A stretch of 64,000 nt of DNA from Candidatus Contendibacter sp. (GTDB lineage: Bacteria; Pseudomonadota; Gammaproteobacteria; Competibacterales; Competibacteraceae). The notes beneath the pieces are model-generated. The model worked only from the letters and a program-made list of their open reading frames with translations, did not search any database and was not told the DNA's origin. Every line of letters starts with the position of its first letter. Within the stretch, counting starts at the first letter, position 1. A program made the translations under genes and the position numbers. Location: contig JARSSP010000044.1 in the NCBI GenBank assembly GCA_029624675.1, positions 208,897 to 272,896 of the forward strand. The letters are read 5' to 3'. Below are positions 1 to 64,000 of this stretch, piece after piece.

Positions 1-195
1 ATGACGACCGGTAAACCGAGCGAAACGGTCAGTGAAGTTCTGGCCATCATGACCGCCAAGCGTTTCCGCCACATGCCGGTGGTCGATGACGACGGCAAAT
101 TGATCGGCGTGGTCTCCATCGGCGACCTGGTCAAGGCCAAGCTGGAGGAAACCGCCCAGGAAGCGCAAGCCCTGCGCGAGTACATCACCACCTGA
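1..195 (+). CDS. CBS domain protein, C-terminal part (5' end outside window)
   Basis: The visible 64 residues are the second half of a CBS domain: a helix (EVLAIMTAKRFRHMPVV), a beta strand with DDDGKLIGVVSIGDLVK, then a short charged tail ending in YITT. Stand-alone CBS-pair proteins are about 140 residues, so about half is missing to the left; the ATG at base 1 lies in the same frame but is probably internal. CBS pairs usually bind adenosyl ligands and regulate a partner, but nothing here identifies the ligand. Confidence is high for the fold, low for function. Confidence 0.8.
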   Translation: MTTGKPSETVSEVLAIMTAKRFRHMPVVDDDGKLIGVVSIGDLVKAKLEETAQEAQALREYITT

Positions 196-246
196 ATCCT
201 TGGCGCCGGCGCGCGTTCGCCCGCGTTGCCGGTTCCGGCGAATGGC

Positions 247-696
247 ATGAGCGCCAAATTTCCATCTTCTCCATTTTGGGAAACCAAAACCCTCGCCCAG
301 CTCACCGAGCCCGAATGGGAGGCCTTGTGCGACGGTTGCGGCAAATGTTGCCTGCGCAAGCTGGAAGACGAGGATACGGGTCAGTTGTTCCATACCAATG
401 TCGCTTGCTGGCTGTTGGATCTGACCACTGGCCGGTGTAGTCGTTACGCCGATCGCCTGCGGTGGGTGCCCGACTGCGTGCGCCTGACGCCCGCCGAGGT
501 GCAACGAGTCCGTTGGTTGCCACGAACCTGCGCCTACCGGTTGCGGGCCGAGGGCCAGCCGCTGCCGGCTTGGCATCCCCTGCGGGTCGGCGACCCCCGT
601 TCCACCCAGCGAGCGGGGATGACCGTGTGCGGCTGGGCTATGTCGGAACGGCGGATCCGTCGGCTGGAAAATCATATTATCGAGAGTTTGTCATGA
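247..696 (+). CDS. ycgN: YcgN-family (UPF0260) cysteine-cluster protein
   Basis: A protein of about 149 residues with CDGCGKCCLRK near residue 30 and further cysteines in NVACWLL, RCSRY, PDCVRL, RTCAYR and VCGWAM. This spaced cysteine set is typical of the YcgN/UPF0260 family, thought to bind a metal or Fe-S cluster; its biochemical role is unknown. An in-frame TTG at 226 would add seven residues, but the ATG at 247 gives the usual N-terminus (PFWETKTL follows). The stop overlaps the start of the downstream MBL hydrolase (ATGA), so the two are probably translationally coupled. Confidence 0.85.
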   Translation: MSAKFPSSPFWETKTLAQLTEPEWEALCDGCGKCCLRKLEDEDTGQLFHTNVACWLLDLTTGRCSRYADRLRWVPDCVRLTPAEVQRVRWLPRTCAYRLRAEGQPLPAWHPLRVGDPRSTQRAGMTVCGWAMSERRIRRLENHIIESLS

Positions 697-1391
697 ATGT
701 TCGCTGTCTGACCGTGGGCGCGTTTCAGGTCAATGCCTATCTGATCGAGGATCCGGCTACCGGTCAGTGCGCGGTGGTGGACACCGGCGACGGGCCACAA
801 CTGGCGAACGCGCTGGCGAGGATGCAACCGCGCCCGGATTTGCGGGCGATTCTGCTGACGCACGCCCATTTCGACCATGCCGGCGGACTGGCCGACGTGC
901 AGCGAGAATTTCCTGGGGCCCTGACCTATCTGCCGGCGCTAGAGCGACCGATGTTCGACGCGCTGCCGCAACAAGGCTCGCTGCTGTTCGGCATGGCCGA
1001 TTTCGACCGGCCCAGCGGGCGGATCGACCGGGAAGTGCGCGACGGCGACACCATTGAGGTTGGGGGGATACGCTTCCGCTTCTTGTCCACGCCAGGCCAC
1101 ACCCCGGGCCAGGGCTGTTATTACGACGATACCTATATCTTCGTCGGCGATACCCTGTTCGCTGGCAGCATCGGCCGCACCGACTTTCCCATGAGCGACC
1201 CGGAATTGATGCAGGCCAGCCTGAGCCGCTTGCTGGAACTGCCAGGCCATCTGCTGGTATGCAGCGGCCACGGTCCGGTCACCACGCTGGAGCAGGAATT
1301 GCGCACCAATCCGTTTCTGGGCCACGTGCGCCGGGCGCGGGGCATGGCTGAATCCCACGGGTCGCCCGCGGCGGGGCCGCGCTGGGGCTGA
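693..1391 (+). CDS. MBL-fold metallo-hydrolase (glyoxalase II-like)
   Basis: About 232 residues with the metallo-beta-lactamase signature [10 protein letters not shown] near residue 55, a later histidine in STPGHTPGQ, the metal-bridging aspartate in [14 protein letters not shown], and a C-terminal histidine in CSGHGPVTT. This pattern matches the GloB-like/YcbL hydrolases that use a binuclear metal centre to cleave thioesters such as S-lactoylglutathione. The ATG at 693 overlaps the stop of ycgN. The frame is open further upstream, but homologues start at [16 protein letters not shown]. Glyoxalase II activity is the family expectation; the true substrate is not shown. Confidence 0.88.
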
Positions 1392-1405
1392 AGCGAGGTT
1401 CGCTC

Positions 1406-2185
1406 ATGTGCGAGTTGCTCGGGATGAGCGCCAATGTACCCACCGATATCTGCTTCAGCTTCACTGGGTTGATGCAGCGCGGCGGCAGGACCGGTCCGCA
1501 CCGCGATGGCTGGGGCATCGCCTTTTACGAAGGACGTGGCTGTCGGACCTTTCACGACCCCAATCCCAGCGCCGAATCGGAAATCGCCCGGTTGGTGCAA
1601 CGCTATCCCATCAGGAGCCTGATCGTCGTTTGCCATATCCGCCGCGCCAATCGCGGCCGGGTCTGCCTGGAGAATACCCATCCCTTCAGCCGCGAACTAT
1701 GGGGCCGGCATTGGGTATTCGCTCACAACGGCCAGTTACGGGGCGTGAAGCAACTGCCGCTTGGCGCTTACCGGCCGATTGGCGGAACCGATAGTGAGCA
1801 CGCCTTTTGCTGGCTGCTGAACCGAATTCGCGCCCGATTTCCCGAGCCGCCGCGCCGACCGGACGCGCTGTGGCGGCATATTCATGCCTTGGCCCAGGAA
1901 CTGAATCCGCGCGGTGTCTTCAACTTCCTGCTCAGCGACGCCCGGCACCTCTATGCTCACTGCGGCACGCAACTATCGTGGCTAACCCGGCGGGCCCCAT
2001 TCGGCGAGGCCCGACTGATGGATGCCGACATGACTGTGGATTTTCAACGGGAGACCACGCCCACCGATGTGGTGACCGTGGTGGCGACCCAGCCGTTGAC
2101 CGACAACGAGGCATGGACGGTGATGGACCCTGGAGCGTTGGCGATTTTCGGCGCCGGGGAGCGGATCGCGGCGCTCAACCCGTGA
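1406..2185 (+). CDS. yafJ: Class II glutamine amidotransferase (YafJ-like)
   Basis: 259 residues. After removal of Met1 the protein begins with Cys2 (MCELLGMS), the N-terminal nucleophile of class II (Ntn) glutaminases. Other conserved pieces are [40 protein letters not shown] and [13 protein letters not shown], a layout shared with YafJ and related GATase_4 proteins. There is no synthase domain, so it would act alone or with an unknown partner; YafJ has no established physiological reaction. It lies 14 bases after the MBL hydrolase with AGCGAGG upstream as a ribosome site, so it is probably in the same transcript. Confidence 0.88.
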
Positions 2186-2214
2186 CGGTCGGACGAAACA
2201 TCCAGTAAAGGCTG

Positions 2215-2763
2215 CTAACCGTTCGGACCGCTATTCGCTGGCCAGCGCTGAGTTATCGGCGTTATGGGCGAAGCACCCGTGCTCAGGAAGGTCGCGCCGC
2301 CGGCCATGCGCCGCCGCCAATACGGCTGTTGCAGGCTGACCTTGCGAACCTGCCCACTACCCGAGGAGGCGTGGATCATCTGCCCGCCACCCGCGTAGAT
2401 TCCCACGTGGGAAATCCGACCGCCGCCGTCGGCGCGAAAGAACAGCAAATCTCCCGGCAGCACCTGGCGCTGGGCTTGTGCCGCTTGGAACAACTCTGTC
2501 GTGGTGCGCGGCACCTGGATGCCCGCCTGGCGGTAAACGTACCGCACCAGGCCGCTGCAATCCACTCCACCCGGTGCTTCGCCGCCCAGAACGTAGGGGG
2601 TCCCAATCATCCGCTCCGCAGTGCCGAGAATATGCTGGCGGACAGTGGCGCGTGGGTCGCGCGGAGCGGAGGACGGCGTCGCGCAACCGCCCAGCCCAAG
2701 CAGACCGGCGAGTAGCCATGGAGCGATGAACGGCCGACCAGCGCGAGACGGGATGATAGGCAT
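2215..2763 (-). CDS. NlpC/P60 family lipoprotein peptidase
   Basis: 182 residues. The N-terminus holds a hydrophobic stretch ending in the lipobox LLGLGGC, so it is probably an outer-membrane or periplasmic lipoprotein. The NlpC/P60 domain shows the catalytic cysteine in GVDCSGLVRYVYR, the histidine in ISHVGIYAGGG and the third polar residue in QMIHASS. Such enzymes (Spr/MepS type) cut peptide crosslinks in peptidoglycan. The open frame extends to 2946, but the ATG at 2763 is preceded by a strong AGGGGGG ribosome site and gives a proper lipoprotein signal. Transcribed away from the neighbouring slyD gene. Confidence 0.9.
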   Translation of the reverse strand: MPIIPSRAGRPFIAPWLLAGLLGLGGCATPSSAPRDPRATVRQHILGTAERMIGTPYVLGGEAPGGVDCSGLVRYVYRQAGIQVPRTTTELFQAAQAQRQVLPGDLLFFRADGGGRISHVGIYAGGGQMIHASSGSGQVRKVSLQQPYWRRRMAGGATFLSTGASPITPITQRWPANSGPNG

Positions 2764-2910
2764 GACGGACCCCCCTAAATCCGATGGACGACGATGGTTC
2801 CAGTATAGGCGGCGCGTCGGGATCAACCGCAAGACACGCGCGTTTTTTTGCGGCGAATGCAGACGGGATGTTCTATAGTAAAGCCTGTTTTTGGCCCATG
2901 GGGGTTTGTC

Positions 2911-3390
2911 ATGAAAGCAGTTCGCGGCAGGGTTGTGTCCCTGCATTACACCCTGACCGACGATTCAGGCGTTCAACTCGATTCCAGTCGCGAGCGGGAG
3001 CCGTTTGCCTACTTGCATGGTTACGGCAACATCATCGCGGGGCTGGAAGCCGCGTTGGAGGGTTGCGAGGCGGGATTCAGCTCGGCGATCCACCTCACGC
3101 CGGCCGAGGGTTATGGCGAGTACAATCCCGAGGCGGTACTCGAAGCACCGCGCGCGCAATTCCCACCCGGCGAGAACATTCAGATAGGGATGCGAGTTCA
3201 GGGCGAGGGTGAGCGAGGCATTTTGAATTTCACCGTGGTCGACTTGAACGATCAAGTCGTGGTGCTGGATGCCAATCACCCCATGGCTGGCAAAAACCTG
3301 CATTTCGCGGTGGAGGTGTTGGCGGTGCGAGACGCGACCGCGCAAGAACTCGCGCATGGCCATGCTCACACGCATGGTCATGATCACTGA
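2911..3390 (+). CDS. slyD: FKBP-type peptidyl-prolyl isomerase SlyD
   Basis: 159 residues. The FKBP half-domain opens with VVSLHYTLTDDSG, followed by the inserted flap (GYGEYNPEAVLEAPRAQF) and the return strand VVLDANHPMAGKNLHF. NHPLAGK-type motifs are diagnostic of SlyD. The tail is histidine-rich (HGHAHTHGHDH), as in metal-binding SlyD proteins that deliver nickel in hydrogenase maturation. It should act as a cytoplasmic isomerase and metallochaperone. The ATG at 2911 follows GGGGGTTT; an upstream in-frame ATG at 2848 gives a non-conserved extension. Confidence 0.92.
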   Translation: MKAVRGRVVSLHYTLTDDSGVQLDSSREREPFAYLHGYGNIIAGLEAALEGCEAGFSSAIHLTPAEGYGEYNPEAVLEAPRAQFPPGENIQIGMRVQGEGERGILNFTVVDLNDQVVVLDANHPMAGKNLHFAVEVLAVRDATAQELAHGHAHTHGHDH

Positions 3391-3502
3391 GGAAGCATGG
3401 ATGACTGACCAAGCCCGCTACCAATGGATTTCACCATGCAATAGGCATGTGGAATAACGCGGATAATCCACCATCGTTCAGCCTGAGAACCGCGGTGCCG
3501 CC

Positions 3503-4237
3503 ATGTTGCTGCGTTCCCCCCGCTTCGCCGCCGAACCCGCTCCGCCCTTCGAACTTAAGGGTAGCCTGTTCACCCTGACCGTTCTGCATTTGTTCCAACT
3601 GGATCGAGTCGCCATCGAGCGGCATTTGGCGTGGAAGGTCAAGCAAGCGCCCAGCTTTTTCAACAACACGCCGGTGGTGATCGATCTGGAGGATCTGGCG
3701 GAGCCTCCGCACAAGCCGGACGAGATGGATTTCAACGGCCTGTACGAATTGCTACGCGGGCATGGCATGGCGCCGGTGGGCGTCCGCAATGGCAGCCCGG
3801 AACTTCAGGCGGTCGCCCGCCAGGCCGGGTTGCCATTGCTGCCGGACAATCGCTCCACCGGCGCGACCCGAAAGCCCGAGCGATCCGAGCTAGCTCCGAT
3901 TCGCAGCCGGATCGTCAACCATCCGGTTCGATCCGGCCAGCAAGTCTACGCGCCAGATGGCGATTTGATCGTGCTGGGCACAGTCAGCGCCGGCGCCGAG
4001 GTCATCGCTGATGGCAACATCCACATCTATGGCGCCTTGCGTGGGCGTGCCTTGGCGGGAGTCAAGGGCGATGTCGAAACCCGGATTTTCTGCCAAAGCC
4101 TGGAAGCGGAGTTGATCTCGATCGCGGGCCGTTATCGTATCAGCGAACAGATCAATCTCGATCCCGCTGAACGTGGCAAGGCCATGCAGGTCCATTTGGT
4201 GGATGATCGACTGGTCATCGATCACCTGGCGCGCTAA
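3503..4237 (+). CDS. minC: Septum site-determining protein MinC
   Basis: 244 residues. The N-terminal domain (about 1-105) contains FELKGSLFTLTVLHL and VVIDLEDL; the C-terminal beta-helix (about 130-225) contains NHPVRSGQQVYAPDGDLIVLG, GNIHIYGALRGRALAG and RIFCQSLEAELISIAG, all standard MinC motifs. MinC inhibits FtsZ ring assembly near the poles when recruited by MinD. It is the first gene of minC-minD-minE, with 73 bases to minD. The ribosome site upstream of the ATG is weak. Confidence 0.95.
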   Translation: MLLRSPRFAAEPAPPFELKGSLFTLTVLHLFQLDRVAIERHLAWKVKQAPSFFNNTPVVIDLEDLAEPPHKPDEMDFNGLYELLRGHGMAPVGVRNGSPELQAVARQAGLPLLPDNRSTGATRKPERSELAPIRSRIVNHPVRSGQQVYAPDGDLIVLGTVSAGAEVIADGNIHIYGALRGRALAGVKGDVETRIFCQSLEAELISIAGRYRISEQINLDPAERGKAMQVHLVDDRLVIDHLAR

Positions 4238-4310
4238 TCGTCGGCTGAGATTGCGTGTAACAAATTAAATTTAAAGTTCTTCTTAATAACTTTTCGTGTG
4301 GGATGGCAAC

Positions 4311-5123
4311 TTGGCTACCGTCATCGTCGTGACTTCCGGCAAGGGGGGCGTGGGCAAAACCACGACCAGCGCGAGTTTCGCTACGGGCTTGGCCCAACGC
4401 GGTTACCGGACCGTGGTGATCGATTTTGATGTGGGTTTGCGCAACCTGGATCTGATCATGGGCTGCGAGCGCCGGGTGGTGTACGACTTCATCAACATTA
4501 TCAATGGCGAAGCCAACCTCAACCAGGCGCTGATTCGCGACAAGCGGGTGGAGAACCTTCATGTCTTGCCGGCTTCGCAGACCCGCGATAAGGAGGCGTT
4601 GACCAAGGAAGGGGTGGAGCGGGTTCTGAACGAACTCCGGCAGAATTTTGAATACATCGTCTGCGACTCGCCAGCCGGTATCGAGCGGGGCGCGCTGATG
4701 GCGCTGTATTTCGCCGACGAAGCACTGGTGGTGACCAACCCAGAAGTATCGTCGGTGCGCGACTCCGATCGGATCCTCGGCATTCTGGCTAGCCGCTCGC
4801 GCCGGGCCGAGCAGGGCGAGGCACCGGTCAAGGAGCATCTGGTGCTGGCGCGTTACGCGCCAGAGCGCGCCGATCGGGGCGACATGCTCAGCGTGGAGGA
4901 CGTGCTGGAGATTTTGGGCATTCCATTGCTGGGGGTGATTCCGGAGTCGTCAACCGTCTTGCAGTCCTCCAACGCCGGTGTCCCCGTGATTTTGGAGGAT
5001 GGCAGCGACGCGGGTGCCGCTTATGGCGATCTGGTGGATCGTTTCCTGGGTAAAAACCTGCCACATCGGTTCATCACCACCCAGAAGAAAGGATTTCTGA
5101 AACGTTTGTTTGGCGGAGGGTAA
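4311..5123 (+). CDS. minD: Septum site-determining ATPase MinD
   Basis: 270 residues when started at TTG 4311, the same length as E. coli MinD. The deviant Walker A motif GKGGVGKTT is at residues 10-18, the switch region holds [14 protein letters not shown], Walker B is [11 protein letters not shown], and the protein ends in an amphipathic membrane-targeting helix ([12 protein letters not shown]). A GTG at 4296 in the same frame would add five non-conserved residues. The TTG gives the expected (M)[12 protein letters not shown] start and has GGGATGG just upstream. MinD recruits MinC to the membrane and is released by MinE. Confidence 0.95.
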
Positions 5124-5127
5124 GCCA

Positions 5128-5439
5128 ATGGGTCTATTCGATAATATCTTTCGCCCATCACCGAATAAGTCGTCGGCCGCGCTGGCCAAGGAGCGGTTGC
5201 AGATCATCGTCGCGCACGAGCGAGGCAGTCGCCGCGGTAGCCCCGACTATCTGCCGGCGCTCAAGAAGGAACTGCTGGAAGTGGTACGTAAATACGTGCC
5301 GGTGGATCAGAGTCAGATCAAGGTGCATCTGGATCGTGAAGGCGGTTACGAAGTTTTGGAGCTGAATATCACCTTGCCGGATGAGGAGCCGCAATCAAGG
5401 CGTGGCTTGGAGATTTCACGGGGCAACGGCCAGGGTTGA
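5128..5439 (+). CDS. minE: Cell division topological specificity factor MinE
   Basis: 103 residues. It opens with the membrane-binding MGLFDNIF, followed by the MinD-interacting helix ([13 protein letters not shown]), then the dimerisation domain with [20 protein letters not shown]. MinE stimulates MinD ATPase and drives pole-to-pole oscillation. It starts four bases after the minD stop. The tail beyond LNITLPDE is a little longer than in E. coli MinE (88 residues). Confidence 0.94.
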
Positions 5440-5444
5440 AAGGG

Positions 5445-5876
5445 ATGAACGCTGCGGAGAGCGACGAGCGGCTTGCGGTAGCCAGTGGCGCGGTGGATCG
5501 AGTTCGACTCGATAAATGGTTGTGGGCCGCGCGCTTCTTCAAGACGCGCGCCTTGGCGACTGCGGCGGTCACGGGCGGTAAGGTCCATACGGGTGGTCAG
5601 CGTTGCAAACCTTCTCATTCCGTCCGTCTGGGGGAATCGCTGCAAATCCAGCGTGGCCTTGATGAATACGTAATCACGGTCAGGGCATTGAACGACCAGC
5701 GCGGCCCCGCCAGCGTGGCGGCGCTGCTGTATGAGGAAACGTCCGAAAGCCGCCAGCGGCGCGAAGCCTTGCACGAGCGGCGACGCCTGGAGCGTTCCCC
5801 TGTGCCCCAACCGGCTGGCCGACCCACCAAGCAAGACCGGCGCCGCATCGTGCGATTCACTCACGGCGACGACTGA
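5445..5876 (+). CDS. hslR: RNA-binding S4 domain protein, Hsp15-like
   Basis: 143 residues. The S4 RNA-binding fold is clear: VRLDKWLWAARFFKTRALAT, then a GGKVHTGGQRCKPSHSV segment and GESLQIQRGLDEYVI, and a basic C-terminal tail (REALHERRRLERS...KQDRRRIVRF). This is the Hsp15 architecture; Hsp15 binds the 50S subunit carrying a stalled nascent chain and helps recycle it. An in-frame TTG at 5436 overlaps the minE stop; the ATG at 5445 is preferred, with AGGG about nine bases upstream. Very probably part of the min transcript. Confidence 0.88.
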   Translation: MNAAESDERLAVASGAVDRVRLDKWLWAARFFKTRALATAAVTGGKVHTGGQRCKPSHSVRLGESLQIQRGLDEYVITVRALNDQRGPASVAALLYEETSESRQRREALHERRRLERSPVPQPAGRPTKQDRRRIVRFTHGDD

Positions 5877-6339
5877 ACCGCTCGCCCGCCAGCGAGGCGC
5901 CCGGCCAAGCGCGTCGCCTTGTCCCCAAACAAGAAAACGGGCCGGTCGTCGCCGAATCCGACCCGAATCCAACCTTTTTATACCGTTTATCGATGGATTT
6001 TATCTTTTTAAGGCTAAAAACCACCCCATTCGTCATACCCGCGAAAGCGGGTATCCCGTTTTTCAGTGGCTGACAGGATTCCCGCTTTCGTGGGTATGAC
6101 GACCATAAGCACGGAAATCTACCGAGAATAGGTATTACTCCCCAAGCGCGTCTGGCGACCACGCTTCGCTGGAGAGTCGGCGGAATTGGTTAGTATGCGT
6201 ACTCTAATTTTCCTTGTTAACTTCTTAAGCCAAGAGGGTTTCCGAGCTGCTGCCCGCCAAAATTCCGAGAATGATCGAATTCAGCGACGGCAACCGATAC
6301 AACCAGACTTGCGCCATGATCCATGAGGAGGGCTCCAAA
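5877..6339 (+). other. Intergenic region hslR-phasin with a palindromic repeat
   Basis: About 460 bases without a convincing gene. It contains a palindromic element at 6031-6101. The AT-rich stretch 6190-6235 (ACTCTAATTTTCC, TTGTTAAC) is a plausible place for the phasin promoter, but I cannot assign boxes with confidence. No tRNA-like or other RNA fold was seen. Confidence 0.6.
6031..6101. repeat. Palindromic interspersed repeat (REP-like)
   Basis: Two arms face each other: CGTCATACCCGCGAAAGCGG at 6031-6050 and, as its imperfect reverse complement, CCGCTTTCGTGGGTATGACG at 6082-6101, joined by about 30 bases. Each arm also contains its own small palindrome (CCCGC GAAA GCGGG in the left arm). 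When translated, this kind of element gives the familiar false peptide IPAFAGMT. Elements of this type are scattered through many proteobacterial genomes and are usually non-autonomous. Confidence 0.8.
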
Positions 6340-6816
6340 ATGAAAGCCTATTGGCTTGAAAACCAACTCACTCACAATGCGCGGGATTTCGCGCGCCAAA
6401 TCTGGCTGGCGGGACTGGGCGCCTTTGCCAGGGCCCAGGATGGGGGTGGCAAGTTTTTTGAAACGTTGATCCAGGAAGGACAGGCCGTGGACGCGCGAAT
6501 GAGAGAGATTGCCGATGATAAGACTGAAGCGGGCGAAACACTTGTGAAGAGCAAGGTCGAGGAAATTCGGGACAGGGCGACCGGAGCCTGGAACAAATTG
6601 GAGAAGGTTTTTCAGGCGCGAGTGGCGCGCGCCCTGCGCCGCCTGGGCGTGCCCAGCCGGGACGACATCCAGCAATTGTTTCAGCAGATCGATATGTTGA
6701 ATCAGAACATTTTGGAATTGACCCAGGCGGCGGAGACAGAAACCAAGGTAAGAAAAGTTCGCGCCATCCGGTCGCCCGATCCAGCCGCCGTCAAGATTGC
6801 CGAACCTATGGGGTGA
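6340..6816 (+). CDS. Phasin (polyhydroxyalkanoate granule-associated protein)
   Basis: 158 residues, predicted almost entirely helical. The N-terminal half holds the phasin-type segment ARQIWLAGLGAFARAQDGGGKFFETLIQEG, followed by a long amphipathic helix ending with RALRRLGVPSRDDIQQLFQQIDMLNQNI, typical of the PhaI/PhaF-like family. Phasins coat polyhydroxyalkanoate granules and control their size. No PHA synthase gene is in the window. The ATG at 6340 follows GAGGAGG; upstream in-frame ATGs give unconserved residues. This is the main indication of PHA storage in this organism. Confidence 0.88.
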   Translation: MKAYWLENQLTHNARDFARQIWLAGLGAFARAQDGGGKFFETLIQEGQAVDARMREIADDKTEAGETLVKSKVEEIRDRATGAWNKLEKVFQARVARALRRLGVPSRDDIQQLFQQIDMLNQNILELTQAAETETKVRKVRAIRSPDPAAVKIAEPMG

Positions 6817-6999
6817 TCGCCGTTCCAGCCTGGCCGTGGCGAACCAGGGCTCGGTCCTGACGACTGGTTAACTCGTCGTATTAAAGCAAGGGCCAGGGAG
6901 GGTCCGTTTTGCCTTTTTCCACCCCGAGTTCCGCGCATCAAATTGACCGTTTGCCGGTCGCAAGGTAACGTAAGCGCTTGCTAAAGCGGACGGGCAAGC

Positions 7000-7242
7000 A
7001 TGATGGCCAAGAAAAATCTCCCCATTCCCTTTGAAACGGCGCTGGCGGAACTGGAAAGCCTGATCGGACAGATCGAACAGGGTGATCTAACCCTTGAGGA
7101 TTCCTTGCAACGGTTCGAGCGTGGCATCGCTCTGGTGCGAAGCTGTCGAAACACCTTGTGGGAAGCCGAGCAAAAAGTGGAACAGTTGATCGAGCGCAAT
7201 GGTCAATTGGAAACTGCCCCGCTCGCCCTGTCGGCGGATTGA
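7000..7242 (+). CDS. xseB: Exodeoxyribonuclease VII small subunit
   Basis: 80 residues. The core PFETALAELESLIGQIEQGDLTLEDSLQRFERGI is the canonical XseB sequence, followed by a second helix (LWEAEQKVEQLI). XseB forms a complex with XseA to degrade single-stranded DNA. Two tandem ATGs (7000 and 7003) are possible starts. The next gene, ispA, begins six bases downstream, the usual xseB-ispA-dxs arrangement of gammaproteobacteria. Confidence 0.94.
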   Translation: MMAKKNLPIPFETALAELESLIGQIEQGDLTLEDSLQRFERGIALVRSCRNTLWEAEQKVEQLIERNGQLETAPLALSAD

Positions 7243-7247
7243 CGCCG

Positions 7248-8135
7248 ATGACGGTGGAATGGATCGGAGGTTATCAAACGCGCGCCGAATGGGCGCTTGA
7301 CCAGCGATTGCCGGCGGCTAGCCTCCATCCTAGCGCTTTGCACCACGCCATGCGCTATGCGGTGCTGGGTGGGGGTAAACGCATCCGTCCGGTGCTGGTT
7401 TACCTGAGCGGCGCGACGGTCGGCGCGGTGCCGGAGGCGCTTGATGGCCCCGCCTGCGCGGTGGAGTTCATCCATGCCTACTCGTTGATTCACGACGATC
7501 TGCCGGCCATGGACAACGACGACTTGCGTCACGGCCAGCCGACCTGCCATAAGGCTTTCGGCGAGGCGTTGGCGATCCTGGCCGGTGACGCGCTGCAGGC
7601 ACTGGCATTTCAAGTGCTCGGCCAGGATACCGCGATGGTGGCCGATCCAGCCATCCGTCTGCGGATGCTGGGCGTGTTGGCGCAAGCCGCTGGCTCGCGC
7701 GGCATGGCGGGTGGCCAGGCAATCGATCTGGCGGCGGTCGGGCAGGCGCTGACCTTGGCCGAGCTGGAAGACATGCATATCCACAAGACCGGGGCACTGA
7801 TCCGCGCCAGCGTGCTGCTGGGGGCGCTCAGTCAGCCGGCGGTCGAGCCGGCGGTGCTGGAGCGACTGGATCGCTATGCCAAATGTATTGGGCTCGCTTT
7901 CCAGATTCGCGACGATATCCTCGATGTCATCGGTGACGCGGCCACGCTGGGCAAGAGTACAGGTGCGGATTGGGCGCTCGCCAAACCGACTTATCCGATG
8001 CTGTTGGGGTTGGAGGGCGCCCGCGAGCACGCCCGTCTGTTGCGCGAGGAAGCGCTGGCTAGTCTGCGACCGTTGGGATCGGAAGCCGAACCGCTGCGCT
8101 GGATTGCCTCCTACATCGTGGAGCGGATGTATTGA
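7248..8135 (+). CDS. ispA: Farnesyl diphosphate synthase (polyprenyl synthetase)
   Basis: 295 residues. The first aspartate-rich motif is DDLPAMDNDD (residues about 81-90), with GKRIRP upstream, and the second is DDILDVIGD near residue 220; GGQAIDL and the KTGALI segment are also present. The enzyme condenses isopentenyl diphosphate with DMAPP/GPP to give farnesyl diphosphate for quinones and undecaprenyl lipid. It sits between xseB and dxs as in E. coli. The ATG at 7248 is the conserved start. Confidence 0.95.
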   Translation: MTVEWIGGYQTRAEWALDQRLPAASLHPSALHHAMRYAVLGGGKRIRPVLVYLSGATVGAVPEALDGPACAVEFIHAYSLIHDDLPAMDNDDLRHGQPTCHKAFGEALAILAGDALQALAFQVLGQDTAMVADPAIRLRMLGVLAQAAGSRGMAGGQAIDLAAVGQALTLAELEDMHIHKTGALIRASVLLGALSQPAVEPAVLERLDRYAKCIGLAFQIRDDILDVIGDAATLGKSTGADWALAKPTYPMLLGLEGAREHARLLREEALASLRPLGSEAEPLRWIASYIVERMY

Positions 8136-8207
8136 GCGTCGCGCGCCTCGCCCCCGCTCCTGCCTTGCCCCTGGTATTGCCAACCGGCACGAACTTCTCT
8201 ATCGACG

Positions 8208-10097
8208 ATGACCACCGGATCCGCCTTTCCGCTGTTGGAACAAATTGACACCCCCCTAGATTTGCGCGCGCTGTCGGAAGCACGGTTGCCGGCCCTGGCG
8301 CATGAATTGCGCGAATTCCTGATCCAGACCGTGGCCAGGACCGGTGGCCATTTTGCCGCCAACCTCGGCGCGGTCGAGTTAGCCATCGCCCTGCACTACG
8401 TGTTCGAAACGCCCGAGGATCGGTTGGTCTGGGATGTCGGCCACCAAAGCTATCCCCATAAGATCCTGACGGGTCGCCGAACCCGAATGGACACACTGCG
8501 CTACAAGAACGGCATCGCGGGATTCCCCAGGCGGTGCGAAAGTCCCTACGACACGTTTGGGGTTGGCCACTCCAGCACCTCGCTGAGCGCCGCCCTAGGC
8601 ATGGTCATCGCCGCCGAACGGGCCGGTAGCGAGCGCCGGGTGGTCGCCGTGATCGGTGATGGGGCGATGACCGCGGGCATGGCGTTCGAAGCCCTGAACC
8701 ACGCGGGCCACCTTAAGAGCGACCTGTTAGTCGTGCTCAACGACAACGAGATGTCGATCTCGCCAAACGTGGGCGCGCTGTCGGCGCATCTGACCCAACT
8801 GTTGTCGAGCCGTCTTTTTTCCACAGTGCGCGCGGGCGGCAAGAAAGTCCTGAGCCATGTGCCGCCGATGCTGGAAGTGGCCCGCCGCGCCGAGGAGCAG
8901 GTCAAGGGGTTGATCGCGCCGGGCGGCACCCTGTTCGAGGAGCTGGGCTTCACCTATTTTGGGCCGGTGGACGGTCACGACTTGTCGACCCTCGTGCCGA
9001 CCTTCCGCAACCTGCGGGCCCTCAAGGGGCCACGCCTGTTGCATGTGGTCACCCGCAAGGGCAAGGGTTACCAGCGGGCCGAGGACGAGCCGGTGGGTTA
9101 CCACGGGGTCGGCGCGTTCGACCCAGCGCATGGCCTGAAACCCGCCAAGACGGGAGGCGGGCTGACCTACACCCAGGTCTTCGGTCAGTGGCTGTGCGAG
9201 ATGGCCGAACGGGATGGCCGACTGATCGGCATCACCCCGGCGATGCGGGAAGGTTCCGGCCTGGTCGAATTTTCCGAGCGATTCCCGGATCGCTACTTCG
9301 ATGTCGCCATCGCCGAGCAGCATGCGGTCACGCTGGCCGCGGGCATGGCCTGCGATGGTCTCAAGCCGGTGGTAGCGATCTATTCCACCTTCCTGCAACG
9401 CGCCTACGATCAACTGATTCATGATGTCGCGTTGCAAAACCTGCCCGTGCTGTTCGCCATCGACCGCGCTGGGTTGGTGGGGCCGGATGGCCCGACCCAC
9501 GCCGGCGGCTTCGATTACAGTTATCTGCGTTGTATTCCGAACCTGGTGGTGATGGCGCCGGCCGACGAGAACGAATGCCGACAAATGCTGTATACCGGGT
9601 TCCGGTTGAACCAACCAGCGGCGGTACGCTATCCACGCGGCCAAGGACCTGGCGTGGCGTTGGAGCGAGAAATGCGGGCGCTGCCGCTGGGCCGGGCCGA
9701 AGTTCGCCGGCGAGGTCGGGATCTGGCGCTGCTGGCGTTCGGCAGCATGGTCACCGTCGCCGAGGCGGTGGCGGAACGGCTGGACGCCACGGTGGTGAAC
9801 ATGCGTTTCGTCAAGCCGCTGGACGAAGCCACGGTGGTGCAAATAGCTGCCGAGCATCGTTGGCTGGTGACGTTGGAAGAGAACGCGGTGGCCGGCGGCG
9901 CGGGCAGCGCGGTCAACGAGTGCCTAGCGGCGCGAGGCATTCAAACTCTGGCGCGCAACCTCGGATTGCCTGATCGCTTTGTGGAGCAGGGCGAGCGAGG
10001 GGAGTTGCTGGCCGAATGGGATCTGGACAATATCGGCCTGCTGCGACGGCTGATGGAATGGGGCATGATCGCCGCGCCAGCGCGGGTTGATGTCTGA
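8208..10097 (+). CDS. dxs: 1-deoxy-D-xylulose-5-phosphate synthase
   Basis: 629 residues, close to the 620 of E. coli. The thiamine diphosphate site shows [15 protein letters not shown] and [12 protein letters not shown]; the catalytic glutamate lies in [12 protein letters not shown]; substrate-binding GPTHAGGFD and the C-terminal [15 protein letters not shown] are conserved. It makes DXP from pyruvate and glyceraldehyde 3-phosphate, the first step of the MEP isoprenoid pathway that feeds IspA upstream. It lies 72 bases after ispA. No terminator was seen after it. Confidence 0.96.
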
Positions 10098-10205
10098 GCG
10101 AAATCATCGGGAATTTACCGCCGGATCGACCATCCAAGCGTTCGATGGGTGGCGATTGGCACCCCAGTGGCCGGGAGCGGCGCCAGGTGTTGGGTCTTAA
10201 ACGAA

Positions 10206-10219
10206 GGCGCGTACGCGCC
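10206..10219. promoter_or_regulatory. Perfect 14-bp palindrome upstream of folE2
   Basis: GGCGCGTACGCGCC is a perfect palindrome ending 14 bases before the folE2 ATG and just ahead of its GAGAGGA ribosome site. The position would suit an operator or a small RNA hairpin that hides the ribosome site. It does not resemble the AT-rich Zur box that controls folE2 in other bacteria. A role is inferred from position only. Confidence 0.35.
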
Positions 10220-10233
10220 GCTGAGAGGATTGA

Positions 10234-11061
10234 ATGCAGCCATTAACGATGAGTTCCGCGGCTCTGTCCACGGTGGTCCATATCCCCGACGTGCAAAACA
10301 GCGCCGATACCCGCCGGTTGGCCATCAACAAAGTCGGAATCAAGGATATCCGCCATCCGGTCAAGGTGCGCGACCGGAGCGGGGGCGAACAGCACACCAT
10401 CGCCACGTTCAACATGTACGTGAACCTGCCGCACAACTTCAAGGGCACCCACATGTCGCGTTTCGTGGAGATTTTGAATGTGCCCGGACGCGAGATTTCG
10501 GTGGATTCCTTCAAGGACATGTTGATGGAGATGACCGAGCGGTTGGAAGCCGAATCGGGTCATATCGAGATGTCCTTCACCTATTTCGTCACCAAGGCGG
10601 CTCCGGTGTCCGGGGTCGAAAGCCTGATGGACTACGAGGTGACGTTCACCGGCGAAATCCGCGACGGTCGATCCGCCATGAATCTTAGGGTCGTGGTGCC
10701 GGTGACTAGCCTGTGTCCCTGCTCGAAGAAGATTTCCCGATACGGCGCGCACAACCAGCGTTCTCATGTAACGGTCAACGTCCGCACCCGAGGGTTCATT
10801 TGGATCGAGGACCTCATCGACTTGGTCGAGAAGGAGGCGTCCTGCGAGTTGTACGGGTTGCTCAAGCGGCCCGACGAAAAATACGTGACCGAGCGCGCCT
10901 ACGAGAATCCCAAATTCGTCGAGGACATGGTGCGCGACATCGCCGCCCGGTTGAACCGGGACGAGCGGGTGGCGGCCTATGCGGTGGAGTCGGAAAATTT
11001 CGAGTCCATTCACAACCACTCGGCCTACGCCATGATCGAGCACGACAAGGATGCTGGGTAA
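10234..11061 (+). CDS. folE2: GTP cyclohydrolase I, FolE2 type (IB)
   Basis: 275 residues. The COG1469/FolE2 family is identified by [21 protein letters not shown] near the start and the metal-binding/catalytic cysteines in [11 protein letters not shown] near residue 160, with GAHNQRSHV after it. The enzyme turns GTP into 7,8-dihydroneopterin triphosphate for folate or queuosine synthesis and, unlike FolE, does not strictly need zinc. The gene has its own GAGAGGA ribosome site and is followed by a clear terminator. Whether a FolE paralogue exists cannot be seen here. Confidence 0.94.
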
Positions 11062-11092
11062 ACCGTGACGCCATGGGTAGACGCCGGACACG

Positions 11093-11120
11093 AAAAAGCC
11101 GTTCCTGAGAACGGCTTTTT
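11093..11120. terminator. Bidirectional intrinsic terminator between folE2 and tRNA-Val
   Basis: A perfect 12-bp stem, AAAAAGCCGTTC and GAACGGCTTTTT, around a CTGA loop. The A and T runs at either side give a T-tract in both directions. It can stop folE2 transcription from the left and the tRNA gene from the right. Confidence 0.92.
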
Positions 11121-11136
11121 CGTCGGTGGAAATCGA

Positions 11137-11211
11137 TGGTGGGCGATGCTGGGCTCGAACCAGCGACCCCTACCGTGTGAAGGTAGTGCTCTCCCACTGA
11201 GCTAATCGCCC
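11137..11211 (-). tRNA. tRNA-Val (anticodon CAC)
   Basis: Read on the minus strand, the full cloverleaf is present: acceptor GGGCGAT/ATCGCCC, D-stem GCTC/GAGC, anticodon stem CTACC/GGTAG with loop TTCACAC, T-stem GCTGG/CCAGC with loop TTCGAGC, and an encoded ACCA end. U33 is followed by CAC, which reads GUG valine codons. The 3' end is about 16 bases from the shared terminator. Confidence 0.96.
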
Positions 11212-11381
11212 GTCAACCAAAAGGATTATAAAGACCTGGCGCCGGGTTTTACAAGCCTGGCCGCTGGTCGAACAGGGCCATCGCGCGATGTATTTTCTGT
11301 AGAGCGCATTCGGGTGGATAGCGATGGCTTCGTGGGCGGATCGCTCATCGATGGGGGCGCGGATCTCGCCCAGCGTGGAGC

Positions 11382-11867
11382 TTACCGGTCCACATCCACA
11401 CCTTCATGTCGCAACAGCCAGCATTTGATCCCCAGCGGATCGCCGGTCACCGCGCCTGCGTAACCTCCCAACCCCCGCCGCCCCACCACCCGATGACAGG
11501 GGATCAGGATCGGCAGGGGATTGGTCCGGCAAGCGCCACCGATGGCGCGAGCGGCGGTATCAAGCTGCCGCGCCAGTTCGCCGTAGGTCAGCACGGTCCC
11601 CGGCGGAATTTCCCGCAACGCCGCCCAGACTCGTTGTTGGAACGCGGTTCCGGCCGGCGCTAGCGGAACCGTGAATCGATAACGGGGATCGCGGAGATAG
11701 GCCTCCAGTTGCGCGACCACCGCTCGCGCCGCTTCGTTTACCGGCGGCTGTTCGGGTGCATCGGCGGCCAAATAATCCAGCGTACTTACGGTATCGCCCG
11801 TCATGCGGATACCCACTCGACCCAGCGGCGCGGCGATTACGGCCTGATAAGCACTGTTCGTCGTCAT
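11382..11867 (-). CDS. ogt: Methylated-DNA--protein-cysteine methyltransferase
   Basis: 161 residues. The active-site motif IPCHRVVGRRGLGGYAG is near the C-terminus, preceded by the helix-turn-helix FQQRVWAALREIPPGTVLTYGELA and the asparagine hinge RTNPLPI. It removes alkyl groups from O6-alkylguanine in DNA. There is no Ada-type regulatory domain. The open frame reaches a TTG at 11873; the ATG at 11867, with GAGGG upstream, starts three bases after the cysQ stop, so the two are probably co-transcribed. Confidence 0.93.
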   Translation of the reverse strand: MTTNSAYQAVIAAPLGRVGIRMTGDTVSTLDYLAADAPEQPPVNEAARAVVAQLEAYLRDPRYRFTVPLAPAGTAFQQRVWAALREIPPGTVLTYGELARQLDTAARAIGGACRTNPLPILIPCHRVVGRRGLGGYAGAVTGDPLGIKCWLLRHEGVDVDR

Positions 11868-11869
11868 GG

Positions 11870-12685
11870 TCAACCCTCGCGTGGAACGTAGCGCAACCAG
11901 TCACGGCTAACGTCGCCGTAGACGATGAAATACGGATTCAACAACGATTCACGAGTGTTGTAACGCAGCGGTTCGCCGGTTTCCGCCGACACCACCCGAC
12001 CGCCAGCCGTTTCGACGATGGCTTGGGCGGCGGCGGTATCCCATTCCGAGGTGGGACCAAAGCGCGGATACACATCCACCGCGCCCTCCGCCACCTGGCA
12101 AAACTTCAGCGAACTACCGATGGTGACCAGCTCGTGCGTGCCCACCGCGCTGGCGAATTTTTGCAAACCCGGCCCACCGTGGGAGCGGCTACCGACCACT
12201 CGCACTGGTTGGCCACCTTGCAACGGCTTGACCTGAATCGCTTGCGGCGGCTGGCCTGGCTCCGCACGGAACGCGCCGTAACCACGGATCGCGAAGTAGC
12301 ATAACCCGGTCACCGGCACGCGCACGACGCCCAGTACCGGTTCGTGGTTTTCAATCAGCGCGATGTTGACGGTGAATTGGCCGTTGCGCTGAATGAACTC
12401 CTTGGTACCATCCAGGGGGTCCACCAGCCAGTGGCGCCGCCACCGCGACCGCTCGGCGAATGGAACAGTGCACGACTCCTCGGAAAGTACGGGAATATCC
12501 GGCGTCAGGCGTTGCAGACCGGTGACGATGATGCGATGGGCGGCCAGATCGGCGGCGGTCAGCGGACTATCGTCGTCCTTGGCGAGCACGCCGAACGCCG
12601 TGGCGTAAATCTCTAAAATTCCGGCACTGGCTTCCGCCACCAATGCTCGAACCGGTTCCAGCCAAGCTCCCCATTCATCGCGCAT
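11870..12685 (-). CDS. cysQ: 3'(2'),5'-bisphosphate nucleotidase CysQ
   Basis: 271 residues of the inositol monophosphatase superfamily. Metal-binding motifs are present in order: LSEES near residue 75, then WLVDPLDGTKEFIQRNGQFTV near residue 95, and WDTAAAQAIVETAGG near residue 225. GTKEF is typical of CysQ rather than inositol monophosphatase. It hydrolyses phosphoadenosine phosphate formed in sulfate assimilation. It lies downstream of the rplS terminator and just upstream of ogt on the minus strand. Confidence 0.92.
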   Translation of the reverse strand: MRDEWGAWLEPVRALVAEASAGILEIYATAFGVLAKDDDSPLTAADLAAHRIIVTGLQRLTPDIPVLSEESCTVPFAERSRWRRHWLVDPLDGTKEFIQRNGQFTVNIALIENHEPVLGVVRVPVTGLCYFAIRGYGAFRAEPGQPPQAIQVKPLQGGQPVRVVGSRSHGGPGLQKFASAVGTHELVTIGSSLKFCQVAEGAVDVYPRFGPTSEWDTAAAQAIVETAGGRVVSAETGEPLRYNTRESLLNPYFIVYGDVSRDWLRYVPREG

Positions 12686-12710
12686 GACTCACTTCCCCGC
12701 GCCTCCAACA

Positions 12711-12740
12711 AAAAAGGGGCGATCCAGCCCTGATCGCCCC
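12711..12740 (-). terminator. Intrinsic terminator after rplS
   Basis: On the minus strand a GGGGCGATC / GATCGCCCC stem of nine pairs with a seven-base loop is followed directly by six T residues. It lies 24 bases past the rplS stop and closes the rpsP-rimM-trmD-rplS operon before cysQ. Confidence 0.92.
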
Positions 12741-12763
12741 CTCGTTGATCCCGCCATCGAATC

Positions 12764-13111
12764 TCAGGACAGTTTTTCCTTGATGCGGGCCGCCTTGCCT
12801 TCCAGACCACGCAAATAGTACAGCTTGGCGCGGCGCACGTCGCCCCGGCGCTTGACCGTAATATCGGCAATGGCCGGACTGTAGGACTGGAACACCCGCT
12901 CCACTCCCTCGCCGTGGGAAATCTTGCGCACGGTGAACGCCGAGTTTAGGCCGCGATTGCGCTTGGCGATCACGATGCCCTCAAACGCCTGCAAGCGCTC
13001 GCGGTTGCCTTCCTTCACCTTGACCCGCACCACCACGGTATCGCCTGGGCCGAAGGCCGGGATTTCACGGGTCATCTGCTCCCGCTCGAATGCTTCAACC
13101 AGTTTGCTCAT
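12764..13111 (-). CDS. rplS: 50S ribosomal protein L19
   Basis: 115 residues, the normal length. The sequence contains [56 protein letters not shown] and the C-terminal [19 protein letters not shown], all standard for L19. Last gene of rpsP-rimM-trmD-rplS; it starts four bases after the trmD stop. Confidence 0.98.
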
Positions 13112-13115
13112 GACA

Positions 13116-13907
13116 CTATGCTCCACGTTGCTCCGCGAGCTTTCCGGCGGCGCCGGCGCTCTCCGTTCTCTCTCGATATGCCCGAATAAACTCTTCCAGC
13201 AGCGCCTGATCGGGGTTCGCCAGCGCCCGCCGGGCCAGCAGGTCGGGCCGCCGCAACCAGGTTCGTCCCAGCGCCTCGCGCCGCCGCCAGCGGGCAATGG
13301 CGGCGTGGTCGCCGCTCAACAATACCGCCGGCACCCGCCGCCCATCCAGTTCCTCCGGGCGGGTGTAATGCGGACAGTCCAGGAGACCCTCCATGAACGA
13401 ATCCTGTTCCGCCGATTCGTCGTCGTTCAGCGCGCCCGGCAACAACCGGGCCACGGCGTCGATCACCACCAGCGCCGCCGGTTCGCCGCCGCTGAGCACG
13501 TAATCGCCGATGGACCATTCCTCGTCCACTTCAGCTTCGATCAGCCGCTCATCCACGCCTTCGTAGCGGCCGGCCAGCAGGATCAGGCGTGGCTCCGTCA
13601 CCAATTCCCGCACCCCGTCCTGGGTCAGCGGCCGGCCCTGCGGACTGAGATAAAGCGTTTTTCCAGCCGGCTCCGCCGCCGCTCGCGCCCGCCGCAACGT
13701 ATCGCGCAGTGGTTGGACCTTCATCACCATGCCCGGTCCACCACCGTAGGGCCGATCATCCACGGTGCGATGGCGATCATGGGTCTCGTCGCGCGGATTC
13801 CAGGTCGCCACCCTCAACAGACCGCGCTCCACCGCCCGGCCCGTTACCCCAAAGCGCAGCAGGGTCTCGACCATTTCAGGGAACAGGGTGACCACATCCA
13901 CACGCAT
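13116..13907 (-). CDS. trmD: tRNA (guanine-N1)-methyltransferase TrmD
   Basis: 263 residues. The SPOUT trefoil-knot region shows [17 protein letters not shown] and [27 protein letters not shown]; the N-terminus [13 protein letters not shown] and the [13 protein letters not shown] loop are conserved. TrmD methylates G37 of tRNAs with a G at position 36, which prevents frameshifting. It is followed by rplS and preceded by rimM as in E. coli. Confidence 0.97.
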
Positions 13908-13910
13908 GAA

Positions 13911-13950
13911 ACGCCCCCACCCTTAACCCCTCTTCCACAAAAGCGAGGAG
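13911..13950. repeat. Degenerate C-rich interspersed repeat between trmD and rimM
   Basis: The 44-base gap between rimM and trmD is filled by a C-rich sequence (CCACCCTTAACCCCTCTTCC followed by ACAAAAGCGAGGAGG). It resembles the element found in the rfbC tail at about 46533-46580; in translation both give a PPLTPLPQ-like peptide. The C-rich half pairs partly with the AGGAGG half. It may also supply the AG-rich ribosome region for an adjacent gene. Assigned by similarity of two local copies only. Confidence 0.5.
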
Positions 13951-13951
13951 G

Positions 13952-14452
13952 TCAAAAATCCGGGTCCCAGTCCACCCGCAGCAGACGCTGTTCGAGATTG
14001 ACCTCGATCACCACCTGGCCCTGGACGAACGGCAACAGGCGTTCCCGTTCGCCCTTCACCACTAGCACGTCGTTGGCGCCGGTGGCGAGCAAATGGGAAA
14101 CCACCCCCAGCTCGACGCCTTCCAGCGTCACCACCCGCAAGCCTTCCAGATCGGCCCAGTAATATTCACCCGGCCTGGGAGGCGGCAATTGCGCGCGGCG
14201 CACCGCGATGTCGCTTTGAATCAGGGCGGCGGCCTGGTCGCGGTCGTCGCAATCGGTGAATTTTAACACCACCCCGGCGCCGTGAGCGCGGCCCGCTTCG
14301 ATCTTGAATTCCCGCCATTCGCCCTGACGCTGCAAAAACACGGGATGATAGCGGGTAATGCCTTCGCGTGGTTCGGTGTAGGAAAACACCCGCACCCAGC
14401 CGTTCACGCCGAACAGGCCGGATACCCGGCCCAGCACCACCCAGTCGGTCAT
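13952..14452 (-). CDS. rimM: Ribosome maturation factor RimM
   Basis: 166 residues. It begins WVVLGRVSGLFGVNGWVRVFSYT and carries the PRC-barrel segment GEYYWADLEGLRVVT...LGVVSHLLATGANDVLVVKG, then a C-terminal LLPFVQGQVVIEVNLE. RimM assists 30S assembly near protein S19. Lies between rpsP and trmD in the conserved operon. Confidence 0.96.
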   Translation of the reverse strand: MTDWVVLGRVSGLFGVNGWVRVFSYTEPREGITRYHPVFLQRQGEWREFKIEAGRAHGAGVVLKFTDCDDRDQAAALIQSDIAVRRAQLPPPRPGEYYWADLEGLRVVTLEGVELGVVSHLLATGANDVLVVKGERERLLPFVQGQVVIEVNLEQRLLRVDWDPDF

Positions 14453-14473
14453 CGGGGGTGGCCGATCCTGGAC

Positions 14474-14731
14474 TTACTGCGCCAGTTGTTGGCGCGCATA
14501 CTCCTTGATCAGGCTGTTCACCCGTTCGGAAGGTTGCGCGCCCGTGCCCAGCCAGTATTGCACGCGCTCCTGATTCAGGCTCAGGCGTACATCCTGACCG
14601 CTGGCGATGGGATTAAAGAAACCGATGCGTTCGATATAGCGGCCGTCGCGCCGGTTGCGGCTGTCGGTTACGACCACGGTGTAGAAGGGGCGCTTCTTGG
14701 CGCCGCCGCGGGACAGGCGGATAGTGACCAT
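14474..14731 (-). CDS. rpsP: 30S ribosomal protein S16
   Basis: 85 residues. [20 protein letters not shown], the [19 protein letters not shown] segment and [17 protein letters not shown] are the standard S16 motifs. First gene of the rpsP-rimM-trmD-rplS operon. The open frame extends upstream to 14794, through a terminator hairpin, so the ATG at 14731 is the start. Confidence 0.97.
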
Positions 14732-14761
14732 GCGCTGCGAGTACCTCTTGCGGATTCCGAT

Positions 14762-14791
14762 AAGAAAAGGCCGCCTCGCACGTGGGCGGCC
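14762..14791 (-). terminator. Intrinsic terminator upstream of rpsP
   Basis: On the minus strand GGCCGCC and GGCGGCC form a seven-pair stem with a nine-base loop, followed by TTTTCTT. It ends transcription of the parvulin gene (14925-15821), or acts as a leader attenuator of the ribosomal operon if the rpsP promoter lies upstream of it. Confidence 0.75.
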
Positions 14792-14924
14792 CAAGAAAAT
14801 GGAGAATATTACCCAAACCGCCGCGGATTTAAAACCCGCGGGTTGACTTATACCAGGGCAATCGCGCTATGTGGGGGGGTTTGCGGGCAGCGTCCCGTCG
14901 GCGTCCGAACCCGTCTTAGCAGCT

Positions 14925-15821
14925 TCACTGGCCGCGCAAGAACGCTTCCACGGCCGGATCGTTGAATTTTGCCTCCGCGCCGGGCTGGTAGCTCGTCGCC
15001 GCCCGCTGCTGCAACTGATCCTTGCCGTAGTTCTCCCGCAGGCGTTGCTCGATGCTAGGTTGAACCTCCTCGAAGCTTTGCTGCCGCGCCGGCTGACGCT
15101 CCAGCAGCTTGATGACATGGAACCCGAACTGAGTTTCGACCACCCCGCTCAGTTGGCCGGGTTCTAGTTTAACCATGGCGTCGGCGAACGGCGTGACCAG
15201 TTCGTCGCGTTTTAGCCACTGGCCCAGGTCGCCGCCCTGGGCGGCGCTGGCGGTATCGTCGGACTCGGTCTTGGCCAAGGCCGCGAAATCTTCCCCCGCT
15301 TGCAACCGGGCCTGCACCTGCTCGATTTGGCGCTGTTTTGCGGCGCGCTCGCAGTCGCAACTGGCGCGTTTCAGGATGTGGGCGACCTTGAACTGCGCCG
15401 GTATCAGGAACTGGTCCGGGTGGGCGACATAGTGTTCGCGCGCCAGCGCTGCGAAATCGGCTGGCGTGACCTGCTGTTGCAGGTGCTTGCCCAAGGCTTC
15501 GGCCAGAATCCGCCGCCGCTCCGCCGCCAGACGAGCCTGCACCGTGGGCGTTTGCTCCAGCCCAAGCCGTTCGGCCTCGGCGAGCATGCGTTTGCCGACA
15601 TAGATTTCGCGCAGCAACTCCTTGAGGGGTTCGGGACCGGACAAGGCCCGGTTACGCCGGTTGTCCGACAGCAACGATAAATCGCGTTGCAGGTCCTGGG
15701 CGGTGACGGTGATGTCGCCGACTTGCAACAACACCGCTTCGTCCGCGCCGCTGGCCAAGGCCGCCGGCGTGGCCAGCAACGCGGCTAGCAATCCGATCAT
15801 CGGGAAATGCGGAGTGATCAT
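14925..15821 (-). CDS. Exported parvulin-type peptidyl-prolyl isomerase
   Basis: 298 residues. A signal peptide (MIGLLAALLATPAALASGA) is followed by an N-terminal helical chaperone-like region. A rotamase domain lies at about 140-250, with PAQFKVAHILKRASCDC, AGEDFAALAKTESDDTASAAQGGDLGQW and GQLSGVVETQFGFHVIKLLE. It should assist folding of exported proteins in the periplasm, like SurA or PpiD-related enzymes. ATGs at 15821 and 15800 are both possible; neither has a strong ribosome site. A terminator follows before rpsP. Confidence 0.9.
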   Translation of the reverse strand: MITPHFPMIGLLAALLATPAALASGADEAVLLQVGDITVTAQDLQRDLSLLSDNRRNRALSGPEPLKELLREIYVGKRMLAEAERLGLEQTPTVQARLAAERRRILAEALGKHLQQQVTPADFAALAREHYVAHPDQFLIPAQFKVAHILKRASCDCERAAKQRQIEQVQARLQAGEDFAALAKTESDDTASAAQGGDLGQWLKRDELVTPFADAMVKLEPGQLSGVVETQFGFHVIKLLERQPARQQSFEEVQPSIEQRLRENYGKDQLQQRAATSYQPGAEAKFNDPAVEAFLRGQ

Positions 15822-15881
15822 GGCAGACCGTGCTCGAATAAATGCAGTGGTCAGGAACCCGCCCGCGCGGGCGGCGCAACG

Positions 15882-15909
15882 AAAAGGCCCGCATTTTCAC
15901 GCGGGCCTT
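15882..15909 (-). terminator. Intrinsic terminator after the exported unknown protein
   Basis: On the minus strand AAGGCCCGC and GCGGGCCTT form a nine-pair stem around an eight-base loop, followed by TTTCG. It lies about 125 bases past the stop of the gene at 16035-17717. Confidence 0.85.
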
Positions 15910-16034
15910 GAGGCAAAACACGCCTACCGTCTCCCCTCGCTCCAACCCATCAGGCATGGATGGAGTGGAGTTCGAGGCAATCAGGCAATGACAGCTTTCC
16001 TAAGTCAGGGTTCGTTCCCGTCATCATTAGCCTA

Positions 16035-17717
16035 CTAAGGGTAGGTGCGGGAGTACGAATGGTTGAAGATCATCGCCTCGTTCAGCGAGCTGTTGCTGGT
16101 ATTCCGGACGGTGATCTGGAAGCCAATCGCCGGCCGACCGGGCGCCATCAAGGCAGTCGCACCACCGGCGGCGGGAGCGCTGAAGGCAATGTTCAGCCAG
16201 CCGGCTTCGCCCGGCAGGCCGTTGATGCTGGACACCGTGGCTGCGTTCGATTTCAGGATGTTGCTGCCGTCGAAGGTCAGCACGTTGGCTTCATAGCACA
16301 GTTGCGGGTTGCCGCCGGGCGAGAAACCGCTGCCAACCGCCAACTTCTCGTTACGATCATACAGATTGAAAGTGATCGCATCGCAAGATAGCCCCGCGCG
16401 TATGGCGGTAGCAGGACCCGGAGGAGCTCCAGCCGCCCCCGCCGTGTTGACAAAATAACTGGCGAACGGAGCGGGAGGAGCTGGCCAGGCAGCAAGCGGC
16501 GGCAAACCAGGCGCGAAAGTGGTACGTGGCGTGGCCCGACCCGAATACTGGTTGTTGGGATCGTAATCGACGTAGAACAGCTTGGTGGGGTAGGTCACTA
16601 CCCAGTCGGTATCGGTGGTCCAGCCTTGCGGGTCGGTGCGCCGCGACCATTCGTTGATGATATTGGTGTGCTGGATCGTGAAACCGACCGCCTCGGCGGT
16701 GCTGGCGGGGCCGGCCAATGGGGCGCCGGTATTGGGATTGAGGATAATACCGGCGGTATTGGCGGAGTTCAGAGTCGGTTCGTGCCACGAAATCTGCCAA
16801 TTAATAGGAGCAGCTAGAGGTATCGAAGCCGGCGGCAATTGCATGGATAGGAGATTGTTAGCGATGCCGGGACCAAGCAGCACAGCCCAAAAGTTAGCCA
16901 GCGTGACCGGCAAACCGCCGGCGCTCCAGCCCAAGCCCGAGTTCACCAGACTGAACGAACCCTTGAGCGGGTTTTGGGTGGTATCTGGCGGCACGAGTGC
17001 TACACCGTTCAAGTCCGGATAGCCGAACTGTCCCTTGAGACCATTGGCACTGTTAAACACGGCGGCATTCGTTTGAAAGGCAAAGGCCAAATTGCTGCAG
17101 CCGTTAGCCGGGAGAACGCCCGTGGCCGGGTTATGAACGGCACCGAGAAGAAGCTGGGCGGAAGCGTAGTTTGGGGCGCCCGGCGCGATACCCTGCAACC
17201 GCGCCACATTAGCCGTGCCCATCAGGATCATTTCCGCATAGCCTTCCCGCATCCGGTCCACCGTGGTGGGACCACCATCAGCAGCAGTACCGGTAAAAGA
17301 CGGGGGCGACGGAACGTTATTGACCAGCGGCGCCGGGAATGCGGCGCCACCGGCGGGAATGACGGGCGCCGTGCAGCTCGTATCCACGGTGTTCATCACC
17401 GGTCCATTGGCACTGTCGGACACGTAACCGGTCCATACGTCATTCGGCGACAGGATGACGTTGAAGTCAAACACGTCGCGCGAATTATAAGATTCGTGGA
17501 ACCGCACCTTGACCGCCGCGATGTCGGAGCTGCTGGTGTTGGTGACGTGTAACAGAGTCTGCCAGCCGCCCCGAACCGTGTAATAGGGGAAGATCAGCAC
17601 CTGACCCAGGCCGTCTTGAGCGACTTGCACCGCCTGCGCAGACTGAATCAGGCCCACACCGCCCAGCGCCACGGCAGCCGCCAGCGCCAGTTTCTTCATC
17701 TTGCACTTTGTCATCAT
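16035..17717 (-). CDS. Exported protein of unknown function (family member 1)
   Basis: 560 residues, not a known enzyme to me. The signal peptide MKKLALAAAVALGGVGLIQSAQA precedes the mature start VQVAQDGLGQVLIFPYYTVRGG. After it comes a beta-rich sequence with LLHVTNTSSSDIAAVKVRFHE, SYNSRDVFDFNVILSPNDVWTG and a C-terminal RPAIGFQITVRNTSN. Few cysteines are present, so it may be a secreted or surface beta-sandwich protein. The start at 17717 follows GGGAGA; two ATGs are adjacent. A second protein of similar plan lies at 58408-59619, next to the type II secretion operon. No catalytic motif was seen. Confidence 0.75.
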   Translation of the reverse strand: MMTKCKMKKLALAAAVALGGVGLIQSAQAVQVAQDGLGQVLIFPYYTVRGGWQTLLHVTNTSSSDIAAVKVRFHESYNSRDVFDFNVILSPNDVWTGYVSDSANGPVMNTVDTSCTAPVIPAGGAAFPAPLVNNVPSPPSFTGTAADGGPTTVDRMREGYAEMILMGTANVARLQGIAPGAPNYASAQLLLGAVHNPATGVLPANGCSNLAFAFQTNAAVFNSANGLKGQFGYPDLNGVALVPPDTTQNPLKGSFSLVNSGLGWSAGGLPVTLANFWAVLLGPGIANNLLSMQLPPASIPLAAPINWQISWHEPTLNSANTAGIILNPNTGAPLAGPASTAEAVGFTIQHTNIINEWSRRTDPQGWTTDTDWVVTYPTKLFYVDYDPNNQYSGRATPRTTFAPGLPPLAAWPAPPAPFASYFVNTAGAAGAPPGPATAIRAGLSCDAITFNLYDRNEKLAVGSGFSPGGNPQLCYEANVLTFDGSNILKSNAATVSSINGLPGEAGWLNIAFSAPAAGGATALMAPGRPAIGFQITVRNTSNSSLNEAMIFNHSYSRTYP

Positions 17718-17790
17718 CAAATCTCCCAAGCAAACACAAAGGAACCAAGTTGCAAAACAGCCCGGCCATTCGGGCCCATCCTAAACCAAA

Positions 17791-18276
17791 TCACTGCTTC
17801 ATCAGATACCACCACTGCCCCTCCGTGCGCACCCAAGGTTCCTGAACATAGGTTTTCATGTCAAGAGGTTTCCCGGATTGCGCGTCATGATACACGACAA
17901 AGAGGTTGATACCAACCGTCGCGGCATCATCGTTCTGAAAGTTGACATCTACGACAGTGATGCGTTGCCAAGCCACTTTGTCACCAAAATTGCGCTTAAA
18001 CGCTTCCGCTGAGTACAATTTGCGATAAGCGGGCGAGGTAAACGAATAGGCAGCCGCGAAGTCCTTCCGAATCAACGCATCCCATTTGGCGGCGACGCGT
18101 TGCTCCAGCAACTTGCGTTGCGCCTGCCTGGCATCGTCCATCGGGGTGGCGGCCGGCGCGGGCTGGGCCGCTGGGTCATCCGGCGGACGAAACTCAGTCG
18201 CCACCGTATACCCCAGCATGGGATATGCCAACAAACCCGCCATCAAACTATACAACAGAGGCGCCGTGTGCTTCAT
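17791..18276 (-). CDS. Exported hypothetical protein with NTF2-like appearance
   Basis: 161 residues. The N-terminal hydrophobic segment (LLYSLMAGLLAYPMLGYTVA) is a signal peptide or anchor, followed by a proline/alanine-rich linker and a helix (AQRKLLEQRVAAKWDALIRKD). The rest, FAAAYSFTSPAYRKLYSAEAFKRNFG and a beta-rich end closing with PWVRTEGQWWYLMKQ, resembles small NTF2-like or DUF-type lipoprotein folds. I cannot name the family. It lies 73 bases upstream of the exported unknown gene on the same strand, so the two may be co-transcribed. Confidence 0.7.
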   Translation of the reverse strand: MKHTAPLLYSLMAGLLAYPMLGYTVATEFRPPDDPAAQPAPAATPMDDARQAQRKLLEQRVAAKWDALIRKDFAAAYSFTSPAYRKLYSAEAFKRNFGDKVAWQRITVVDVNFQNDDAATVGINLFVVYHDAQSGKPLDMKTYVQEPWVRTEGQWWYLMKQ

Positions 18277-18618
18277 GGGGCTAATGAAAGTCCGGTGGAA
18301 TCCAAGTTGTGTGATTTATACAACAATCTAGCCGCTTTTAGCCAAAATGTCAACAGCATCGTATCTTTTTTGCAGGCTCTGTTCCCATCCCCCTGAATCA
18401 TGACCGATTCCTCCAATAACATTTAGGAATATAATTCAAAAACCCTTTCTTCCCGCAGAGGGAACTTAGGGCAATCCTAATTATTTTAGCATAACAAATT
18501 GATTTAACTAAATATTAATCTACCAACGCACCATCTCGCACCATCTCTTTATTTTTCAACTAATTGATAAATATTAAAAAACATAGTTACGATCACCCTG
18601 ACAAAGGGAAGGTGAAAC
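18277..18618. other. AT-rich intergenic region
   Basis: About 340 bases with a marked AT-rich core (18410-18590), unlike the GC-rich surroundings. It separates the polysaccharide operon from the exported genes. A short inverted repeat, TTGT..ACAA near 18307-18323, lies upstream of the gene starting at 18276 and could be regulatory. A 10-base unit CGCACCATCT is repeated in tandem at 18527-18546. No gene or clear terminator was found. Confidence 0.6.
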
Positions 18619-19719
18619 TCACGCAGGTTCCAAAACCGCCCGGATTCGTTCCAGAAAATTTTCTCGGCAAAACAATTGCGCCCGCTCCTGACACGCGGCC
18701 CGCATGGCCAGGGCGGGGTTGCGTTCCAACCGGCGCACCGCCTGGACGATGTCTGGCACGGTCAACGTGGAAGGGACCAAAATCCCCGTCTCGCCATCCA
18801 CGATGGTTTCCAGCAAGCCCCCCTCCGCCACCCCGATCACCGGCTTTCCCGCCGCCATGGCTTCGACCGGCGACATGCCAAAATCCTCATCCATGGGCAG
18901 ATAAATGGCCGCGCGGGCGTTGCCGATCCACTCCCGTAATTGCGCCTCGGATTGCCAGCCGGTGAAATGAATATTCCGGGCACCGGCCGCCAAGCGTCGC
19001 AGATTCTCCAGTTCGGGCCCCCCGGAAACCACCACCAGTCGCTGATCCGGCATCCGCAAAAAAGCCCGAACGATCCACTCCACCCGTTTGGGCTGGGTCA
19101 GTCGCGCCAGGGAAACGAAATAATCGCCCGCGCCCAGCCAGCGAAAGCGCGCCACGTCGATCGGCGGGTAAATAACCTGGGCCTCGACACCCAGATAGTG
19201 CTTCAACCGTCTTTGCACATTGCTGGAATTGGCGATCACCGCATCCATGCCCGCGAGCGCCTGCTCGTATTCGCGCCGAAACCAGCGGATGCCCGCGTCG
19301 AAGACCGGACGCCACGGCAGGGGTATCGCGTTCCGATAGCCGGCGGCCCAATCATAGGCGTACCGGGGCGGGGTATGGCAGTAGTAAATCTTTCGGCCGG
19401 CACGCTGATGGCGCACGGCCAGCGGCGCATAAAAGCCGCTGTACAGCACCACTTCGGCATGGCGCAGAAAGCGGGTGGTCGTCCTGAACCGCCAAAGGGC
19501 TTCGGGAACGCGGCCTACCCACCGGCTGACGCTGGAGCCGAGGCAACGAATCGCTGGCATCCTGATATCCAACGCGCCGGCCTCCGGATAAATCCGCGCG
19601 ACCACCAACTGGAATTCCGGGAACGCATCGGCCAGCGTCAAAGTCAACCGCTCGGCGCCACCCGCGACTTGCAGGTAGTCATACAAAATGAATCGGTTCG
19701 GTGGGCGCAAGTCGTTCAT
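18619..19719 (-). CDS. Glycosyltransferase family 4 (GT-B) protein
   Basis: 366 residues. The C-terminal half shows the GT4 signature: DAVIANSSNVQRRLKHYLGV, then VIYPPIDVARF, LARLTQPKRVEWIVRAFLR, VVSGGPELENLRRLA and the nucleotide-sugar site DEDFGMSPVEAMAAGKPVIG followed by GGLLETIVDGETG. It should add a sugar from a nucleotide donor to the growing surface glycan in the cytoplasm. The ATG at 19719 overlaps the stop of the upstream glycosyltransferase (ATGA). Last gene of the polysaccharide operon. The sugar is not predictable. Confidence 0.9.
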   Translation of the reverse strand: MNDLRPPNRFILYDYLQVAGGAERLTLTLADAFPEFQLVVARIYPEAGALDIRMPAIRCLGSSVSRWVGRVPEALWRFRTTTRFLRHAEVVLYSGFYAPLAVRHQRAGRKIYYCHTPPRYAYDWAAGYRNAIPLPWRPVFDAGIRWFRREYEQALAGMDAVIANSSNVQRRLKHYLGVEAQVIYPPIDVARFRWLGAGDYFVSLARLTQPKRVEWIVRAFLRMPDQRLVVVSGGPELENLRRLAAGARNIHFTGWQSEAQLREWIGNARAAIYLPMDEDFGMSPVEAMAAGKPVIGVAEGGLLETIVDGETGILVPSTLTVPDIVQAVRRLERNPALAMRAACQERAQLFCRENFLERIRAVLEPA

Positions 19720-20987
19720 CCCAGGCTGGACAACAACTGATGATAGGCGGCGGCCCGGCTTTCCCAGGCATGTTGGCGGATGGCGTCGCGCTGGGGGGAA
19801 AACAGCGCGTTCAGCCCACCGCCGCGCCAAGCCTCGATCAGTTTGGCCAAGGACTCGCAAATACGGGCCACGTCATTCTCGACCACCAGCCCCGCGCCCA
19901 ACGCTTGAATAAGTTCAGCGCCGGGATCTGGCGCCCCGGTTTGGAGATGAAAAATCGGTTTGCCCGCGCCGAAATACTCGTACACCTTGCCCGGCAACTG
20001 ATAAGCCTGGACATTGCCGATGTTGAGCAGCAGATCGGCTTGGCGCTGCAATGCCAGACACTGGAAATGATCGATCCTCCCGGTGAATCGAACGTTCGGA
20101 ATCTGATCGAACAGCGCGCGAAAACGGGCGTTGTCGCCGGCGATGGTGAGCGTCGCCTCCCGCGCCGCCAAGGCGCGCAGCGCCAGGGCCAGACGTTCGG
20201 GACTGCGAAAATCCCGGTAAAACGTGCCGGTGAACACGATGTTCATCCGGTCCGCGGGCAGCGGCCACGTGGGCGGTAGCTGATCTCCGGGCTCGCGACG
20301 GGTGGGAAAACCCTGTGGAATGGAGAGAAACCGGGAACGGTCAACGAGATGATGCCGTTCGCACAAAAGGTCTTGCACGGAATCCGTGGTGACCACGATG
20401 CGGTCCGCTCGATCCAGTACGAACCGCTCAAACCGGCGATCAAGGCCGCGGCGCCAGACCGGTGTGTAAGGAGCCAGGAGAGGATCGCCCAAATCGATCA
20501 CCCAGCGCCGTGCAAAATGTTTCTTAGCCCACCAGCCCAGCAAAAGATCCACGCCGGGTTCATGCGAGCTAATCACCGCGTCAAAAGGGTATTGCGCCAG
20601 CAGCGCGCGCAATTTCGGCTTCGCGAATGGATACCACTCCGTCCGCAGATCCGGATAAAGCACCTGATCGAGCCCTCGGCGGATCAACCGATAGACCGCC
20701 AGTAGCACTGAGGGGGTCGTATCGCCGGCGGTGGCGGAGAGGGCTGACCGCTTCAGCGCGTTGGACGCCAGTCGTTGCGAAAGCCCGACGTAAGGACCCG
20801 GCCAGACCCGATGGGGAATGACGCGATCGTGCGAGCGAACCGGATAGTCGGGCAACGCGGGCAGCGCGGGGCACAACACATGAACTTCAACCCCCCGGCG
20901 AGCCAGTTCATCGCTCAGGTAAAACCAGCGCAGCGACTGCGCCGCGATAATCGGCGGAAATTCGTAGGCGATGAGCAGGATACGCAA
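19716..20987 (-). CDS. Glycosyltransferase family 4-like protein
   Basis: 423 residues. N-terminal domain: MRILLIAYEFPPIIAAQSLRW, a typical GT4 start, then DAVISSHEPGVDLLLG and DRIVVTTDSVQDLLCERH. C-terminal domain: NIVFTGTFYRDFRSPERLALAL, ADLLLNIGNVQAYQLPGKVYEYFGAGKPIFHL. It is likely to transfer one residue of the exported glycan. It overlaps the downstream transferase by four bases and starts three bases after the wecB stop. Donor and acceptor are unknown. Confidence 0.87.
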   Translation of the reverse strand: MRILLIAYEFPPIIAAQSLRWFYLSDELARRGVEVHVLCPALPALPDYPVRSHDRVIPHRVWPGPYVGLSQRLASNALKRSALSATAGDTTPSVLLAVYRLIRRGLDQVLYPDLRTEWYPFAKPKLRALLAQYPFDAVISSHEPGVDLLLGWWAKKHFARRWVIDLGDPLLAPYTPVWRRGLDRRFERFVLDRADRIVVTTDSVQDLLCERHHLVDRSRFLSIPQGFPTRREPGDQLPPTWPLPADRMNIVFTGTFYRDFRSPERLALALRALAAREATLTIAGDNARFRALFDQIPNVRFTGRIDHFQCLALQRQADLLLNIGNVQAYQLPGKVYEYFGAGKPIFHLQTGAPDPGAELIQALGAGLVVENDVARICESLAKLIEAWRGGGLNALFSPQRDAIRQHAWESRAAAYHQLLSSLG

Positions 20988-20990
20988 CGG

Positions 20991-22091
20991 TTATCCCATC
21001 AGCGACTCGCGCAGGATGGCGGCGATCCGTTCCGCCGCATGGCCATCGCCATAGGGCGAGACGCCCCGCGCCATGGAGGCGTAATGATGGGGATCGTCCA
21101 GCAGCCGCGCCGATTCCGCCAGGATGGCGTCATAATCCGGCCCCACCAGCTTGACCACGCCGACGCTCACCGCCTCGGGCCGTTCCGTTTCCCGGCGCAA
21201 CACCAGAACCGGTTTACCCAAGGCCGGCGCTTCTTCCTGCACGCCGCCAGAATCGCTCAGGATCAAATAGGCGCGCTTCATGGCCGCGACGAAGGGTAAA
21301 TAATCCAACGGCTCGCACAAGTGGATGCGTGGATGACCGGACAGCAGGACCTTGGCGACTTCGGCGACGTTCGGATTGGGATGAACGGGGTAGAGAATCT
21401 CAAGGTCCGTATAGCGATCCGCCAACGCCCGAATGGCCAGGCAGATTTGGCGAAACGGTTCGCCGAAATTCTCCCGGCGATGCGCCGTGACCAGAATCAG
21501 CCGTTTGGAAGCATCCAGCGCCACGCCGAGGTCCAGATCGCGTGGGGCCACGGTCATCAGGGCGTCAATCACGGTATTGCCCGTGACCACAATCGTTTCG
21601 GCCGGGATGCCTTCCCGCACCAGGTTCTCCCTGGCGCTTTGGGTGGGGGCGAAATGCCAGCGCGCCAGACGGCCTGTCACCACCCGGTTCATTTCTTCTG
21701 GAAAGGGATTGCGCAGATCCCCGGTGCGCAGACCCGCTTCGACGTGTCCGACCGGGATCCGGTGATAGAAGCAGGCCAGAGCCACGCTTAAAACCGTGGT
21801 CGTATCGCCTTGTACCAAGGCCACGTCGGGCCGTTCGGCCTGCAACACGTCATCGAGATCGAGCAGCAGCCGCGCCGTCAGCGTGGTGAGCGCCTGATTG
21901 GGCCGCATGATGTCAAGATCGATATCCGGTTCGATCCCGAAAATCGCCAGCACCTGATCCAGCATATGCCGATGCTGCGCCGTGGCCAGCACCCGGACCT
22001 TGGCCCAACCTTCTTTTCTCAGAGTCAGGATGACCGGCGCCATTTTAATGGCCTCCGGCCGCGTGCCGACGACGCAAAGAATTTTGCCCAT
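20991..22091 (-). CDS. wecB: UDP-N-acetylglucosamine 2-epimerase
   Basis: 366 residues. MGKILCVVGTRPEAIKMAPVI at the start, GDTTTVLSVALACFYHRIPVGHVEAGLRTGD, FPEEMNRV, TAHRRENFGEP, HPNPNV and LSDSGGVQEEAPALGKPVLVLR are all WecB/MnaA motifs. It makes UDP-ManNAc from UDP-GlcNAc, giving a donor for the surface glycan. A GTG at 22103 would add four residues; the ATG at 22091 matches homologues. No wecC is seen in the window. Confidence 0.95.
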   Translation of the reverse strand: MGKILCVVGTRPEAIKMAPVILTLRKEGWAKVRVLATAQHRHMLDQVLAIFGIEPDIDLDIMRPNQALTTLTARLLLDLDDVLQAERPDVALVQGDTTTVLSVALACFYHRIPVGHVEAGLRTGDLRNPFPEEMNRVVTGRLARWHFAPTQSARENLVREGIPAETIVVTGNTVIDALMTVAPRDLDLGVALDASKRLILVTAHRRENFGEPFRQICLAIRALADRYTDLEILYPVHPNPNVAEVAKVLLSGHPRIHLCEPLDYLPFVAAMKRAYLILSDSGGVQEEAPALGKPVLVLRRETERPEAVSVGVVKLVGPDYDAILAESARLLDDPHHYASMARGVSPYGDGHAAERIAAILRESLMG

Positions 22092-22117
22092 CTCGATGCC
22101 CACAGGTTCGACTGTTG

Positions 22118-23044
22118 TTAGCGCGAGTCAGTTCGCGCTGCGACTACAACGAAATCGCTCTGAATATCTCCGGAATCGACAAGAGCGTCCTCGATGTTGA
22201 TTAACATGTCGAGAATCAGCATGGATTGAGGGTCCGACGGCTTGAAATTGCCCGCGATTCCACTTAGCAGAAATTGCAGAAGGGAACCACCACACTGGTT
22301 GATCGTCACGATATCGAACAAATTTTTGACAACCGGTAAGATATCTTGTGACCTTACTGCTTCGGATGGATCGGTACGCGCGACCTCCCTGGGATCAGGA
22401 ATTGGTGGAGTTTCCTGGTATTTATTTTTCCGATCCACAAAGGAACGCCGATACTGTAGTGGAATCAGAAAAAACGCATGTTGGATTGCATCACGCTGAC
22501 GGCTTGGGAAAGCAAAACGATTAAAACCCACATACTCGTTAAAAAATAACCATCCTCCGGGTTTTAGGGCTTGTTTAACTCGTTGGCATACAATCTCCAG
22601 CTCCTTGATGTGATGCAGTGAACCATTAAACCAGACGACATCATATTGTTTAGCGCCTAAATCCATGGCTTCGACATCATGTACTGAATAGGTGATGGAT
22701 TCGATGCCAAGTTGATTGGACTCATTCTTAGCCGCTTCTATAGCCTTGGGAGAAATGTCAACGGCATGGCAATGCTGAAATGCCTTTAAATTGAATAGGT
22801 GGCGTTCCAAGCTGCCAGTTCCACAACCGATACTGAGCATTTTTTGTACAGGGACGCGATCTCCTAAAAACTCTCCAACACAATATTCGATCCAACTTGG
22901 GTAAGGTTTGTTCGCACAAGCTCTCTTCTGATAATGCTTCTGAACATCTGGTACCGCCAACCAATAAACATCAGGAGAGAAAGGATTAGAGCCAGCCAAA
23001 TTTTCTGACCAGTAGTCAGCAATTTTTCGTTTGTCGTCATTCAT
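22118..23044 (-). CDS. Class I SAM-dependent methyltransferase
   Basis: 308 residues. The SAM-binding motif MLSIGCGTGSLERHLF is at about residues 69-84, followed by AVDISPKAIEAAK and YDVVWFNGSLHHIKELE, then LKPGGWLFFNEYVGF, a typical methyltransferase order. Its place in the polysaccharide locus suggests that it methylates a sugar or acts on a lipid-linked intermediate, but the target is not shown. It is more AT-rich than genes outside the locus. Start ATG at 23044 (MNDDKRK). Confidence 0.88.
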   Translation of the reverse strand: MNDDKRKIADYWSENLAGSNPFSPDVYWLAVPDVQKHYQKRACANKPYPSWIEYCVGEFLGDRVPVQKMLSIGCGTGSLERHLFNLKAFQHCHAVDISPKAIEAAKNESNQLGIESITYSVHDVEAMDLGAKQYDVVWFNGSLHHIKELEIVCQRVKQALKPGGWLFFNEYVGFNRFAFPSRQRDAIQHAFFLIPLQYRRSFVDRKNKYQETPPIPDPREVARTDPSEAVRSQDILPVVKNLFDIVTINQCGGSLLQFLLSGIAGNFKPSDPQSMLILDMLINIEDALVDSGDIQSDFVVVAARTDSR

Positions 23045-23090
23045 AACTTGATTTCCTCAGTGAAATCAATCGGCTCTTTGTGATTCGGTA

Positions 23091-26000
23091 TCAACGATGC
23101 GCGTGGGGTTTCCATTGCCCCCATTTCTTTTCATAATAAGCTTGGTTATTGGCCCAAATCCTTTGATATTCACCAGTTTCAATCAGCTTCTTGAATGCTG
23201 CCTGACCAAAGTGGTGAACAAATGCATCCTCAGCGCATACCACACGGAAGCCTTTTTCGCGAACGCGATTGCTATAATCGTCATCTTCAAACATGCCGAT
23301 TCCAAAGTTTTCATCCAGGAAACCTACACATTCGAATACACTACGCCGCATCGCTACACAAAACATGGCGAGCACCGCAATGTCGAAAATCTTGCCTGAA
23401 TGAGTATATATGTAACGGTCGGCGAATGATTCCATTTCATCCAGCGATGAGTAATCAACATCGACTTTGGCTTCGTTCCCCACAAAATTGGTTACAGGCC
23501 CAACCAATCCTATATTCGGATCTTTCAAATGCAGCAGCAGCGGATCAAGCCAGCCTCGAGGCATCACAGTGTCATTGTTCAGCAAAACAATGTATTCACC
23601 CGTAGCCACTTTAAGTCCCTGATTGTTGGCCACGGCAAAACCGAGATTTTGACTATTTAGAATAATCTTGACGCGATCGGAAGTCCGAGCCAGATAACGC
23701 AAATAATTGCGAGTATCATCGGACGAAGCATTATCCACGATAATGACCTCGTACCTGGGATATGTTGTGTTGCGGAAAATGCTTTCAATGCAAAGACGGG
23801 TCAAGTCACAATTGTTGTAGGTAATGACGATGATCGAAACTTTTTCATAAAGAGCAATGATTGCGGAAGAAAAAGCTTCAAAGCGGCTAGTCCAATCGTT
23901 ACGTTGAGCCAATTCTACTCTTCTGTTGAATAAATCAGGATCAATTTCGCCAAGCGCCATTTCAATCTTCCGTAGAAATTGCTCTGGTTGGCTGGCGAAA
24001 TAGATATAATCACTGTATATTTTCAATTCTTCCAATGGCACCGATACAATGGGTTTGCCAGCGCTAATGAATTCGTAAAACTTCACAGGATCAACTGCAT
24101 GCGTTACATTGTTAAGCTTGAACGGAATCAGGCATACATCGAAGTGGTAGAGGAATTTCGGCATGTCTAGATAAGGTTGCCGTCCTGGCATATACACATT
24201 AAATATTTTAGCCAATCCAGCCGTATCTTTGACAAAGATATCGCCGATCAATACAAAACTCCAATCAGGCCTGCTCTGCGCCAGGAAGGATAGTAATTCG
24301 AAATCAACCCATTCGGCTAGTGCTCCGTAGTAACCGATTATGGGGTGAGTTATATCCTCCAGCAAACGATTTGGAGAGCAATACTCCCTGAAAAATACAT
24401 AATCAACCGCATTCCGAATTAGTACGCAACGCTGGGCGACCGACGACCATTTTTCGTAAAGAAGCGATGCAGTAACAGTAACAAGATCGCTTTGTCGAAC
24501 CAAAATTTCCTCCTGGTCGATTAAGGCCTTGCCAATATTTGGAAAATCAACCCACTCATCCATGCAATCGTATAAAATTTTCCAGTCATATCGAGCTCTT
24601 AATTCAAGAGCCAGAGGCGTCCAGTAAGGAATATGAACCACCGAAAGGGCGGTCTTAATCCGATAATCCTTCATTAATTCAGCCAGGGATTCGAGGAAAT
24701 CGATCTTATTTCGATATTCCATCATCTCGCCATAGAAATTTTGAGTCAAGCCAACCCGTAAGCACACCTCATATACATGTTCGGCTACTTTTTCAACCAT
24801 GTAGGCTGTATTCGATGGAGGGAGTTTTGAGGCAATGATATAAAAAACCCGATAGCCATTTTTTGCAAACTGACTCATAATGTGTTGAGGACGCTGATAA
24901 CGCGCCGACCATTCAATGTTGGCGAAGCAAATTACATCGAAGGAAGCCAAGGCCGATTGAGCCGCAGATTGAGGGGCGACATTATCAACAACAGGTGACT
25001 GAACATCCAATGATTGCTGATCATTGGATGCGCCAATTATCGATTTTCCATGTTCAAAAGTTAACAGACTGGCCAACTTTTTACTCAAAAGTTTATCACA
25101 AGAATAAATCCATGTATGGTGGATGACATTGATAATTCCACCTTTATTGTAAGCATCTTTCACATCATGAATTCTCAGATCCATCCAGTTTCTAATATTC
25201 GCGGTGGACCTTAATGGAGAGGTGATTTTCCAGCTTAAGCTTGCGAGTAAGTCATTAACCCAGCGAGTTAGCTCCACCTCACGATATTCTAGATAATGAA
25301 CACGATTATCAAGACTCTCTCGCACCAGTTTGAGTTGATTTAACTCAGTTGAATTATTCCTCTTTTCTTCCTCTAATGCACGAATTCTGGCGCGAGCGGA
25401 TTCGATTTCGGCGCGAGCGGATTCGATTTCGGCGCGAGCGGATTCGATTTCGGCATTATATCTCGCAACTTCGGCGTCGCGACTTATCAAAGCAGTCTCT
25501 AATTCGAAGGCCGGCAGTTTACAATTTAGGTAAATATCCGGTCTTTCTATCGATATGCCTGTTACAAATTTACGTAATTCTAGCTCTTTCAGCAAATGAA
25601 CTGAATACTGCTCGTCAGAGATATCTAATCCACATGTTTTTACAGCCTTCTGAATGAAAGTTTTCCATTCAATTAATCTTCCATCATTGGGAATCGCACA
25701 CTGGGAAGTATTTCCAAGTGCCACAAACAATCCTCTGAATAGTAAAAAATCAAGCGTTATCGTGTCAGCACTCTCCCATTCCAAATCAAAGTGCTCAAAC
25801 CCACCATTATGTTTGACGATAATATTTTGTGGTAATAAATCTATGAAATACCCAGGCAAGTTGGCTTTGGACGATTCTTTATCAAGGTCAATACTTCGCA
25901 AACTAGCTACCGATCGTATTGCACGAATATAACGCTTTAAAAAAAATCCAACTTCGGATATTGACCATCCAGTACGACTGATAGTTTCGATGAATTCGCG

Positions 26001-27221
26001 TAAAAGAAGCTTCCCACTAATATAAGCCGAGCTATCTGGAACGGAAAAGTAAAGCTCTCCAGATGAAGTTGGTCCTCTATGATCTGCATTGGACGCAAGT
26101 CGGCGATATTGAACAATTATGTCGCCAGATTCTTTTTCGATAAATCGGGTTTCTTTACAAAATTGAGGTCGTCGCTCCGTAGTATAATGAAAAGCCAGAA
26201 TATTTGGCCTATTTGATTCCCGACTGGATATTGATGCAACGATGAGAAATGAATTGGCCATATCCATGGCTAACCCGTTTTTGAATATTTCAGGCCAGGC
26301 TAGTTCAAGCGCAAAACTGGTATGTACAGGCAGTTGAGGATCACGCCTGACGCTTTGCCACGCCAAGGTGGCCGCATCAAAGGCTTGGTTATTCATACCT
26401 TGCTCAGTCAAAATCGAAACAGGTAATTTGTAATCCGGGAATGGAGCTAAAAATTCCACCGATTCAAATCCAGCATCCTTCAGCATCCGTTTTAAAACAA
26501 CTTTGCCAAATGTTTGTGGTTGACCATTTCTATAGCGAGCCTCAATGCCATACATTGATTTTCCAAGGTGATCCTCGGGCGCACCGGCAAAATACTTCAA
26601 ACCTAGTTGGTTCTCTATTGCAATGATTAGCTTTCCACTGGGCTTTAATAGCGACTGGGCGCGCTGCAACATGGATAGCGCCGGATCATCATGGTTAGAA
26701 AATAAGTTAGCATACTCAAGCACGCCAATCAGAGTGATGACATCAAATTTCTGAGCACACTGAAACTGATTAAAGTCGTCCACAACTACAGCAACATTTG
26801 GCAGATCTCGTGTCCTTGATTTGGCAATAGCCGCACGCCGGGGACTACCTTCAAGTGCCAATACATTTCCACCGCACTCACCCAAATAACGGGTAATCGC
26901 TCCACAACCAGCACCAATTTCTAGGATATCCCCACGAAGATCGGCTTCAAAGGGGCGCAAGATATTAGCACGCGCGCTGGTAAGGTGATACAACGATGGC
27001 CAGTCGATGCAATATTGGCGAAGTTCAGTGGATAATACTGTAATATTGTTTGCCTGCTTGATTAAGCCGGCAATGCGTTGCTCAACTTCATCGCCATCCG
27101 AATAGGAAAAATGGAAGCGGTTTCGATTGGGTAGCCAACACTGGCTGTTCTCATCAAACCGGTAGTCGTCAAGGGATAAATTTATGCTCTGACCAGGCAG
27201 GTCGATAGTACTATTTTTCAT
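23091..27221 (-). CDS. Multidomain methyltransferase/kinase-like/coiled-coil/glycosyltransferase fusion
   Basis: 1376 residues. Order of parts: SAM methyltransferase with ILEIGAGCGAITRYL (about 99-113) and FDVITLIGVLEYANLF. A possible kinase-like region follows (about 340-500), with FCKETRF near 354 and FIDLLPQNIIV...FDLEW (459-482), in which D461 and N466 look like a catalytic loop. A coiled coil with three exact AEIESAR heptads spans about 580-660. A GT-B domain runs from about 760 to 1110 (YQRPQHIM, YYGALAEWVDFELL, PVKFYEFISAGKPIV). A C-terminal GT2 domain starts near 1127 (VSIIVITYNN, IVDNASSDDT, LLNNDT). The methyltransferase-kinase-coiled coil order recalls E. coli WbdD, the chain terminator and ruler of ABC-exported O-antigen; here it is fused to two transferases. 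The kinase reading is an inference. It lies between wzt and a second methyltransferase. Confidence 0.85.
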   Translation of the reverse strand: MKNSTIDLPGQSINLSLDDYRFDENSQCWLPNRNRFHFSYSDGDEVEQRIAGLIKQANNITVLSTELRQYCIDWPSLYHLTSARANILRPFEADLRGDILEIGAGCGAITRYLGECGGNVLALEGSPRRAAIAKSRTRDLPNVAVVVDDFNQFQCAQKFDVITLIGVLEYANLFSNHDDPALSMLQRAQSLLKPSGKLIIAIENQLGLKYFAGAPEDHLGKSMYGIEARYRNGQPQTFGKVVLKRMLKDAGFESVEFLAPFPDYKLPVSILTEQGMNNQAFDAATLAWQSVRRDPQLPVHTSFALELAWPEIFKNGLAMDMANSFLIVASISSRESNRPNILAFHYTTERRPQFCKETRFIEKESGDIIVQYRRLASNADHRGPTSSGELYFSVPDSSAYISGKLLLREFIETISRTGWSISEVGFFLKRYIRAIRSVASLRSIDLDKESSKANLPGYFIDLLPQNIIVKHNGGFEHFDLEWESADTITLDFLLFRGLFVALGNTSQCAIPNDGRLIEWKTFIQKAVKTCGLDISDEQYSVHLLKELELRKFVTGISIERPDIYLNCKLPAFELETALISRDAEVARYNAEIESARAEIESARAEIESARARIRALEEEKRNNSTELNQLKLVRESLDNRVHYLEYREVELTRWVNDLLASLSWKITSPLRSTANIRNWMDLRIHDVKDAYNKGGIINVIHHTWIYSCDKLLSKKLASLLTFEHGKSIIGASNDQQSLDVQSPVVDNVAPQSAAQSALASFDVICFANIEWSARYQRPQHIMSQFAKNGYRVFYIIASKLPPSNTAYMVEKVAEHVYEVCLRVGLTQNFYGEMMEYRNKIDFLESLAELMKDYRIKTALSVVHIPYWTPLALELRARYDWKILYDCMDEWVDFPNIGKALIDQEEILVRQSDLVTVTASLLYEKWSSVAQRCVLIRNAVDYVFFREYCSPNRLLEDITHPIIGYYGALAEWVDFELLSFLAQSRPDWSFVLIGDIFVKDTAGLAKIFNVYMPGRQPYLDMPKFLYHFDVCLIPFKLNNVTHAVDPVKFYEFISAGKPIVSVPLEELKIYSDYIYFASQPEQFLRKIEMALGEIDPDLFNRRVELAQRNDWTSRFEAFSSAIIALYEKVSIIVITYNNCDLTRLCIESIFRNTTYPRYEVIIVDNASSDDTRNYLRYLARTSDRVKIILNSQNLGFAVANNQGLKVATGEYIVLLNNDTVMPRGWLDPLLLHLKDPNIGLVGPVTNFVGNEAKVDVDYSSLDEMESFADRYIYTHSGKIFDIAVLAMFCVAMRRSVFECVGFLDENFGIGMFEDDDYSNRVREKGFRVVCAEDAFVHHFGQAAFKKLIETGEYQRIWANNQAYYEKKWGQWKPHAHR
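25391..25453. repeat. Three perfect 21-bp tandem repeats in the coiled-coil region
   Basis: Three identical 21-base copies lie at 25391-25411, 25412-25432 and 25433-25453. On the coding (minus) strand each encodes exactly one heptad, AEIESAR (residues 590-610 of the fusion protein). Gain or loss of a unit would lengthen or shorten the coiled coil by one heptad without a frameshift. Confidence 0.95.
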
Positions 27222-27242
27222 GTAATCTTCTCTCTGTAAAAG

Positions 27243-27974
27243 TCACGATGAATAATAATTGATGATGTCATCCACAGATCCCCTCATTTTTATGAGGCCA
27301 TGTTGCAACCATATGACATCATTGCAAAGCTGCTTGATTGCGCTTGGGTTATGTGAAACAACAAGAATTGTTGATCCATTATTGGAGTATTGTAGAATTC
27401 TTTGTGCAGATTTTTTCTGAAACTCAACATCTCCCACTGATAATATTTCATCAATAACCAGGATATCTGGCTGAACATCGGTTGCAACCGCAAATCCCAG
27501 TCTTGCCACCATGCCGCTGGAATAGGTACGAATTGGAGCGTCAATAAACTCGCTGATGCCAGAAAATTCCACGATTCTATCCAAGCGGCTTGCAATATCT
27601 TTTCGATTAAAACCCAATACGGCTCCATTGAGAAAAATATTTTCCCTGCCTGTCATCTCATAGTCGAACCCTGCACCCAGTTCCAATAATGGCGCGATGC
27701 GTCCTCTCAGAAAAACGCGACCGTACGTTGGGCGAATAACCCTTGAGATAACCTTAAGCAGGGTGCTCTTGCCAGCGCCGTTGGCGCCAATGATGCCGAC
27801 TGTTGCACCCTGCTTGATCGAGAAACTGACATTGTTCAATGCATTGAAGTCGGAAAAACTGACACTACGTCTCTTCAGCCAACGTATCGCATATTCCTGC
27901 AACGTGGGAATCTTTTCATGAGGAATGCGAAACCGTACCGTTACGTCATTGAGTTGTATCGCGGTATTTTCCAT
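27243..27974 (-). CDS. wzt: Polysaccharide ABC exporter ATPase (Wzt/KpsT type)
   Basis: 243 residues. Walker A is GANGAGKST, the Q-loop region includes ISRVIRPTYGRVFLRGRIAPLLELGAGFD, the ABC signature is YSSGMVARLGFA and Walker B is PDILVIDEI. AALLELGAGF-type sequence is typical of polysaccharide exporters (ABC-2 family). The protein ends soon after the nucleotide-binding domain, so it lacks the C-terminal carbohydrate-binding domain of E. coli O9a Wzt. It is two bases downstream of the permease and powers export of undecaprenyl-linked glycan. Confidence 0.94.
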   Translation of the reverse strand: MENTAIQLNDVTVRFRIPHEKIPTLQEYAIRWLKRRSVSFSDFNALNNVSFSIKQGATVGIIGANGAGKSTLLKVISRVIRPTYGRVFLRGRIAPLLELGAGFDYEMTGRENIFLNGAVLGFNRKDIASRLDRIVEFSGISEFIDAPIRTYSSGMVARLGFAVATDVQPDILVIDEILSVGDVEFQKKSAQRILQYSNNGSTILVVSHNPSAIKQLCNDVIWLQHGLIKMRGSVDDIINYYSS

Positions 27975-27976
27975 TA

Positions 27977-28789
27977 TTACAGGCGATAGGCAAGTTGGTC
28001 AGCCTTGCTGGTGAACAGGACCCAGCCAGCGACCAAGGTGATTAGCGCGAGAGATGCGGCGTTTACAACGAGACTGAAATCTGGGAGATGGTTGGCATGG
28101 ATCGGTATTCGAAAAACTTCGATTAGAATAACGAAAGGATTCAATGCAAGCAATTGATTTAGCTCGGGTGGAAGAATTGATGGGGGATACATGATGGGGG
28201 TTAGGAAGAATAAAGCCTGAATCAGCACCTGATAAATATCGACCGTATCGGTGAAGAATACTGACGCGGTGGATAAAAATAGTGCAAGACCCAGCGAGAA
28301 AATAGCCAGAATCACGATACTGACTGGTAAAAACAGCCAAGCCCAGGTTATTTCATGGTGGAGGAAAATGATAATGACCAACAGAGCGCCAACCGAAACG
28401 ACCAAATTGACCAAACCATTGCCGACCGCTGCGATAATATAGGTGGCGCGTGGAATATAGACCCTTTTCAGCAATCCCCCACCATAGGCCATGCTGTTCA
28501 TGGCGTATTGGGTGGTTTGTGTGATAAAGTTCCACGCTAACAATCCAGTCAAGAGATAAACTGCGTAACTGGGTATTGATGACTTGAACATCGTCCCGAA
28601 TGCGACACTGAGCACGATCGTCTGCAACAGTGGATTGAGCAGCATCCAGAAGACGCCCAGCACCGAACGCTTGTAGCGGTTCTTCAGGATGCTTTCCACC
28701 ATCAAGAAGATCAAGTCGCGATAACGAATCAGTTGAAAAAATTCGTCGATCGCGGGCGGTGGTCTTTTAGCTGAATCGTACTCAAGCAT
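27977..28789 (-). CDS. wzm: Polysaccharide ABC exporter permease (Wzm type)
   Basis: 270 residues with about six membrane segments (for example AVYLLTGLLAWNFITQTTQYAM, LVNLVVSVGALLVIIIFLHHE, WAWLFLPVSIVILAIFSLGLALFL). The cytoplasmic start holds LIFLMVESILKNRYKRSVLGVFW, the classic ABC-2 polysaccharide exporter motif. It is first in the minus-strand operon, followed by wzt. The start ATG at 28789 lies only eight bases from the divergent ATG at 28798, so the promoters of the two genes must lie inside each other's coding region. The frame is open upstream to 29071, but that extension has no conserved content. Confidence 0.93.
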   Translation of the reverse strand: MLEYDSAKRPPPAIDEFFQLIRYRDLIFLMVESILKNRYKRSVLGVFWMLLNPLLQTIVLSVAFGTMFKSSIPSYAVYLLTGLLAWNFITQTTQYAMNSMAYGGGLLKRVYIPRATYIIAAVGNGLVNLVVSVGALLVIIIFLHHEITWAWLFLPVSIVILAIFSLGLALFLSTASVFFTDTVDIYQVLIQALFFLTPIMYPPSILPPELNQLLALNPFVILIEVFRIPIHANHLPDFSLVVNAASLALITLVAGWVLFTSKADQLAYRL

Positions 28790-28797
28790 TATTCGAA

Positions 28798-30132
28798 ATG
28801 GATACCAATTTTTTTTTGATCGACACGGTGATCGCGGGCGGTCTATTGGCGTTTGCGATCGCATTCTTCCTGAGTCGGCGCTTGGCGCGCGCGGTCGCCT
28901 TGCCGGGCTTGCTCGATCATCCCAATGCGCGTTCCTTGCACCAGCGGCCCGTTCCAAGAACCGGCGGGTTGGCCATGCTGGCGGGAATGATGATCGGTAT
29001 GTCGCCAACGATGCTCGCGACCGCCGACCCGCCGCTTCAAGCTTTTGGACCTGTTTTCGCGGGCTTGGCATCGCTGGCGTTGGTTGCGTTGGTCGATGAC
29101 TGCCAGGGTGTCGCCGCTAGGTGGCGCATCTTAGTTCATCTGCTGGCCGCTGTCAGCCTGTTGGCGGCTGGTCTTGCTCCCGACCGTTTCGAACTTCCCG
29201 GTCTTGCCTGGCCCATTCCCGTCTGGGTAACAACTCCCCTGACCCTGTTGCTCATCGTCTGGATGATCAACCTCTACAACTTCATGGATGGCATGGACGG
29301 CTTCGCCGGCGGCATGGCGGTGATCGGGTTTGCCACGCTAGCCTGGTTGGGACGGGCCGATGGCGGGTTCGTAACCCTTTGCCTGACGACGGCGGCGGCC
29401 AGCGCCGGGTTCCTAGTCCATAATTTCCCGCCGGCGAAACTCTTTCTCGGCGACACCGGCTCCACCACTCTAGGCTTCCTGGCAGTGGCGTGCGGCTTGT
29501 GGGGCAACAAGGTCGGACTGTTCCCGTTCTGGGTGGCGTTGCTGGTATTTTCGCCGTTTATCACCGACGCAACCGTAACTCTTCTGCGTCGCCTGCTGCG
29601 CGGCGAGAAGGTTTGGGAAGCCCATCGAACCCATTGTTATCAACGCCTGGTGCTGCTCGGCTGGGGCCATCGCCGAACGGTGTTGGTCGAGTACGCACTG
29701 ATGCTGACCTGTGCCGGGTCGGCGCTGTTGGCGGTCCGGTTGCCCCCCGCCGGCCAGGTGGCGCTGACAGTTGGTTGGATAGTCGTCTACGGACTCCTGA
29801 TGGGGTGCGTGGAGTGGTTGGAGCGGCGGCATGTCGCCTTGGCACCGCTTGCTCGTTCAATAGCGTTGCAGGATCAGCTCCAGCACCAGCTTGCTGCCGA
29901 AATAGGCCAACGCCAGAAAAGCGAAGCCGCTCAGGGTCCAGCGAATGGCGGTGCGACCGCGCCAGCCGAAGCGCCAGCGGCCCCACAACAGCACCCCAAA
30001 CACCCCCCAGGCCACGAACGAAAGCGTCGCCTTATGCGCCAAGTGTTGGGCAAACAGGTCGTGCAGGAAAAACAAGCCGCTGACCAGGGTGATGCCGAGC
30101 AGGACAAAACCGGCGCCAATCATCTGGAATAA
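28798..30132 (+). CDS. WecA/WbpL-type undecaprenyl-phosphate glycosyl-1-phosphate transferase
   Basis: Glycosyltransferase family 4 (MraY/WecA) membrane protein. It shows LLDHPNARSLHQRPVPRTGG, the aspartates in LVDDCQGVAARW, NFMDGMDGFAGGMAV, KLFLGDTGSTT and AHRTHCYQRLVLLG, with about ten membrane segments. It starts polysaccharide synthesis by moving a sugar-1-phosphate from a UDP-sugar onto undecaprenyl phosphate. The conserved part ends near residue 350. The frame continues for about 90 charged, Gln/Ala-rich residues that are antisense to ypjD (276 bases of overlap); this tail is either real or the result of a lost stop codon. It faces wzm. Confidence 0.82.
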   Translation: MDTNFFLIDTVIAGGLLAFAIAFFLSRRLARAVALPGLLDHPNARSLHQRPVPRTGGLAMLAGMMIGMSPTMLATADPPLQAFGPVFAGLASLALVALVDDCQGVAARWRILVHLLAAVSLLAAGLAPDRFELPGLAWPIPVWVTTPLTLLLIVWMINLYNFMDGMDGFAGGMAVIGFATLAWLGRADGGFVTLCLTTAAASAGFLVHNFPPAKLFLGDTGSTTLGFLAVACGLWGNKVGLFPFWVALLVFSPFITDATVTLLRRLLRGEKVWEAHRTHCYQRLVLLGWGHRRTVLVEYALMLTCAGSALLAVRLPPAGQVALTVGWIVVYGLLMGCVEWLERRHVALAPLARSIALQDQLQHQLAAEIGQRQKSEAAQGPANGGATAPAEAPAAPQQHPKHPPGHERKRRLMRQVLGKQVVQEKQAADQGDAEQDKTGANHLE

Positions 30133-30666
30133 CAGCGATTCCATCGTGGTCAAGGGCGGAATGCCGCGCAGGAAGCCGCCCGGATGACGGTGGCGCAGGC
30201 GGTGATCCTGAATCGCCAGCAAGATCGCCTGAACCGCCGCCAGCGCCAGCAGCGAGTAAGCCAGGATGGCGATCAGGATATGCAGTTCCAGCGGCCACTG
30301 GTAGGGATCGGCGACGATGCGCTCGGCGGGGAACAACAGACCAAAAACCAGCGTCAGGGCGTCGAAGGGCAGCACCACGATGCCCAAATTCTCGATCGGC
30401 CGGACCATGGCCACTGCCAGCAACACCACGCCAATCAGCCAGCCAGTGAAGGACAGGGCATTGAAAAAGCCGAGATTTAGACCGACGGGCTGGAACACGG
30501 TCTGGGCCAGGATCATAGCGTGCAACAGCGCCGCGCCCCAGCCCAGCGCCAGCGCACCGCCCTTCGAACCAGCCGCGCCGGCGCCAGCGCGCGCCAGGCG
30601 GACGGCGAGCCAGCCGCCGGCGAGCAGATAGAGCAGGACGGCCAAGCCGCCGACGACCGCGTTCAT
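29857..30666 (-). CDS. ypjD: Inner membrane cytochrome c assembly-like protein YpjD
   Basis: 269 residues with about eight membrane segments. The last part (HKATLSFVAWGVFGVLLWGR, RTAIRWTLSGFAFLALAYFGSKLVLELIL) matches the YpjD/CcsA-like family; HILIAILAYSLLALAAVQA is the middle conserved segment. YpjD sits in E. coli near ffh and rpsP. Its biochemical role is not settled; CcsA relatives handle haem in cytochrome c maturation. Its 3' part overlaps, on the opposite strand, the 3' extension of the WecA-like gene. Confidence 0.88.
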   Translation of the reverse strand: MNAVVGGLAVLLYLLAGGWLAVRLARAGAGAAGSKGGALALGWGAALLHAMILAQTVFQPVGLNLGFFNALSFTGWLIGVVLLAVAMVRPIENLGIVVLPFDALTLVFGLLFPAERIVADPYQWPLELHILIAILAYSLLALAAVQAILLAIQDHRLRHRHPGGFLRGIPPLTTMESLLFQMIGAGFVLLGITLVSGLFFLHDLFAQHLAHKATLSFVAWGVFGVLLWGRWRFGWRGRTAIRWTLSGFAFLALAYFGSKLVLELILQRY

Positions 30667-31184
30667 ATGTGTCGGATCTCGAGAGATTATATTGACATTA
30701 GGAGCCGTCGTCTGTTGGAATCGCGACGGTTCTTAGACGATCTGATCGCCGCGATTCCAGCAAACGACGGCTTTGAGTGTCAACATAATCTCGATCTCGC
30801 GGGACCTGACATCCACATCGGTCTGCTGATTCTCGGCATTCTGGCCACCTTCGCCACCGCCGACCTGCCGCTCTCTATGCGGCCTTTCCCGATTCGCTCC
30901 ACCGTTTCAGTCGCTGAGTAATCCATTGCCACAAGTGGTCGCCATCGTCGGGAGTTTGTTCGCGTCGTATAGCGACGGCGATCCACTGCAATGGTTCGCC
31001 GTGGCCTGTCTGGGCGCGTTCACGCTGTCGGTAGTGCTTCAGGAGCATAGATTCATTAACTGATGGGCTAGGAGGAACGCCGTGAAAGCGTCTAGTTCGC
31101 TAGGACTCGCTTTGTTGTTTTGTTGCGAGGCGCTGGATTAGTCGTCCTGTTAAGTTTGCATTTTTTCTAAATTCCATCCAAATC
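30667..31184. other. Intergenic region with inverted repeat and possible gene remnant
   Basis: About 520 bases between divergent ypjD and mpl. The left part holds the inverted repeat at 30681-30794. Further right, two overlapping open frames look like one broken membrane peptide. The first gives IHIGLLILGILATFATADLP and stops at about 30921; a second, from about 30830 to 31063, gives VVAIVGSLFASYSDGDPLQW and ends FTLSVVLQEHRFIN. I could not match either to a family. The mpl promoter is probably here, but I cannot place its boxes. Confidence 0.4.
30681..30794. repeat. Long imperfect inverted repeat (45-bp arms)
   Basis: The left arm 30681-30725 and the right arm 30750-30794 (read as reverse complement) agree at 36 of 45 positions and are separated by 24 bases. 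Shared blocks include GAGATTAT, TTGACA, AGCCGTCGT and TGGAATCGCG. In RNA it would form one long hairpin. It may be the remains of a small mobile element (MITE-like) or a duplicated site. Confidence 0.8.
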
Positions 31185-32552
31185 ATGCACATCCATATTC
31201 TCGGCATCTGCGGCACCTTCATGGCCGGCGTCGCCCTGCTGGCCCGCGCGGCGGGACATGCCGTGTCCGGTTGCGACGCCAACGTTTATCCACCGATGAG
31301 CACCCAGCTAGCCGAGGCCGGCATCGCCTTGCGGGAAGGTTACGCTCCCGAGCAACTTGCCGAGTTCCAACCGGACATGGTGGTCGTCGGCAATGTGATG
31401 AGCCGGGGTCGCCCGATCATCGAGGAGTTGCTGAACCGCGACCGACCCTACGCTTCCGGGCCGGCCTGGCTGGCGGAGCATGTCTTGCGCGACCGCCATG
31501 TGCTGGCGGTGGCCGGCACCCACGGCAAGACTAGCACCAGCAGTCTGCTGGCCTGGATTCTGGAACGGGCCGGGCTGGAGCCGGGCTTTCTGATCGGCGG
31601 CATTCCCGCCAATTTCGGCCAGTCGGCGCGGCTGGGCCAGGGCCGGTTTTTCGTGGTTGAAGCCGACGAGTACGACACTGCGTTCTTCGACAAGCGCTCC
31701 AAGTTCGTCCATTACCGGCCGCGCACCTTGATCCTGAACAACCTGGAATTCGATCACGCTGACATCTTCCCCGATCTGGCGGCTATCCAACGTCAGTTTC
31801 ATCATCTGCTGCGCACCGTGCCCGGTTCCGGCCTGATCGTCGCCAACGGCCAGGACGCCAATCTGACCGAGGTATTGGCGACAGGTTGCTGGACCCCGGT
31901 GGAACGCTTCGGCACGGGCGACTGGGAAGCGCGGGACATCGCTCCGGACGGCGGCGCTTTTGAGATTTACTATCAAAGCCAGCGTCAGGGTCGGGCCGGG
32001 TGGAACCAGTTGGGAATGCACAATGTCCACAACGCACTCGCCGCCATCGCCGCCGCTCGTCATGTGGGTGTGCCGATAGAGAGCGCCCTCAAAGCCTTGC
32101 GGGATTTTCAGGGCGTGAAACGGCGGCTGGAAGCGCGCGGCGCGGTCAACGGCGTGACGGTTTACGACGATTTCGCTCACCATCCCACGGCCATCGCGAC
32201 GACGCTGGCCGGATTGCGGGCCAAGGTCGGCGCGCAACCGATCATCGCGGTGCTGGAGCCGCGTTCCAACACCATGAAATTGGGCGTGTTCAAGGACAGC
32301 CTGGCGCCAGCGCTGGCGTTGGCGGATGCCGTGGTGCTGTATCAGGCGCCCGATCTCGGCTGGAACCTTGGCGCGGTGGCGGCGGCGCTCGGCCCGCGTG
32401 GGCAGGTCTGCCATTCACTCGACGATACGCTCATCGCCATCCAGACCCAGGCTAAACCGGGAACCCAAGTGTTGATCATGAGCAACGGTGGTTTCGGCGG
32501 GATTCACGAGCGATTGCTTCGAACACTGGGAGCTGTTGAAGCGAAGGTATGA
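31185..32552 (+). CDS. mpl: UDP-N-acetylmuramate:L-alanyl-gamma-D-glutamyl-meso-diaminopimelate ligase
   Basis: 455 residues. MHIHILGICGTFMAGVALLAR at the N-terminus and the ATP-binding GTHGKTSTSSLLAW near residue 110 are the Mpl/Mur ligase signatures; EADEYDTAFFDKRSKFVHYRP, NNLEFDHADIF and the C-terminal YDDFAHHPTAI are also present. Mpl recycles the murein tripeptide by joining it to UDP-MurNAc. A complete gene of normal length. Confidence 0.96.
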   Translation: MHIHILGICGTFMAGVALLARAAGHAVSGCDANVYPPMSTQLAEAGIALREGYAPEQLAEFQPDMVVVGNVMSRGRPIIEELLNRDRPYASGPAWLAEHVLRDRHVLAVAGTHGKTSTSSLLAWILERAGLEPGFLIGGIPANFGQSARLGQGRFFVVEADEYDTAFFDKRSKFVHYRPRTLILNNLEFDHADIFPDLAAIQRQFHHLLRTVPGSGLIVANGQDANLTEVLATGCWTPVERFGTGDWEARDIAPDGGAFEIYYQSQRQGRAGWNQLGMHNVHNALAAIAAARHVGVPIESALKALRDFQGVKRRLEARGAVNGVTVYDDFAHHPTAIATTLAGLRAKVGAQPIIAVLEPRSNTMKLGVFKDSLAPALALADAVVLYQAPDLGWNLGAVAAALGPRGQVCHSLDDTLIAIQTQAKPGTQVLIMSNGGFGGIHERLLRTLGAVEAKV

Positions 32553-32610
32553 GGACAACTCGGTTAAATCTCGATAGTCCACTAGTCGCTGTCGGGAGGA
32601 ATACCCATGA

Positions 32611-33732
32611 TCAGTGCAGTTTTGTTAACGAGACTGTCTCTTCACAGTCCGCATGGTGGGCGGCAATGGTCTTGAATTCGTCCAGGCAGGCCAGGAAGGC
32701 GTCAACAACGGCGGGGTCAAAATGGGTGCCCCGCCCCTCGCGGATCACCTCAACTGCTTGCTTGAATGGAAGCGGCGCCTTGTAGACTCGCCAGCTGATG
32801 AGGGCGTCGAACACATCAGCCAGTGCCATCAATCGGGCCGGGATGGGAATGGCCTCACCAGCCAGCCCGTCGGGATAACCGGAACCATCCCATTTTTCGT
32901 GGTGGTAGTGAGCGATGTCCTTGGCCAGGTGCAGAAATTCCACTGGCTGGTCGGTATCCCGCTCGGCCAGTTCAATGGCATCGCGGCCCAGACGACTGTG
33001 AGTCTGCATGATCGCATACTCTTCGGGCGTGAGCTTGCCGGGTTTGAGCAGGATGTGATCAGGAATGCCGACCTTGCCGATGTCATGCAACGGAGCCGAC
33101 TTCACCAACGCCTGAATGTTTTGAGCGTTCAGAAACGCGGCGAAGCGCGGATGCGTCCGCAAGTGCAGGGCCAGCACCTGGACGTAACTCTGGGTGCGGC
33201 GCAGGTGGTTGCCGGTTTCCGGGTCGCGGATTTCGGCCAGATGGGCCAGGGCGCGGATGCTGACCTCCTGAATCAGTAGGTTCTCTTTCAGCCGCCGCGT
33301 CACCTCGGCTTCCAGGACGGCGTTGCGATCCTGTAGCCAGTCGCGAGCCGCCTTGAGGTCCAGGTGGATTTTGACCCGCGCCAGCACGAGCGCCGGTTTG
33401 ATCGGTTTGCTGATGTAGTCCACCGCCCCCAGCGCCAGGCCGCGTTCTTCATCGCTGCTGCGATCCAGAGCGGTGACGAAAATCACCGGGATGGCGGCGG
33501 TGGCTGGATCGTCCCGCAACCGGGCGAGGACCGTATAGCCATCCATTTCCGGCATCATGACATCGAGCAGAATCAGGTCGGGGCGCGGGGCGCTGGCCGC
33601 CACCTGCAAGGCGCGGCGGCCCGAATTGGCGGCCCGCACCTGGTAATGGGGTTGCAGCAACTCGCTCAGCACCGAAAGATTCTCGGGAGTGTCGTCAACG
33701 ATGAGAATGGTTGGCGCGCTGTCTTTTGCCAT
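32611..33732 (-). CDS. Response regulator with HD-GYP phosphodiesterase domain
   Basis: 373 residues. Receiver domain: TILIVDDTPENLSVL, phosphorylation aspartate in DLILLDVMMPEMDG, conserved lysine in YISKPIKP. Then a short coiled linker and an HD-GYP domain with SAPLHDIGKVGIPDHILLKPG, THSRLG, HHEKWDGSGYPDGLAGEAIP and RLMALADVFDAL. HD-GYP proteins hydrolyse cyclic di-GMP. The ATG at 33732 has AAGGG about nine bases upstream; a GTG at 33768 is an alternative. It follows the hybrid kinase by about 40 bases and is the likely output of that signalling system. Confidence 0.93.
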   Translation of the reverse strand: MAKDSAPTILIVDDTPENLSVLSELLQPHYQVRAANSGRRALQVAASAPRPDLILLDVMMPEMDGYTVLARLRDDPATAAIPVIFVTALDRSSDEERGLALGAVDYISKPIKPALVLARVKIHLDLKAARDWLQDRNAVLEAEVTRRLKENLLIQEVSIRALAHLAEIRDPETGNHLRRTQSYVQVLALHLRTHPRFAAFLNAQNIQALVKSAPLHDIGKVGIPDHILLKPGKLTPEEYAIMQTHSRLGRDAIELAERDTDQPVEFLHLAKDIAHYHHEKWDGSGYPDGLAGEAIPIPARLMALADVFDALISWRVYKAPLPFKQAVEVIREGRGTHFDPAVVDAFLACLDEFKTIAAHHADCEETVSLTKLH

Positions 33733-33774
33733 TTCACCGACCCTTTCGCGATCAATGGTCGCAATCACGTCAAT

Positions 33775-36700
33775 TCAGGCGACCCCGTGAGTTGTCGCCG
33801 TTGCCCGCAAGACTTGCAGTGCCGTGTCATATTCGAAATGCTCGATGGCGCTGCCGATCTGGATCGCGGCAGGCCCTAGCGCCGCCATGACCAGGGGCGC
33901 ACACTCGCGCCAGACTTGCCCAACTTGCGTGTCGTCGACCATCAGCAGGGCTTCCAGTTGCACCAGCATATGGCGCGTTCGCACCGCGTCGACAGCTTCA
34001 TGCAGCAGCGGCGGCGCCGCCAGTTCCAGCCGCCGGATCGCGGCCAGTAGCGGGGTCAGCACCGCATCAACCGCGCTGATGCCGGCTTCCAGCTCCGCGT
34101 CGTCCGCGTCGCTGCTCAGCGCCCTCTTCAGCGCCAGGGCGCTCCGGCAAACCGCCTCGGCCCCCAGGGTCGCCGCCACGCCCTTGAGCGTGTGGGCCAG
34201 CCGGCGTGCGTCGCTCCTTCGGCCGGCCGCCAGATGCGCGCGCAGCGTCGCCGCGTCGCCGCCATGCTCCCGGGCGAACAGGTCCAGCAAGCGCGCATAG
34301 CGAGCCCAGTTGCCCGAGACCGCTTTCAGCCCCGTCTCGACTTCCAGCCCGGCCACACCGACCGGAGCGGCCTGCTCCGGGGCTATCCGAACTGGCGCTT
34401 CCTCGACCGGCGCCGCCTCGACCGGCTCCGGCAGCCAGCGCAGCAAGGTGGTGTAGAGCTGGTTCGGTTCGACGGGTTTGCGGACATAGTCGTTCATGCC
34501 TACGTCCAGACAACGCTGGCGGTCGGTGTCGAAGGCGCTGGCGGTCATCGCCAGAATGGGCAGTGTCGCCGCGTCGGGCAATTGACGGATCGCCTGAGTG
34601 GCGGCCAGGCCATCCATGACTGGCATCTGCATGTCCATCAGCACCAGGGCGTAAGCGCCGGCGCGGACTTTTTCCACCGCGATCAGGCCATTGTCGGCCA
34701 CGTCCACCGTTAAGCCAACCGCTCGCAACAGGTCGACGGCCACTTCCTGGTTGATGGGGTCGTCTTCGACCAGCAACAGCCGCGCTCCCCGATACCGCTG
34801 GGCCAAAATCTGATCGGCCGACGCAAGCTCGGCATCAACCACGTCGGCGCTGGCTGGGCTTTCAGCCACCCGGCCCAGCCGGGCGGTCAACCAGAAGGTG
34901 CTGCCGACGCCGGCCTGGCTTTCCACCCCCACCTCTCCACCCATCAGGTTCGCCAGCCGTTTGGCGATGGCCAGACCCAGGCCGGTTCCGCCATATTGGC
35001 GGGTGGTCGAGTCGTCGGCCTGGACGAAGGCCTGAAACAACCGCGCCTGTTGCTCCGGCGTCAGGCCAATGCCCTGGTCGGCCACCTCCAAGCGCAGCAG
35101 CACGCTCTGTTCGTCCTCGGTCTCGATGCGGACACGCAGAGTGATCTGGCCACGCTCGGAAAACTTGATGGCGTTGCTCACGAAGTTCAGCAGGATCAGC
35201 CCCAACCGCAGAGGGTCGCCGCGCAGCCGCGCTGGCACGGCGGCGGCGATGACCGACACCAGGCGCAGGCCTTTGGCGGCCGCCCGCTCGCCGAGCAGGC
35301 TCAGTGTATGATCCAAGACCCGGGCCAACGAGAATTCGGTTTCCTCCAGGGTGAGCCGGCCGGCCTCGATCTTGGACAGGTCGAGAATGTCGTTGAGAAT
35401 GCGCAGCAGATGCTGAGCGGCGTCGTTGATCTTGTCCAGCCGATCCGCCTGTTCGGGCGTGGGGTCGGCTCGCCGCAACAGGTGGGTCAGCCCGATGATG
35501 GCGTTCATCGGGGTGCGGATTTCATGACTCATGTTGGCCAGAAACACGCTTTTGGCCCGGTTCGCCGCTTCGGCCGCATCCTTGGCTTCGGCCAGATCCG
35601 CGGTGCGGGACAGCACCAGATCTTCCAGGCGGTGGCGATAGCGGTCGAGTTCCTGCTCGATCCGCTTGCGTTGGGTGATGTCCTGAAAAGCCGTCACGGT
35701 ACCCACGATCTCGCTGTCCTCAAACAGGGGGGCGGTGATGATCTCCACCGGAAAACCGGCGCCATCCTGGCGGAAGAACCACTCTTCCTGGGAGCGGACC
35801 TGGCCATCTTGCCGGGTGAGGTAAATCGGACATTCGGTAACTGGGTACGGCTGGCCGTCGGGGCGATGGTGGTGAAACAGCACATGTTGATCCTGCCCGA
35901 GCGCCGCGTCCGGGTCTATGCCGAGCATCGACCCAGCGGCGGGATTGATGAAGCGGCAACGCCCCTGGACATCCGTGCCATAAACCCCTTCGCCCAGGGC
36001 GTTGAGAATGGCGCTCTGCCGCGCTTCGCTGTCCGCCAGCCGCGCCATGCTGGCCTTGACCCGCCGGCGCTCCACCTTCAGCCAGCGATTGGTTCGCCAC
36101 AATCGGACTGTGATCAGCAGTAGGATCAGACCTCCGATCAAGGCAGCGAGGGTGATGGCGTTATGGTGGCGGTCCCAGATATCGCGCGGCGAAAATTGGG
36201 GAGCGTCGTCGAAGGGCGGCAGGCGCAGCTCGCGCAGCAGATCATCCACCGGATGGTAGTTGGCGGGAATGGTAAAACCCTGGATGCGGCAGGCTCGCGC
36301 CACCGCGCCATCGTGAGGCAACGCCAGCAAGGCCGCCGCCACTTGGCGGGCCAGGGCGATGTCAGTCGTCGGCATGGCCACAAACGCCCATTCGGGATAC
36401 AGGCGCGTGGACAAGTGATGGGGAAAACTCGCCACGGTCCGCGGATTGAGGATTTTCAGCGCCGCGGCATCCAGCTTGCCTTCCCGAACCATGGCCTCGA
36501 TCACCCCGGTGCGCACGAACCCCGCGTCCGCCTGACCTGTCAACACCGCTTGCACCACCCGATCTTGCGGTGGTTGGGTTTCGATCACCTTGGCGTCCTG
36601 GGGCAGGCGAACGCCGGCGCGGGCCAGTTCCAGGGCCTGCATCTGGTAGCTGCCGAGGGAGTCCGTCGTGGCGGTCGCCAGGATTTTCCCCCGAAGATCG

Positions 36701-37194
36701 GCGAGGGTAGCGATATCGTCGCGGTTGGCGCGCGTGAAGATAACGCCGCCGAACACATCCAGGGGGTAACCGCCGACTTTGTCGACCAAGGTAGCGAGCG
36801 GCGAGGAAACCCCGTCGCGGTAGGTCATCAGAACATAATGCGCGGGCTGGGTAAGGAGGAAATCGACCTGCCCCTCGGCAATCGCGGTCTCCAGCTCCGG
36901 GTAGTGGTAAACCGTCAACACAAAACGGTGGCTGGGCACCGTCTGGTTCAGATAGTCGGCCAGCGGTTGCCAGCGCGCCAGCATCTCTGGCTTGGGCCGG
37001 AACGACAGTACGGCCATTCTCACCGGTTCCGGGTCGCCGGCACCCAAAGGCGTCAGCAGTCCCAGGGCGGTCCCTCCCGAGTCGTCGGCGCTCAAAGGCG
37101 TCAACAGTCCCAGGGCGAAGGTGAAGATAAGCAACAGTCGTTCCACCCGGCTGAACCAGGGCGTAGCCACGGTGGCGCGGGTTGGGCCGATCAT
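33775..37194 (-). CDS. Hybrid sensor histidine kinase with PhnD-type periplasmic sensor
   Basis: 1139 residues. A hydrophobic leader ([15 protein letters not shown]) precedes a periplasmic PhnD-like substrate-binding domain (about 56-325: [38 protein letters not shown]). A membrane segment follows at about 347-363, then a PAS domain with PAC (about 393-510), HisKA with [16 protein letters not shown] (His557), HATPase ([18 protein letters not shown]), a receiver with [11 protein letters not shown] and [12 protein letters not shown] (Asp854), and an Hpt domain with [13 protein letters not shown] (His1001). The extracytoplasmic sensor resembles oxyanion-binding proteins. It passes phosphate through receiver and Hpt, probably to the HD-GYP regulator next door. 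Confidence 0.93.
37033..37117. repeat. 37-bp imperfect direct repeat at the start of the hybrid kinase gene
   Basis: Two 37-base copies, 37033-37069 and 37081-37117, differ at only a few bases. On the coding strand they give [11 protein letters not shown] and [11 protein letters not shown], so the C-terminal end of the leader peptide is duplicated. A slippage duplication is the simple explanation. Confidence 0.85.
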
Positions 37195-37197
37195 TGA

Positions 37198-37434
37198 TCA
37201 CGCTCGGGTCGTAGCGCCAGCCATGGCCGGCGACGACAGGGCGGTTCGCAGGATTCGCAGCGCCTCGTCGTACTCAAAGCGCTCGATGGCCTTGTCAAGC
37301 TCGACCGCCGTGGCTCCCAACGTCATGGTGATGGTGGGCGCCGCCTTGCGCCACACCTGACTGGCCCGGGTGTCGTCCTCGGCTAGCAGGGCTTCCAACC
37401 GGGCCAACATCTCTCGTGCCCGCGAGTTATCCAT
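37198..37434 (-). CDS. Small protein related to the C-terminal end of the hybrid kinase
   Basis: 78 residues from the ATG at 37434. The sequence MLARLEALLAEDDTRASQVWRK, GATAVELDKAIERFEYDEALRIL is a clear relative of the last about 70 residues of the downstream kinase ([39 protein letters not shown]). It ends four bases before the hybrid kinase start. It could be a separate helical partner domain, but its upstream DNA looks like the residue of a receiver domain (see next entry). I have no function for it. Confidence 0.6.
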   Translation of the reverse strand: MDNSRAREMLARLEALLAEDDTRASQVWRKAAPTITMTLGATAVELDKAIERFEYDEALRILRTALSSPAMAGATTRA

Positions 37435-37500
37435 TGTGGCCGGCGCCGCCGGGGCCGGGCAATTGACGAATGGCCCGGGTCGCCGCAAAGAATGCTGACC
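37435..37500 (-). pseudogene. Receiver-domain remnant fused out of frame to the small Hpt-side protein
   Basis: On the minus strand, just upstream of the small gene, one frame reads ATRAIRQLPG and then stops at a TAA. The hybrid kinase receiver domain has [10 protein letters not shown] at the matching place (about residues 865-873), with near-identical DNA (CGTCAATTGCCCG is shared). With the Hpt-side homology that follows, this looks like an internally deleted second copy of the kinase gene. Confidence 0.6.
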
Positions 37501-37513
37501 GATTGGTTTTGGT

Positions 37514-38656
37514 TCAGGTCCAAGGCAGGGCCACAAGTGTTGCGTTATGAAAGGCCGGATATTGCTGTCGCCCGGAGCTGATTTCCCCCAGGCACAAAGC
37601 GCCGGCCAGCGGCGCGGGCGCCAGTGCTTCCGCCAGCGCCGCCAGTTCCGTCGTGGCGGCTTCCTGATCCAGATGCATCAGGCGACCAGCGCAGTAGAAT
37701 ACCAGCACTCCGGCCATGGCTTCTCCAGAACGCGCGCCCGCGCCCACTTCGCGCGCCGTTTCCAGACGGCCCGGCGTCACGGCCCGAACCACGCTGAGCA
37801 ATGCGTTTTCAGGCACTTCGCCGGCACAGTAAACCGAGCCGTCCTCTTCCACCTTGACCGGGATGCGCACCAGCGATTCTCCTTGAGCGCGATTGAGGGC
37901 GAAGGGGAAGTGGACGGCGTAACGGTAGAAATTCTCCCGGTCGAGTTCAATGCCGTATTCGCGCGCCATCAGTTCCTGATACACCGTGAAAGCGGGTCGG
38001 CCATCAATGGTCTCGACCCGGCTGCCGGTCGTGGCGGTCGTCACCCACAGGGCTTCGCCGCCGCGATAGTGATGGGCCAGGGTCGCGCCGGGATGCCGCC
38101 GCAGCATCAGGGCCAGCACCGCTCCCGTCGCGAAGGTTTCGCTGTCGAACAGGCAGGGTATGGACTGGAAGGTTTCGCTGCCGACGCACAGGCCGGCGTA
38201 GTTGACCTGGTCGCCAACTTCCAGGTAGAGGCGATCCAGCAGGGAGGCCGCGTCCGGGATCATGGTGTCCATGAGCAGCAGCAGGGTGTCGCCACCATTT
38301 TCGTCCGCATGAGTAACGACGAAATCGGCCACTGACGCCACCGCCGCGTCCGTGGCGCGATGCTCCACATGGGGCATGGGTATGATCCGCCGTGGCGTCG
38401 CCGCGTCAAAGGCGACCAGGATCGCGCCTCTTCGCCAGAACCGGGCGCCGGCGATCAGTCCCGGCACGACCGCGCCCAGCAGGGGCATGGTTGCGGCGGC
38501 GGTAGCCTGTTGCAATAGAACCACCGCCCCCTGTTCCTGCTCGCAGACCAGAGCCAGAACGCCGGTTCCAGGCTGGCGTTCGCGCCAGGTTTGCAGGGTG
38601 GCGGCGATGCCCTGAGGCGTGAGAGTGTCCAGATAGGTCCATTGCATCGGTTGCAT
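37514..38656 (-). CDS. FIST domain sensory protein
   Basis: 380 residues. The FIST N domain covers about 20-220 (GVLALVCEQEQGAVVLLQQ, LLGAVVPGLIAGARFW, NYAGLCVGSETF) and the FIST_C domain about 225-370 (RPAFTVYQELMAREYGI, FYCAGRLMH, GALCLGEIS). FIST domains bind small ligands, possibly amino acids, in signalling proteins. No output domain is attached, so it may act with the adjacent hybrid kinase. It starts the minus-strand operon FIST / remnant / hybrid kinase / HD-GYP. ATGs at 38656 and 38647 are both possible. Confidence 0.88.
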   Translation of the reverse strand: MQPMQWTYLDTLTPQGIAATLQTWRERQPGTGVLALVCEQEQGAVVLLQQATAAATMPLLGAVVPGLIAGARFWRRGAILVAFDAATPRRIIPMPHVEHRATDAAVASVADFVVTHADENGGDTLLLLMDTMIPDAASLLDRLYLEVGDQVNYAGLCVGSETFQSIPCLFDSETFATGAVLALMLRRHPGATLAHHYRGGEALWVTTATTGSRVETIDGRPAFTVYQELMAREYGIELDRENFYRYAVHFPFALNRAQGESLVRIPVKVEEDGSVYCAGEVPENALLSVVRAVTPGRLETAREVGAGARSGEAMAGVLVFYCAGRLMHLDQEAATTELAALAEALAPAPLAGALCLGEISSGRQQYPAFHNATLVALPWT

Positions 38657-38795
38657 CGCAGGCTCCTTTCGTGGGGTGGAAAATCGGGGCTTGGATGAGT
38701 AACTGATGGACAGAGGCCAGACGATGGCCTTCAGGGGGCGCCGAGCCGGTGCTCAACCTGTTGAATGTGCCGACGATACTGTGACTGTGCTTCTC

Positions 38796-39626
38796 CTAAA
38801 ATCCGCGCGCTTCCCGGATGCGTTCGTAGGCGGCGGTCAGTTCGCGAGTTTTTTCGGTGGCGCGGGCCAGTTCCGCCGCCGAAACGCCCTTGGCCGCCAG
38901 CTTGTCGGGGTGATGGCGCTTGAGCAGGCGGCGGTAGGCCAGCTTGATGTCGTCCGGGCTGGCGTCTTTCTCCAAGCCCAGCACCGCGTAAGCCTGGGCG
39001 AGGGAGTTGACGGCGGTGGTCGGCCGTCGGCCGTGCGTCCGCTGGTCGTGCGACTGGTTTGAGCCAGTTTGGCGGCTCTGCTGTTGCGCCCAGCGCTGGG
39101 CGACGAACAGGGTCTGCAGGGCTTCGAACTGCAAGCGGACGATCCCCAGCCGCTCCGCCACGGTCGCGAGCCGGGTTTGCGTCGCCGGTGGCGGGCCGCC
39201 GTCGGCGTAGGCGATATTCAACAACAGGTTCAGTAACCGCTGCGCCAGGGCCGGACGCCCCCGACAGGCATTGCGGAAGGCGTCGATGGCGGCGTCGGCG
39301 GCGAACCCTGGCTGTTTGCCCTCGGTGAAGCAATCGATGGCGGCGCGGCGCTGGGCGGCGTTCAGTTGCAGATGGTCCATCATGGCGCGAGCGGCGGCGA
39401 TTTCCAGTTCCGAAACCCGGCCATCCGCCTTGGCGATATAGCCCATCAATTGGAAGGCCGTGGCGAGAAAAACCCCATGCGCCCGCCCGTCGCTGAGGAT
39501 GTCCGGTTCCTCGGTGGCCTTCTGGCCTCCTCGGTCGAGATTATGGCCAAACGCCGCGCCCAGCAGCCCGCCGAGCGGACCGCCCACCATGAAGCCAAAG
39601 GCCCCACCCAACATTTTTCCCCACAC
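38796..39626 (-). CDS. djlA: DnaJ-like membrane-anchored co-chaperone DjlA
   Basis: 276 residues. The N-terminal glycine-rich membrane anchor (MLGGAFGFMVGGPLGGLLGAAFGH) is followed by a TerB-like domain (FLATAFQLMGYIAKADGRVSELE...) and a C-terminal J domain with YAVLGLEKDASPDDIKLAYRRL and the HPD motif in KRHHPDKL. DjlA stimulates DnaK ATPase at the membrane. The likely start is GTG at 39626 (VWGKMLGG), with AGAGG about ten bases upstream; an in-frame stop lies four codons further up. Confidence 0.93.
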   Translation of the reverse strand: MWGKMLGGAFGFMVGGPLGGLLGAAFGHNLDRGGQKATEEPDILSDGRAHGVFLATAFQLMGYIAKADGRVSELEIAAARAMMDHLQLNAAQRRAAIDCFTEGKQPGFAADAAIDAFRNACRGRPALAQRLLNLLLNIAYADGGPPPATQTRLATVAERLGIVRLQFEALQTLFVAQRWAQQQSRQTGSNQSHDQRTHGRRPTTAVNSLAQAYAVLGLEKDASPDDIKLAYRRLLKRHHPDKLAAKGVSAAELARATEKTRELTAAYERIREARGF

Positions 39627-39701
39627 GATGGCGTATCAACCTCTTGCATTCGACCCAAGGCCACGGCTGGCGCCTGGCCTTGCGGTACTAGACGCGCGTT
39701 T

Positions 39702-40364
39702 TCAACCTTTCAGATAGGTCTCGTCGTCATAGGTTTTCAACCAGTCGGGCTTGAGACCGATCAGAACAGTGATCATCATGCCGTTCAGCAGGCCCTCCGG
39801 GAACAGGTACAGCGGCAAGAAGGGCAGGTATTCAGCGCTGACGCGGGCGAAGGTGTAGGTCTCGGTCGCCACGAGCAGGATCACCAGGGCCAGCACTGCC
39901 GCGCCCGCCGCCAGCATGGCGTTGAAGAAGGCGCATAGAAAAATATAAATAAACAGATGATGAGGCAGATGGCGATGGACCAGGAGGTAGATGCCGTAGC
40001 TGGTCGAGACCGGCAGCACCCCCAGCAGCAAGGCGTTCATGGCCAGCGCCGCCCAGTCGCCGCTGGTGACAGCGACCGCCAGCGCCGCCAGGCTGGCCCC
40101 GATCACGCCCAGCGACCAGCCGAACATCAGGGTATACACGGTCACGCCCAGAAAGTGGAAACCCAACGCTGGCCGGACCCCGACCTCGAAGATCCACATT
40201 AGGAACAGCGCCGTCGACGCGCCCAGAAAGACCCGCTGGAGGTGGGAACGGGCCAGGAACAGCCGCCACGGGGCGGCGCGCAGAGCCTGCGACAACACCA
40301 GCAGCCAGGGAAGGTAGGCGAACATCAGCAGATCGCCGGGAAGCAGGGCATCGGTGAGATTCAT
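39702..40364 (-). CDS. CbiM-like energy-coupling factor membrane protein
   Basis: 220 residues with about six membrane segments. The sequence ([67 protein letters not shown]) is characteristic of the proteobacterial CbiM-related family. True CbiM begins MHIPDG, where Met and His bind cobalt or nickel; here the start is MNLTDA, so that metal site is not conserved. No CbiQ or CbiO partner is present in the window. The substrate is unknown. Start ATG at 40364. Confidence 0.78.
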
Positions 40365-40508
40365 GGCGCAAGCATACCGTATCGGCGGGATTGGCGACAT
40401 GACGGGAAAGCGATCCGGGCGAGGGTGCTTTCGCGCGTTCCGAACGCGCGCCGGACAGGTAGAATGCGGGCACGATTCCTTGAGACCCCGTTCAGGAGCA
40501 GCCCGTCC

Positions 40509-41414
40509 ATGTCCGCATCCACCCTCGCCCCACCCGAGATTGCCAGTCTGCCGCTCGTCTATCGCGGCAAGGTTCGCGATTTATACGCGGTGGACGATCG
40601 ACACCTGCTGATGGTGGCGAGCGACCGGCTTTCCGCGTTCGACGTCATCTTGCCCACGATGATTCCCGGCAAGGGCGCGGTGCTGACGGCAGTTTCCAAT
40701 TTCTGGTTCGCTCGTACCCGCCACATCGTTTCCAATCATCTGCAACGAGCCGAGAAGACCCTGGAGCAGGCGTTGCCCGATTCATCCGAACACGCTCGCG
40801 TCGCGGATCGGGCGGTGGTGGCGCGGCGGCTGAAGGGTCTGCCGGTGGAAGCCATCGTGCGCGGCTACCTGATCGGGTCGGGCTGGAAGGATTACCAGCG
40901 CGATGGAAAAGTATGCGGCATCGCCCTGCCGGCGGGTTTGCGGCTGGCGGATCGGTTGCCGGAGCCGATTTTCACGCCTTCCACCAAGGCGGCGCTGGGC
41001 AGCCACGACGAGAACGTGAGTTTCGAGCACATCGTCCAGACTCTCGGGCGGGAACTGGCCGAACGGGTGCGGGAGATCAGTCTGCGACTGTACCGGGAAG
41101 CGGCGGACCATGCCCTGGCGCGGGGCATCATCATCGCCGACACCAAGTTCGAATTTGGATTGGACGAGGCGGGTGAACTGGTGTTGATGGACGAGGCCCT
41201 GACGCCGGATTCCTCGCGGTTCTGGCCGGCGGATCAATACCGGCCCGGCGTCAATCCGCCCAGCTTCGACAAACAGTTCGTGCGCGATTATCTGGAAACG
41301 CTGGATTGGAACAAGCAGCCGCCGGGACCGGAACTGCCGCCGGACATCGTCGCCCGCACCGTCGCCAAATACCGCGAGGCGCTGGAGCGGTTGACCGAAA
41401 CTACCCTGCCCTAA
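40509..41414 (+). CDS. purC: Phosphoribosylaminoimidazole-succinocarboxamide synthase
   Basis: 301 residues, the longer PurC type rather than the 237-residue E. coli form. Motifs include [55 protein letters not shown] and [31 protein letters not shown]. It joins aspartate to CAIR in purine synthesis. AGGAG lies about 12 bases before the ATG. Confidence 0.97.
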
Positions 41415-41439
41415 CTCCGTTTCTCACGATACCTTCGCC

Positions 41440-42825
41440 ATGCTACCCGTGATCGCCCTGGTTGGCCGACCTAACGTCGGCAAATCCACCCTGTTCAATT
41501 CCCTGACCCGCACCCGCGACGCGCTGGTGGCGGACCTGCCCGGCCTGACCCGCGACCGCCAGTACGGCATTGGCCGGCGCGGCCCAAGCCCCTGCGTCGT
41601 GGTCGATACCGGCGGCCTGACCGGCGAGGCCGAGGGGCTGAGCGGACTGGTGGCGCGGCAGGCGTGGCGGGCCATCGAAGAGGCAGACGCCGTGCTGTTG
41701 CTGGTGGACGGCCGCGCCGGGCTGACGGTGGCGGACGAAGAGATCGCTGGCCAGTTGCGCCGCGCCGGGAAGCCGGTGCATCTGGTGATCAACAAGGCCG
41801 AGCATCGCGATCCGCATCTGCTCAGCGCCGACTTTCACGCCCTCGGCTTGGAGCATCTGCACATCATCGCCGCCGTTCACAACCAGGGCGTCGAGACGCT
41901 GATGGAGGAAGTGTTCGCCGCCCTGCCGACCACGGTCGAAGCGGACGAAGCGGCGCCGGAGGAACCCGAGGGCGTGATCCGGCTAGCGGTGGTGGGTCGG
42001 CCCAACGTCGGCAAATCGACCCTGGTCAACCGCCTGCTGGGCGAGGAACGAATGCTGGCTTGTGATCTGCCCGGCACCACCCGCGACAGCGTGGCCGCGC
42101 CGTTCGAGCGCGACGGACAACGTTATATTCTGGTGGACACCGCCGGGGTGCGCCGCCGATCGCGAGTCAGCGAGGTGGTGGAGAAATTCAGCGTCATCAA
42201 GGCGCTACAAGCCATCGAGCAATCCCATGTGGTGGTGCTGGTGCTGGATGCCCGCCAGGGTGTCAGCGACCAGGACGCCAGCCTGCTGGGCCTGATTCTG
42301 GACAGCGGCCGGGCGCTGGCGCTGGCGGTCAACAAGTGGGATCGCCTCGATCCCGACATTCGCGCCCAGGTCAAGCGCGACCTGGACTGGCGGTTGGGCT
42401 TTCTCGACTTCGCCAAAACTCACTTCATTTCCGCCCTGCACGGCACCGGGGTCGGCGAACTGCTCAGTTCGGTCCGGGAAGCCTACGCCGCCGCCACCCG
42501 CAAACTGTCGACTCCGGAACTGACCCGAATTCTGGAAGGCGCATTGGCCGCCCATCAACCGCCGCTGGTTCACGGCCACAGTATCAAGCTGCGCTACGCC
42601 CATCAGGGTGGACACAATCCACCCATGATTATCATTCACGGCAACCGGACCGAGCATGTGCCCGAGGCCTACCGGCGCTATCTGGCCGGGGTCTACCGCA
42701 AGCGACTGAATCTGTGGGGCACGCCGATCCGGATCGAATTTCGCGGCGGCGACAATCCTTACAAACCTGTGGCATCGGGACGCCCTCAGCCCAAACCGGA
42801 CGGACGGCGGAAAACCGGTCGGTGA
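41440..42825 (+). CDS. der: Ribosome biogenesis GTPase Der
   Basis: 461 residues with tandem GTPase domains: [14 protein letters not shown] near residue 8 and [17 protein letters not shown] near 187, both with DTGG/DTAG G3 motifs, and a C-terminal KH-like domain ([35 protein letters not shown]). The second G4 motif is NKWD; the first reads NKAE instead of the usual NKxD, a possible weak spot for guanine recognition. Der is needed for 50S assembly. The 3' end is partly duplicated at 43762-43799. Confidence 0.96.
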
Positions 42826-42832
42826 TGAAAAT
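42795..42832. repeat. 38-bp repeat, copy at the 3' end of der
   Basis: The last codons and stop of der (42795-42832) recur at 43762-43799 with one mismatch in 38 bases, in the same orientation. The about 930 bases between contain a toxin-antitoxin pair and a kinase gene fragment. This suggests insertion or recombination at the der 3' end. Confidence 0.9.
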
Positions 42833-42931
42833 TGTTTCGCCGGGTTCCACAATCAGCCACCCCCCCTGAGGAGGCGGTTTGATGTTGACCTCGGCCACCG
42901 CAAGCCGTGCCTTCTGGACGAAACACCTGAT

Positions 42932-43366
42932 CTAGGCTAATGGAATCATGAAATTCCACGGATCAAGCGTTTTAACCCCAGTCGGCTGAAAATCGACCAC
43001 GTTTCGAGTCACGACGGTCAAACCGTGTGTCAAGGCCGTTGCGGCGATCAAGGCATCCCGCTCCGAACGTGGGTCGGGAACGTGCAGGCTGGCGCAGCGG
43101 CGGGCGACGGCGGTATCCACGGCCAAAATCCGCCCGAAGAACGTTGGCAACACCTGTTGCTCCAACCAAACTCGCAATGTCGCGCCCTGAGCCGGATCGC
43201 GGCGCTCAATCAGCAACACGCCCAACTCCAGTTCCAGCACGGTGATGGCCGACATGAACAAGCATGCCACTGGCACGCTCGTCCCCCAGGCAGTGACGCG
43301 CGGGTCGGCTTTACCCGCCTTTGCCCGGCGCAGTTCAGAGATCACATTGGTATCAAGCAGGTACAT
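42932..43366 (-). CDS. vapC: VapC-family PIN-domain toxin
   Basis: 144 residues. The PIN-domain acidic residues are visible: LLDTNVISELRR at the start, ELELGVLLIERRD in the middle, and RSERDALIAATALTHGLTVVTRNVVDF near the end. VapC toxins cut RNA, often tRNA or rRNA. The ATG at 43366 shares its A with the TGA stop of the antitoxin gene, a tightly coupled pair. An in-frame GTG lies one codon earlier. Confidence 0.92.
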   Translation of the reverse strand: MYLLDTNVISELRRAKAGKADPRVTAWGTSVPVACLFMSAITVLELELGVLLIERRDPAQGATLRVWLEQQVLPTFFGRILAVDTAVARRCASLHVPDPRSERDALIAATALTHGLTVVTRNVVDFQPTGVKTLDPWNFMIPLA

Positions 43367-43617
43367 CACTCCAAATCCGCCGTTTGAAATAGCGAACCGC
43401 GCAGGCGGGGCGGTTCGAACTCAATGTCCGCCGCGCCTGGCTCCGCCAGCAGCTCGACGATGTTCGGTCCGTCACCTGTCAGGCGTTGATACGCCTCAAT
43501 GGTCAGCAGCACATGCGCTGGCCGGCCCCGATCCGTAATAAACACCGGCCCGGCGCTCGCCGCCTTTTTCGCCTGTGTCACATCCCGATTGAATTCCCGA
43601 CTGGAAAATACCGCCAT
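43366..43617 (-). CDS. Phd/YefM-type antitoxin
   Basis: 83 residues. The N-terminal DNA-binding half has FSSREFNRDVTQAKKAAS and GPVFITDRGRPAHVLLTIEAYQRL, typical of Phd/YefM antitoxins; the C-terminal half (LAEPGAADIEFEPPRL) would wrap around the toxin. It neutralises the downstream VapC protein and probably represses the operon. The stop overlaps the vapC start. Confidence 0.92.
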   Translation of the reverse strand: MAVFSSREFNRDVTQAKKAASAGPVFITDRGRPAHVLLTIEAYQRLTGDGPNIVELLAEPGAADIEFEPPRLRGSLFQTADLE

Positions 43618-43641
43618 TGCCTCTCTCCGACCGTGCTTAAT

Positions 43642-43657
43642 GTAGTTACGTTACTAC
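43642..43657. promoter_or_regulatory. Candidate operator upstream of the Phd/VapC module
   Basis: An inverted repeat GTAGT / ACTAC with TACGTT between lies about 25-40 bases upstream of the antitoxin start. The place fits autoregulation by the antitoxin. Assigned by position and symmetry only. Confidence 0.35.
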
Positions 43658-43689
43658 CACAACCATGCCCCTGGGCGCAACGGCTCACA

Positions 43690-43799
43690 AAAGGAAGGCC
43701 GCATTCTCGCCCGGTTGTTGCACCCCAACATCGTCGCCATTTATGACATTGGGTTTCCGACACCGGACGGACGGCGGAAAACCGGTCGGCGATGAAAAT
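43690..43799 (+). pseudogene. Ser/Thr kinase fragment joined to a copy of the der 3' end
   Basis: One frame reads KEGRILARLLHPNIVAIYDIG (helix C to strand 4 of a Hanks-type kinase) at about 43690-43755, with no start, active site or other kinase part. It runs directly into the duplicated der end (43762-43799: PDGRRKTGR and a stop). This is gene debris, not a working gene. Confidence 0.7.
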
Positions 43800-43892
43800 G
43801 ACCGGGGAGACTCCTGATTCGACGAGGCGTTATTCGCTATGATCATCCCCATTACCATGGCGATATCAATCGCTATCATTGGAGATGCCCCG

Positions 43893-44123
43893 ATGCGAAC
43901 CGTGCAGATCACGCTGGAAGAGGAACTGGTCCAGGCGGTTGATCGGGCCGCTGGCCGGCTCGCGCTATCCCGCTCGGCGTTCGCGCGCGACGCCTTGCGC
44001 GCGGCCTTGGCGCGACTGGAGTTGCAGGTCCAGGAGCAGCAACATCGGGAAGGCTATCTCCGCCAGCCGGTGACGCCGGGCGAGTTCGACGATTGGGAAA
44101 ATGAGCAGGTTTGGGGGGACTGA
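43893..44123 (+). CDS. Ribbon-helix-helix (CopG-type) antitoxin
   Basis: 76 residues. MRTVQITLEEELVQAVDRAAG is a CopG/MetJ-Arc N-terminus with the DNA-contacting strand, followed by SRSAFARDALRAALARLEL. The C-terminal tail (GEFDDWENEQVWGD) is acidic, as in antitoxins paired with MazF toxins. The ATG at 43893 follows GGAG; the upstream open frame begins at 43839 but is not conserved. Its stop overlaps the ATG of a truncated mazF-type gene. Confidence 0.85.
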   Translation: MRTVQITLEEELVQAVDRAAGRLALSRSAFARDALRAALARLELQVQEQQHREGYLRQPVTPGEFDDWENEQVWGD

Positions 44124-44190
44124 TGCGGCGCGGCGAGATTCGCTGGTACACCTTCAAAACCCCCGATAAGAAACGGCTTGTACTTCCGCC
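44123..44190 (+). pseudogene. Truncated MazF-type toxin gene
   Basis: The gene starts at 44123, sharing its A with the antitoxin stop. Its first residues MRRGEIRWYTFKTPDKKR match the start of MazF/PemK toxins, where P(V/A)L(I/V) should follow. Here the sequence turns into unrelated LVLPPSTKTVEEP and the toxin core is missing. Probably inactivated by a deletion near 44177. Confidence 0.75.
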
Positions 44191-44261
44191 CTCCACAAAA
44201 ACCGTCGAAGAACCATGTTGGAAAGCCATGGTGCCTCCACTCAATTCTCGAAAGCAGTCTT

Positions 44262-44588
44262 CTAGTCGGCAATGCCCACGACCAGGGCTAACATGCGGTT
44301 CAGCGCCAACATCGCCACCTCATCGAGCCTGCCAATGATAGCGCCGCACTTATTACGGCGAACGGCCATGACCTTGTCCACCATCACTTGTGAAGTGGCC
44401 TGCAAGCCGTTGGATGGCGACGGCTCCACCGTTAGCCGAAAGATCGGCGCATCGCGCACGGTGCTGGTGAACAGGCAGACCAAGACGCTATCCGTCTCGT
44501 CAAGCCAGTCGGATTGAATCACCAAGGCAGGACGTGGTTTACCATAATCGCCCGCCAGCGCCACGGTCACGATATCGCCGCGCTTCAC
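44262..44588 (-). CDS. MazF/PemK-family toxin
   Basis: 108 residues. VKRGDIVTVALAGDYGKPRPALVIQSD is the MazF start, and LQATSQVMVDKVMAVRRNKCGAIIGRL the conserved C-terminal half, with RPALV and the Ser-Gln-Val-Met-Val-Asp-Lys segment. MazF toxins cut mRNA at short sites. The GTG at 44588 follows GGAGGGCTGAGGGT. It lies four bases after the antitoxin stop. Confidence 0.9.
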   Translation of the reverse strand: MKRGDIVTVALAGDYGKPRPALVIQSDWLDETDSVLVCLFTSTVRDAPIFRLTVEPSPSNGLQATSQVMVDKVMAVRRNKCGAIIGRLDEVAMLALNRMLALVVGIAD

Positions 44589-44592
44589 ACCC

Positions 44593-44817
44593 TCAGCCCT
44601 CCCGGTCGGCGACGGCCTCGATGAATTCCAGCGATTCAATCTCCTCTGGCATCCCACGCAAGAGCGCGGCTTGTCGCCGGGTCTCCTCGCGGAAACCGGG
44701 CGCATGGGGGTCCGGTACCCAGATTCGCAGCAATTTCATTCCCTTGGCGGATTTCCTTATGCGGTAACGCTGGAATTTGTTCAAGCTGTTTTCGGGGTTG
44801 CTTACGGTATGAGGCAT
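44593..44817 (-). CDS. MazE-like antitoxin (DUF3018 type)
   Basis: 74 residues from the ATG at 44817, with AGGA about nine bases upstream. The core (NKFQRYRIRKSAKGMKLLRIWVPDPHAPGF, EETRRQAALLRG) fits antitoxins of the DUF3018/MazE family; the C-terminal end is acidic (EEIESLEFIEAVADREG). Earlier ATGs (44838, 44835) exist without a ribosome site. Paired with the MazF-like toxin downstream. Confidence 0.87.
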   Translation of the reverse strand: MPHTVSNPENSLNKFQRYRIRKSAKGMKLLRIWVPDPHAPGFREETRRQAALLRGMPEEIESLEFIEAVADREG

Positions 44818-44854
44818 GGCCGCTGTCCTGGTCATCATTTGTTATGGGAACAGC

Positions 44855-44866
44855 GTAGCGCGCTAC
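44855..44866. promoter_or_regulatory. Perfect palindrome upstream of the MazE/MazF pair
   Basis: GTAGCGCGCTAC is a perfect 12-bp palindrome about 40 bases upstream of the antitoxin ATG; a further GCGCTA follows at 44871-44876. Such repeats are typical operator sites for autoregulated toxin-antitoxin operons. Inferred from position only. Confidence 0.4.
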
Positions 44867-45095
44867 TCATGCGCTAGCAATATCTTGATGGATACCGCCT
44901 GCGCGCCAACCGTTCCGTCAAGCAGCCGGCGGCGCGAGCCCGATCAGACCAGGCGCTCGCGCGAACGCGGCGACGTCTGGCTGCCCTGGCCCAGGGTGGC
45001 GGACGAAAACCAGGGCGAAAACAGTACACCCCCCAGAAAATATCTTTAGAATCGCGTTTTCGATCCCGACGCCACCCATTCGCGACCCACACGCC

Positions 45096-45980
45096 ATGGC
45101 CTACAAAGGTATCATTCTCGCCGGCGGCTCCGGCACCCGGCTGCACCCGCTGACGCTCACGGTCAGCAAACAACTCATGCCGGTCTACGACAAACCGATG
45201 ATCTATTACCCGATCGCCACCCTGCTGCTGGCAGCGGTCCGGGACATTCTCGTCATCACCACCCCGCGCGACCAGGAGGCGTACCAAACCCTGCTGGGCG
45301 ATGGGAGCCAGTGGGGCGTGAACTTCCAGTACGCGGTCCAGCCCAGTCCCGACGGGCTGGCGCAAGCCTTCCTGATCGGCGAGACGTTCATCGGGCGCGA
45401 TCCGGCCTGCCTGATCCTCGGCGACAACATTTATTATGGGCAAGGACTGTCGGCGGTGCTGCGCCGGGCCGCCAGCCGCGAGCGGGGAGCCACGGTGTTC
45501 GGCTATTACGTGCGCGACCCCGAACGCTACGGCGTGGTCAGCTTCGACGCCAGCGGCCGGGCGATGGACATCGAGGAAAAGCCGAAGAAGCCCAAATCCA
45601 ACTATGCGGTGACCGGCTTGTATTTCTACGACAACGACGTGGTGAATGTTGCCAAGAACATCCAGCCCTCGCCGCGCGGCGAGCTGGAAATTACCGATGT
45701 CAACAAGGTCTATCTGGAGCGCGGCGCGTTGAACGTCGAGGTGCTGGGGCGCGGCTACGCCTGGCTGGATACCGGCACCCACGAATCGCTGTTGGCGGCG
45801 GCTCATTTCGTGCAGGTGGTGGAACAACGGCAGGGTTTGAAGGTCGCTTGTCCCGAGGAGGTGGCCTGGCGGATGGGATTGATCGACGACGCGCAATTGA
45901 CGCGCCTGGCCGAGCCGCTGGCCAAGAGCGGCTACGGTCAATACCTGTTCGAACTGCTGGATCGGAGAATCGCATCGTGA
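45096..45980 (+). CDS. rfbA: Glucose-1-phosphate thymidylyltransferase
   Basis: 294 residues. [35 protein letters not shown] is the RfbA nucleotide-binding start; [37 protein letters not shown] and [14 protein letters not shown] complete the pattern. It makes dTDP-glucose for dTDP-L-rhamnose. Its stop overlaps the rfbC start (GTGA). Confidence 0.96.
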
Positions 45981-46591
45981 AGGTGATCGAAACCGGCCTG
46001 CCCGGCGTGCTGCTGCTGGAGCCGAAAGTGTTCGGCGACGCGCGGGGGTTTTTCATGGAAACCTGGCAGGCGGCGCGCTACCGCGAGGCCGGCCTGCCCG
46101 AACGCTTCGTTCAGGATAACCATTCCCGTTCCCGCCGGGGCGTGCTGCGCGGTCTGCACTATCAATTGATCCAGCCCCAGGGCAAGCTGGTTTGGGTGAC
46201 GCGCGGGGCGGTGTTCGACGTGGCGGTGGACATTCGTCCGGGTTCGCCGAGCTTCGGCCGCTGGTACGGCTGCATCCTGGACGACGTCGCTCATCGGCAA
46301 TTGTATGTCCCGCCGGGTTTCGCGCACGGGTTTTGCGTGGTGTCGGACGAGGCGGACTTCTTCTACAAATGCACCGACTACTACCATCCCCCGTCGGAGC
46401 GCGGCATCGCCTGGGACGACCCGGCGATTGGCATTGAATGGCCGCTGCGGGAGGTGTCGCTGTCGGCCAAGGACCAACAAAATCCCCGGTTGAACGCGCG
46501 GCGTCCCGAGGATTTACCGGTTTACGAAGATTCCCCCTCACCTCCAACCCCTCTCCCTCAAGGGGCAAGGGGAGCGTTGAACGAGGACTGA
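45977..46591 (+). CDS. rfbC: dTDP-4-dehydrorhamnose 3,5-epimerase
   Basis: 204 residues from the GTG at 45977, which overlaps the rfbA stop. Conserved parts are [78 protein letters not shown] and [20 protein letters not shown]. The normal domain ends near residue 185. The last about 18 residues ([19 protein letters not shown]) come from an interspersed C-rich repeat that has replaced the original end of the gene. Confidence 0.95.
46533..46580. repeat. Interspersed C-rich repeat in the rfbC tail
   Basis: CCCCTCACCTCCAACCCCTC followed by TCCCTCAAGGGGCAAGGGG forms a C-rich half pairing partly with a G-rich half. It resembles the element at 13911-13950 and is read as [12 protein letters not shown] in rfbC. 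Repeats of this kind occur in many copies in some proteobacteria. Confidence 0.65.
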
Positions 46592-46594
46592 GCC

Positions 46595-47473
46595 ATGCGG
46601 ATTCTGATCATCGGCGCTCAGGGCCAGGTCGGTTGGGAACTGACCCGGCGCGCGTCCCTGCTCGGTCACGACGTGCTGGCTTGGGACGTGGCCGAACTGG
46701 ACATCGCCGACGCCGACGCCGTGAATCGGGCGTTGGCTACCCTCGGCATGGACGTGGTGATCAACGCGGCGGCCTACACCGCCGTGGACAAGGCGGAACA
46801 GGAACCCGCACTGGCGTTCGCCGTCAACCGCGACGGTCCCGCCCATCTGGCCGCCGCCTGCGCCCGTCTGAAAATCCCGTTGCTGCATATTTCCACCGAC
46901 TACGTGTACGACGGCGCCAAGCCCGGTCCCTACGTCGAGGACGATCCGACCAGGCCGATGGGGGTGTACGGCGCCAGCAAATTGGCCGGCGACGAAGCGG
47001 TGCGCCGGTTGCTGTCTCGCCACCTGATCCTACGGGTGAGCTGGGTGTTCGGGGTGCACGGCCACAACTTCGTCAAAACCATCCTGCGGCTGGCGCGGGA
47101 ACGCAAGGAACTGCGGGTGGTCGCCGATCAGTACGGCTGCCCAACCTTCGCCGGTGACATCGCCGATGTCCTGCTGGAACTGGCAGGGCGCGTCGCTGAA
47201 ATCGACACCCGCGACGCTTGGGGTATCTATCATTATCGCGGCGAGCCGGCCACCACCTGGCACGGCTTCGCCAGCGCGATCGTCGCAATGGCCCGCGAAC
47301 GCGAGCCGTTGTCCGCTCAAACCGTCACCGCCATCGCCACCGCCGACTATCCCTTGCCCTCCGCCCGGCCCGTCAATTCGGTGCTGGATTGCGCCAGGCT
47401 GGCCGCCCGATTCGGCATCCAGCCGCGTCCGTGGCAAGCGGGGCTGGCGGCGTTGTTGGCGTCCGGCGCCTGA
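46595..47473 (+). CDS. rfbD: dTDP-4-dehydrorhamnose reductase
   Basis: 292 residues. The NAD(P)-binding start MRILIIGAQGQVGWEL, the NAAAYTAVDKAEQEP segment, STDYVYDG, YGASKLAGDEAV (Tyr/Lys catalytic pair) and RVSWVFGVHGHNFVKTIL match RfbD. It performs the last step of dTDP-L-rhamnose synthesis. rfbB (the 4,6-dehydratase) is not in the window. The gene is 17 bases from gspE, so it may be co-transcribed with the secretion operon. Confidence 0.95.
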   Translation: MRILIIGAQGQVGWELTRRASLLGHDVLAWDVAELDIADADAVNRALATLGMDVVINAAAYTAVDKAEQEPALAFAVNRDGPAHLAAACARLKIPLLHISTDYVYDGAKPGPYVEDDPTRPMGVYGASKLAGDEAVRRLLSRHLILRVSWVFGVHGHNFVKTILRLARERKELRVVADQYGCPTFAGDIADVLLELAGRVAEIDTRDAWGIYHYRGEPATTWHGFASAIVAMAREREPLSAQTVTAIATADYPLPSARPVNSVLDCARLAARFGIQPRPWQAGLAALLASGA

Positions 47474-47490
47474 TTCCGGTCCTGAAATTT

Positions 47491-49239
47491 ATGTCCATCG
47501 ATCTTGGCGAATTACTGGTCGAGCGCCAAAAACTGGCCGACACCGATTTGCAGCGCGCCCGGCGGGTGCGGGAAGGCACCGGCGAGGGACTGGATACCCT
47601 GCTCGTCAAGCTGGGGCTGGTGTCGGAGCGCGACCTGGCCGAGGCGCTCGCCGCGCACTTGAACCTGCCGCTGGTTCGGCCCGGCGACTATCCCGAAACC
47701 TCGGCGACCAACGGCGGGGTTTCGCCGCGCTTTCTCAAGGAGTCGCGGATCATCCCCCTGTTCGAGGACGACCAGGGGTTGACGGTGGCGATGTCCAATC
47801 CGACCGACGACTACGTGCTGGCGGCGTTGCGGCTGGCGACCGGCAAGAGCATCACGCCGCGCGTTGGCATTCCCTCGGAACTCGACGCCGCTTTCGAGCG
47901 GCTGTACGGCGGCGGCCGCTCGGCGATGGGCCAGATCGTGGACGCCATCGGTCTGGCCGACAATCTGACCGACGAGGAGCAGATCCAGCACCTCAAGGAT
48001 TTGGCTAGCGAAGCGCCAGTCATTCGTTTGGTCAATCTGATGATCGCCCGCGCGGTGGAATCGCGGGCCTCGGACATTCACATCGAGCCGTTCGAAAATC
48101 GGCTCAAGGTCCGCTATCGGGTGGACGGCGTGCTGCGCGAGGTGGAGTCGCCGCCCTCGCGGCTGTCGGCGGCGGTCATCTCTCGCATCAAGATCATGGC
48201 CAAGCTGAACATCGCCGAGCGGCGCTTGCCGCAGGACGGACGGATTCAGTTGCGGGCGCAGGGCAAGGAAATCGACTTGCGCGTGTCCACCGTGCCGACC
48301 CTGTGGGGCGAAAGCGTGGTGATGCGTATCCTTGACAAGGCCAGCGTGGTGCTGGATTTCGAGGTCCTGGGGTTCAGTCCGCGCACCCTCGAGCGGTTTC
48401 TGGAAGTGCTGCACTTGCCCCACGGCATCATCCTGGTCACCGGCCCGACCGGGAGTGGCAAGACCACCACCCTGTACACCGCTCTGCAAACGCTCAACAC
48501 CTCGGAGCGAAAAATTCTCACCGTCGAAGACCCGGTGGAATACCAGTTGGAAGGCATCAATCAGATTCAGGTCAAGCCGCAAATCAATCTGAATTTCGCC
48601 AACGCCCTGCGCGCCATCGTCCGTCAGGACCCGGACGTGATCATGATCGGCGAGATGCGCGACCTGGAAACCGCCGGCATCGCCGTGCAGTCGGCGCTGA
48701 CCGGCCATCTGGTTTTATCCACCCTGCACACCAACGACGCCGCCGGCAGCGTCACCCGCCTGCTCGACATGGGGGTGGAGGATTATCTGCTGACCTCGAC
48801 CATCAACGGCATCCTGGCGCAGCGGTTGGTGCGCCTGCTCTGCACCCAGTGTCGCCAGCCTTACGTGGCGTTGCCGGAACTGGTCGAGGAAATGCGCCTG
48901 CATCGGTTTGCCGAGACGCGCGAGCAGTCTCCCCGCGCCTCGGCCAGGAAGGACATCGAAGATGAGGGTGGTGGGATCACCTTATATAAAGCGGTTGGCT
49001 GCGAGCAGTGCGGCGGGACCGGTTATCGGGGCCGGGCGGCGATCATGGAATTTTTGGCGATGAGCGACCCGCTGCGCCGCATGGTGCTCAAGCACGCCGA
49101 CGCCACCGAATTGCAGGTCGAGGCCCAAAAGGAAGGCATGGACACCATGTACGAGGACGGTTTGCGCAAGGCGGTCGCCGGCCTGACCACCATCGAGGAA
49201 GTGCTGCGGGTGACCACCCAGCAGGAACAGGAGGCGTAG
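47491..49239 (+). CDS. gspE: Type II secretion ATPase GspE
   Basis: 582 residues. The N-terminal GspE/XpsE domain (about 1-150) binds GspL. The ATPase core has GPTGSGKTTTLYTAL (Walker A, near residue 318), EDPVEYQLEGINQIQV (Asp box), DPDVIMIGEMRDLETA (Walker B) and the His box ALTGHLVLSTLHTND. A tetracysteine zinc motif is present (LCTQCRQ...CEQCGG). It powers pseudopilus assembly from the cytoplasm. First gene of an 11-gene E-F-G-H-I-J-K-L-M-N-D operon. Confidence 0.97.
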   Translation: MSIDLGELLVERQKLADTDLQRARRVREGTGEGLDTLLVKLGLVSERDLAEALAAHLNLPLVRPGDYPETSATNGGVSPRFLKESRIIPLFEDDQGLTVAMSNPTDDYVLAALRLATGKSITPRVGIPSELDAAFERLYGGGRSAMGQIVDAIGLADNLTDEEQIQHLKDLASEAPVIRLVNLMIARAVESRASDIHIEPFENRLKVRYRVDGVLREVESPPSRLSAAVISRIKIMAKLNIAERRLPQDGRIQLRAQGKEIDLRVSTVPTLWGESVVMRILDKASVVLDFEVLGFSPRTLERFLEVLHLPHGIILVTGPTGSGKTTTLYTALQTLNTSERKILTVEDPVEYQLEGINQIQVKPQINLNFANALRAIVRQDPDVIMIGEMRDLETAGIAVQSALTGHLVLSTLHTNDAAGSVTRLLDMGVEDYLLTSTINGILAQRLVRLLCTQCRQPYVALPELVEEMRLHRFAETREQSPRASARKDIEDEGGGITLYKAVGCEQCGGTGYRGRAAIMEFLAMSDPLRRMVLKHADATELQVEAQKEGMDTMYEDGLRKAVAGLTTIEEVLRVTTQQEQEA

Positions 49240-49240
49240 C

Positions 49241-50461
49241 GTGCCGCGCTATCGCTACGAGGCGGTGGACGCCGTCGGCGAAACGCTGCGCGAGGAACTG
49301 GACGCCGCGTCGCCGGAAGCGGCCGTCGAACACCTCCGCGACCAGGGTTTGCTGCCCTTGTCGGTCGCTGAGGTTAAGGGAGGCTGGTTGCGCGGCGGTT
49401 TCGGTCAGCCACTGTTCAGCCAGCGTCGGTCAGTATCGCAAAAATCCATCATTCTCCTGACCCAGCAATTGTCCAGCCTGCTGAACGCCGGCTTGCCGCT
49501 GGATCGGGCGCTGACCATCCTCATCGGCGTGGCGGAGGACGAGCGCGGCAGGGCATTGCTGGAACGGGTGCGGGAGAAGGTGCGCGGCGGCTCGTCGCTG
49601 GCCGATGCCCTGGAAGCGCAGGGCGCGTTCTCGCGCTTTTATCTGAACATGATCCGGGCCGGCGAGGCGGGCGGCGCGCTGGAGGCGGTGCTGAAGCGGC
49701 TGACCGAGTTTCTGGAACGGTCGCGGGCGTTGCGGGAAACGGTGACCTCCGCGCTGATCTATCCGACCATCCTGGTCGCGGTGGCGGCGCTGTCGGTCAT
49801 CATCTTGCTGACGTTCGTGGTGCCCCAGTTCCAGCGCCTGTTCGCCGACGCGGGCAAGACGCTGCCGCTGGCGACGCAGATCGTCATCGCCGTCGGTGAC
49901 GGCTTTCGCCATTACTGGTGGGTCGGCGTGATCGTGATCGGCCTCATCGTGGCGGTCGTCCGTCAACAGTTGAGCCGACCGGAAAGCCGCCTGCGCTGGG
50001 ACCGGGGGTTCCTGCGCCTGCCCCTGTTTGGCGACCTGATCGCCAGGGTGGAGACCGCCCGGCTGTCGCGCACCCTGGGAACCCTGCTTGGCAATGGCGT
50101 GTCCCTGTTGAACGCGCTGACCATTGTCCGGGAAACACTGAGCAATCAGGTTCTGGTCGCGGCGCTGGGCGAGGTGGCGGAACATGTCAAGACCGGGCGT
50201 GGCCTGGCCGATCCGCTCTTGGAGGCCGAGGTTTTTCCCAAGCTCGCGGTCCAGATGATCCGGGTGGGCGAGGAAACCGGCCAGTTGCAGGAAATGCTGC
50301 TGCAAGTCGCCGAGACTTACGACGGCGAGGTGCAAACCGCCGTCAAGCGGATGTTGACGCTGCTGGAACCGGCCCTGATTCTGGGGCTGGGCGTGATCAT
50401 CGCCGGCATCATCATGTCGATCCTGGTGGCGATCCTCAGCCTGAACGAACTGGCGTTTTGA
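49241..50461 (+). CDS. gspF: Type II secretion inner-membrane protein GspF
   Basis: 406 residues. Two repeated T2SSF domains: LTQQLSSLLNAGLPLDRALTIL...MIRAGEAGGALEAVLKRL and LSRTLGTLLGNGVSLLNALTIVRE...MIRVGEETGQLQEMLLQ, with three membrane segments. Start GTG at 49241 one base past gspE, with AGGAGG just upstream. It is the platform protein that contacts GspE. Confidence 0.97.
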   Translation: MPRYRYEAVDAVGETLREELDAASPEAAVEHLRDQGLLPLSVAEVKGGWLRGGFGQPLFSQRRSVSQKSIILLTQQLSSLLNAGLPLDRALTILIGVAEDERGRALLERVREKVRGGSSLADALEAQGAFSRFYLNMIRAGEAGGALEAVLKRLTEFLERSRALRETVTSALIYPTILVAVAALSVIILLTFVVPQFQRLFADAGKTLPLATQIVIAVGDGFRHYWWVGVIVIGLIVAVVRQQLSRPESRLRWDRGFLRLPLFGDLIARVETARLSRTLGTLLGNGVSLLNALTIVRETLSNQVLVAALGEVAEHVKTGRGLADPLLEAEVFPKLAVQMIRVGEETGQLQEMLLQVAETYDGEVQTAVKRMLTLLEPALILGLGVIIAGIIMSILVAILSLNELAF

Positions 50462-50501
50462 ACGCCGATATGGTTGGCGCTTTTTCAAGAGTGGGCGATT
50501 G

Positions 50502-50936
50502 ATGAAATTGCAAACCCATGAACGCCGCGCGCGCGGCTTCTCTTTAATCGAACTGTTGGTGGTGCTGGTGATTCTCGGCCTGCTGGCCGGCCTGGTGGGG
50601 CCACAGGTGATCAAGTATCTGGGCGGCGCCAACACCAAGACCGCTAAGCTGCAAATCGAGGATTTCAGCACCGCGCTGGACGCTTTCCGGCTGGACATGG
50701 GCCGTTATCCCAACAGCGCCGAGGGCCTAGCGGCCCTGGTCGTGCAACCTTCGGGCGCAACCCGCTGGAACGGTCCCTACCTGCGCAAGAATACCATCCC
50801 CAAGGACCCCTGGGGCCACGATTATCAGTATCGCTCTCCGGGCCAGCATGGCGGCGCGTTCGATCTCTACTCACTCGGCGCCGACAACGCCGAGGGCGGT
50901 GACGGCGAAAATCAGGACGTGGTGAGCTGGCAGTAA
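50502..50936 (+). CDS. gspG: Major pseudopilin GspG
   Basis: 144 residues. The prepilin peptidase site is RARG/FSLIELLVVLVILGLLAGLVGPQV with Glu5 present. The globular part has IEDFSTALDAFRLDMGRYPN, GPYLRKNTIPKDPWGHDYQY and GADNAEGGDGENQDVV, including the calcium-binding acidic loop. It forms the main shaft of the pseudopilus. An in-frame TTG at 50499 precedes the ATG at 50502. Confidence 0.97.
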   Translation: MKLQTHERRARGFSLIELLVVLVILGLLAGLVGPQVIKYLGGANTKTAKLQIEDFSTALDAFRLDMGRYPNSAEGLAALVVQPSGATRWNGPYLRKNTIPKDPWGHDYQYRSPGQHGGAFDLYSLGADNAEGGDGENQDVVSWQ

Positions 50937-50942
50937 CCACTC

Positions 50943-51416
50943 GTGGACGCAGCGACGACCGCGCGCGGGCAGCGGGGGTTCACCCTGCTGGAAATTCTGG
51001 TCGCGCTGGTGATCGGGGTGCTGCTGGTGGCACTGGTTCCACCGCTGCTGTCGGGCATGAGCGGCGCGACCGAACTGCGCGGCGCGGCCCGGCAACTGGC
51101 CGCCGGGTTGCGCGGCGCCCGCAACGAGGCGGTGACCCGCCAGCAAGAGGCGGTATTGACGCTCGATCTGGCCGGGCATCGTTTCGGCGTGACCGGCGAT
51201 CCGCGCGTCGTCGCGCTGCCGGAGAGCGTGGCGCTCAAGCTCTACACCGCCCAGTTGGAATTGATCGACGGCGCGACCGGCAACATCCGCTTCTTTCCCG
51301 ATGGCAGTTCCACCGGCGGCCATATCACCGTCAGCGGTCCAAGACTGGCCTACCAGGTGAACGTGGATTGGCTGACCGGCGCCATCGCCATCGTCGAGCG
51401 GGAAATTCAGCCGTGA
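50943..51416 (+). CDS. gspH: Minor pseudopilin GspH
   Basis: 157 residues. The prepilin site GQRG/FTLLEILVALVIGVLLVALVPPLL with Glu5 is followed by a GspH-like sequence (ARQLAAGLRGARNEAVTRQQEAVLTLDLAG; RFFPDGSSTGGHITVSG). Starts at a GTG six bases after the gspG stop. Minor pseudopilins form or support the tip of the pseudopilus. Confidence 0.93.
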   Translation: MDAATTARGQRGFTLLEILVALVIGVLLVALVPPLLSGMSGATELRGAARQLAAGLRGARNEAVTRQQEAVLTLDLAGHRFGVTGDPRVVALPESVALKLYTAQLELIDGATGNIRFFPDGSSTGGHITVSGPRLAYQVNVDWLTGAIAIVEREIQP

Positions 51417-51829
51417 TGGTGGATCGAGGTGGTCAACGGGGGTTTTCCCTGCTGGAAGTGCTGGTGGCTTTCGCCATTCTCAGCGTTTCGCTCGGCGTGC
51501 TGTTGCAAGTTTTCGCCACCGGGTTGCGCAATGCGGGCGTGGCCGATGATTACACCCAGGCGACGCTGTACGCCGAATCGATCTTGGCCGCCTACGGCCG
51601 CGAGGCGCCGCTGAGCGAAGGCGTTCGCGAGGGTCCGATCAACGAGCGGTTTTCCTGGCGCGGCGCGGTGAGCGCCTACGCCGAGAACGTGCCGGACCCG
51701 GAAAAAACCCAGGTGCGGGTCTGGCGCGTCAGCGTCGAGGTGTTTTGGCGCGGTCTGACGCAAACCCGCTCGGTGATGCTGGAAACCGTGCGGTTGACGC
51801 CGCTGGAAGCGTCGGGGGTGCGCGGATGA
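51416..51829 (+). CDS. gspI: Minor pseudopilin GspI
   Basis: 137 residues. Prepilin motif GQRG/FSLLEVLVAFAILSVSLGVLLQVF with Glu5, then ATLYAESILAAYGREAPL and VEVFWRGLTQTRSVMLETVRL. ATG at 51416 shares a base with the gspH stop (TGATG); a GTG at 51413 is the alternative. Forms the tip complex with GspJ and GspK. Confidence 0.93.
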   Translation: MVDRGGQRGFSLLEVLVAFAILSVSLGVLLQVFATGLRNAGVADDYTQATLYAESILAAYGREAPLSEGVREGPINERFSWRGAVSAYAENVPDPEKTQVRVWRVSVEVFWRGLTQTRSVMLETVRLTPLEASGVRG

Positions 51830-52443
51830 CCGCTACACGCGGTTTGCCTCGCGAGCAGACCGGCTTTACTCTGCTGGAACTGGTGGTCGCCATTACCCTG
51901 ACGGGGCTGGTGCTGGTGTTGCTGTACGGCGGCCTGCGGTTGGGACTGAACGGCTGGGATAGCGGTGAGGCCCGCGCCGAGGCCACGAATCGGCTACGTC
52001 TGGCGGAAGAGTTTCTACGCCGCCAATTGGCTCAGTCCCTGACCGTTTACTGGACCAACGACCGGCAGGAAAGAGTGGTGGTGTTTGCCGGTGAATCGAG
52101 CCATATCGAGTTCGTGGCGCCAATGTTGGCTCAGTTGGGACAGGCCGGATTGTATCGGGTGCGGATCGAGGGAGGCGATGGCCGGTTGTGGATCCGCTGG
52201 CGGCCGTATCTGCCCGCGGAGCCGAATGCCGGCCAGGAGCGGGAAACCGTGTTGCTGGAAGGCGTTTCCGGCGTCGAATGGGCCTATTTCGGATCCGAGC
52301 GCGACGACGATCCCCGCCCGCAATGGCGTTCTCAGTGGACCAGTCCAACGCGGCGGCCATTGCTAGTGCGCCTGAATTTGGCCCTGCAAGGTCAGCCCTG
52401 GCCCGATCTGGTGGTGGCCCTGAGCGAGGGACCGCCGCGATGA
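51826..52443 (+). CDS. gspJ: Minor pseudopilin GspJ
   Basis: 205 residues. Prepilin motif EQTG/FTLLELVVAITLTGLVLVLLYGGL with Glu5, followed by RAEATNRLRLAEEFLRRQLAQSL. The globular domain has IEFVAPMLAQLGQAGLYRVRI, typical of GspJ. Start overlaps the gspI stop by four bases (ATGA). Confidence 0.93.
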   Translation: MTATRGLPREQTGFTLLELVVAITLTGLVLVLLYGGLRLGLNGWDSGEARAEATNRLRLAEEFLRRQLAQSLTVYWTNDRQERVVVFAGESSHIEFVAPMLAQLGQAGLYRVRIEGGDGRLWIRWRPYLPAEPNAGQERETVLLEGVSGVEWAYFGSERDDDPRPQWRSQWTSPTRRPLLVRLNLALQGQPWPDLVVALSEGPPR

Positions 52444-53375
52444 ACTACGTCGATTTTCGAAAATACCCCGCTGGCCAACACGGCATGGTGTTAGTTATTG
52501 TGTTGTGGATCGTGATTTTGCTGGCGGTGATGGCGGGCGGTTTCGCCTACTCGATGCGGGTCGAGACCCGGCTGGCGACGAGCGCGGTCGAGCGGGCGCA
52601 AGCCCGAGCCCTGGCCGAGGCGGGGATAGCCTATGGCTTGGTGTGGCAACTGGATCCAGAGGCTCAGAAGCAGTGGCCACCGAATGGCGATCCGCGCGAA
52701 TGGGCGTTTGGTGGCGGGCGGGTACGGATCGAGGTGACCAACGCTAGCGGTTTGGTGAATCTGAACAATGCCGGGGCCGAATTGCTCAAGGCCTTGTTGG
52801 CGGGGGTGGGTGTCGCGCCAAGGGACCAGGATAGGCTGGCGGACGCCATTCAGGATTGGCGCGATCCCGACGACCAACGGCTGCCCCAGGGGGCGGAAAG
52901 CGCCGACTACCGCGCCGCCGGTTGGCCCAAGCCCAAGAATGCCCCTTTTGAAAGCGTCGAGGAACTGGGACAAGTTCTGGGCATGACCGGAGAACTGCAA
53001 CAACGCTTGGCTAGCGTGACGACGGTATATTCCTATGAATCCACCGTGAATCCGGAATCGGCCCCCACCCGAGTCTTGAACGTCCTGGGGCTGGACGAGC
53101 GAACGGTGGCCGATTACGTCGCGACGCGCGCGCGCGCCGCCGCCGATGGCTTGCCCGCGCCACCCTTGTCGTCGAGCGAGGGATCATCCTTTTTCTTCGG
53201 GGGGCGCTCCAGCGTTTATCATATCAGGGTCGTCGCGGAAACCGACGCGGGAACGGCGGTAACCCTGGAAGCGGTGTTCGACGTGCAGGGTGGGATGGTC
53301 GGGCCAGGCGCGTTCGGGGCGAGCGCGTTCGGGGGACAGGGTCCGCGACTTCTGGCCTGGCGTGAGGGGTGGTAG
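52440..53375 (+). CDS. gspK: Minor pseudopilin GspK
   Basis: 311 residues. The leader motif GQHG/MVLVIVLWIVILLAVMAGGF lacks Glu5, which is the normal state for GspK. The large periplasmic part has LVNLNNAGAELLKALLAGVGV, LADAIQDWRDPDDQRLPQGAE and APFESVEELGQVLGM, all GspK-type. Start overlaps the gspJ stop (ATGA). It caps the pseudopilus with GspI and GspJ. Confidence 0.93.
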   Translation: MNYVDFRKYPAGQHGMVLVIVLWIVILLAVMAGGFAYSMRVETRLATSAVERAQARALAEAGIAYGLVWQLDPEAQKQWPPNGDPREWAFGGGRVRIEVTNASGLVNLNNAGAELLKALLAGVGVAPRDQDRLADAIQDWRDPDDQRLPQGAESADYRAAGWPKPKNAPFESVEELGQVLGMTGELQQRLASVTTVYSYESTVNPESAPTRVLNVLGLDERTVADYVATRARAAADGLPAPPLSSSEGSSFFFGGRSSVYHIRVVAETDAGTAVTLEAVFDVQGGMVGPGAFGASAFGGQGPRLLAWREGW

Positions 53376-53437
53376 GGCGCGGTCATTTTCCCCTATTCAT
53401 GGGACGGCGGTTTTTTTAACTGGAGTGTCTGTCGCTG

Positions 53438-54514
53438 GTGTTATCACTTTCGCAAGTCTTGAAAATCAACCCACGCCTGGACTGGGGCGCGGCGTGGCGT
53501 TGGTGGCGGGAAGGGTTGCTGGCATGGTTGCCCGTTGAGGTTCGCCGTTGGCTGGCGGGATCGGCGCGGCGACTGGTGCTCGCGGTGGAAGATGACGCCT
53601 GCGTGCTGGCGCGCGAGGAACCCGGCCACACCCAGGAACTGGAACGGCTGGATCGGTCGATGCCCGACTGGAAAGCGATAGCCGACCGGTTTCGAACGGA
53701 ACATCCCCAGCAATGGGTGTTGCGCGTTCCCGCCAGCCAGGCGCTCATTCGGACAGTCACCCTGCCGTTGGCGGCCGAGAAGAACCTGCGCCAGGTGGCG
53801 GGGTTCGAAATGGATCGGCTGACGCCGTTTGCCGCCGCCCAGGTTTATTACGACGCAGCCGTGTTGGAACGCCAGCCTGAATCGCGTCGTTTGCGGGTCG
53901 AACTGATCGTTCTGCCGCGCGCCGCCGTCGAGCCGATGCTGGCCCATTTACGGCAACAGGGGTTGCCGCCAGACGCGCTGGAGGTCGCGGGTGGTCGTCC
54001 CCACCTCAATCTGCTGCCACCGGAACAAATTCCCGCGCGTGGACTTTGGAGCCGGCGCTGGCGCGTGGCCGTGATCGCCGTCAGCCTGTCGCTGGTCGCG
54101 GCGGCCGTGGCGCTACCCATCTGGCAACAACGCGCATTGGTGTCTGAATCCATCGCCAGGGTTGATCAGGCCAAGAAGACGGCGCATCAGGCGTTGGCCT
54201 TGCGCGATCAACTCGACAAAACCTTGGAATCTTCCCGGATGCTGGCTCGAAAGAAACAATCGGTTCCCGCCCGGGTGGAACTGCTGCGGGAGTTGACCGT
54301 GATCCTGCCGGACGATACCTGGTTGGAACGGTTGCAGATCAAGGGAGATAACGTGCAGCTCATCGGGCAGTCGAGCAAGGCGTCGGCGCTGGTCGGAATC
54401 GTGGAAGCCTCGAAATGGTTCAGTGGGGCCGGCTTTACTTCGCCAGTGACGACCGATCCTCGAACCGGCAAGGAACGTTTCATGTTGAACGCCCGCATCG
54501 GACGAGAACCGTGA
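53438..54514 (+). CDS. gspL: Type II secretion protein GspL
   Basis: 358 residues. An N-terminal cytoplasmic domain (about 1-200) with actin-like features, including the pair QALIRTVTLPLAAEKNLRQVAGFEMDRLTPF and LELIVLPRAAVEPML, is followed by a membrane segment near 213-230 (VAVIAVSLSLVAAAVALPIW) and a PilN-like periplasmic domain (VELLRELTVILPDDTWLERLQI). It links GspE to GspM. Start is GTG at 53438, 62 bases past gspK. Confidence 0.9.
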   Translation: MLSLSQVLKINPRLDWGAAWRWWREGLLAWLPVEVRRWLAGSARRLVLAVEDDACVLAREEPGHTQELERLDRSMPDWKAIADRFRTEHPQQWVLRVPASQALIRTVTLPLAAEKNLRQVAGFEMDRLTPFAAAQVYYDAAVLERQPESRRLRVELIVLPRAAVEPMLAHLRQQGLPPDALEVAGGRPHLNLLPPEQIPARGLWSRRWRVAVIAVSLSLVAAAVALPIWQQRALVSESIARVDQAKKTAHQALALRDQLDKTLESSRMLARKKQSVPARVELLRELTVILPDDTWLERLQIKGDNVQLIGQSSKASALVGIVEASKWFSGAGFTSPVTTDPRTGKERFMLNARIGREP

Positions 54515-55110
54515 TGGACGCCACGACCGGACCCAGTCGGAACCATCGCCTGGCGGCCCTGGCCTTGTTGCTGCTCGTGGGTGCCGCGCTGATTCTGCTG
54601 GTGGATCAGGCGCTGGTCGGTCGCTATCGCTATTATCGAAACGCGCTGGAACAATATCAGGAGCAGTTGGCACAACTGGAACGGATCACCACAACCCAGG
54701 AACCCGTGCGGCAGTTGATCGCCAAGGTCCAGCAGGATCGCAACGTGACCGCCCAGTATTTACCGCAATCTGTCCCGGCGTTGGCGGCGGCCGAGTTGCA
54801 ACAGCGGCTCAAGGCCCTGATCGAGGCCGCCGGGGGCACCCTGCAAAGCATTCAAGCCCTGCCGCCGGTCGAGGAGGCCGGCGCGATCAAGGTCACCATC
54901 AGCGCGGTGATGAACGGCGATGTCGGCGGCTTGCAAAAGGTACTGTACGATCTTGAATCGCAGACCCCGCTGCTGTTCGTGGACAGCCTGGAAGTGACGG
55001 CGCGGACGAATCGCCCGCGCCTGCCCAACGGCCGGTACGCCACCTATACCCGGATTCAGTTGAACGCGCAGTTCGAGGTTTCGGGTTATTTGCGCAAGGA
55101 GGGCATCTGA
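54514..55110 (+). CDS. gspM: Type II secretion protein GspM (T2SSM_b type)
   Basis: 198 residues. A single N-terminal membrane segment (LAALALLLLVGAALILLVDQALV), a coiled-coil part (NALEQYQEQLAQLERITTT) and a ferredoxin-like periplasmic domain (LQQRLKALIEAAGGTLQSIQALPP, GGLQKVLYDLESQTPLLFVDSLEV). It matches the b-type GspM found in Xps-like systems. Overlaps the gspL stop by one base and the next gene by one base. Confidence 0.9.
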   Translation: MDATTGPSRNHRLAALALLLLVGAALILLVDQALVGRYRYYRNALEQYQEQLAQLERITTTQEPVRQLIAKVQQDRNVTAQYLPQSVPALAAAELQQRLKALIEAAGGTLQSIQALPPVEEAGAIKVTISAVMNGDVGGLQKVLYDLESQTPLLFVDSLEVTARTNRPRLPNGRYATYTRIQLNAQFEVSGYLRKEGI

Positions 55111-55763
55111 TGCCCGCCAAGACGGTCGGTTTTCTGTGGTGGCTGGCGCTGGGCGGACTGGCGACCCTGGTCCTGCTCTGGCGGATCGGGCATCCGCCGC
55201 AACCGCCGGTCATCCGCCCCGCCCCACCGCCGGAGCTGCCGGCGGTAGCGCCGCTGGAACCCTTCAGCCTGTCGCCGCCGGCTCAGTACAGCGAGGTGGC
55301 GATCCGCCCGTTGTTCATCGCCGAGCGCCGGCCCGAACCGCCGCCGCCCGATGAGGCGCAACCGGAAAAACCGCCGCCGGGACCCGAGCAGAAATTCATA
55401 TTGTTTGGCGTAATGATCATGCCCGGCGCCCGAGCCGCCCTACTGCGGCCGGAAGCGCCGAACGCCAGGACGATGCGGGTCGGCGTGGGGGAAACCATCG
55501 GGGAATGGCGTCTGGACGCGGTCTTGCCGGATCGGGTCGTGTTGCGCAAGGGCGAGACGACCCAGGATTTGCCGCTGACGCGGCCCCGCAAGCCTGGCAA
55601 GCCGCGCGGCAAGCGAGCGGATGCCCCTCCATCGGGGCAGGACGCGGCCTCTCCAACCCAGGCCCCGGTTCCCCCCGCCAACTTGCTGATCGGGCCAGGA
55701 GGGATGCCGGTCGCGCCACAACCTAGCACGCCGCCGCCGGTTGCTCCCACGCCGTCGCAATAG
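55110..55763 (+). CDS. gspN: Type II secretion protein N (GspC-like, XpsN type)
   Basis: 217 residues. One N-terminal membrane segment (VGFLWWLALGGLATLVLLWRIG), a proline-rich linker, the SEVAIRPLFIAERRP segment, and a HR-like domain (FILFGVMIMPGARAALLRPE; MRVGVGETIGEWRLDAVLPDRVVLRKGE). A long basic and proline-rich tail follows. In Xps-type operons this gene replaces gspC and connects the inner platform to the secretin. Overlaps gspM by one base. Confidence 0.87.
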   Translation: MPAKTVGFLWWLALGGLATLVLLWRIGHPPQPPVIRPAPPPELPAVAPLEPFSLSPPAQYSEVAIRPLFIAERRPEPPPPDEAQPEKPPPGPEQKFILFGVMIMPGARAALLRPEAPNARTMRVGVGETIGEWRLDAVLPDRVVLRKGETTQDLPLTRPRKPGKPRGKRADAPPSGQDAASPTQAPVPPANLLIGPGGMPVAPQPSTPPPVAPTPSQ

Positions 55764-55784
55764 AGATCAAAGGCTGATCCATTC

Positions 55785-58139
55785 ATGAGCAAAACGAGCT
55801 TTCTTTCTCCAGCCGGCCCGTTGCTGGCTTTGCTGCTGGGCGCGTGCGCGACCGCGCCGTCCGGCCAGAACGCCCCGGAGGTTCCGCTCCCTGGTGGGGC
55901 GCCGCGATTGACCGCGCAACCGCAGTCCTTGCCAGAACCGGCCAAGGCCGGCATGGATTTGGCGCCGGCCCCCAAGGCCCCGCTGATTTTTCCGAGCACC
56001 GGCGATTTCATCGACCAGAAGGCCGCGACCAAGCCGCCGCCCGCGCCCCGAACCGCGCCCGGCGAGGTCACCCTCAATTTCGACGGCGCCGACATCCGCG
56101 ACGTGGTCAGGGTCATTTTCGACACCCTCAAGGAAAATTACACGGTCGATCCCCAGGTGCAGGGCGAAGTGACGGTGCAGACCAGCCGGCCACTGGCGCG
56201 GGATCAATTGCTGCCTACATTGGAGACTCTGCTGCGGGCGAATCAGGCGGTGCTGGTGCGTGAGGGAAGCCTCTATAAGATCCTGCCGGCGGCCGGCGCG
56301 GTTCGACGGGGTCATCTGGCACCGCGACTGGGCGGCGGCGGGGTGGGATACGGGGTGCGGATCATTTCCCTGAACTACATCAGCGCCGTCGAGATGCAGG
56401 CGATCATCGCGCCCTTCGTGCCCGAGGGCGGCGTGCTCCGGGCGGATGTCGCCCGCAACCTGCTGATCGTGGCCGGCACCCCCCAGGAGCTGGCCAGCGT
56501 GCAGAGCACGATCGACACCTTCGACGTGAACTGGCTCAAGGGCATGTCCATCGGCATGTTCCGACTGCGCAACGTGGACAGCCAGACCGTGGCCGGCGAA
56601 TTGAACCAGTTGCTGGGCGAGGGTTCCGGCACGCCCATCGCCGGCTTGCTCCGCTTCGTACCGCTCGGCAAGCTGAACGCCGTGCTGGTGATCACGCCCC
56701 AGGTGGAATACCTCAAGCAGGTGGCGACCTGGATCGAACGGCTGGACGGCATCGGCGGCGAGCGACTGTATGTGTATGCGGTGCAGCATAGCCGGGCCGA
56801 CTACATGGCCGAGTTGCTCAACAGCCTGTTCAACCTGGGCGGCGGCGGCGCGGCCCGCGGCGGCGACGTGGCGCCGGGTCTAAGGTCAGGACAACTGTCC
56901 GGTGGCGCGGCGACGACGAGTGGATTATCGGGCGGTTCGGGCCTGGGCGGCAGCTCAGGGTTGGGCGGGAGCAGTTCGGGCCTGGGCGGCAGCTCAGGGT
57001 TGGGCGGGAGCAGTTCGGGGTTGGGTGGCAGCAGTTCGGGGCTGGGCGGGAGCAGTTCGACGGGATCCGGCTTGGGGTCTTCCCGTGGAACGCTTTCCGG
57101 TGGTTCGGGATCATCCCTGGGTGGTCGCTCCGGCGGTCGTTCCAGTGGCGCGGGCGGCGGTGGGGTTGGCGCCCTGGGTTCCGGCGGACCCAGCGCGGGC
57201 ATGGAAGAAGTCCGTATCGTGGCCGACCCCGATAACAATTCGCTGTTGATCTGGGCCACCAGCCAGAATTACGAACGGATCATGAGTACCTTGGAAAAAA
57301 TGGACGTTCCACCCCGGCAGGTGCTGATCGAGGCGACCATCGCCGAGGTGTCCCTGACCGGCAATCTGAAATATGGAGTGCAGTGGTTTTTCAACAACCG
57401 GGTTGGCAACGGCTACACCGGCAACGGCTCGCTCGGTCTTCCGAACGACCTGACGTTGACGGATGTGCTTTCCGATATCCCGGCCGGTCAATTCTCCTAC
57501 GCCATCACCGACAGCGCGGGGGTGGTCAAGGCACTGCTGAACGCGCTGGCCACCGATTCCAAGGTCAAGGTGCTCTCCTCGCCACAGATCATGGTGTTGG
57601 ACAACCAGCAGGCGTCGATTCGGGTCGGCACCCAGACGCCCGTTCCCGCCCCGCAAACCATTTATGGAGGCACCACCATCACCACCGGCGGCGCGGATTA
57701 CAAGGACACGGGCGTGTTGCTGGAGGTGTTGCCCCGGGTCAATTCCGGCGGCATGGTGAACATGGAGATCAAGCAGGAGGTCGTCGAGCCAGGCCCGTTG
57801 GTCGAAGTCAGCCAGACCGGAGCGGTGGCCAACAAGCAACGGGCGTTTTTGCAACGCAACGTCACCAGCAAGGTGGTGGTCAAGAGCGGCCAGACCCTGG
57901 TGCTGGGCGGTCTGATCCGCGACAACCGCACCGATGGGCAGAGTGGCTTCCCGATTCTCTACAAGATTCCGGTGCTGGGCGCGCTGTTTGGCAACACCGA
58001 GGAACAGGTGGATCGTACCGAACTGATTGTGTTGATCACCCCGCGGGTGGTACGGAACAGCGAGGAGGCCAGCCAGGTGACCGAAGAGATCAAGCGTAAG
58101 ATGCAGCAGATCGCGCCGGTGGTGACGCCCGCCGGTTGA
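55785..58139 (+). CDS. gspD: Type II secretion outer-membrane secretin GspD
   Basis: 784 residues. A lipoprotein signal (PLLALLLGACATAPSG; lipobox LLGAC) is followed by N-domains (VTLNFDGADIRDVVRVIFDTL; VRIISLNYISAVEMQAIIAPFVP). The C-terminal secretin barrel starts near residue 500 (QVLIEATIAEVSLTGNLKYGVQ; DNQQASIRVGTQTPV; LLEVLPRVNSGGMVNMEIKQEV). A long Gly/Ser linker with repeated GGSSSGLGG units lies at about residues 365-465. The lipid anchor may allow outer-membrane targeting without a separate pilotin. Last gene of the operon. Confidence 0.95.
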   Translation: MSKTSFLSPAGPLLALLLGACATAPSGQNAPEVPLPGGAPRLTAQPQSLPEPAKAGMDLAPAPKAPLIFPSTGDFIDQKAATKPPPAPRTAPGEVTLNFDGADIRDVVRVIFDTLKENYTVDPQVQGEVTVQTSRPLARDQLLPTLETLLRANQAVLVREGSLYKILPAAGAVRRGHLAPRLGGGGVGYGVRIISLNYISAVEMQAIIAPFVPEGGVLRADVARNLLIVAGTPQELASVQSTIDTFDVNWLKGMSIGMFRLRNVDSQTVAGELNQLLGEGSGTPIAGLLRFVPLGKLNAVLVITPQVEYLKQVATWIERLDGIGGERLYVYAVQHSRADYMAELLNSLFNLGGGGAARGGDVAPGLRSGQLSGGAATTSGLSGGSGLGGSSGLGGSSSGLGGSSGLGGSSSGLGGSSSGLGGSSSTGSGLGSSRGTLSGGSGSSLGGRSGGRSSGAGGGGVGALGSGGPSAGMEEVRIVADPDNNSLLIWATSQNYERIMSTLEKMDVPPRQVLIEATIAEVSLTGNLKYGVQWFFNNRVGNGYTGNGSLGLPNDLTLTDVLSDIPAGQFSYAITDSAGVVKALLNALATDSKVKVLSSPQIMVLDNQQASIRVGTQTPVPAPQTIYGGTTITTGGADYKDTGVLLEVLPRVNSGGMVNMEIKQEVVEPGPLVEVSQTGAVANKQRAFLQRNVTSKVVVKSGQTLVLGGLIRDNRTDGQSGFPILYKIPVLGALFGNTEEQVDRTELIVLITPRVVRNSEEASQVTEEIKRKMQQIAPVVTPAG
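56928..57065 (+). repeat. Gly/Ser-coding tandem repeats in gspD
   Basis: A stretch of imperfect repeats of about 15-27 bases, based on GGCGGGAGCAGTTCGGG, encodes GGSSSGLGGSSGLGG-like units in the loop between N-domains of GspD. Its length probably varies between strains by slippage. Flexible linkers of this kind are found at this place in other secretins. Confidence 0.85.
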
Positions 58140-58211
58140 CCAGACTGTCCTTGGGTAAGATGGCGAACGACGGAGAGTTTTGTTGTTTTTTTGGTATCGG
58201 TTGTTGCATGG

Positions 58212-58240
58212 TTGACAAGATGATTTGCTACACTTATAGT
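58212..58240 (+). promoter_or_regulatory. Strong sigma-70 type promoter
   Basis: TTGACA at 58212-58217 and TATAGT at 58235-58240, exactly 17 bases apart. The -35 box is perfect and the -10 box differs from the TATAAT consensus at one position. It lies about 170 bases before the exported unknown gene at 58408 and after the gspD stop. The leader between them is AT-rich and may carry regulation. Confidence 0.85.
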
Positions 58241-58407
58241 CTATGCTCAATAGGGGTTTGTGGTGGCAAAGACTACGGAGTTGTTGTATTTTTGTCATCG
58301 TCTGTTGTTTGGTTGACTTGCAGAGGTTTTCAACGTACAGTTGATGCTGTTGTTGAGACTTCTCTTGGATAATGCTACTCCCTTGCTACTTGTTAAGGAG
58401 CCTCAAG

Positions 58408-59619
58408 ATGGTGCGTGAATTCAAAAAGATTGGCGCCGCCGCGGCAGTGGCGGGTGCCCTGCTGGCCTCGGGCAGCAGCTATGCGACTGTGCAGTTGTCC
58501 GCCGCCGGCGATGTTTTGCTGGTGCCCTATGTGTATTGCGACCTGAACAGCGATATCAGCAAACAATCCAATACGCTGATCGGCCTGATCACCTTCTGGA
58601 AGCAGCGGTTGGGGTTGGTTGACAGGAATGGTGCGCTTTTGCCAGCTCCCGCCGGCTTGGCTAATGTGGAGCCGAGGGGTGTTCCCACCGTGCCGGAGCG
58701 GGTTACCACGCTGCGCGGGAGCAGCAGGAAGGGGTTGGTACACTGGTACTTCTACAACCAGAAAAGCGAGCATATCCTGGACGGCGTCATTCCCGTAACC
58801 GACAATGATTTCATTCGAGTCGACTGGTGTGGGACCATCCAAGGCGACCCCAGGGCCACGGCGCTGGCCAACAAAGTTCCAGGTTATATGCTGTTCGTCG
58901 ACGATACGTTCGATTCGGCGCAGTTGTCGGGTCAGCAGCGAGTCGTTGGGATGCCCAACTTCGCGCTCTACGGTCATGCCTACATGATTCAGGGCGTTTG
59001 GGCGTCGCAGGCGTTCATTCCCGTGATCTCGAATCCGGTCTGCACCTTCGATGTCTCTAATAATCAGCCGGCGTCGGATGTGACTTGCTCGGGCGTGGAA
59101 GGACAGCCCGGTGGGTTCTGGATCAATCTTGTCAAGAGCTTGACCGATGGCTATCCGAAGGTCGCTCGCCTGGTGAGCGGCATCGATTTTACCAGTAGCG
59201 CTGCTAGGCAGGTGCGGGACGTCTACGTTCGCTACTTCCTGGATCCGGCGTTGGCGACGGAAAACAGGATGGTTTTCTGGTTCAACACCAACAACAGCGC
59301 CCGCGTCGCGGCCGGCGAGACCTACAACAGCGAGCAGGTTTACATGCGCTCGTTCTCGTATCCCCTTGTGGAGGAGCTGAATCTCATCGTCAGTACTCCA
59401 AGCGATCCGAAGATCCCGGGCATGATCCACGAGGAGCTGGATAACGGTCAATTGGTTAAGAACACCGGCATCATCCGCTTTGGAGTGCCCGAGATCCAAA
59501 GTGGCATAGAGTGGTCATCTTCCGGCGTGGTCTTCAACATGCTGGGCTTGGCCGCGCCTGGCAACCCGCAGCAGCTTCAAACCGAAATGGCCACCGAGGG
59601 TTCGGAGTATCCCTTCTGA
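58408..59619 (+). CDS. Exported protein of unknown function (family member 2)
   Basis: 403 residues from the ATG at 58408, with AAGGAG seven bases upstream. Signal peptide FKKIGAAAAVAGALLASGSSYA, then mature TVQLSAAGDVLLVPYVYCDLNS. Further conserved-looking parts are LVHWYFYNQKSEHILDGVIPV, TDNDFIRVDW and FALYGHAYMIQGVWA. The plan (mature VQ..GxVLxxPYxY start, later (F/Y)xN..S...D segment) recalls the protein at 16035-17717. Placed directly after the secretion operon with its own strong promoter and terminator, it is a candidate for an abundant secreted or surface protein. No enzyme motif seen. Confidence 0.75.
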   Translation: MVREFKKIGAAAAVAGALLASGSSYATVQLSAAGDVLLVPYVYCDLNSDISKQSNTLIGLITFWKQRLGLVDRNGALLPAPAGLANVEPRGVPTVPERVTTLRGSSRKGLVHWYFYNQKSEHILDGVIPVTDNDFIRVDWCGTIQGDPRATALANKVPGYMLFVDDTFDSAQLSGQQRVVGMPNFALYGHAYMIQGVWASQAFIPVISNPVCTFDVSNNQPASDVTCSGVEGQPGGFWINLVKSLTDGYPKVARLVSGIDFTSSAARQVRDVYVRYFLDPALATENRMVFWFNTNNSARVAAGETYNSEQVYMRSFSYPLVEELNLIVSTPSDPKIPGMIHEELDNGQLVKNTGIIRFGVPEIQSGIEWSSSGVVFNMLGLAAPGNPQQLQTEMATEGSEYPF

Positions 59620-59646
59620 TCCCCTAGGTTAGGTCGTTTCTCCCAG

Positions 59647-59679
59647 AACGACGCCTTGTTCCAAGGCGTCGTTTGTTTT
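59647..59679 (+). terminator. Intrinsic terminator after the exported unknown gene
   Basis: AACGACGCCTTG and CAAGGCGTCGTT form a perfect 12-bp stem with a three-base loop, followed by TGTTTTT. It ends 58408-59619. Confidence 0.95.
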
Positions 59680-59721
59680 TGAGGGATGCAACTCCCGCCA
59701 TTGCCGAATCTAGACCGCTCG

Positions 59722-62109
59722 ATGATGAAAACTCCCCCTTGTTGCTTGCGCTCAATAGCCACTGCGGTGTTTTTTGGAGGGTCGTTACTTTCAACGCAGT
59801 TGTCGCGGGCGATGGAATCGACGGCCGCATTGGCCCCTGAGCCTTTACCTGTTGCCGGCCAAGCATTTTCCCTGGTGGTCGACGACGTGGACGAGGATGG
59901 CCGCAAGGATTTGGTCGTGACCAACCGTGGCACGGGGACAGCGCAAGTGCTTTACCAGAAGGCGCGGCGTCGGTTTGAGGCTGGGCCGGTCGCGGAGGTG
60001 TTGGGGTTTCACGCCAACGAGCTCACTGGTTTGGAGCATGACCATCGCTACGTGCTCAGCGCCGAAGGCGAGGGGCAATTGAGAGTGTTGGCACCGGATG
60101 GCAAGGGGAGCTTGCGGGAGATCGCGAATCGCCCCCAGGAGGGGCCGGTTACGACCACAGCATTTTTTTGGCCACATTGGGGCTTGTCGCTGGCTGTAGC
60201 GCCGTATCAGGGTTCGTGGTGGACGCTGCTGCGCAATTTCCAGGCCGATACCGCAAAGGCGGAGCAGGAATACAGATTGGGCGCGGAGGGTCATAGCGTC
60301 CCCGGAGCGGTCACCGCCGCCGACATCGATGGCGATGGCGTCGTCGAACTTCTCTATACCACTCGACGTTCGCGCACCCTGTGGCAGGTCCGTTACCCCA
60401 AGGACGATCAAGTTCCCCAGCCAGAGGCGATTTGGACGGCGCCGGTGGGAGCGCCCCGCCATCTAGTGGTGGCGGATTTGAACGGTGATGGGGCGCTGGA
60501 CATTCTGTTGCCGCTGGAATCGGAACGCCGAATCGCGGTGCTCCTGAACGACGGCAAGGGCCACTTCGCGCCTGGATCGGAAATGGCGGTTCCCGGTCGG
60601 GCTTGGGGGCCGAGCCGGTTGGCGATAGCCCAAGCTGGGGATGGAACCTGGCTACTGGTCGCCGACACCGAACAGTCCCTGGTGTTGTACCGAATCGAAC
60701 GGGGCAATCCCTATCGCTATGAAACCATCGAACTGCCGTTGGATGGTAGCGTCAGCCAACTGTTGCTCACGGATGTGGATGGCGACGGTGAAGCCGATTT
60801 GATCGTTGGGCTGAACAAAGTTCAGGATTCGTTGCGAATTCTATACGGGCCACTCTGGCGGGTAGCGACAAAGCAACGAGATGCGGGTTCGATTCCCGAT
60901 GAGCCCAAGCAAGCGGCGGAACCAGACGCCGGCGTGGATCCCGCTTCGGCCATCAAGCGCAATCTCGCCGTGGTCGTTGATCCGGCCCGCGTACTGGCCC
61001 GCGTTGGCGATCACGACATCACTTTAGGAGATTTCCGCCAATTTGGGGTGCAAGCGGGACTAGGCCAAGACTTGCAAACCCAGGCCGGTCAAGTCCGGGT
61101 CTTGCGTCGGATGATCGAGGAGGCCCTGCTTGGAAAAGCGGTCGAGCAGGAAGAAGGTTCGAAACCAAAGCCGCTGTCCCAGGAAGAGTATGCTGCTGCC
61201 CTGCGACGTCTTCAAGATCAGCACTTTCCAATGCCGCCGGTACCGGACGAAACCGTGTTGAGGGCGTATTACGACGCCAACCGGGAGGAGTTCGGCATCC
61301 CCGAACTGGTTCGATTGGTGCAAATCCAGTTCCGCAACGATCGGGATCAACCGGGCGGTCCCACAGCCCGACAACGGGCTGAGCAGGCCTTGCAACGGCT
61401 GGAAGCTGGCGAGAGCTTTGCCGATGTGGCCGCCAAATTGACCGAAAATCCACGGGCCCGCGACACCGGGCCAAACCGGGGCTTCGTGGCTCGCAACGCC
61501 GAACCTTGGTTGCGGGATGCCGTGCGCGGTCTGCAACCTGGCCAGCGTACCGGCATTGTACAATCACCGGCTGGATATGAATTACTGCTACTAGCGGATT
61601 GGCGGGCGCCCCTGATCGCGGATTTCCAAAGCGTCCGCGCCAAGGTGGCGGATCGCTGGCAAACGCAACAGCAACGACAGGCGCTTGATCGCTATCTAAC
61701 AATGTTGGCTCGGACGATTGGAGTCGTGGTCAACGAGAAAATTCTGGAAAAAGCCAATCCGGCTCATGTCCAAGCTGGAGAACCTTTGGAACAAAGAGTT
61801 CAGCGTTACTGGCTGGCCCGGTCGATCAATGATCTTCCAACCAGCTACAACTTGGAGTCGGCGGCGCAACCGGGGGGTTGGTTAACTCCGGACCAATACC
61901 AGCAGATTGGCGGGCTACCGGTTCGCCAAGTCCAAATGACGGAAACTAAGGTTGAAGGTGAACGGGCCTTGGTCAAATTGGAAGGCAAGGTGGAGATTGG
62001 AACATTGGGCTGGATACCACAATCTCTCACCGAGGAATGGGTGCTGATGGAGGGCGAGTGGTATCGCCAGACGCCCAAACCTCCAGCCGAAGCGAAAAAG
62101 GCCCCTTAG
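59722..62109 (+). CDS. Exported beta-propeller (FG-GAP/VCBS) and parvulin fusion protein
   Basis: 795 residues from the ATG at 59722 (an in-frame ATG at 59686 is the alternative). A signal peptide (SIATAVFFGGSLLSTQLSRA) precedes about 350 residues with FG-GAP/VCBS repeats: LVVDDVDEDGRKDLVVTNRG, VTAADIDGDGVVELLYT, VVADLNGDGALDILLPLE, LLTDVDGDGEADLIVGL, each a DxDxDG-type calcium-binding loop. Residues about 410-680 are a parvulin chaperone/isomerase: RVLARVGDHDITLGDFRQFG, LVQIQFRNDRDQ, AGESFADVAAKLTENPRARDTGPNRGFV, GQRTGIVQSPAGYELLLLAD. A C-terminal domain of about 100 residues is unassigned. The fusion suggests a periplasmic folding factor that also binds a partner or metal. Confidence 0.8.
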   Translation: MMKTPPCCLRSIATAVFFGGSLLSTQLSRAMESTAALAPEPLPVAGQAFSLVVDDVDEDGRKDLVVTNRGTGTAQVLYQKARRRFEAGPVAEVLGFHANELTGLEHDHRYVLSAEGEGQLRVLAPDGKGSLREIANRPQEGPVTTTAFFWPHWGLSLAVAPYQGSWWTLLRNFQADTAKAEQEYRLGAEGHSVPGAVTAADIDGDGVVELLYTTRRSRTLWQVRYPKDDQVPQPEAIWTAPVGAPRHLVVADLNGDGALDILLPLESERRIAVLLNDGKGHFAPGSEMAVPGRAWGPSRLAIAQAGDGTWLLVADTEQSLVLYRIERGNPYRYETIELPLDGSVSQLLLTDVDGDGEADLIVGLNKVQDSLRILYGPLWRVATKQRDAGSIPDEPKQAAEPDAGVDPASAIKRNLAVVVDPARVLARVGDHDITLGDFRQFGVQAGLGQDLQTQAGQVRVLRRMIEEALLGKAVEQEEGSKPKPLSQEEYAAALRRLQDQHFPMPPVPDETVLRAYYDANREEFGIPELVRLVQIQFRNDRDQPGGPTARQRAEQALQRLEAGESFADVAAKLTENPRARDTGPNRGFVARNAEPWLRDAVRGLQPGQRTGIVQSPAGYELLLLADWRAPLIADFQSVRAKVADRWQTQQQRQALDRYLTMLARTIGVVVNEKILEKANPAHVQAGEPLEQRVQRYWLARSINDLPTSYNLESAAQPGGWLTPDQYQQIGGLPVRQVQMTETKVEGERALVKLEGKVEIGTLGWIPQSLTEEWVLMEGEWYRQTPKPPAEAKKAP

Positions 62110-62136
62110 ATTTTTCAAACCAGGGTTGATGGGGCG

Positions 62137-64000
62137 ATGGATGGTCAGACCGTCATGCAAACTGCGCTCGCGCGGGCAAGCGGATTACTCGATGAACGCC
62201 GTGATGCGGAAGCCTTCGATCTGTACGACCGGATCTGTCAGGACCATCCCGACAGTACCGAGGCTTGGGCGGGGTTAGCGGTTGCTGGCCTACGATTGCG
62301 GCGTTATCCGGAGTGTTTGCAAGCCGTCGCCAAAGCGCTGAGCCTGGATTCGCGGCAATTACGACCGTACTTGGTTGCGGCGGTGGCGGCGAACCAGATG
62401 GGGCGGTACGCCGAGGCCATCCAGGCGGCCGACGCCGCGCTAGCCATCGCGCCGGATCACCTTCAAGCCCTGAACAGCAAGGCGAGCACCTTGCTGAGCC
62501 AGCGGCGGTATCCCCAAGTTCTGCCATTAACAGAACGGATCTTGCAAATCGATCCGTCCAATACGAACGCTCTTCTAAGCCAGGGAGTAGCCTTGCATGG
62601 CTTAGGGCGGTCGCTGGCGGCGTTGGAAGCTTTCGACCGGTTATTGGCACTGGCGCCCGATCATGTCAACGCGCTAATCAACCGCGGTTCGGTGCTGGTC
62701 GCCTTGGAGCGCGCCGAGGAAGCGTTGCAGGCCACCGATACGGCCCTGCGAATTCGACCGGACGCCACCATCGCATTGCTGAATCGAACCGCGGCACTGC
62801 TGAGTCTAAACCGTCCCCAAGAGGCCTTGGCGACCGCTGATCGATTGCTGCAACTTCAGCCTCGTCATGTCAAGAGCCTGATCAATAAGGCGGTCGCTTT
62901 GCTGGCGCTGCGGAATTACTCAACTGCGTTGGCGACGCTGTTTACCGCGCTGACGTTCGATTCCTTCAACCCCGACGCGTTGGAACTCAAACTACAGGCG
63001 TTGTTAGGTTTGCGGCGCTTCGCGGAAGTGGTCACCGAAGGACAACGGCTTGTATCCAAACATCCCGATCGCGTGGCGCCGAAACTGGCGCTGGCGAGGG
63101 CCTTGGTGAGCCTGGGGCGCATTGCCGAGGCCGAACCTTTCGTGGATGCTGTGTTGGCGTCTATCCCCCAGCAGTCGGAAGCGGTGTCGCTCAAGGCCGA
63201 AATGCTGTTCAGCCGCGACGAATGGGACGCCGGCCAAACCCTGGTCGATAGGGCGCTGGCCCAAAATCCCGGTCAGGCTCAGCTATGGGTGGCCAAGTCG
63301 GCCATTTTGTTGGCGATAGAGCATTATTCCGCGGCGCTGGCCGCCGCCGAGAGCGCCTTGGCCTTGGAGCCGAGGCAGATTCAGGCTGCGACCAACCGAA
63401 TCGCGGCGCTGAACGGATTGCATCGTTTTGCCGAGGCATTGACGGCTGTCCAAGAATTGCTGGAATGGGGAGTGAGCGATTGGCAGCTTTACGCTAACCA
63501 AGGTGGCGCCTTGGCGGGTTTGGAGCGCTTTGAGGAGGCTCGCCAGGCGTTCGAAATGGCGCGCAACCTGGACCGGGTAGCATTGCGGTCATTTCAGATG
63601 CGCCGTGAAATTTACGGCATGGTCCTGGATGCCGTTGTGCCCGAGGTAGATCCTCGAGCCGAATACCTCGCGTTCAACCTAAGGCGACTGGAACGCTGCG
63701 ACTGGCGTGATTACCAAAAGAGCGTGTCGCGGACGAGAGCGTTGGTCGAGCAATGCCTGGTGGAAGGATTGCCGGCGCCGTTACCACCATTCAAGTCGCT
63801 GACATTACCGTTGCCTCCCGAATTGATAGCGGCCATCGCCGGTAGCCGTGGCGAGTTTCTCGCGTCGAGCATGGCCAACATGTGCCAACAACTGGCGCTC
63901 ACTGAGCAAGCGTCAATCACGAGTCGACTCAAGATCGGTTATCTGTCGGCGGATTTTCGCAACCATCCGACCGCACATCTCATGCAAGGGCTGTTTCGGT
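62137..64000 (+). CDS. TPR-repeat O-GlcNAc transferase-like protein (3' end outside window)
   Basis: At least 621 residues, cut off by the window edge. The first about 480 residues are tetratricopeptide repeats (AEAFDLYDRICQDHPDSTEAWAGLAVAGL, AEAIQAADAALAIAPDHLQALNSKAS, LAALEAFDRLLALAPDHVNALINRGS). The last visible part (SRLKIGYLSADFRNHPTAHLMQGLF) is the opening of a glycosyltransferase family 41 (SPINDLY/OGT-type) catalytic domain. It probably glycosylates proteins. The start ATG at 62137 is preceded by a G-rich ribosome region; 62155 is the next in-frame ATG. It follows the beta-propeller/parvulin gene by 27 bases. Confidence 0.87.
   Translation, partial: MDGQTVMQTALARASGLLDERRDAEAFDLYDRICQDHPDSTEAWAGLAVAGLRLRRYPECLQAVAKALSLDSRQLRPYLVAAVAANQMGRYAEAIQAADAALAIAPDHLQALNSKASTLLSQRRYPQVLPLTERILQIDPSNTNALLSQGVALHGLGRSLAALEAFDRLLALAPDHVNALINRGSVLVALERAEEALQATDTALRIRPDATIALLNRTAALLSLNRPQEALATADRLLQLQPRHVKSLINKAVALLALRNYSTALATLFTALTFDSFNPDALELKLQALLGLRRFAEVVTEGQRLVSKHPDRVAPKLALARALVSLGRIAEAEPFVDAVLASIPQQSEAVSLKAEMLFSRDEWDAGQTLVDRALAQNPGQAQLWVAKSAILLAIEHYSAALAAAESALALEPRQIQAATNRIAALNGLHRFAEALTAVQELLEWGVSDWQLYANQGGALAGLERFEEARQAFEMARNLDRVALRSFQMRREIYGMVLDAVVPEVDPRAEYLAFNLRRLERCDWRDYQKSVSRTRALVEQCLVEGLPAPLPPFKSLTLPLPPELIAAIAGSRGEFLASSMANMCQQLALTEQASITSRLKIGYLSADFRNHPTAHLMQGLFR

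Follow-up and report, generated by a model that had tools for sequence, protein, structure and literature searches.

The window, the whole 64,000-nucleotide stretch analysed here, contains a tight operon of wzm, wzt and the gene for a large fused protein, P0001, with a PF00953 initiator gene running divergently from it (Table 1). The P0001 block is a low-GC island. The P0001 reading frame opens with an ATG 21 bp past the wzt stop, is preceded by a plausible ribosome-binding stretch and has no internal stops. Epimerase genes similar to the one in Table 1, judged by their N-terminal sequences, follow the fused protein in two related loci, L086 and L100.

Table 1 Features of the P0001 locus, in window coordinates
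Feature	Position	Strand	Evidence
GT4-type glycosyltransferase, downstream	19716..20987	-	domain search
UDP-GlcNAc 2-epimerase (WecB type)	20991..22103	-	PF02350, E 1e-118
Separate class I methyltransferase, 308 aa, last gene of low-GC block	22118..23044	-	domain search
P0001, 1376-aa methyltransferase-kinase-coiled coil-GT-B-GT2 protein	23091..27221	-	ORF, domain searches, model
GT2 domain, residues 1126-1376 (N1215-x-D1217, EDD 1312-1314)	23094..23846	-	Pfam PF00535, E 3e-31
TuaH-like GT-B domain, residues about 760-1117	23871..24944	-	NCBIfam NF047676, E 9.8e-30
Coiled coil, proposed molecular ruler; clearest heptads at residues about 569-645	25287..25517	-	heptad pattern
21-bp tandem repeat x3.5 (96% match), unit = one heptad	25381..25454	-	repeat analysis
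APH/choline-kinase-type kinase domain (predicted), residues about 334-560 (D461, N466, D479, E481)	25542..26222	-	AF2, structural match, LicA alignment, conservation
Class I SAM methyltransferase domain, residues about 36-333	26223..27116	-	Pfam, AF2 model, conservation
Wzt ATPase, 243 aa, without Wzt_C (cap-binding) domain	27243..27974	-	Pfam, NCBIfam, Wzt alignment
Wzm permease (ABC-2)	27977..28792	-	PF01061; start inferred, ORF opens at 29071
WecA/MraY-type polyprenyl-phosphate sugar-1-phosphate transferase, divergent, likely initiating enzyme	28798..30132	+	PF00953, E 1.2e-32

An earlier note on this DNA had described a single protein carrying, in order, a SAM methyltransferase, a kinase-like part, a coiled coil, a GT-B and a GT2 domain, and the intact reading frame, domain searches and structural models confirm this. 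Over the whole protein, Pfam and NCBIfam recognize the class I methyltransferase (Pfam, residues 85-255), the TuaH-like GT-B domain (NCBIfam, 844-1117) and the GT2 domain (Pfam, 1129-1299), and give no match in the kinase stretch. The putative terminator and two glycosyltransferase (GT) modules share one polypeptide, as in proteins of the WbbB/WsaE type, the likeness being one of domain order only. At least 580 relatives were found by scanning genome contigs with alignment A1; a scan of the contigs with the single sequence found none. The five-module order is identical in members from Nitrospira and Lysobacteraceae. L086 and L100 share this order, and in them the C-terminal half is 38% identical (E about 1e-140).

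The methyltransferase carries the motif E101-x-G103-x-G105-x-G107, and Y40, Y78, E124 and Y170 are conserved. Its AlphaFold (AF2) model matches CgnL (7pd7) with a Z-score of 15.7 in VIA-align. All six SAM-site residues of Klebsiella pneumoniae O7 ORF6 (Y28, Y66, G91, G93, E112 and Y158) are found in P0001 at a constant offset of +12 (Y40, Y78, G103, G105, E124 and Y170), and five relatives have them at the exact O7 residue numbers. Foldseek and VIA-align searches with a model of residues 1-575 listed methyltransferases only, and the kinase was therefore modelled separately.

The AF2 model of residues 322-572 has a pLDDT of 90.4 (90-93 overall). Its best structural match is the amicoumacin kinase AmiN (6sui; Z 8.3, 183 residues, rmsd 4.1; VIA-align), followed by APH(3') and choline kinases. 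The kinase-like segment inferred in the earlier note is borne out: residues 330-560 fold as a kinase in the model, and kinases fill all 50 of the best structural rows. Foldseek gave no match to the kinase model below E 0.001, its top rows being mostly RIO, Eph and MPH kinases. D461, N466 and the FDLEW motif (D479, E481) sit where they had been placed, and D461-x4-N466-x12-D479 has canonical kinase spacing and aligns with the motif of the choline kinase LicA. Among 89 aligned relatives, D461, N466 and E481 never vary and D479 is kept in 87; the usual beta-3 lysine (position 372) is not conserved across the same alignment. Pfam finds nothing usable in the kinase region of any of the 75 family members scanned. 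We reject a dead kinase, as the catalytic residues are invariant and the divergence of the P0001 kinase (0.31) is normal for the family (0.34 +/- 0.05), giving no sign of decay.

The model places the P0001 kinase in the APH/choline-kinase type, and identity with the WbdD kinase is unsupported by the best structural rows; WbdD is absent among the matches listed, which does not amount to exclusion. A PDB sequence search with P0001 returned no WbdD chain among the best 60 of 61 matches (E up to 1), nor did searches with kinase profile A4 (E up to 10) among its matches or with profile A2 among the best 60 of 98. The spacing of D461, N466 and D479 (+5/+13) is the one given for WbdD D351, N356 and D369.

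The coiled coil lies between the terminator and GT modules. The tandem repeat encodes residues 590-614, in which one heptad recurs 3.5 times. Between close relatives the coiled coil changes length in steps of whole units, which fits a ruler altered by repeat slippage.

Since the kinase appears to be of the APH/choline type, it is K. pneumoniae O7 ORF6 (Kelly 2024, PMC11231755) and not WbdD that comes nearest among known systems. Both proteins, of about 1400 residues, have a methyltransferase, a kinase without a Pfam match, a coiled coil and two C-terminal GT modules; they share the SAM-site residues, CgnL and AmiN as nearest structures (reported for the methyltransferase and kinase of O7 ORF6; PMC11231755) and wzm-wzt in the cluster. 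P0001 is tied to O7 ORF6 by residue numbers taken from the literature and by common nearest structures. The O7 ORF6 kinase is itself reported to be unlike that of WbdD in sequence and structure (PMC11231755). In O7 ORF6 a CBM separates kinase from coiled coil and both GT modules are GT2, whereas P0001 combines GT-B with GT2, seems from its sequence to lack such a CBM (its coiled coil starts at about residue 569, directly after the kinase, with apparently no room for the Ig fold) and adjoins a Wzt without a carbohydrate-binding domain (CBD). The earlier description of P0001 as WbdD-like holds for a methyltransferase-kinase followed by a coiled coil; by module order, active-site offset and nearest structures the closest protein is O7 ORF6. 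WbdD (E. coli O9a/K. pneumoniae O3) resembles P0001 in its methyltransferase-kinase, coiled-coil ruler and ABC-dependent pathway, but there polymerization falls to a separate protein, WbdA, the kinase has been reported to resemble eukaryotic Tyr kinases and the Wzt has a CBD.

That growth, ending and length control lie in one enzyme is not a new idea, because O7 ORF6, WbbB (O12) and WsaE already join terminator and polymerase, and five-module relatives exist. WbbB (K. pneumoniae O12/R. terrigena) unites termination, ruler and two polymerizing GTs in one chain, but its terminator is a beta-Kdo transferase. WsaE (Geobacillus stearothermophilus, PMC2943079) shares an N-terminal methyltransferase, two glycosyltransferases and ABC export with P0001; in contrast, it has three domains with no kinase described and caps by 2-O-methylation of rhamnose, and its length control is thought to need another factor (PMC2943079).

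Pfam, NCBIfam and alignment all confirm that the Wzt adjoining P0001 has no CBD, as had been noted earlier. Wzt_C (PF14524) is present in 58 of 59 aligned Wzt proteins, that of the window being the exception, and in those of seven further loci; all 64 P0001 relatives with a detectable neighbouring Wzt carry the cap-reading domain there. The pairing of a P0001-type terminator with a CBD-less Wzt occurs in none of the 64 related loci. Wzt_C occurs just once in the genome, about 40 kb off in a second wzm-wzt cluster. Relocation of the domain within the P0001 cluster finds no support, with none in P0001 or the scanned neighbours.

We consider it likely, from the sequence, models and analogy, that P0001 is the polymerase-terminator of an ABC-transporter-dependent surface polysaccharide, with the coiled coil as its ruler and a cap that has no export-ticket role. 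This explanation starts from what is shown for P0001 itself: its modules, folds, conserved catalytic residues, family and operon. In it, the GT-B and GT2 modules would lengthen the lipid-linked glycan at the membrane; phosphorylation of its non-reducing end would fall to the kinase (D461), and methylation of the terminal phosphate then to the methyltransferase. The cap and the order of reactions are modelled on O7 ORF6, for which methyl-phosphate capping of the non-reducing end was shown in vitro and a D441A mutant fails to export (PMC11231755). By analogy with WbdD, the coiled coil would hold the capping sites at a distance from the polymerase, and a chain would be capped only once it is long enough to reach them. 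As the window's Wzt is without the cap-binding domain that all 64 relatives with a detectable neighbouring Wzt possess, the cap probably halts growth and sets length rather than serving as an export ticket.

A ruler-terminator-polymerase working with a cap-blind transporter, in which the enzyme alone fixes length, the checkpoint is dispensed with and the ruler evolves, and may vary, by heptad-repeat slippage, is a reading that we hold tentatively. It seems rather unlikely that the methyltransferase-kinase caps some chains without governing length, which would be set by the balance of polymerization and export as in K. pneumoniae O2a, the cap being a surface epitope. The CBD-less Wzt would suit such a system: it groups with other short CBD-less Wzt proteins (tree support 0.86, with long branches and an origin that is not firm), its best NCBIfam matches include a galactan-export ATPase, and the K. 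pneumoniae O1/O2a transporter likewise has a CBD-less Wzt. The methyl of V. cholerae O1 Ogawa and the pyruvate of Klebsiella O1 are precedents for epitope-only caps (PMC10629545, PMC11231755). However, O1/O2a, where length comes from coupling of synthesis and export, has no coiled-coil terminator; the precedents lack one fused to a polymerase, while P0001 retains coiled coil, heptad repeats and all catalytic residues.

The genome's one Wzt_C, in the second cluster, might allow the cap to remain an export ticket read by that cluster's Wzt, or the window's Wzm/Wzt might read it directly. This is improbable, since wzm and wzt share a tight operon with P0001 and the second cluster encodes a methyltransferase-coiled-coil protein of its own (L136:13966-15507), which could supply its cap. 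We regard as very improbable a P0001 that is no terminator and whose methyltransferase and kinase modify sugars within the chain. The separate methyltransferase of the operon could then make the end cap, and 36 of 93 surveyed loci have no Wzt within reach, some because the locus is short; against this, O7 ORF6 is built from the same modules and caps the non-reducing end in vitro, and export fails in its D441A mutant.

In the published rule, a ruler-type terminator is paired with a transporter that reads the cap; in the O9a system, capped chains were not exported by a transporter without CBD (PMC9445017). The P0001 locus has the terminator without the reader. If it works, capping and length control would be uncoupled from an export checkpoint thought obligatory, and whether termination alone sets chain length could be tested in one natural operon. 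The stepwise change of the coiled coil by repeat units suggests a way in which O-antigen length is retuned as bacteria evolve. The kinase family has hundreds of members and no Pfam model that recognizes them, and naming it would re-annotate many surface-polysaccharide loci.

P0001 lies in one operon with the ABC exporter Wzm/Wzt and starts 21 bp past the wzt stop codon, with an AG-rich stretch ahead of its ATG. Profile searches recovered the methyltransferase, GT-B and GT2 modules that the earlier note had placed in one chain with a coiled coil. The block of wzm, wzt, P0001 and a gene for a 308-aa methyltransferase has a GC content of 40-50%, compared with about 62% around it, and was therefore probably acquired. 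Elsewhere in the window lies a hybrid sensor kinase that has a phosphonate-type binding domain at its N terminus and also contains PAS, receiver and Hpt domains; an HD-domain response regulator follows it.

Coordinates of P0001, its modules and other features
Feature	Position	Strand or orientation	Remark
P0001	window 23091-27221	-	intact ORF, 1376 aa
Methyltransferase	P0001 residues 85-255		profile search
Coiled coil	P0001 residues about 569-645		clearest part
21-bp repeat	window 25381-25454		P0001 residues 590-614
TuaH-like GT-B	P0001 residues 844-1117		profile search
GT2	P0001 residues 1129-1299		profile search
Low-GC block	window 22000-28900		wzm to methyltransferase
Probable initiator	window 28798-30132	divergent	PF00953
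Response regulator	window 32611-33768		HD domain
Hybrid sensor kinase	window 33775-37194
Second ABC cluster	G000:C44 about 273900-284500		L136:5897-16325
P0002	L040:6525-9590		relative of P0001

Pfam has no meaningful match to the region that separates the methyltransferase from the coiled coil, either in P0001 or in any of 74 relatives. AlphaFold2 models of P0001, built with 75 family members, covered residues 1-575 (pLDDT 93.2) and, folded alone, residues 322-572 (pLDDT 90.4). The earlier note had inferred a kinase here, and in a structural alignment with the predicted fold of residues 322-572 all of the best 50 rows are kinases. The amicoumacin kinase AmiN ranks first (Z 8.3, 183 residues, rmsd 4.1), ahead of aminoglycoside phosphotransferases and choline kinases. 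As these Z scores are middling and Foldseek by itself returned nothing below E 0.001, the case for the fold depends on the consistency of the hits as a family, combined with the kinase motif D461-x4-N466-x12-D479. The same spacing is reported for WbdD (D351/N356/D369), and a profile aligns the family motif with choline kinase LicA (HIDLVPEN...LIDWEY; E 0.058, a motif-level match). Across 89 aligned sequences, D461, N466 and E481 never vary, and D479 is kept in 87. Conservation does not extend to the usual beta-3 lysine; among basic residues of the N-lobe it covers R350 (88/89) and K356 (77/89), and the details of ATP binding may therefore differ.

Among described proteins, P0001 comes closest to ORF6 from the O7 cluster of K. 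pneumoniae, an enzyme that in vitro adds methyl-phosphate to the non-reducing end (PMC11231755). Its published SAM-site residues (Y28, Y66, G91, G93, E112, Y158) have counterparts in P0001 at exactly +12 (Y40, Y78, G103, G105, E124, Y170), and five relatives have the exact O7 numbering. The closest structures named for ORF6, CgnL and AmiN (PMC11231755), recur with P0001, CgnL in the tied top group (Z 15.7) and AmiN at rank 1 for the kinase part. The likeness to WbdD drawn previously holds for function but is imprecise in kinship, because the O7 kinase differs from that of WbdD in sequence and structure (PMC11231755). One-chain polymerase-terminators are already known in WbbB (O12) and WsaE (PMC2943079).

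Across 84,980 species genomes, at least 580 loci encode relatives of P0001; in an even sample from the order of genome G485, 12 of 349 genomes had one. Among the 80 best relatives, many are fused to varied GT modules (GT2+GT2, GT2+WbsX, GT-B) and others stop after the coiled coil. The exact order methyltransferase-kinase-coiled coil-GT-B-GT2 occurs in two, from Nitrospira (L086, with a further C-terminal methyltransferase) and Lysobacteraceae (L100), both 38% identical to P0001 across the C-terminal half (E about 1e-140). The genes that follow encode, by N-terminal sequence, a WecB-type epimerase, and in the window an epimerase gene likewise follows. The relative P0002 has a long N-terminal extension and about 100 repeat-like residues inserted within its kinase, ahead of the catalytic loop. 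Relatives of 2000-3000 aa (L108-L112, L114, L103, L116, L120) carry the methyltransferase-kinase module mid-chain or near the end, with no Wzt found within the stretch covered. The conjugative Citrobacter braakii plasmid pF217-3 (L149) carries an O-antigen-like set with rfbABCD-type genes, an ABC transporter and a methyltransferase-kinase terminator.

The coiled coil of P0001 includes 3.5 copies of a 21-bp DNA unit, each encoding one heptad. In 88 family genes, all tandem arrays with a period of at least 20 bp map to the coiled coil and keep the reading frame. Their periods are 21, 42, 63, 105, 126, 147, 54 or 75/150 bp; 54 bp corresponds to 18 residues (7+11), likewise a coiled-coil period. 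Heptad-sized (21n bp) or 54-bp repeats, or whole-unit differences, were seen in the window and at L074, L076, L081, L082, L083, L093, L069, L071, L059 and L060. Large indels between close relatives are located in the coiled coil. The L074 and L076 proteins, of about 1550 aa and 95% identity, are set apart by a single 18-aa coiled-coil unit and by no other indel of at least 3 residues, and coiled-coil lengths differ by 49 aa in L069/L071, 7 aa in L059/L060 and 18 aa in L083/L095. Indels of at least 7 residues outside this region occur in only one of the 15 independent pairs compared, a pair of the large Methylophilus proteins. This is the pattern expected of a distance-setting spacer, and it suggests repeat slippage as a way of retuning its length. 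By analogy with WbdD, glycan chain length would follow coiled-coil length.

Neighbouring Wzt proteins, found at 57 surveyed loci, are all at least 340 aa long and carry the cap-binding domain (CBD) Wzt_C in Pfam. With the Wzt of the window and that of a second cluster in the same genome, 59 were scanned, and only the window's, whose missing carbohydrate-binding domain the earlier note had pointed out, is without Wzt_C. Wzt_C is also present at seven further loci (64 in total; for L182 only the Wzt end is covered). At 36 loci no Wzt was detected in reach, in part because some are short. Only one Wzt_C is encoded in the window's genome (completeness 100), and it belongs to the second wzm-wzt cluster, 2.8 kb past the window end. 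This O-antigen-like cluster pairs its CBD-bearing Wzt with a 513-aa methyltransferase-coiled-coil protein. The Wzt of the window clusters with others that lack a CBD (support 0.86, with long branches). Wzt is reported to carry a CBM in all terminated O-antigen examples (PMC11231755), and capped chains of the O9a system are not exported by CBD-less transporters (PMC9445017). Such transporters serve K. pneumoniae O1/O2a and V. cholerae O1, whose end modifications are without length control (PMC10629545). In none of the systems of these three papers is a ruler-type terminator described together with a transporter lacking a CBD, as combined here.

Chain length may be set by the export rate, the cap serving as an epitope, or another component may read the cap. 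The sequence, folds, conservation, operon and domain absence are established here, and we infer substrates, cap chemistry, a ruler and checkpoint-free export. Most likely, the PF00953 initiator would begin a lipid-linked glycan, which the GT-B and GT2 modules of P0001, possibly joined by GTs encoded nearby, would polymerise; the kinase and methyltransferase would cap the end once the chain is long enough, and Wzm/Wzt would export it without reading the cap.

Follow-up and report, generated by a model that had tools for sequence, protein, structure and literature searches.

Gene content of the locus and architecture of the protein

The 64,000-nucleotide stretch of Candidatus Contendibacter sp. 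DNA analyzed here (the window) carries on its minus strand a gene for a 1376-aa protein that is probably a terminator-polymerase, one that would both build and cap a surface sugar chain. The wzt and wzm genes of an ABC transporter are located directly upstream, and genes for a methyltransferase, WecB and two glycosyltransferases are found downstream. The features are listed below by their positions in the window.

18619-20987, minus strand: two glycosyltransferase genes, ORFs 19716-20987 and 18619-19860 (Pfam/NCBIfam)
20991-22103, minus strand: WecB UDP-GlcNAc 2-epimerase (TIGR00236, above cut-off)
22118-23044, minus strand: stand-alone methyltransferase (a similar ORF comes after the related gene of genome G006)
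23091-27221, minus strand: probable terminator-polymerase, 1376 aa, with methyltransferase, cryptic kinase, coiled coil, SWKITSPLR, TuaH-like glycosyltransferase and GT2
23181-23840, minus strand: GT2 glycosyltransferase module, aa 1128-1347 (PF00535, E 3e-31)
23871-24692, minus strand: TuaH-like glycosyltransferase module, best match aa 844-1117 (NCBIfam NF047676, E 9.8e-30, below the equivalog cut-off)
25209-25235, minus strand: coil-end motif SWKITSPLR, similar to WbdD SRSWRMTKGYR and to that found in the sulfotransferase-coil proteins
25221-25508, minus strand: coiled-coil spacer, about aa 572-667, with the array inside (helix model and heptad register)
25392-25454, minus strand: the array, a 21-bp unit present in triplicate without mismatch and encoding AEIESAR x3 (aa 590-610); the periodicity is perfect from 25389 to 25454
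25557-26534 (boundaries approximate), minus strand: cryptic kinase-like region, D461-LLPQN466 and D479-LEW (invariant residues; D461 corresponds to O7 D441)
26613-26966, minus strand: SAM methyltransferase domain, about aa 86-203 (Pfam Methyltransf_12/23/25, and residues at the published O7 SAM-site positions)
27243-27974, minus strand: Wzt-like ABC ATPase, 243 aa, without a C-terminal cap-binding domain (Pfam/NCBIfam)
27977-28792, minus strand: Wzm-like ABC permease, 271 aa (PF01061; start placed at MLEYDS)
28798-30132, plus strand: divergent gene of the sugar-1-phosphate transferase family (PF00953), to which WecA belongs

The kinase-like region had no Pfam kinase match, and its residues D461, N466, D479, E481 and W482 were invariant in the nine rows of the family alignment (n = 9/9; alignment positions plus 30 give the numbering of the window protein). 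A PDB profile search with the TuaH-like glycosyltransferase returned 0 matches. A single-sequence structure model, with a mean pLDDT of 37.1 and informative for the coil helix only, placed helices at residues 572-619 and 624-671, with a block of pLDDT 71-81 at about 590-650. Unit positions 3 and 6 were hydrophobic across the array and in most of the flanking coil; one heptad, at 618-624, lacked a core residue. The AEIESAR copies start at residues 590, 597 and 604 and the register runs through them, bearing out the proposal of the earlier note that each repeat is an in-frame heptad unit of a coiled coil.

The 21-bp array

The array unit, GCCGAAATCGAATCCGCTCGC, stands in three adjoining head-to-tail copies on the minus strand: 25392-25412, 25413-25433 and 25434-25454. 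The earlier note had described three identical 21-base copies encoding AEIESAR, and these were recovered by an exact search, by the lag-21 run and by TRF (25381-25454, period 21, 3.5 copies, score 132); it had located the array properly, although its span of 25391-25453 was one base out of codon phase.

A search of the window that tolerated up to three mismatches detected no further match to the unit, and shuffled sequences gave a mean of 0.01 match, none of 100 reaching three. The exact self-match at lag 21 was 45 nt long, which corresponds to 66 perfectly periodic nucleotides, against a median of 8 for the best exact run over lags 6-299; only lag 39 had a longer run, located in a Gly/Ser tract near 57 kb. 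The agreement of codons across the three copies has a chance probability of 1.6e-7, calculated with the gene's own codon usage and with the protein repeat taken as given, indicating that the array originated by recent DNA duplication and not by convergence on a heptad. A chance origin is ruled out by the shuffles, the lag statistics and the codon identity. Elsewhere in the genome from which the window comes, nothing comparable was found (next best E 0.12), and a plasmid search with the array DNA gave zero matches. A separate Gly/Ser-rich tandem array, with 39-bp and 21-bp periods, was observed at 56935-57059 of the window, in a GspD-like secretin ORF (55785-58139).

Comparison with known terminators and exporters

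ORF6 of Klebsiella pneumoniae O7 is described as both terminator and polymerase; its N-terminal methyltransferase is followed by a kinase lacking annotation, by a coil and by a pair of glycosyltransferase modules, and a coiled-coil ruler is presented as characteristic of terminators in the same source (PMC11231755). The window protein shares with it the domain order, the kinase without a Pfam match, the six-residue spacing, the catalytic Asp and an ABC-transporter cluster. The O7 residues Y28, Y66, G91, G93, E112 and Y158 correspond to Y40, Y78, G103, G105, E124 and Y170 of the window protein, all displaced by +12, and the catalytic D441 corresponds to D461, displaced by +20, the O7 positions being those published in PMC11231755 and not from an aligned sequence. 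The two proteins differ in their glycosyltransferases (one TuaH-like and one GT2 in the window, two GT2 in O7), and the heptad DNA array and the Wzt without a cap-binding domain were found on the window side, the O7 Wzt itself being outside this comparison. The O7 protein also has a CBM-like fold ahead of its coil, which the same paper reports as lacking in other terminators (PMC11231755), so that it was not taken as defining the type. An O7-like CBM was not found before the coil of the window protein, where homology on the kinase side extends to about aa 555 and the coil helix begins at 572, leaving no room for one. With its SAM-site residue spacing, its unannotated kinase with a catalytic Asp, and its coil between terminator and polymerase modules, the window protein has, as judged from its sequence, the architecture of an O7 ORF6-type methyltransferase-kinase terminator, and methyl-phosphate capping is predicted for it.

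WbdD of Escherichia coli O9a is a proven coiled-coil ruler of an ABC-transporter pathway, and insertions or truncations in its coil are reported to give longer or shorter O antigen (PMC5082667). Like the window protein it has a methyltransferase, a kinase and a coil followed by an S-x-S-W-R/K motif; unlike it, it has a different kinase, no glycosyltransferase modules and no 21-bp array, and its length is fixed among the E. coli matches listed. Membership of the window protein in the WbdD family was rejected, since WbdD has APH/Pkinase Pfam matches that are absent from the window protein and hhalign found only a weak fold similarity (probability 48) over 42 columns, all in the methyltransferase. 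A third point of comparison, E. coli TolA, is not a glycan terminator and has far more units, but in its helical spacer, too, there are tandem repeats that keep the reading frame, with a strain-variable copy number that has a phenotypic effect; the repeat contracts at 6.9e-5, and strains have between 8 and 16 units (PMC3477136).

The window Wzt (243 aa) contains no Wzt_C domain, and its second-best NCBIfam match was the galactan export Wzt model (244 positions, E 5.2e-58, below its cut-off). Wzt_C was likewise missing in all the sulfotransferase-coil clusters, described below, where a Wzt was found (n = 6/6; 232-253 aa from the match start), whereas the Wzt proteins of two named methyltransferase-kinase relatives had 453-455 aa and the domain was present. 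Export in the window's system may thus not need to read a cap, and the locus resembles an O7-type capping enzyme combined with a gene cluster in which the putative exporter does not read it.

Turnover of the array and its distribution in related proteins

A cluster syntenic with that of the window was found in G006, a genome of the same family (wzm 76% and wzt 83% identical). The polymerase halves of the two proteins were 67-72% identical; the N-terminal enzyme of G006 was a sulfotransferase (PF13469), replacing the methyltransferase-kinase. At the matching place the G006 coil has an array of its own, [T/A]DLDTAR x3, with two exact copies. Compared between the two genomes, the unit is identical at 15 of 21 bases and different at 6, while the window copies agree with one another at 63/63 positions. 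Near-identity of the copies within each genome, together with divergence between the units, implies that the array was homogenized or re-expanded in at least one lineage; the array has thus turned over since the divergence of the two. Three units were present in both genomes. In G028, from another genus, the repeats were of 84 bp (four heptads; 2.5 copies at 99%). The polymerase half was present in 3 of the 40 genomes searched at the order level, the window's own included.

Sulfotransferase-coil proteins, some with glycosyltransferases (G006, G028, the pA and pB proteins of Cereibacter and others), have the coil-end motif and coil-compatible DNA arrays, and those of G006 and G028 also have a polymerase half homologous to that of the window; they differ in that a sulfotransferase replaces the methyltransferase-kinase, and their capping role is putative. 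The wzm and wzt genes preceded the sulfotransferase-coil gene in six of nine regions. Family and class searches with the G006 sulfotransferase yielded 47 loci, which with L028 and L033 made 49; after removal of three duplicates and two loci with tails shorter than 150 bp, 44 ORF tails (54.2 kb) were scanned with TRF. The control consisted of SMC hinge loci from the window's family, of which 29 of the 30 returned were scanned (88.4 kb; the short L171 was omitted).

Scores of at least 120 were obtained in 11 of the 44 tails and in none of the 29 SMC loci (Fisher p = 0.0024), a difference confined to the tail of strong arrays, with a threshold picked after the data had been seen, a control drawn from one family against test loci drawn from a class, and two pairs of sister loci (L112/L117 and L127/L128) that are not independent. 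With scores of at least 80 the counts were 13/44, one of them a 6-bp repeat, and 2/29 (Fisher p = 0.02). When the best scores of the loci were compared by a rank test, in which SMC was scored over more sequence, no general shift over SMC emerged (p = 0.999): most of the 44 tails had no array at all and a quarter had strong ones, 33 scoring below 120. The best arrays of the 13 loci scoring at least 80 had periods of 21, 63 or 84 bp in nine loci, 33, 96 and 129 bp in three, and 6 bp in one; 33, 96 and 129 bp correspond to 11, 32 and 43 residues, lengths that can all be composed of sevens and elevens. No array was detected in the 14 methyltransferase-kinase-type loci scanned (a set that excludes L065-L068, L080 and L083) or in two plasmid loci of this type, the window being the only one of its type with an array.

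Heptad-number differences between species and strains

The window's genus includes the species represented by G018 and by G015, whose proteins were 79% identical and aligned with a single gap, of 7 residues, in the coil. Two genomes of one genus, G189 and G394, had four and nine heptads, respectively, of a 21-bp unit between conserved flanks, the reading frame of G394 breaking just ahead of the nine-heptad array. At that locus (L134, about 6690-6890) the sulfotransferase frame is broken upstream of the array and two ORFs overlap through it, for which a switch, decay or a sequencing error are all possible. Coil gaps of 7 and 14 residues (the latter split into 4 + 10 by the aligner) separated G123 from G246. 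Gaps that are not whole heptads also occurred, of 4 and 6 residues in pairs with L091, and of 3, 7, 5 and 5 between L093 and L097.

A copy-number difference among isolates, as in a variable-number tandem repeat (VNTR), was found for a related gene within Cereibacter sphaeroides. In the sulfotransferase-coil gene of plasmid pB (in 2.4.1, NZ_CP030274, CDS 45176-46591), the 21-bp array of KD131 is shorter than that of 2.4.1 by precisely one 21-bp unit, which encodes ALEQCVA; in IL106, whose DNA is 89% identical, the differences from 2.4.1 are +21, -7 and +2 residues. No unit change was observed among seven 2.4.1-type records (six of 1416 bp, one of 1414 bp), which are 99.7-100% identical and were taken to be lines of a single strain. 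In each of five strains the pA homologue was 452 aa long, and the three strains scanned had a 63-bp array in it. In E. coli, at least 80% of wbdD was present in 210 of 5426 genomes; its length was 2127 bp in 48/48 of the full-length matches listed from a spread sample, and no 21-bp array was found in it. In E. coli GZ04-0086 (L079, 5295-6266) wbdD is cut by an IS1-like element and its C-terminal end remains; this locus had been a candidate module swap, which was rejected in favor of truncation by IS1.

From these comparisons, coil length in this class of terminator-like proteins changes in heptad steps that appear to arise by tandem duplication, with the window array as a recent instance. The suggestion of the earlier note that such an array tunes glycan length is plausible and partly supported: variation in the number of heptads among related coil proteins, both between strains and between species, and turnover of the array between genera, speak for it, but the fixed wbdD, the unchanged 2.4.1 records and the window Wzt without a cap-binding domain do not. 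No description of heptad-number variation in glycan terminators was found among the open-licence PMC papers listed by literature searches.

Interpretation of the array

We consider it moderately likely that the array is a recent in-frame heptad duplication in the coil spacer of an O7 ORF6-type terminator-polymerase, and that slippage or recombination resets the ruler of an ABC-dependent glycan. Capping of the growing chain would fall to the N-terminal methyltransferase-kinase, and the coil would keep this cap module apart from the membrane-proximal glycosyltransferases by about 13 heptads (roughly 13-14 nm). One heptad (about 1 nm) in register would be added with each unit, and slippage in replication or recombination between units would lengthen or shorten the spacer with frame and register kept. 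Duplication and loss of heptads would then be a route by which coil length changes over evolution, between species and sometimes between strains. The earlier note's idea of a molecular ruler stands for the type of protein, through homology to the O7 terminator-polymerase; for this particular gene, it is from that homology and the literature on WbdD (PMC5082667) that we infer a ruler role for the coil and, by analogy, a shift in glycan length per unit and selection of such shifts.

A nearly even chance can be given to neutral turnover, in which duplications arise everywhere, coils tolerate multiples of seven residues, and copy number has no function within the tolerated range. Coil-compatible periods are expected from the register alone, strong arrays are absent from most relatives, and the seven 2.4.1 records show no unit change. 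However, the long SMC coils of the same family have no strong arrays, the window and G006 hold three units each despite their diverged unit sequences, and the pA homologue is constant in length despite its array, which looks like a length constraint. The records that fit neutrality also weigh against the array being a contingency locus, the strong form of the earlier note's idea, where frequent switching of copy number would maintain several ruler lengths in one population: they are laboratory lines without a unit difference, and three units in 66 bp are short for a hypervariable repeat. The contraction rate and strain variation of tolA, which has many more units, lend this reading a precedent; we consider it very improbable.

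The function of the coil could also be simpler, that of a plain spacer or oligomerizer. Where the Wzt of a transporter has no cap-binding domain, chain length would be set by the ratio of export to polymerization, and the short window Wzt, with a galactan export model as its second-best match, would suit such a system. The capping module at the far end of the coil is nevertheless conserved and apparently intact, as in the K. pneumoniae terminators of PMC11231755, and we regard a plain spacer as rather doubtful. The array might instead be a joint for module exchange, with terminator and polymerase halves recombining in or beside the coil and the heptads left as scars or acting as aids. The different N-terminal enzymes of the window and G006 on similar polymerase halves are in line with this, as are the start of their blastn similarity at base 1769 of the CDS, a single base inside the array, and the pairing of an O7-type terminator with a short Wzt as in the six sulfotransferase clusters. 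The arrays of both genomes, though, lie on the polymerase side and their units are related, so they need not mark a breakpoint, and slippage accounts for the length differences between strains without any exchange; this reading is unlikely. A terminator swap was observed between L028 (8885-12054) and the window (23091-27221), where a sulfotransferase and a methyltransferase-kinase, respectively, are joined to much the same polymerase half in two Competibacter-type genomes.

Proteins of this kind were already known; what is new is the recurrent turnover of heptad units in the coils of glycan-terminator-like proteins. The chain length of surface glycans shapes encounters with phages, surfactants, serum and neighbors. 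The one-unit allele of KD131 and 2.4.1 makes the tuning idea directly testable, these two laboratory-tractable strains offering one natural difference of 21 bp with which glycan length can be compared. A wider generalization of the heptad-duplication reading is tentative and, in our estimate, on the improbable side: in capping enzymes, in-frame tandem repeats of coil units, heptads and also 11-residue units, would be a recurrent dial with which lineages and strains reset the length of ABC-transporter-dependent glycans in steps of about 1 nm, the AEIESAR array being one setting.

Among the sulfotransferase-coil loci, L110 (genome G095) contained five and a half near-exact 33-bp copies at aa 324-383 of its ORF, each copy corresponding to an 11-residue (hendecad) coil unit.
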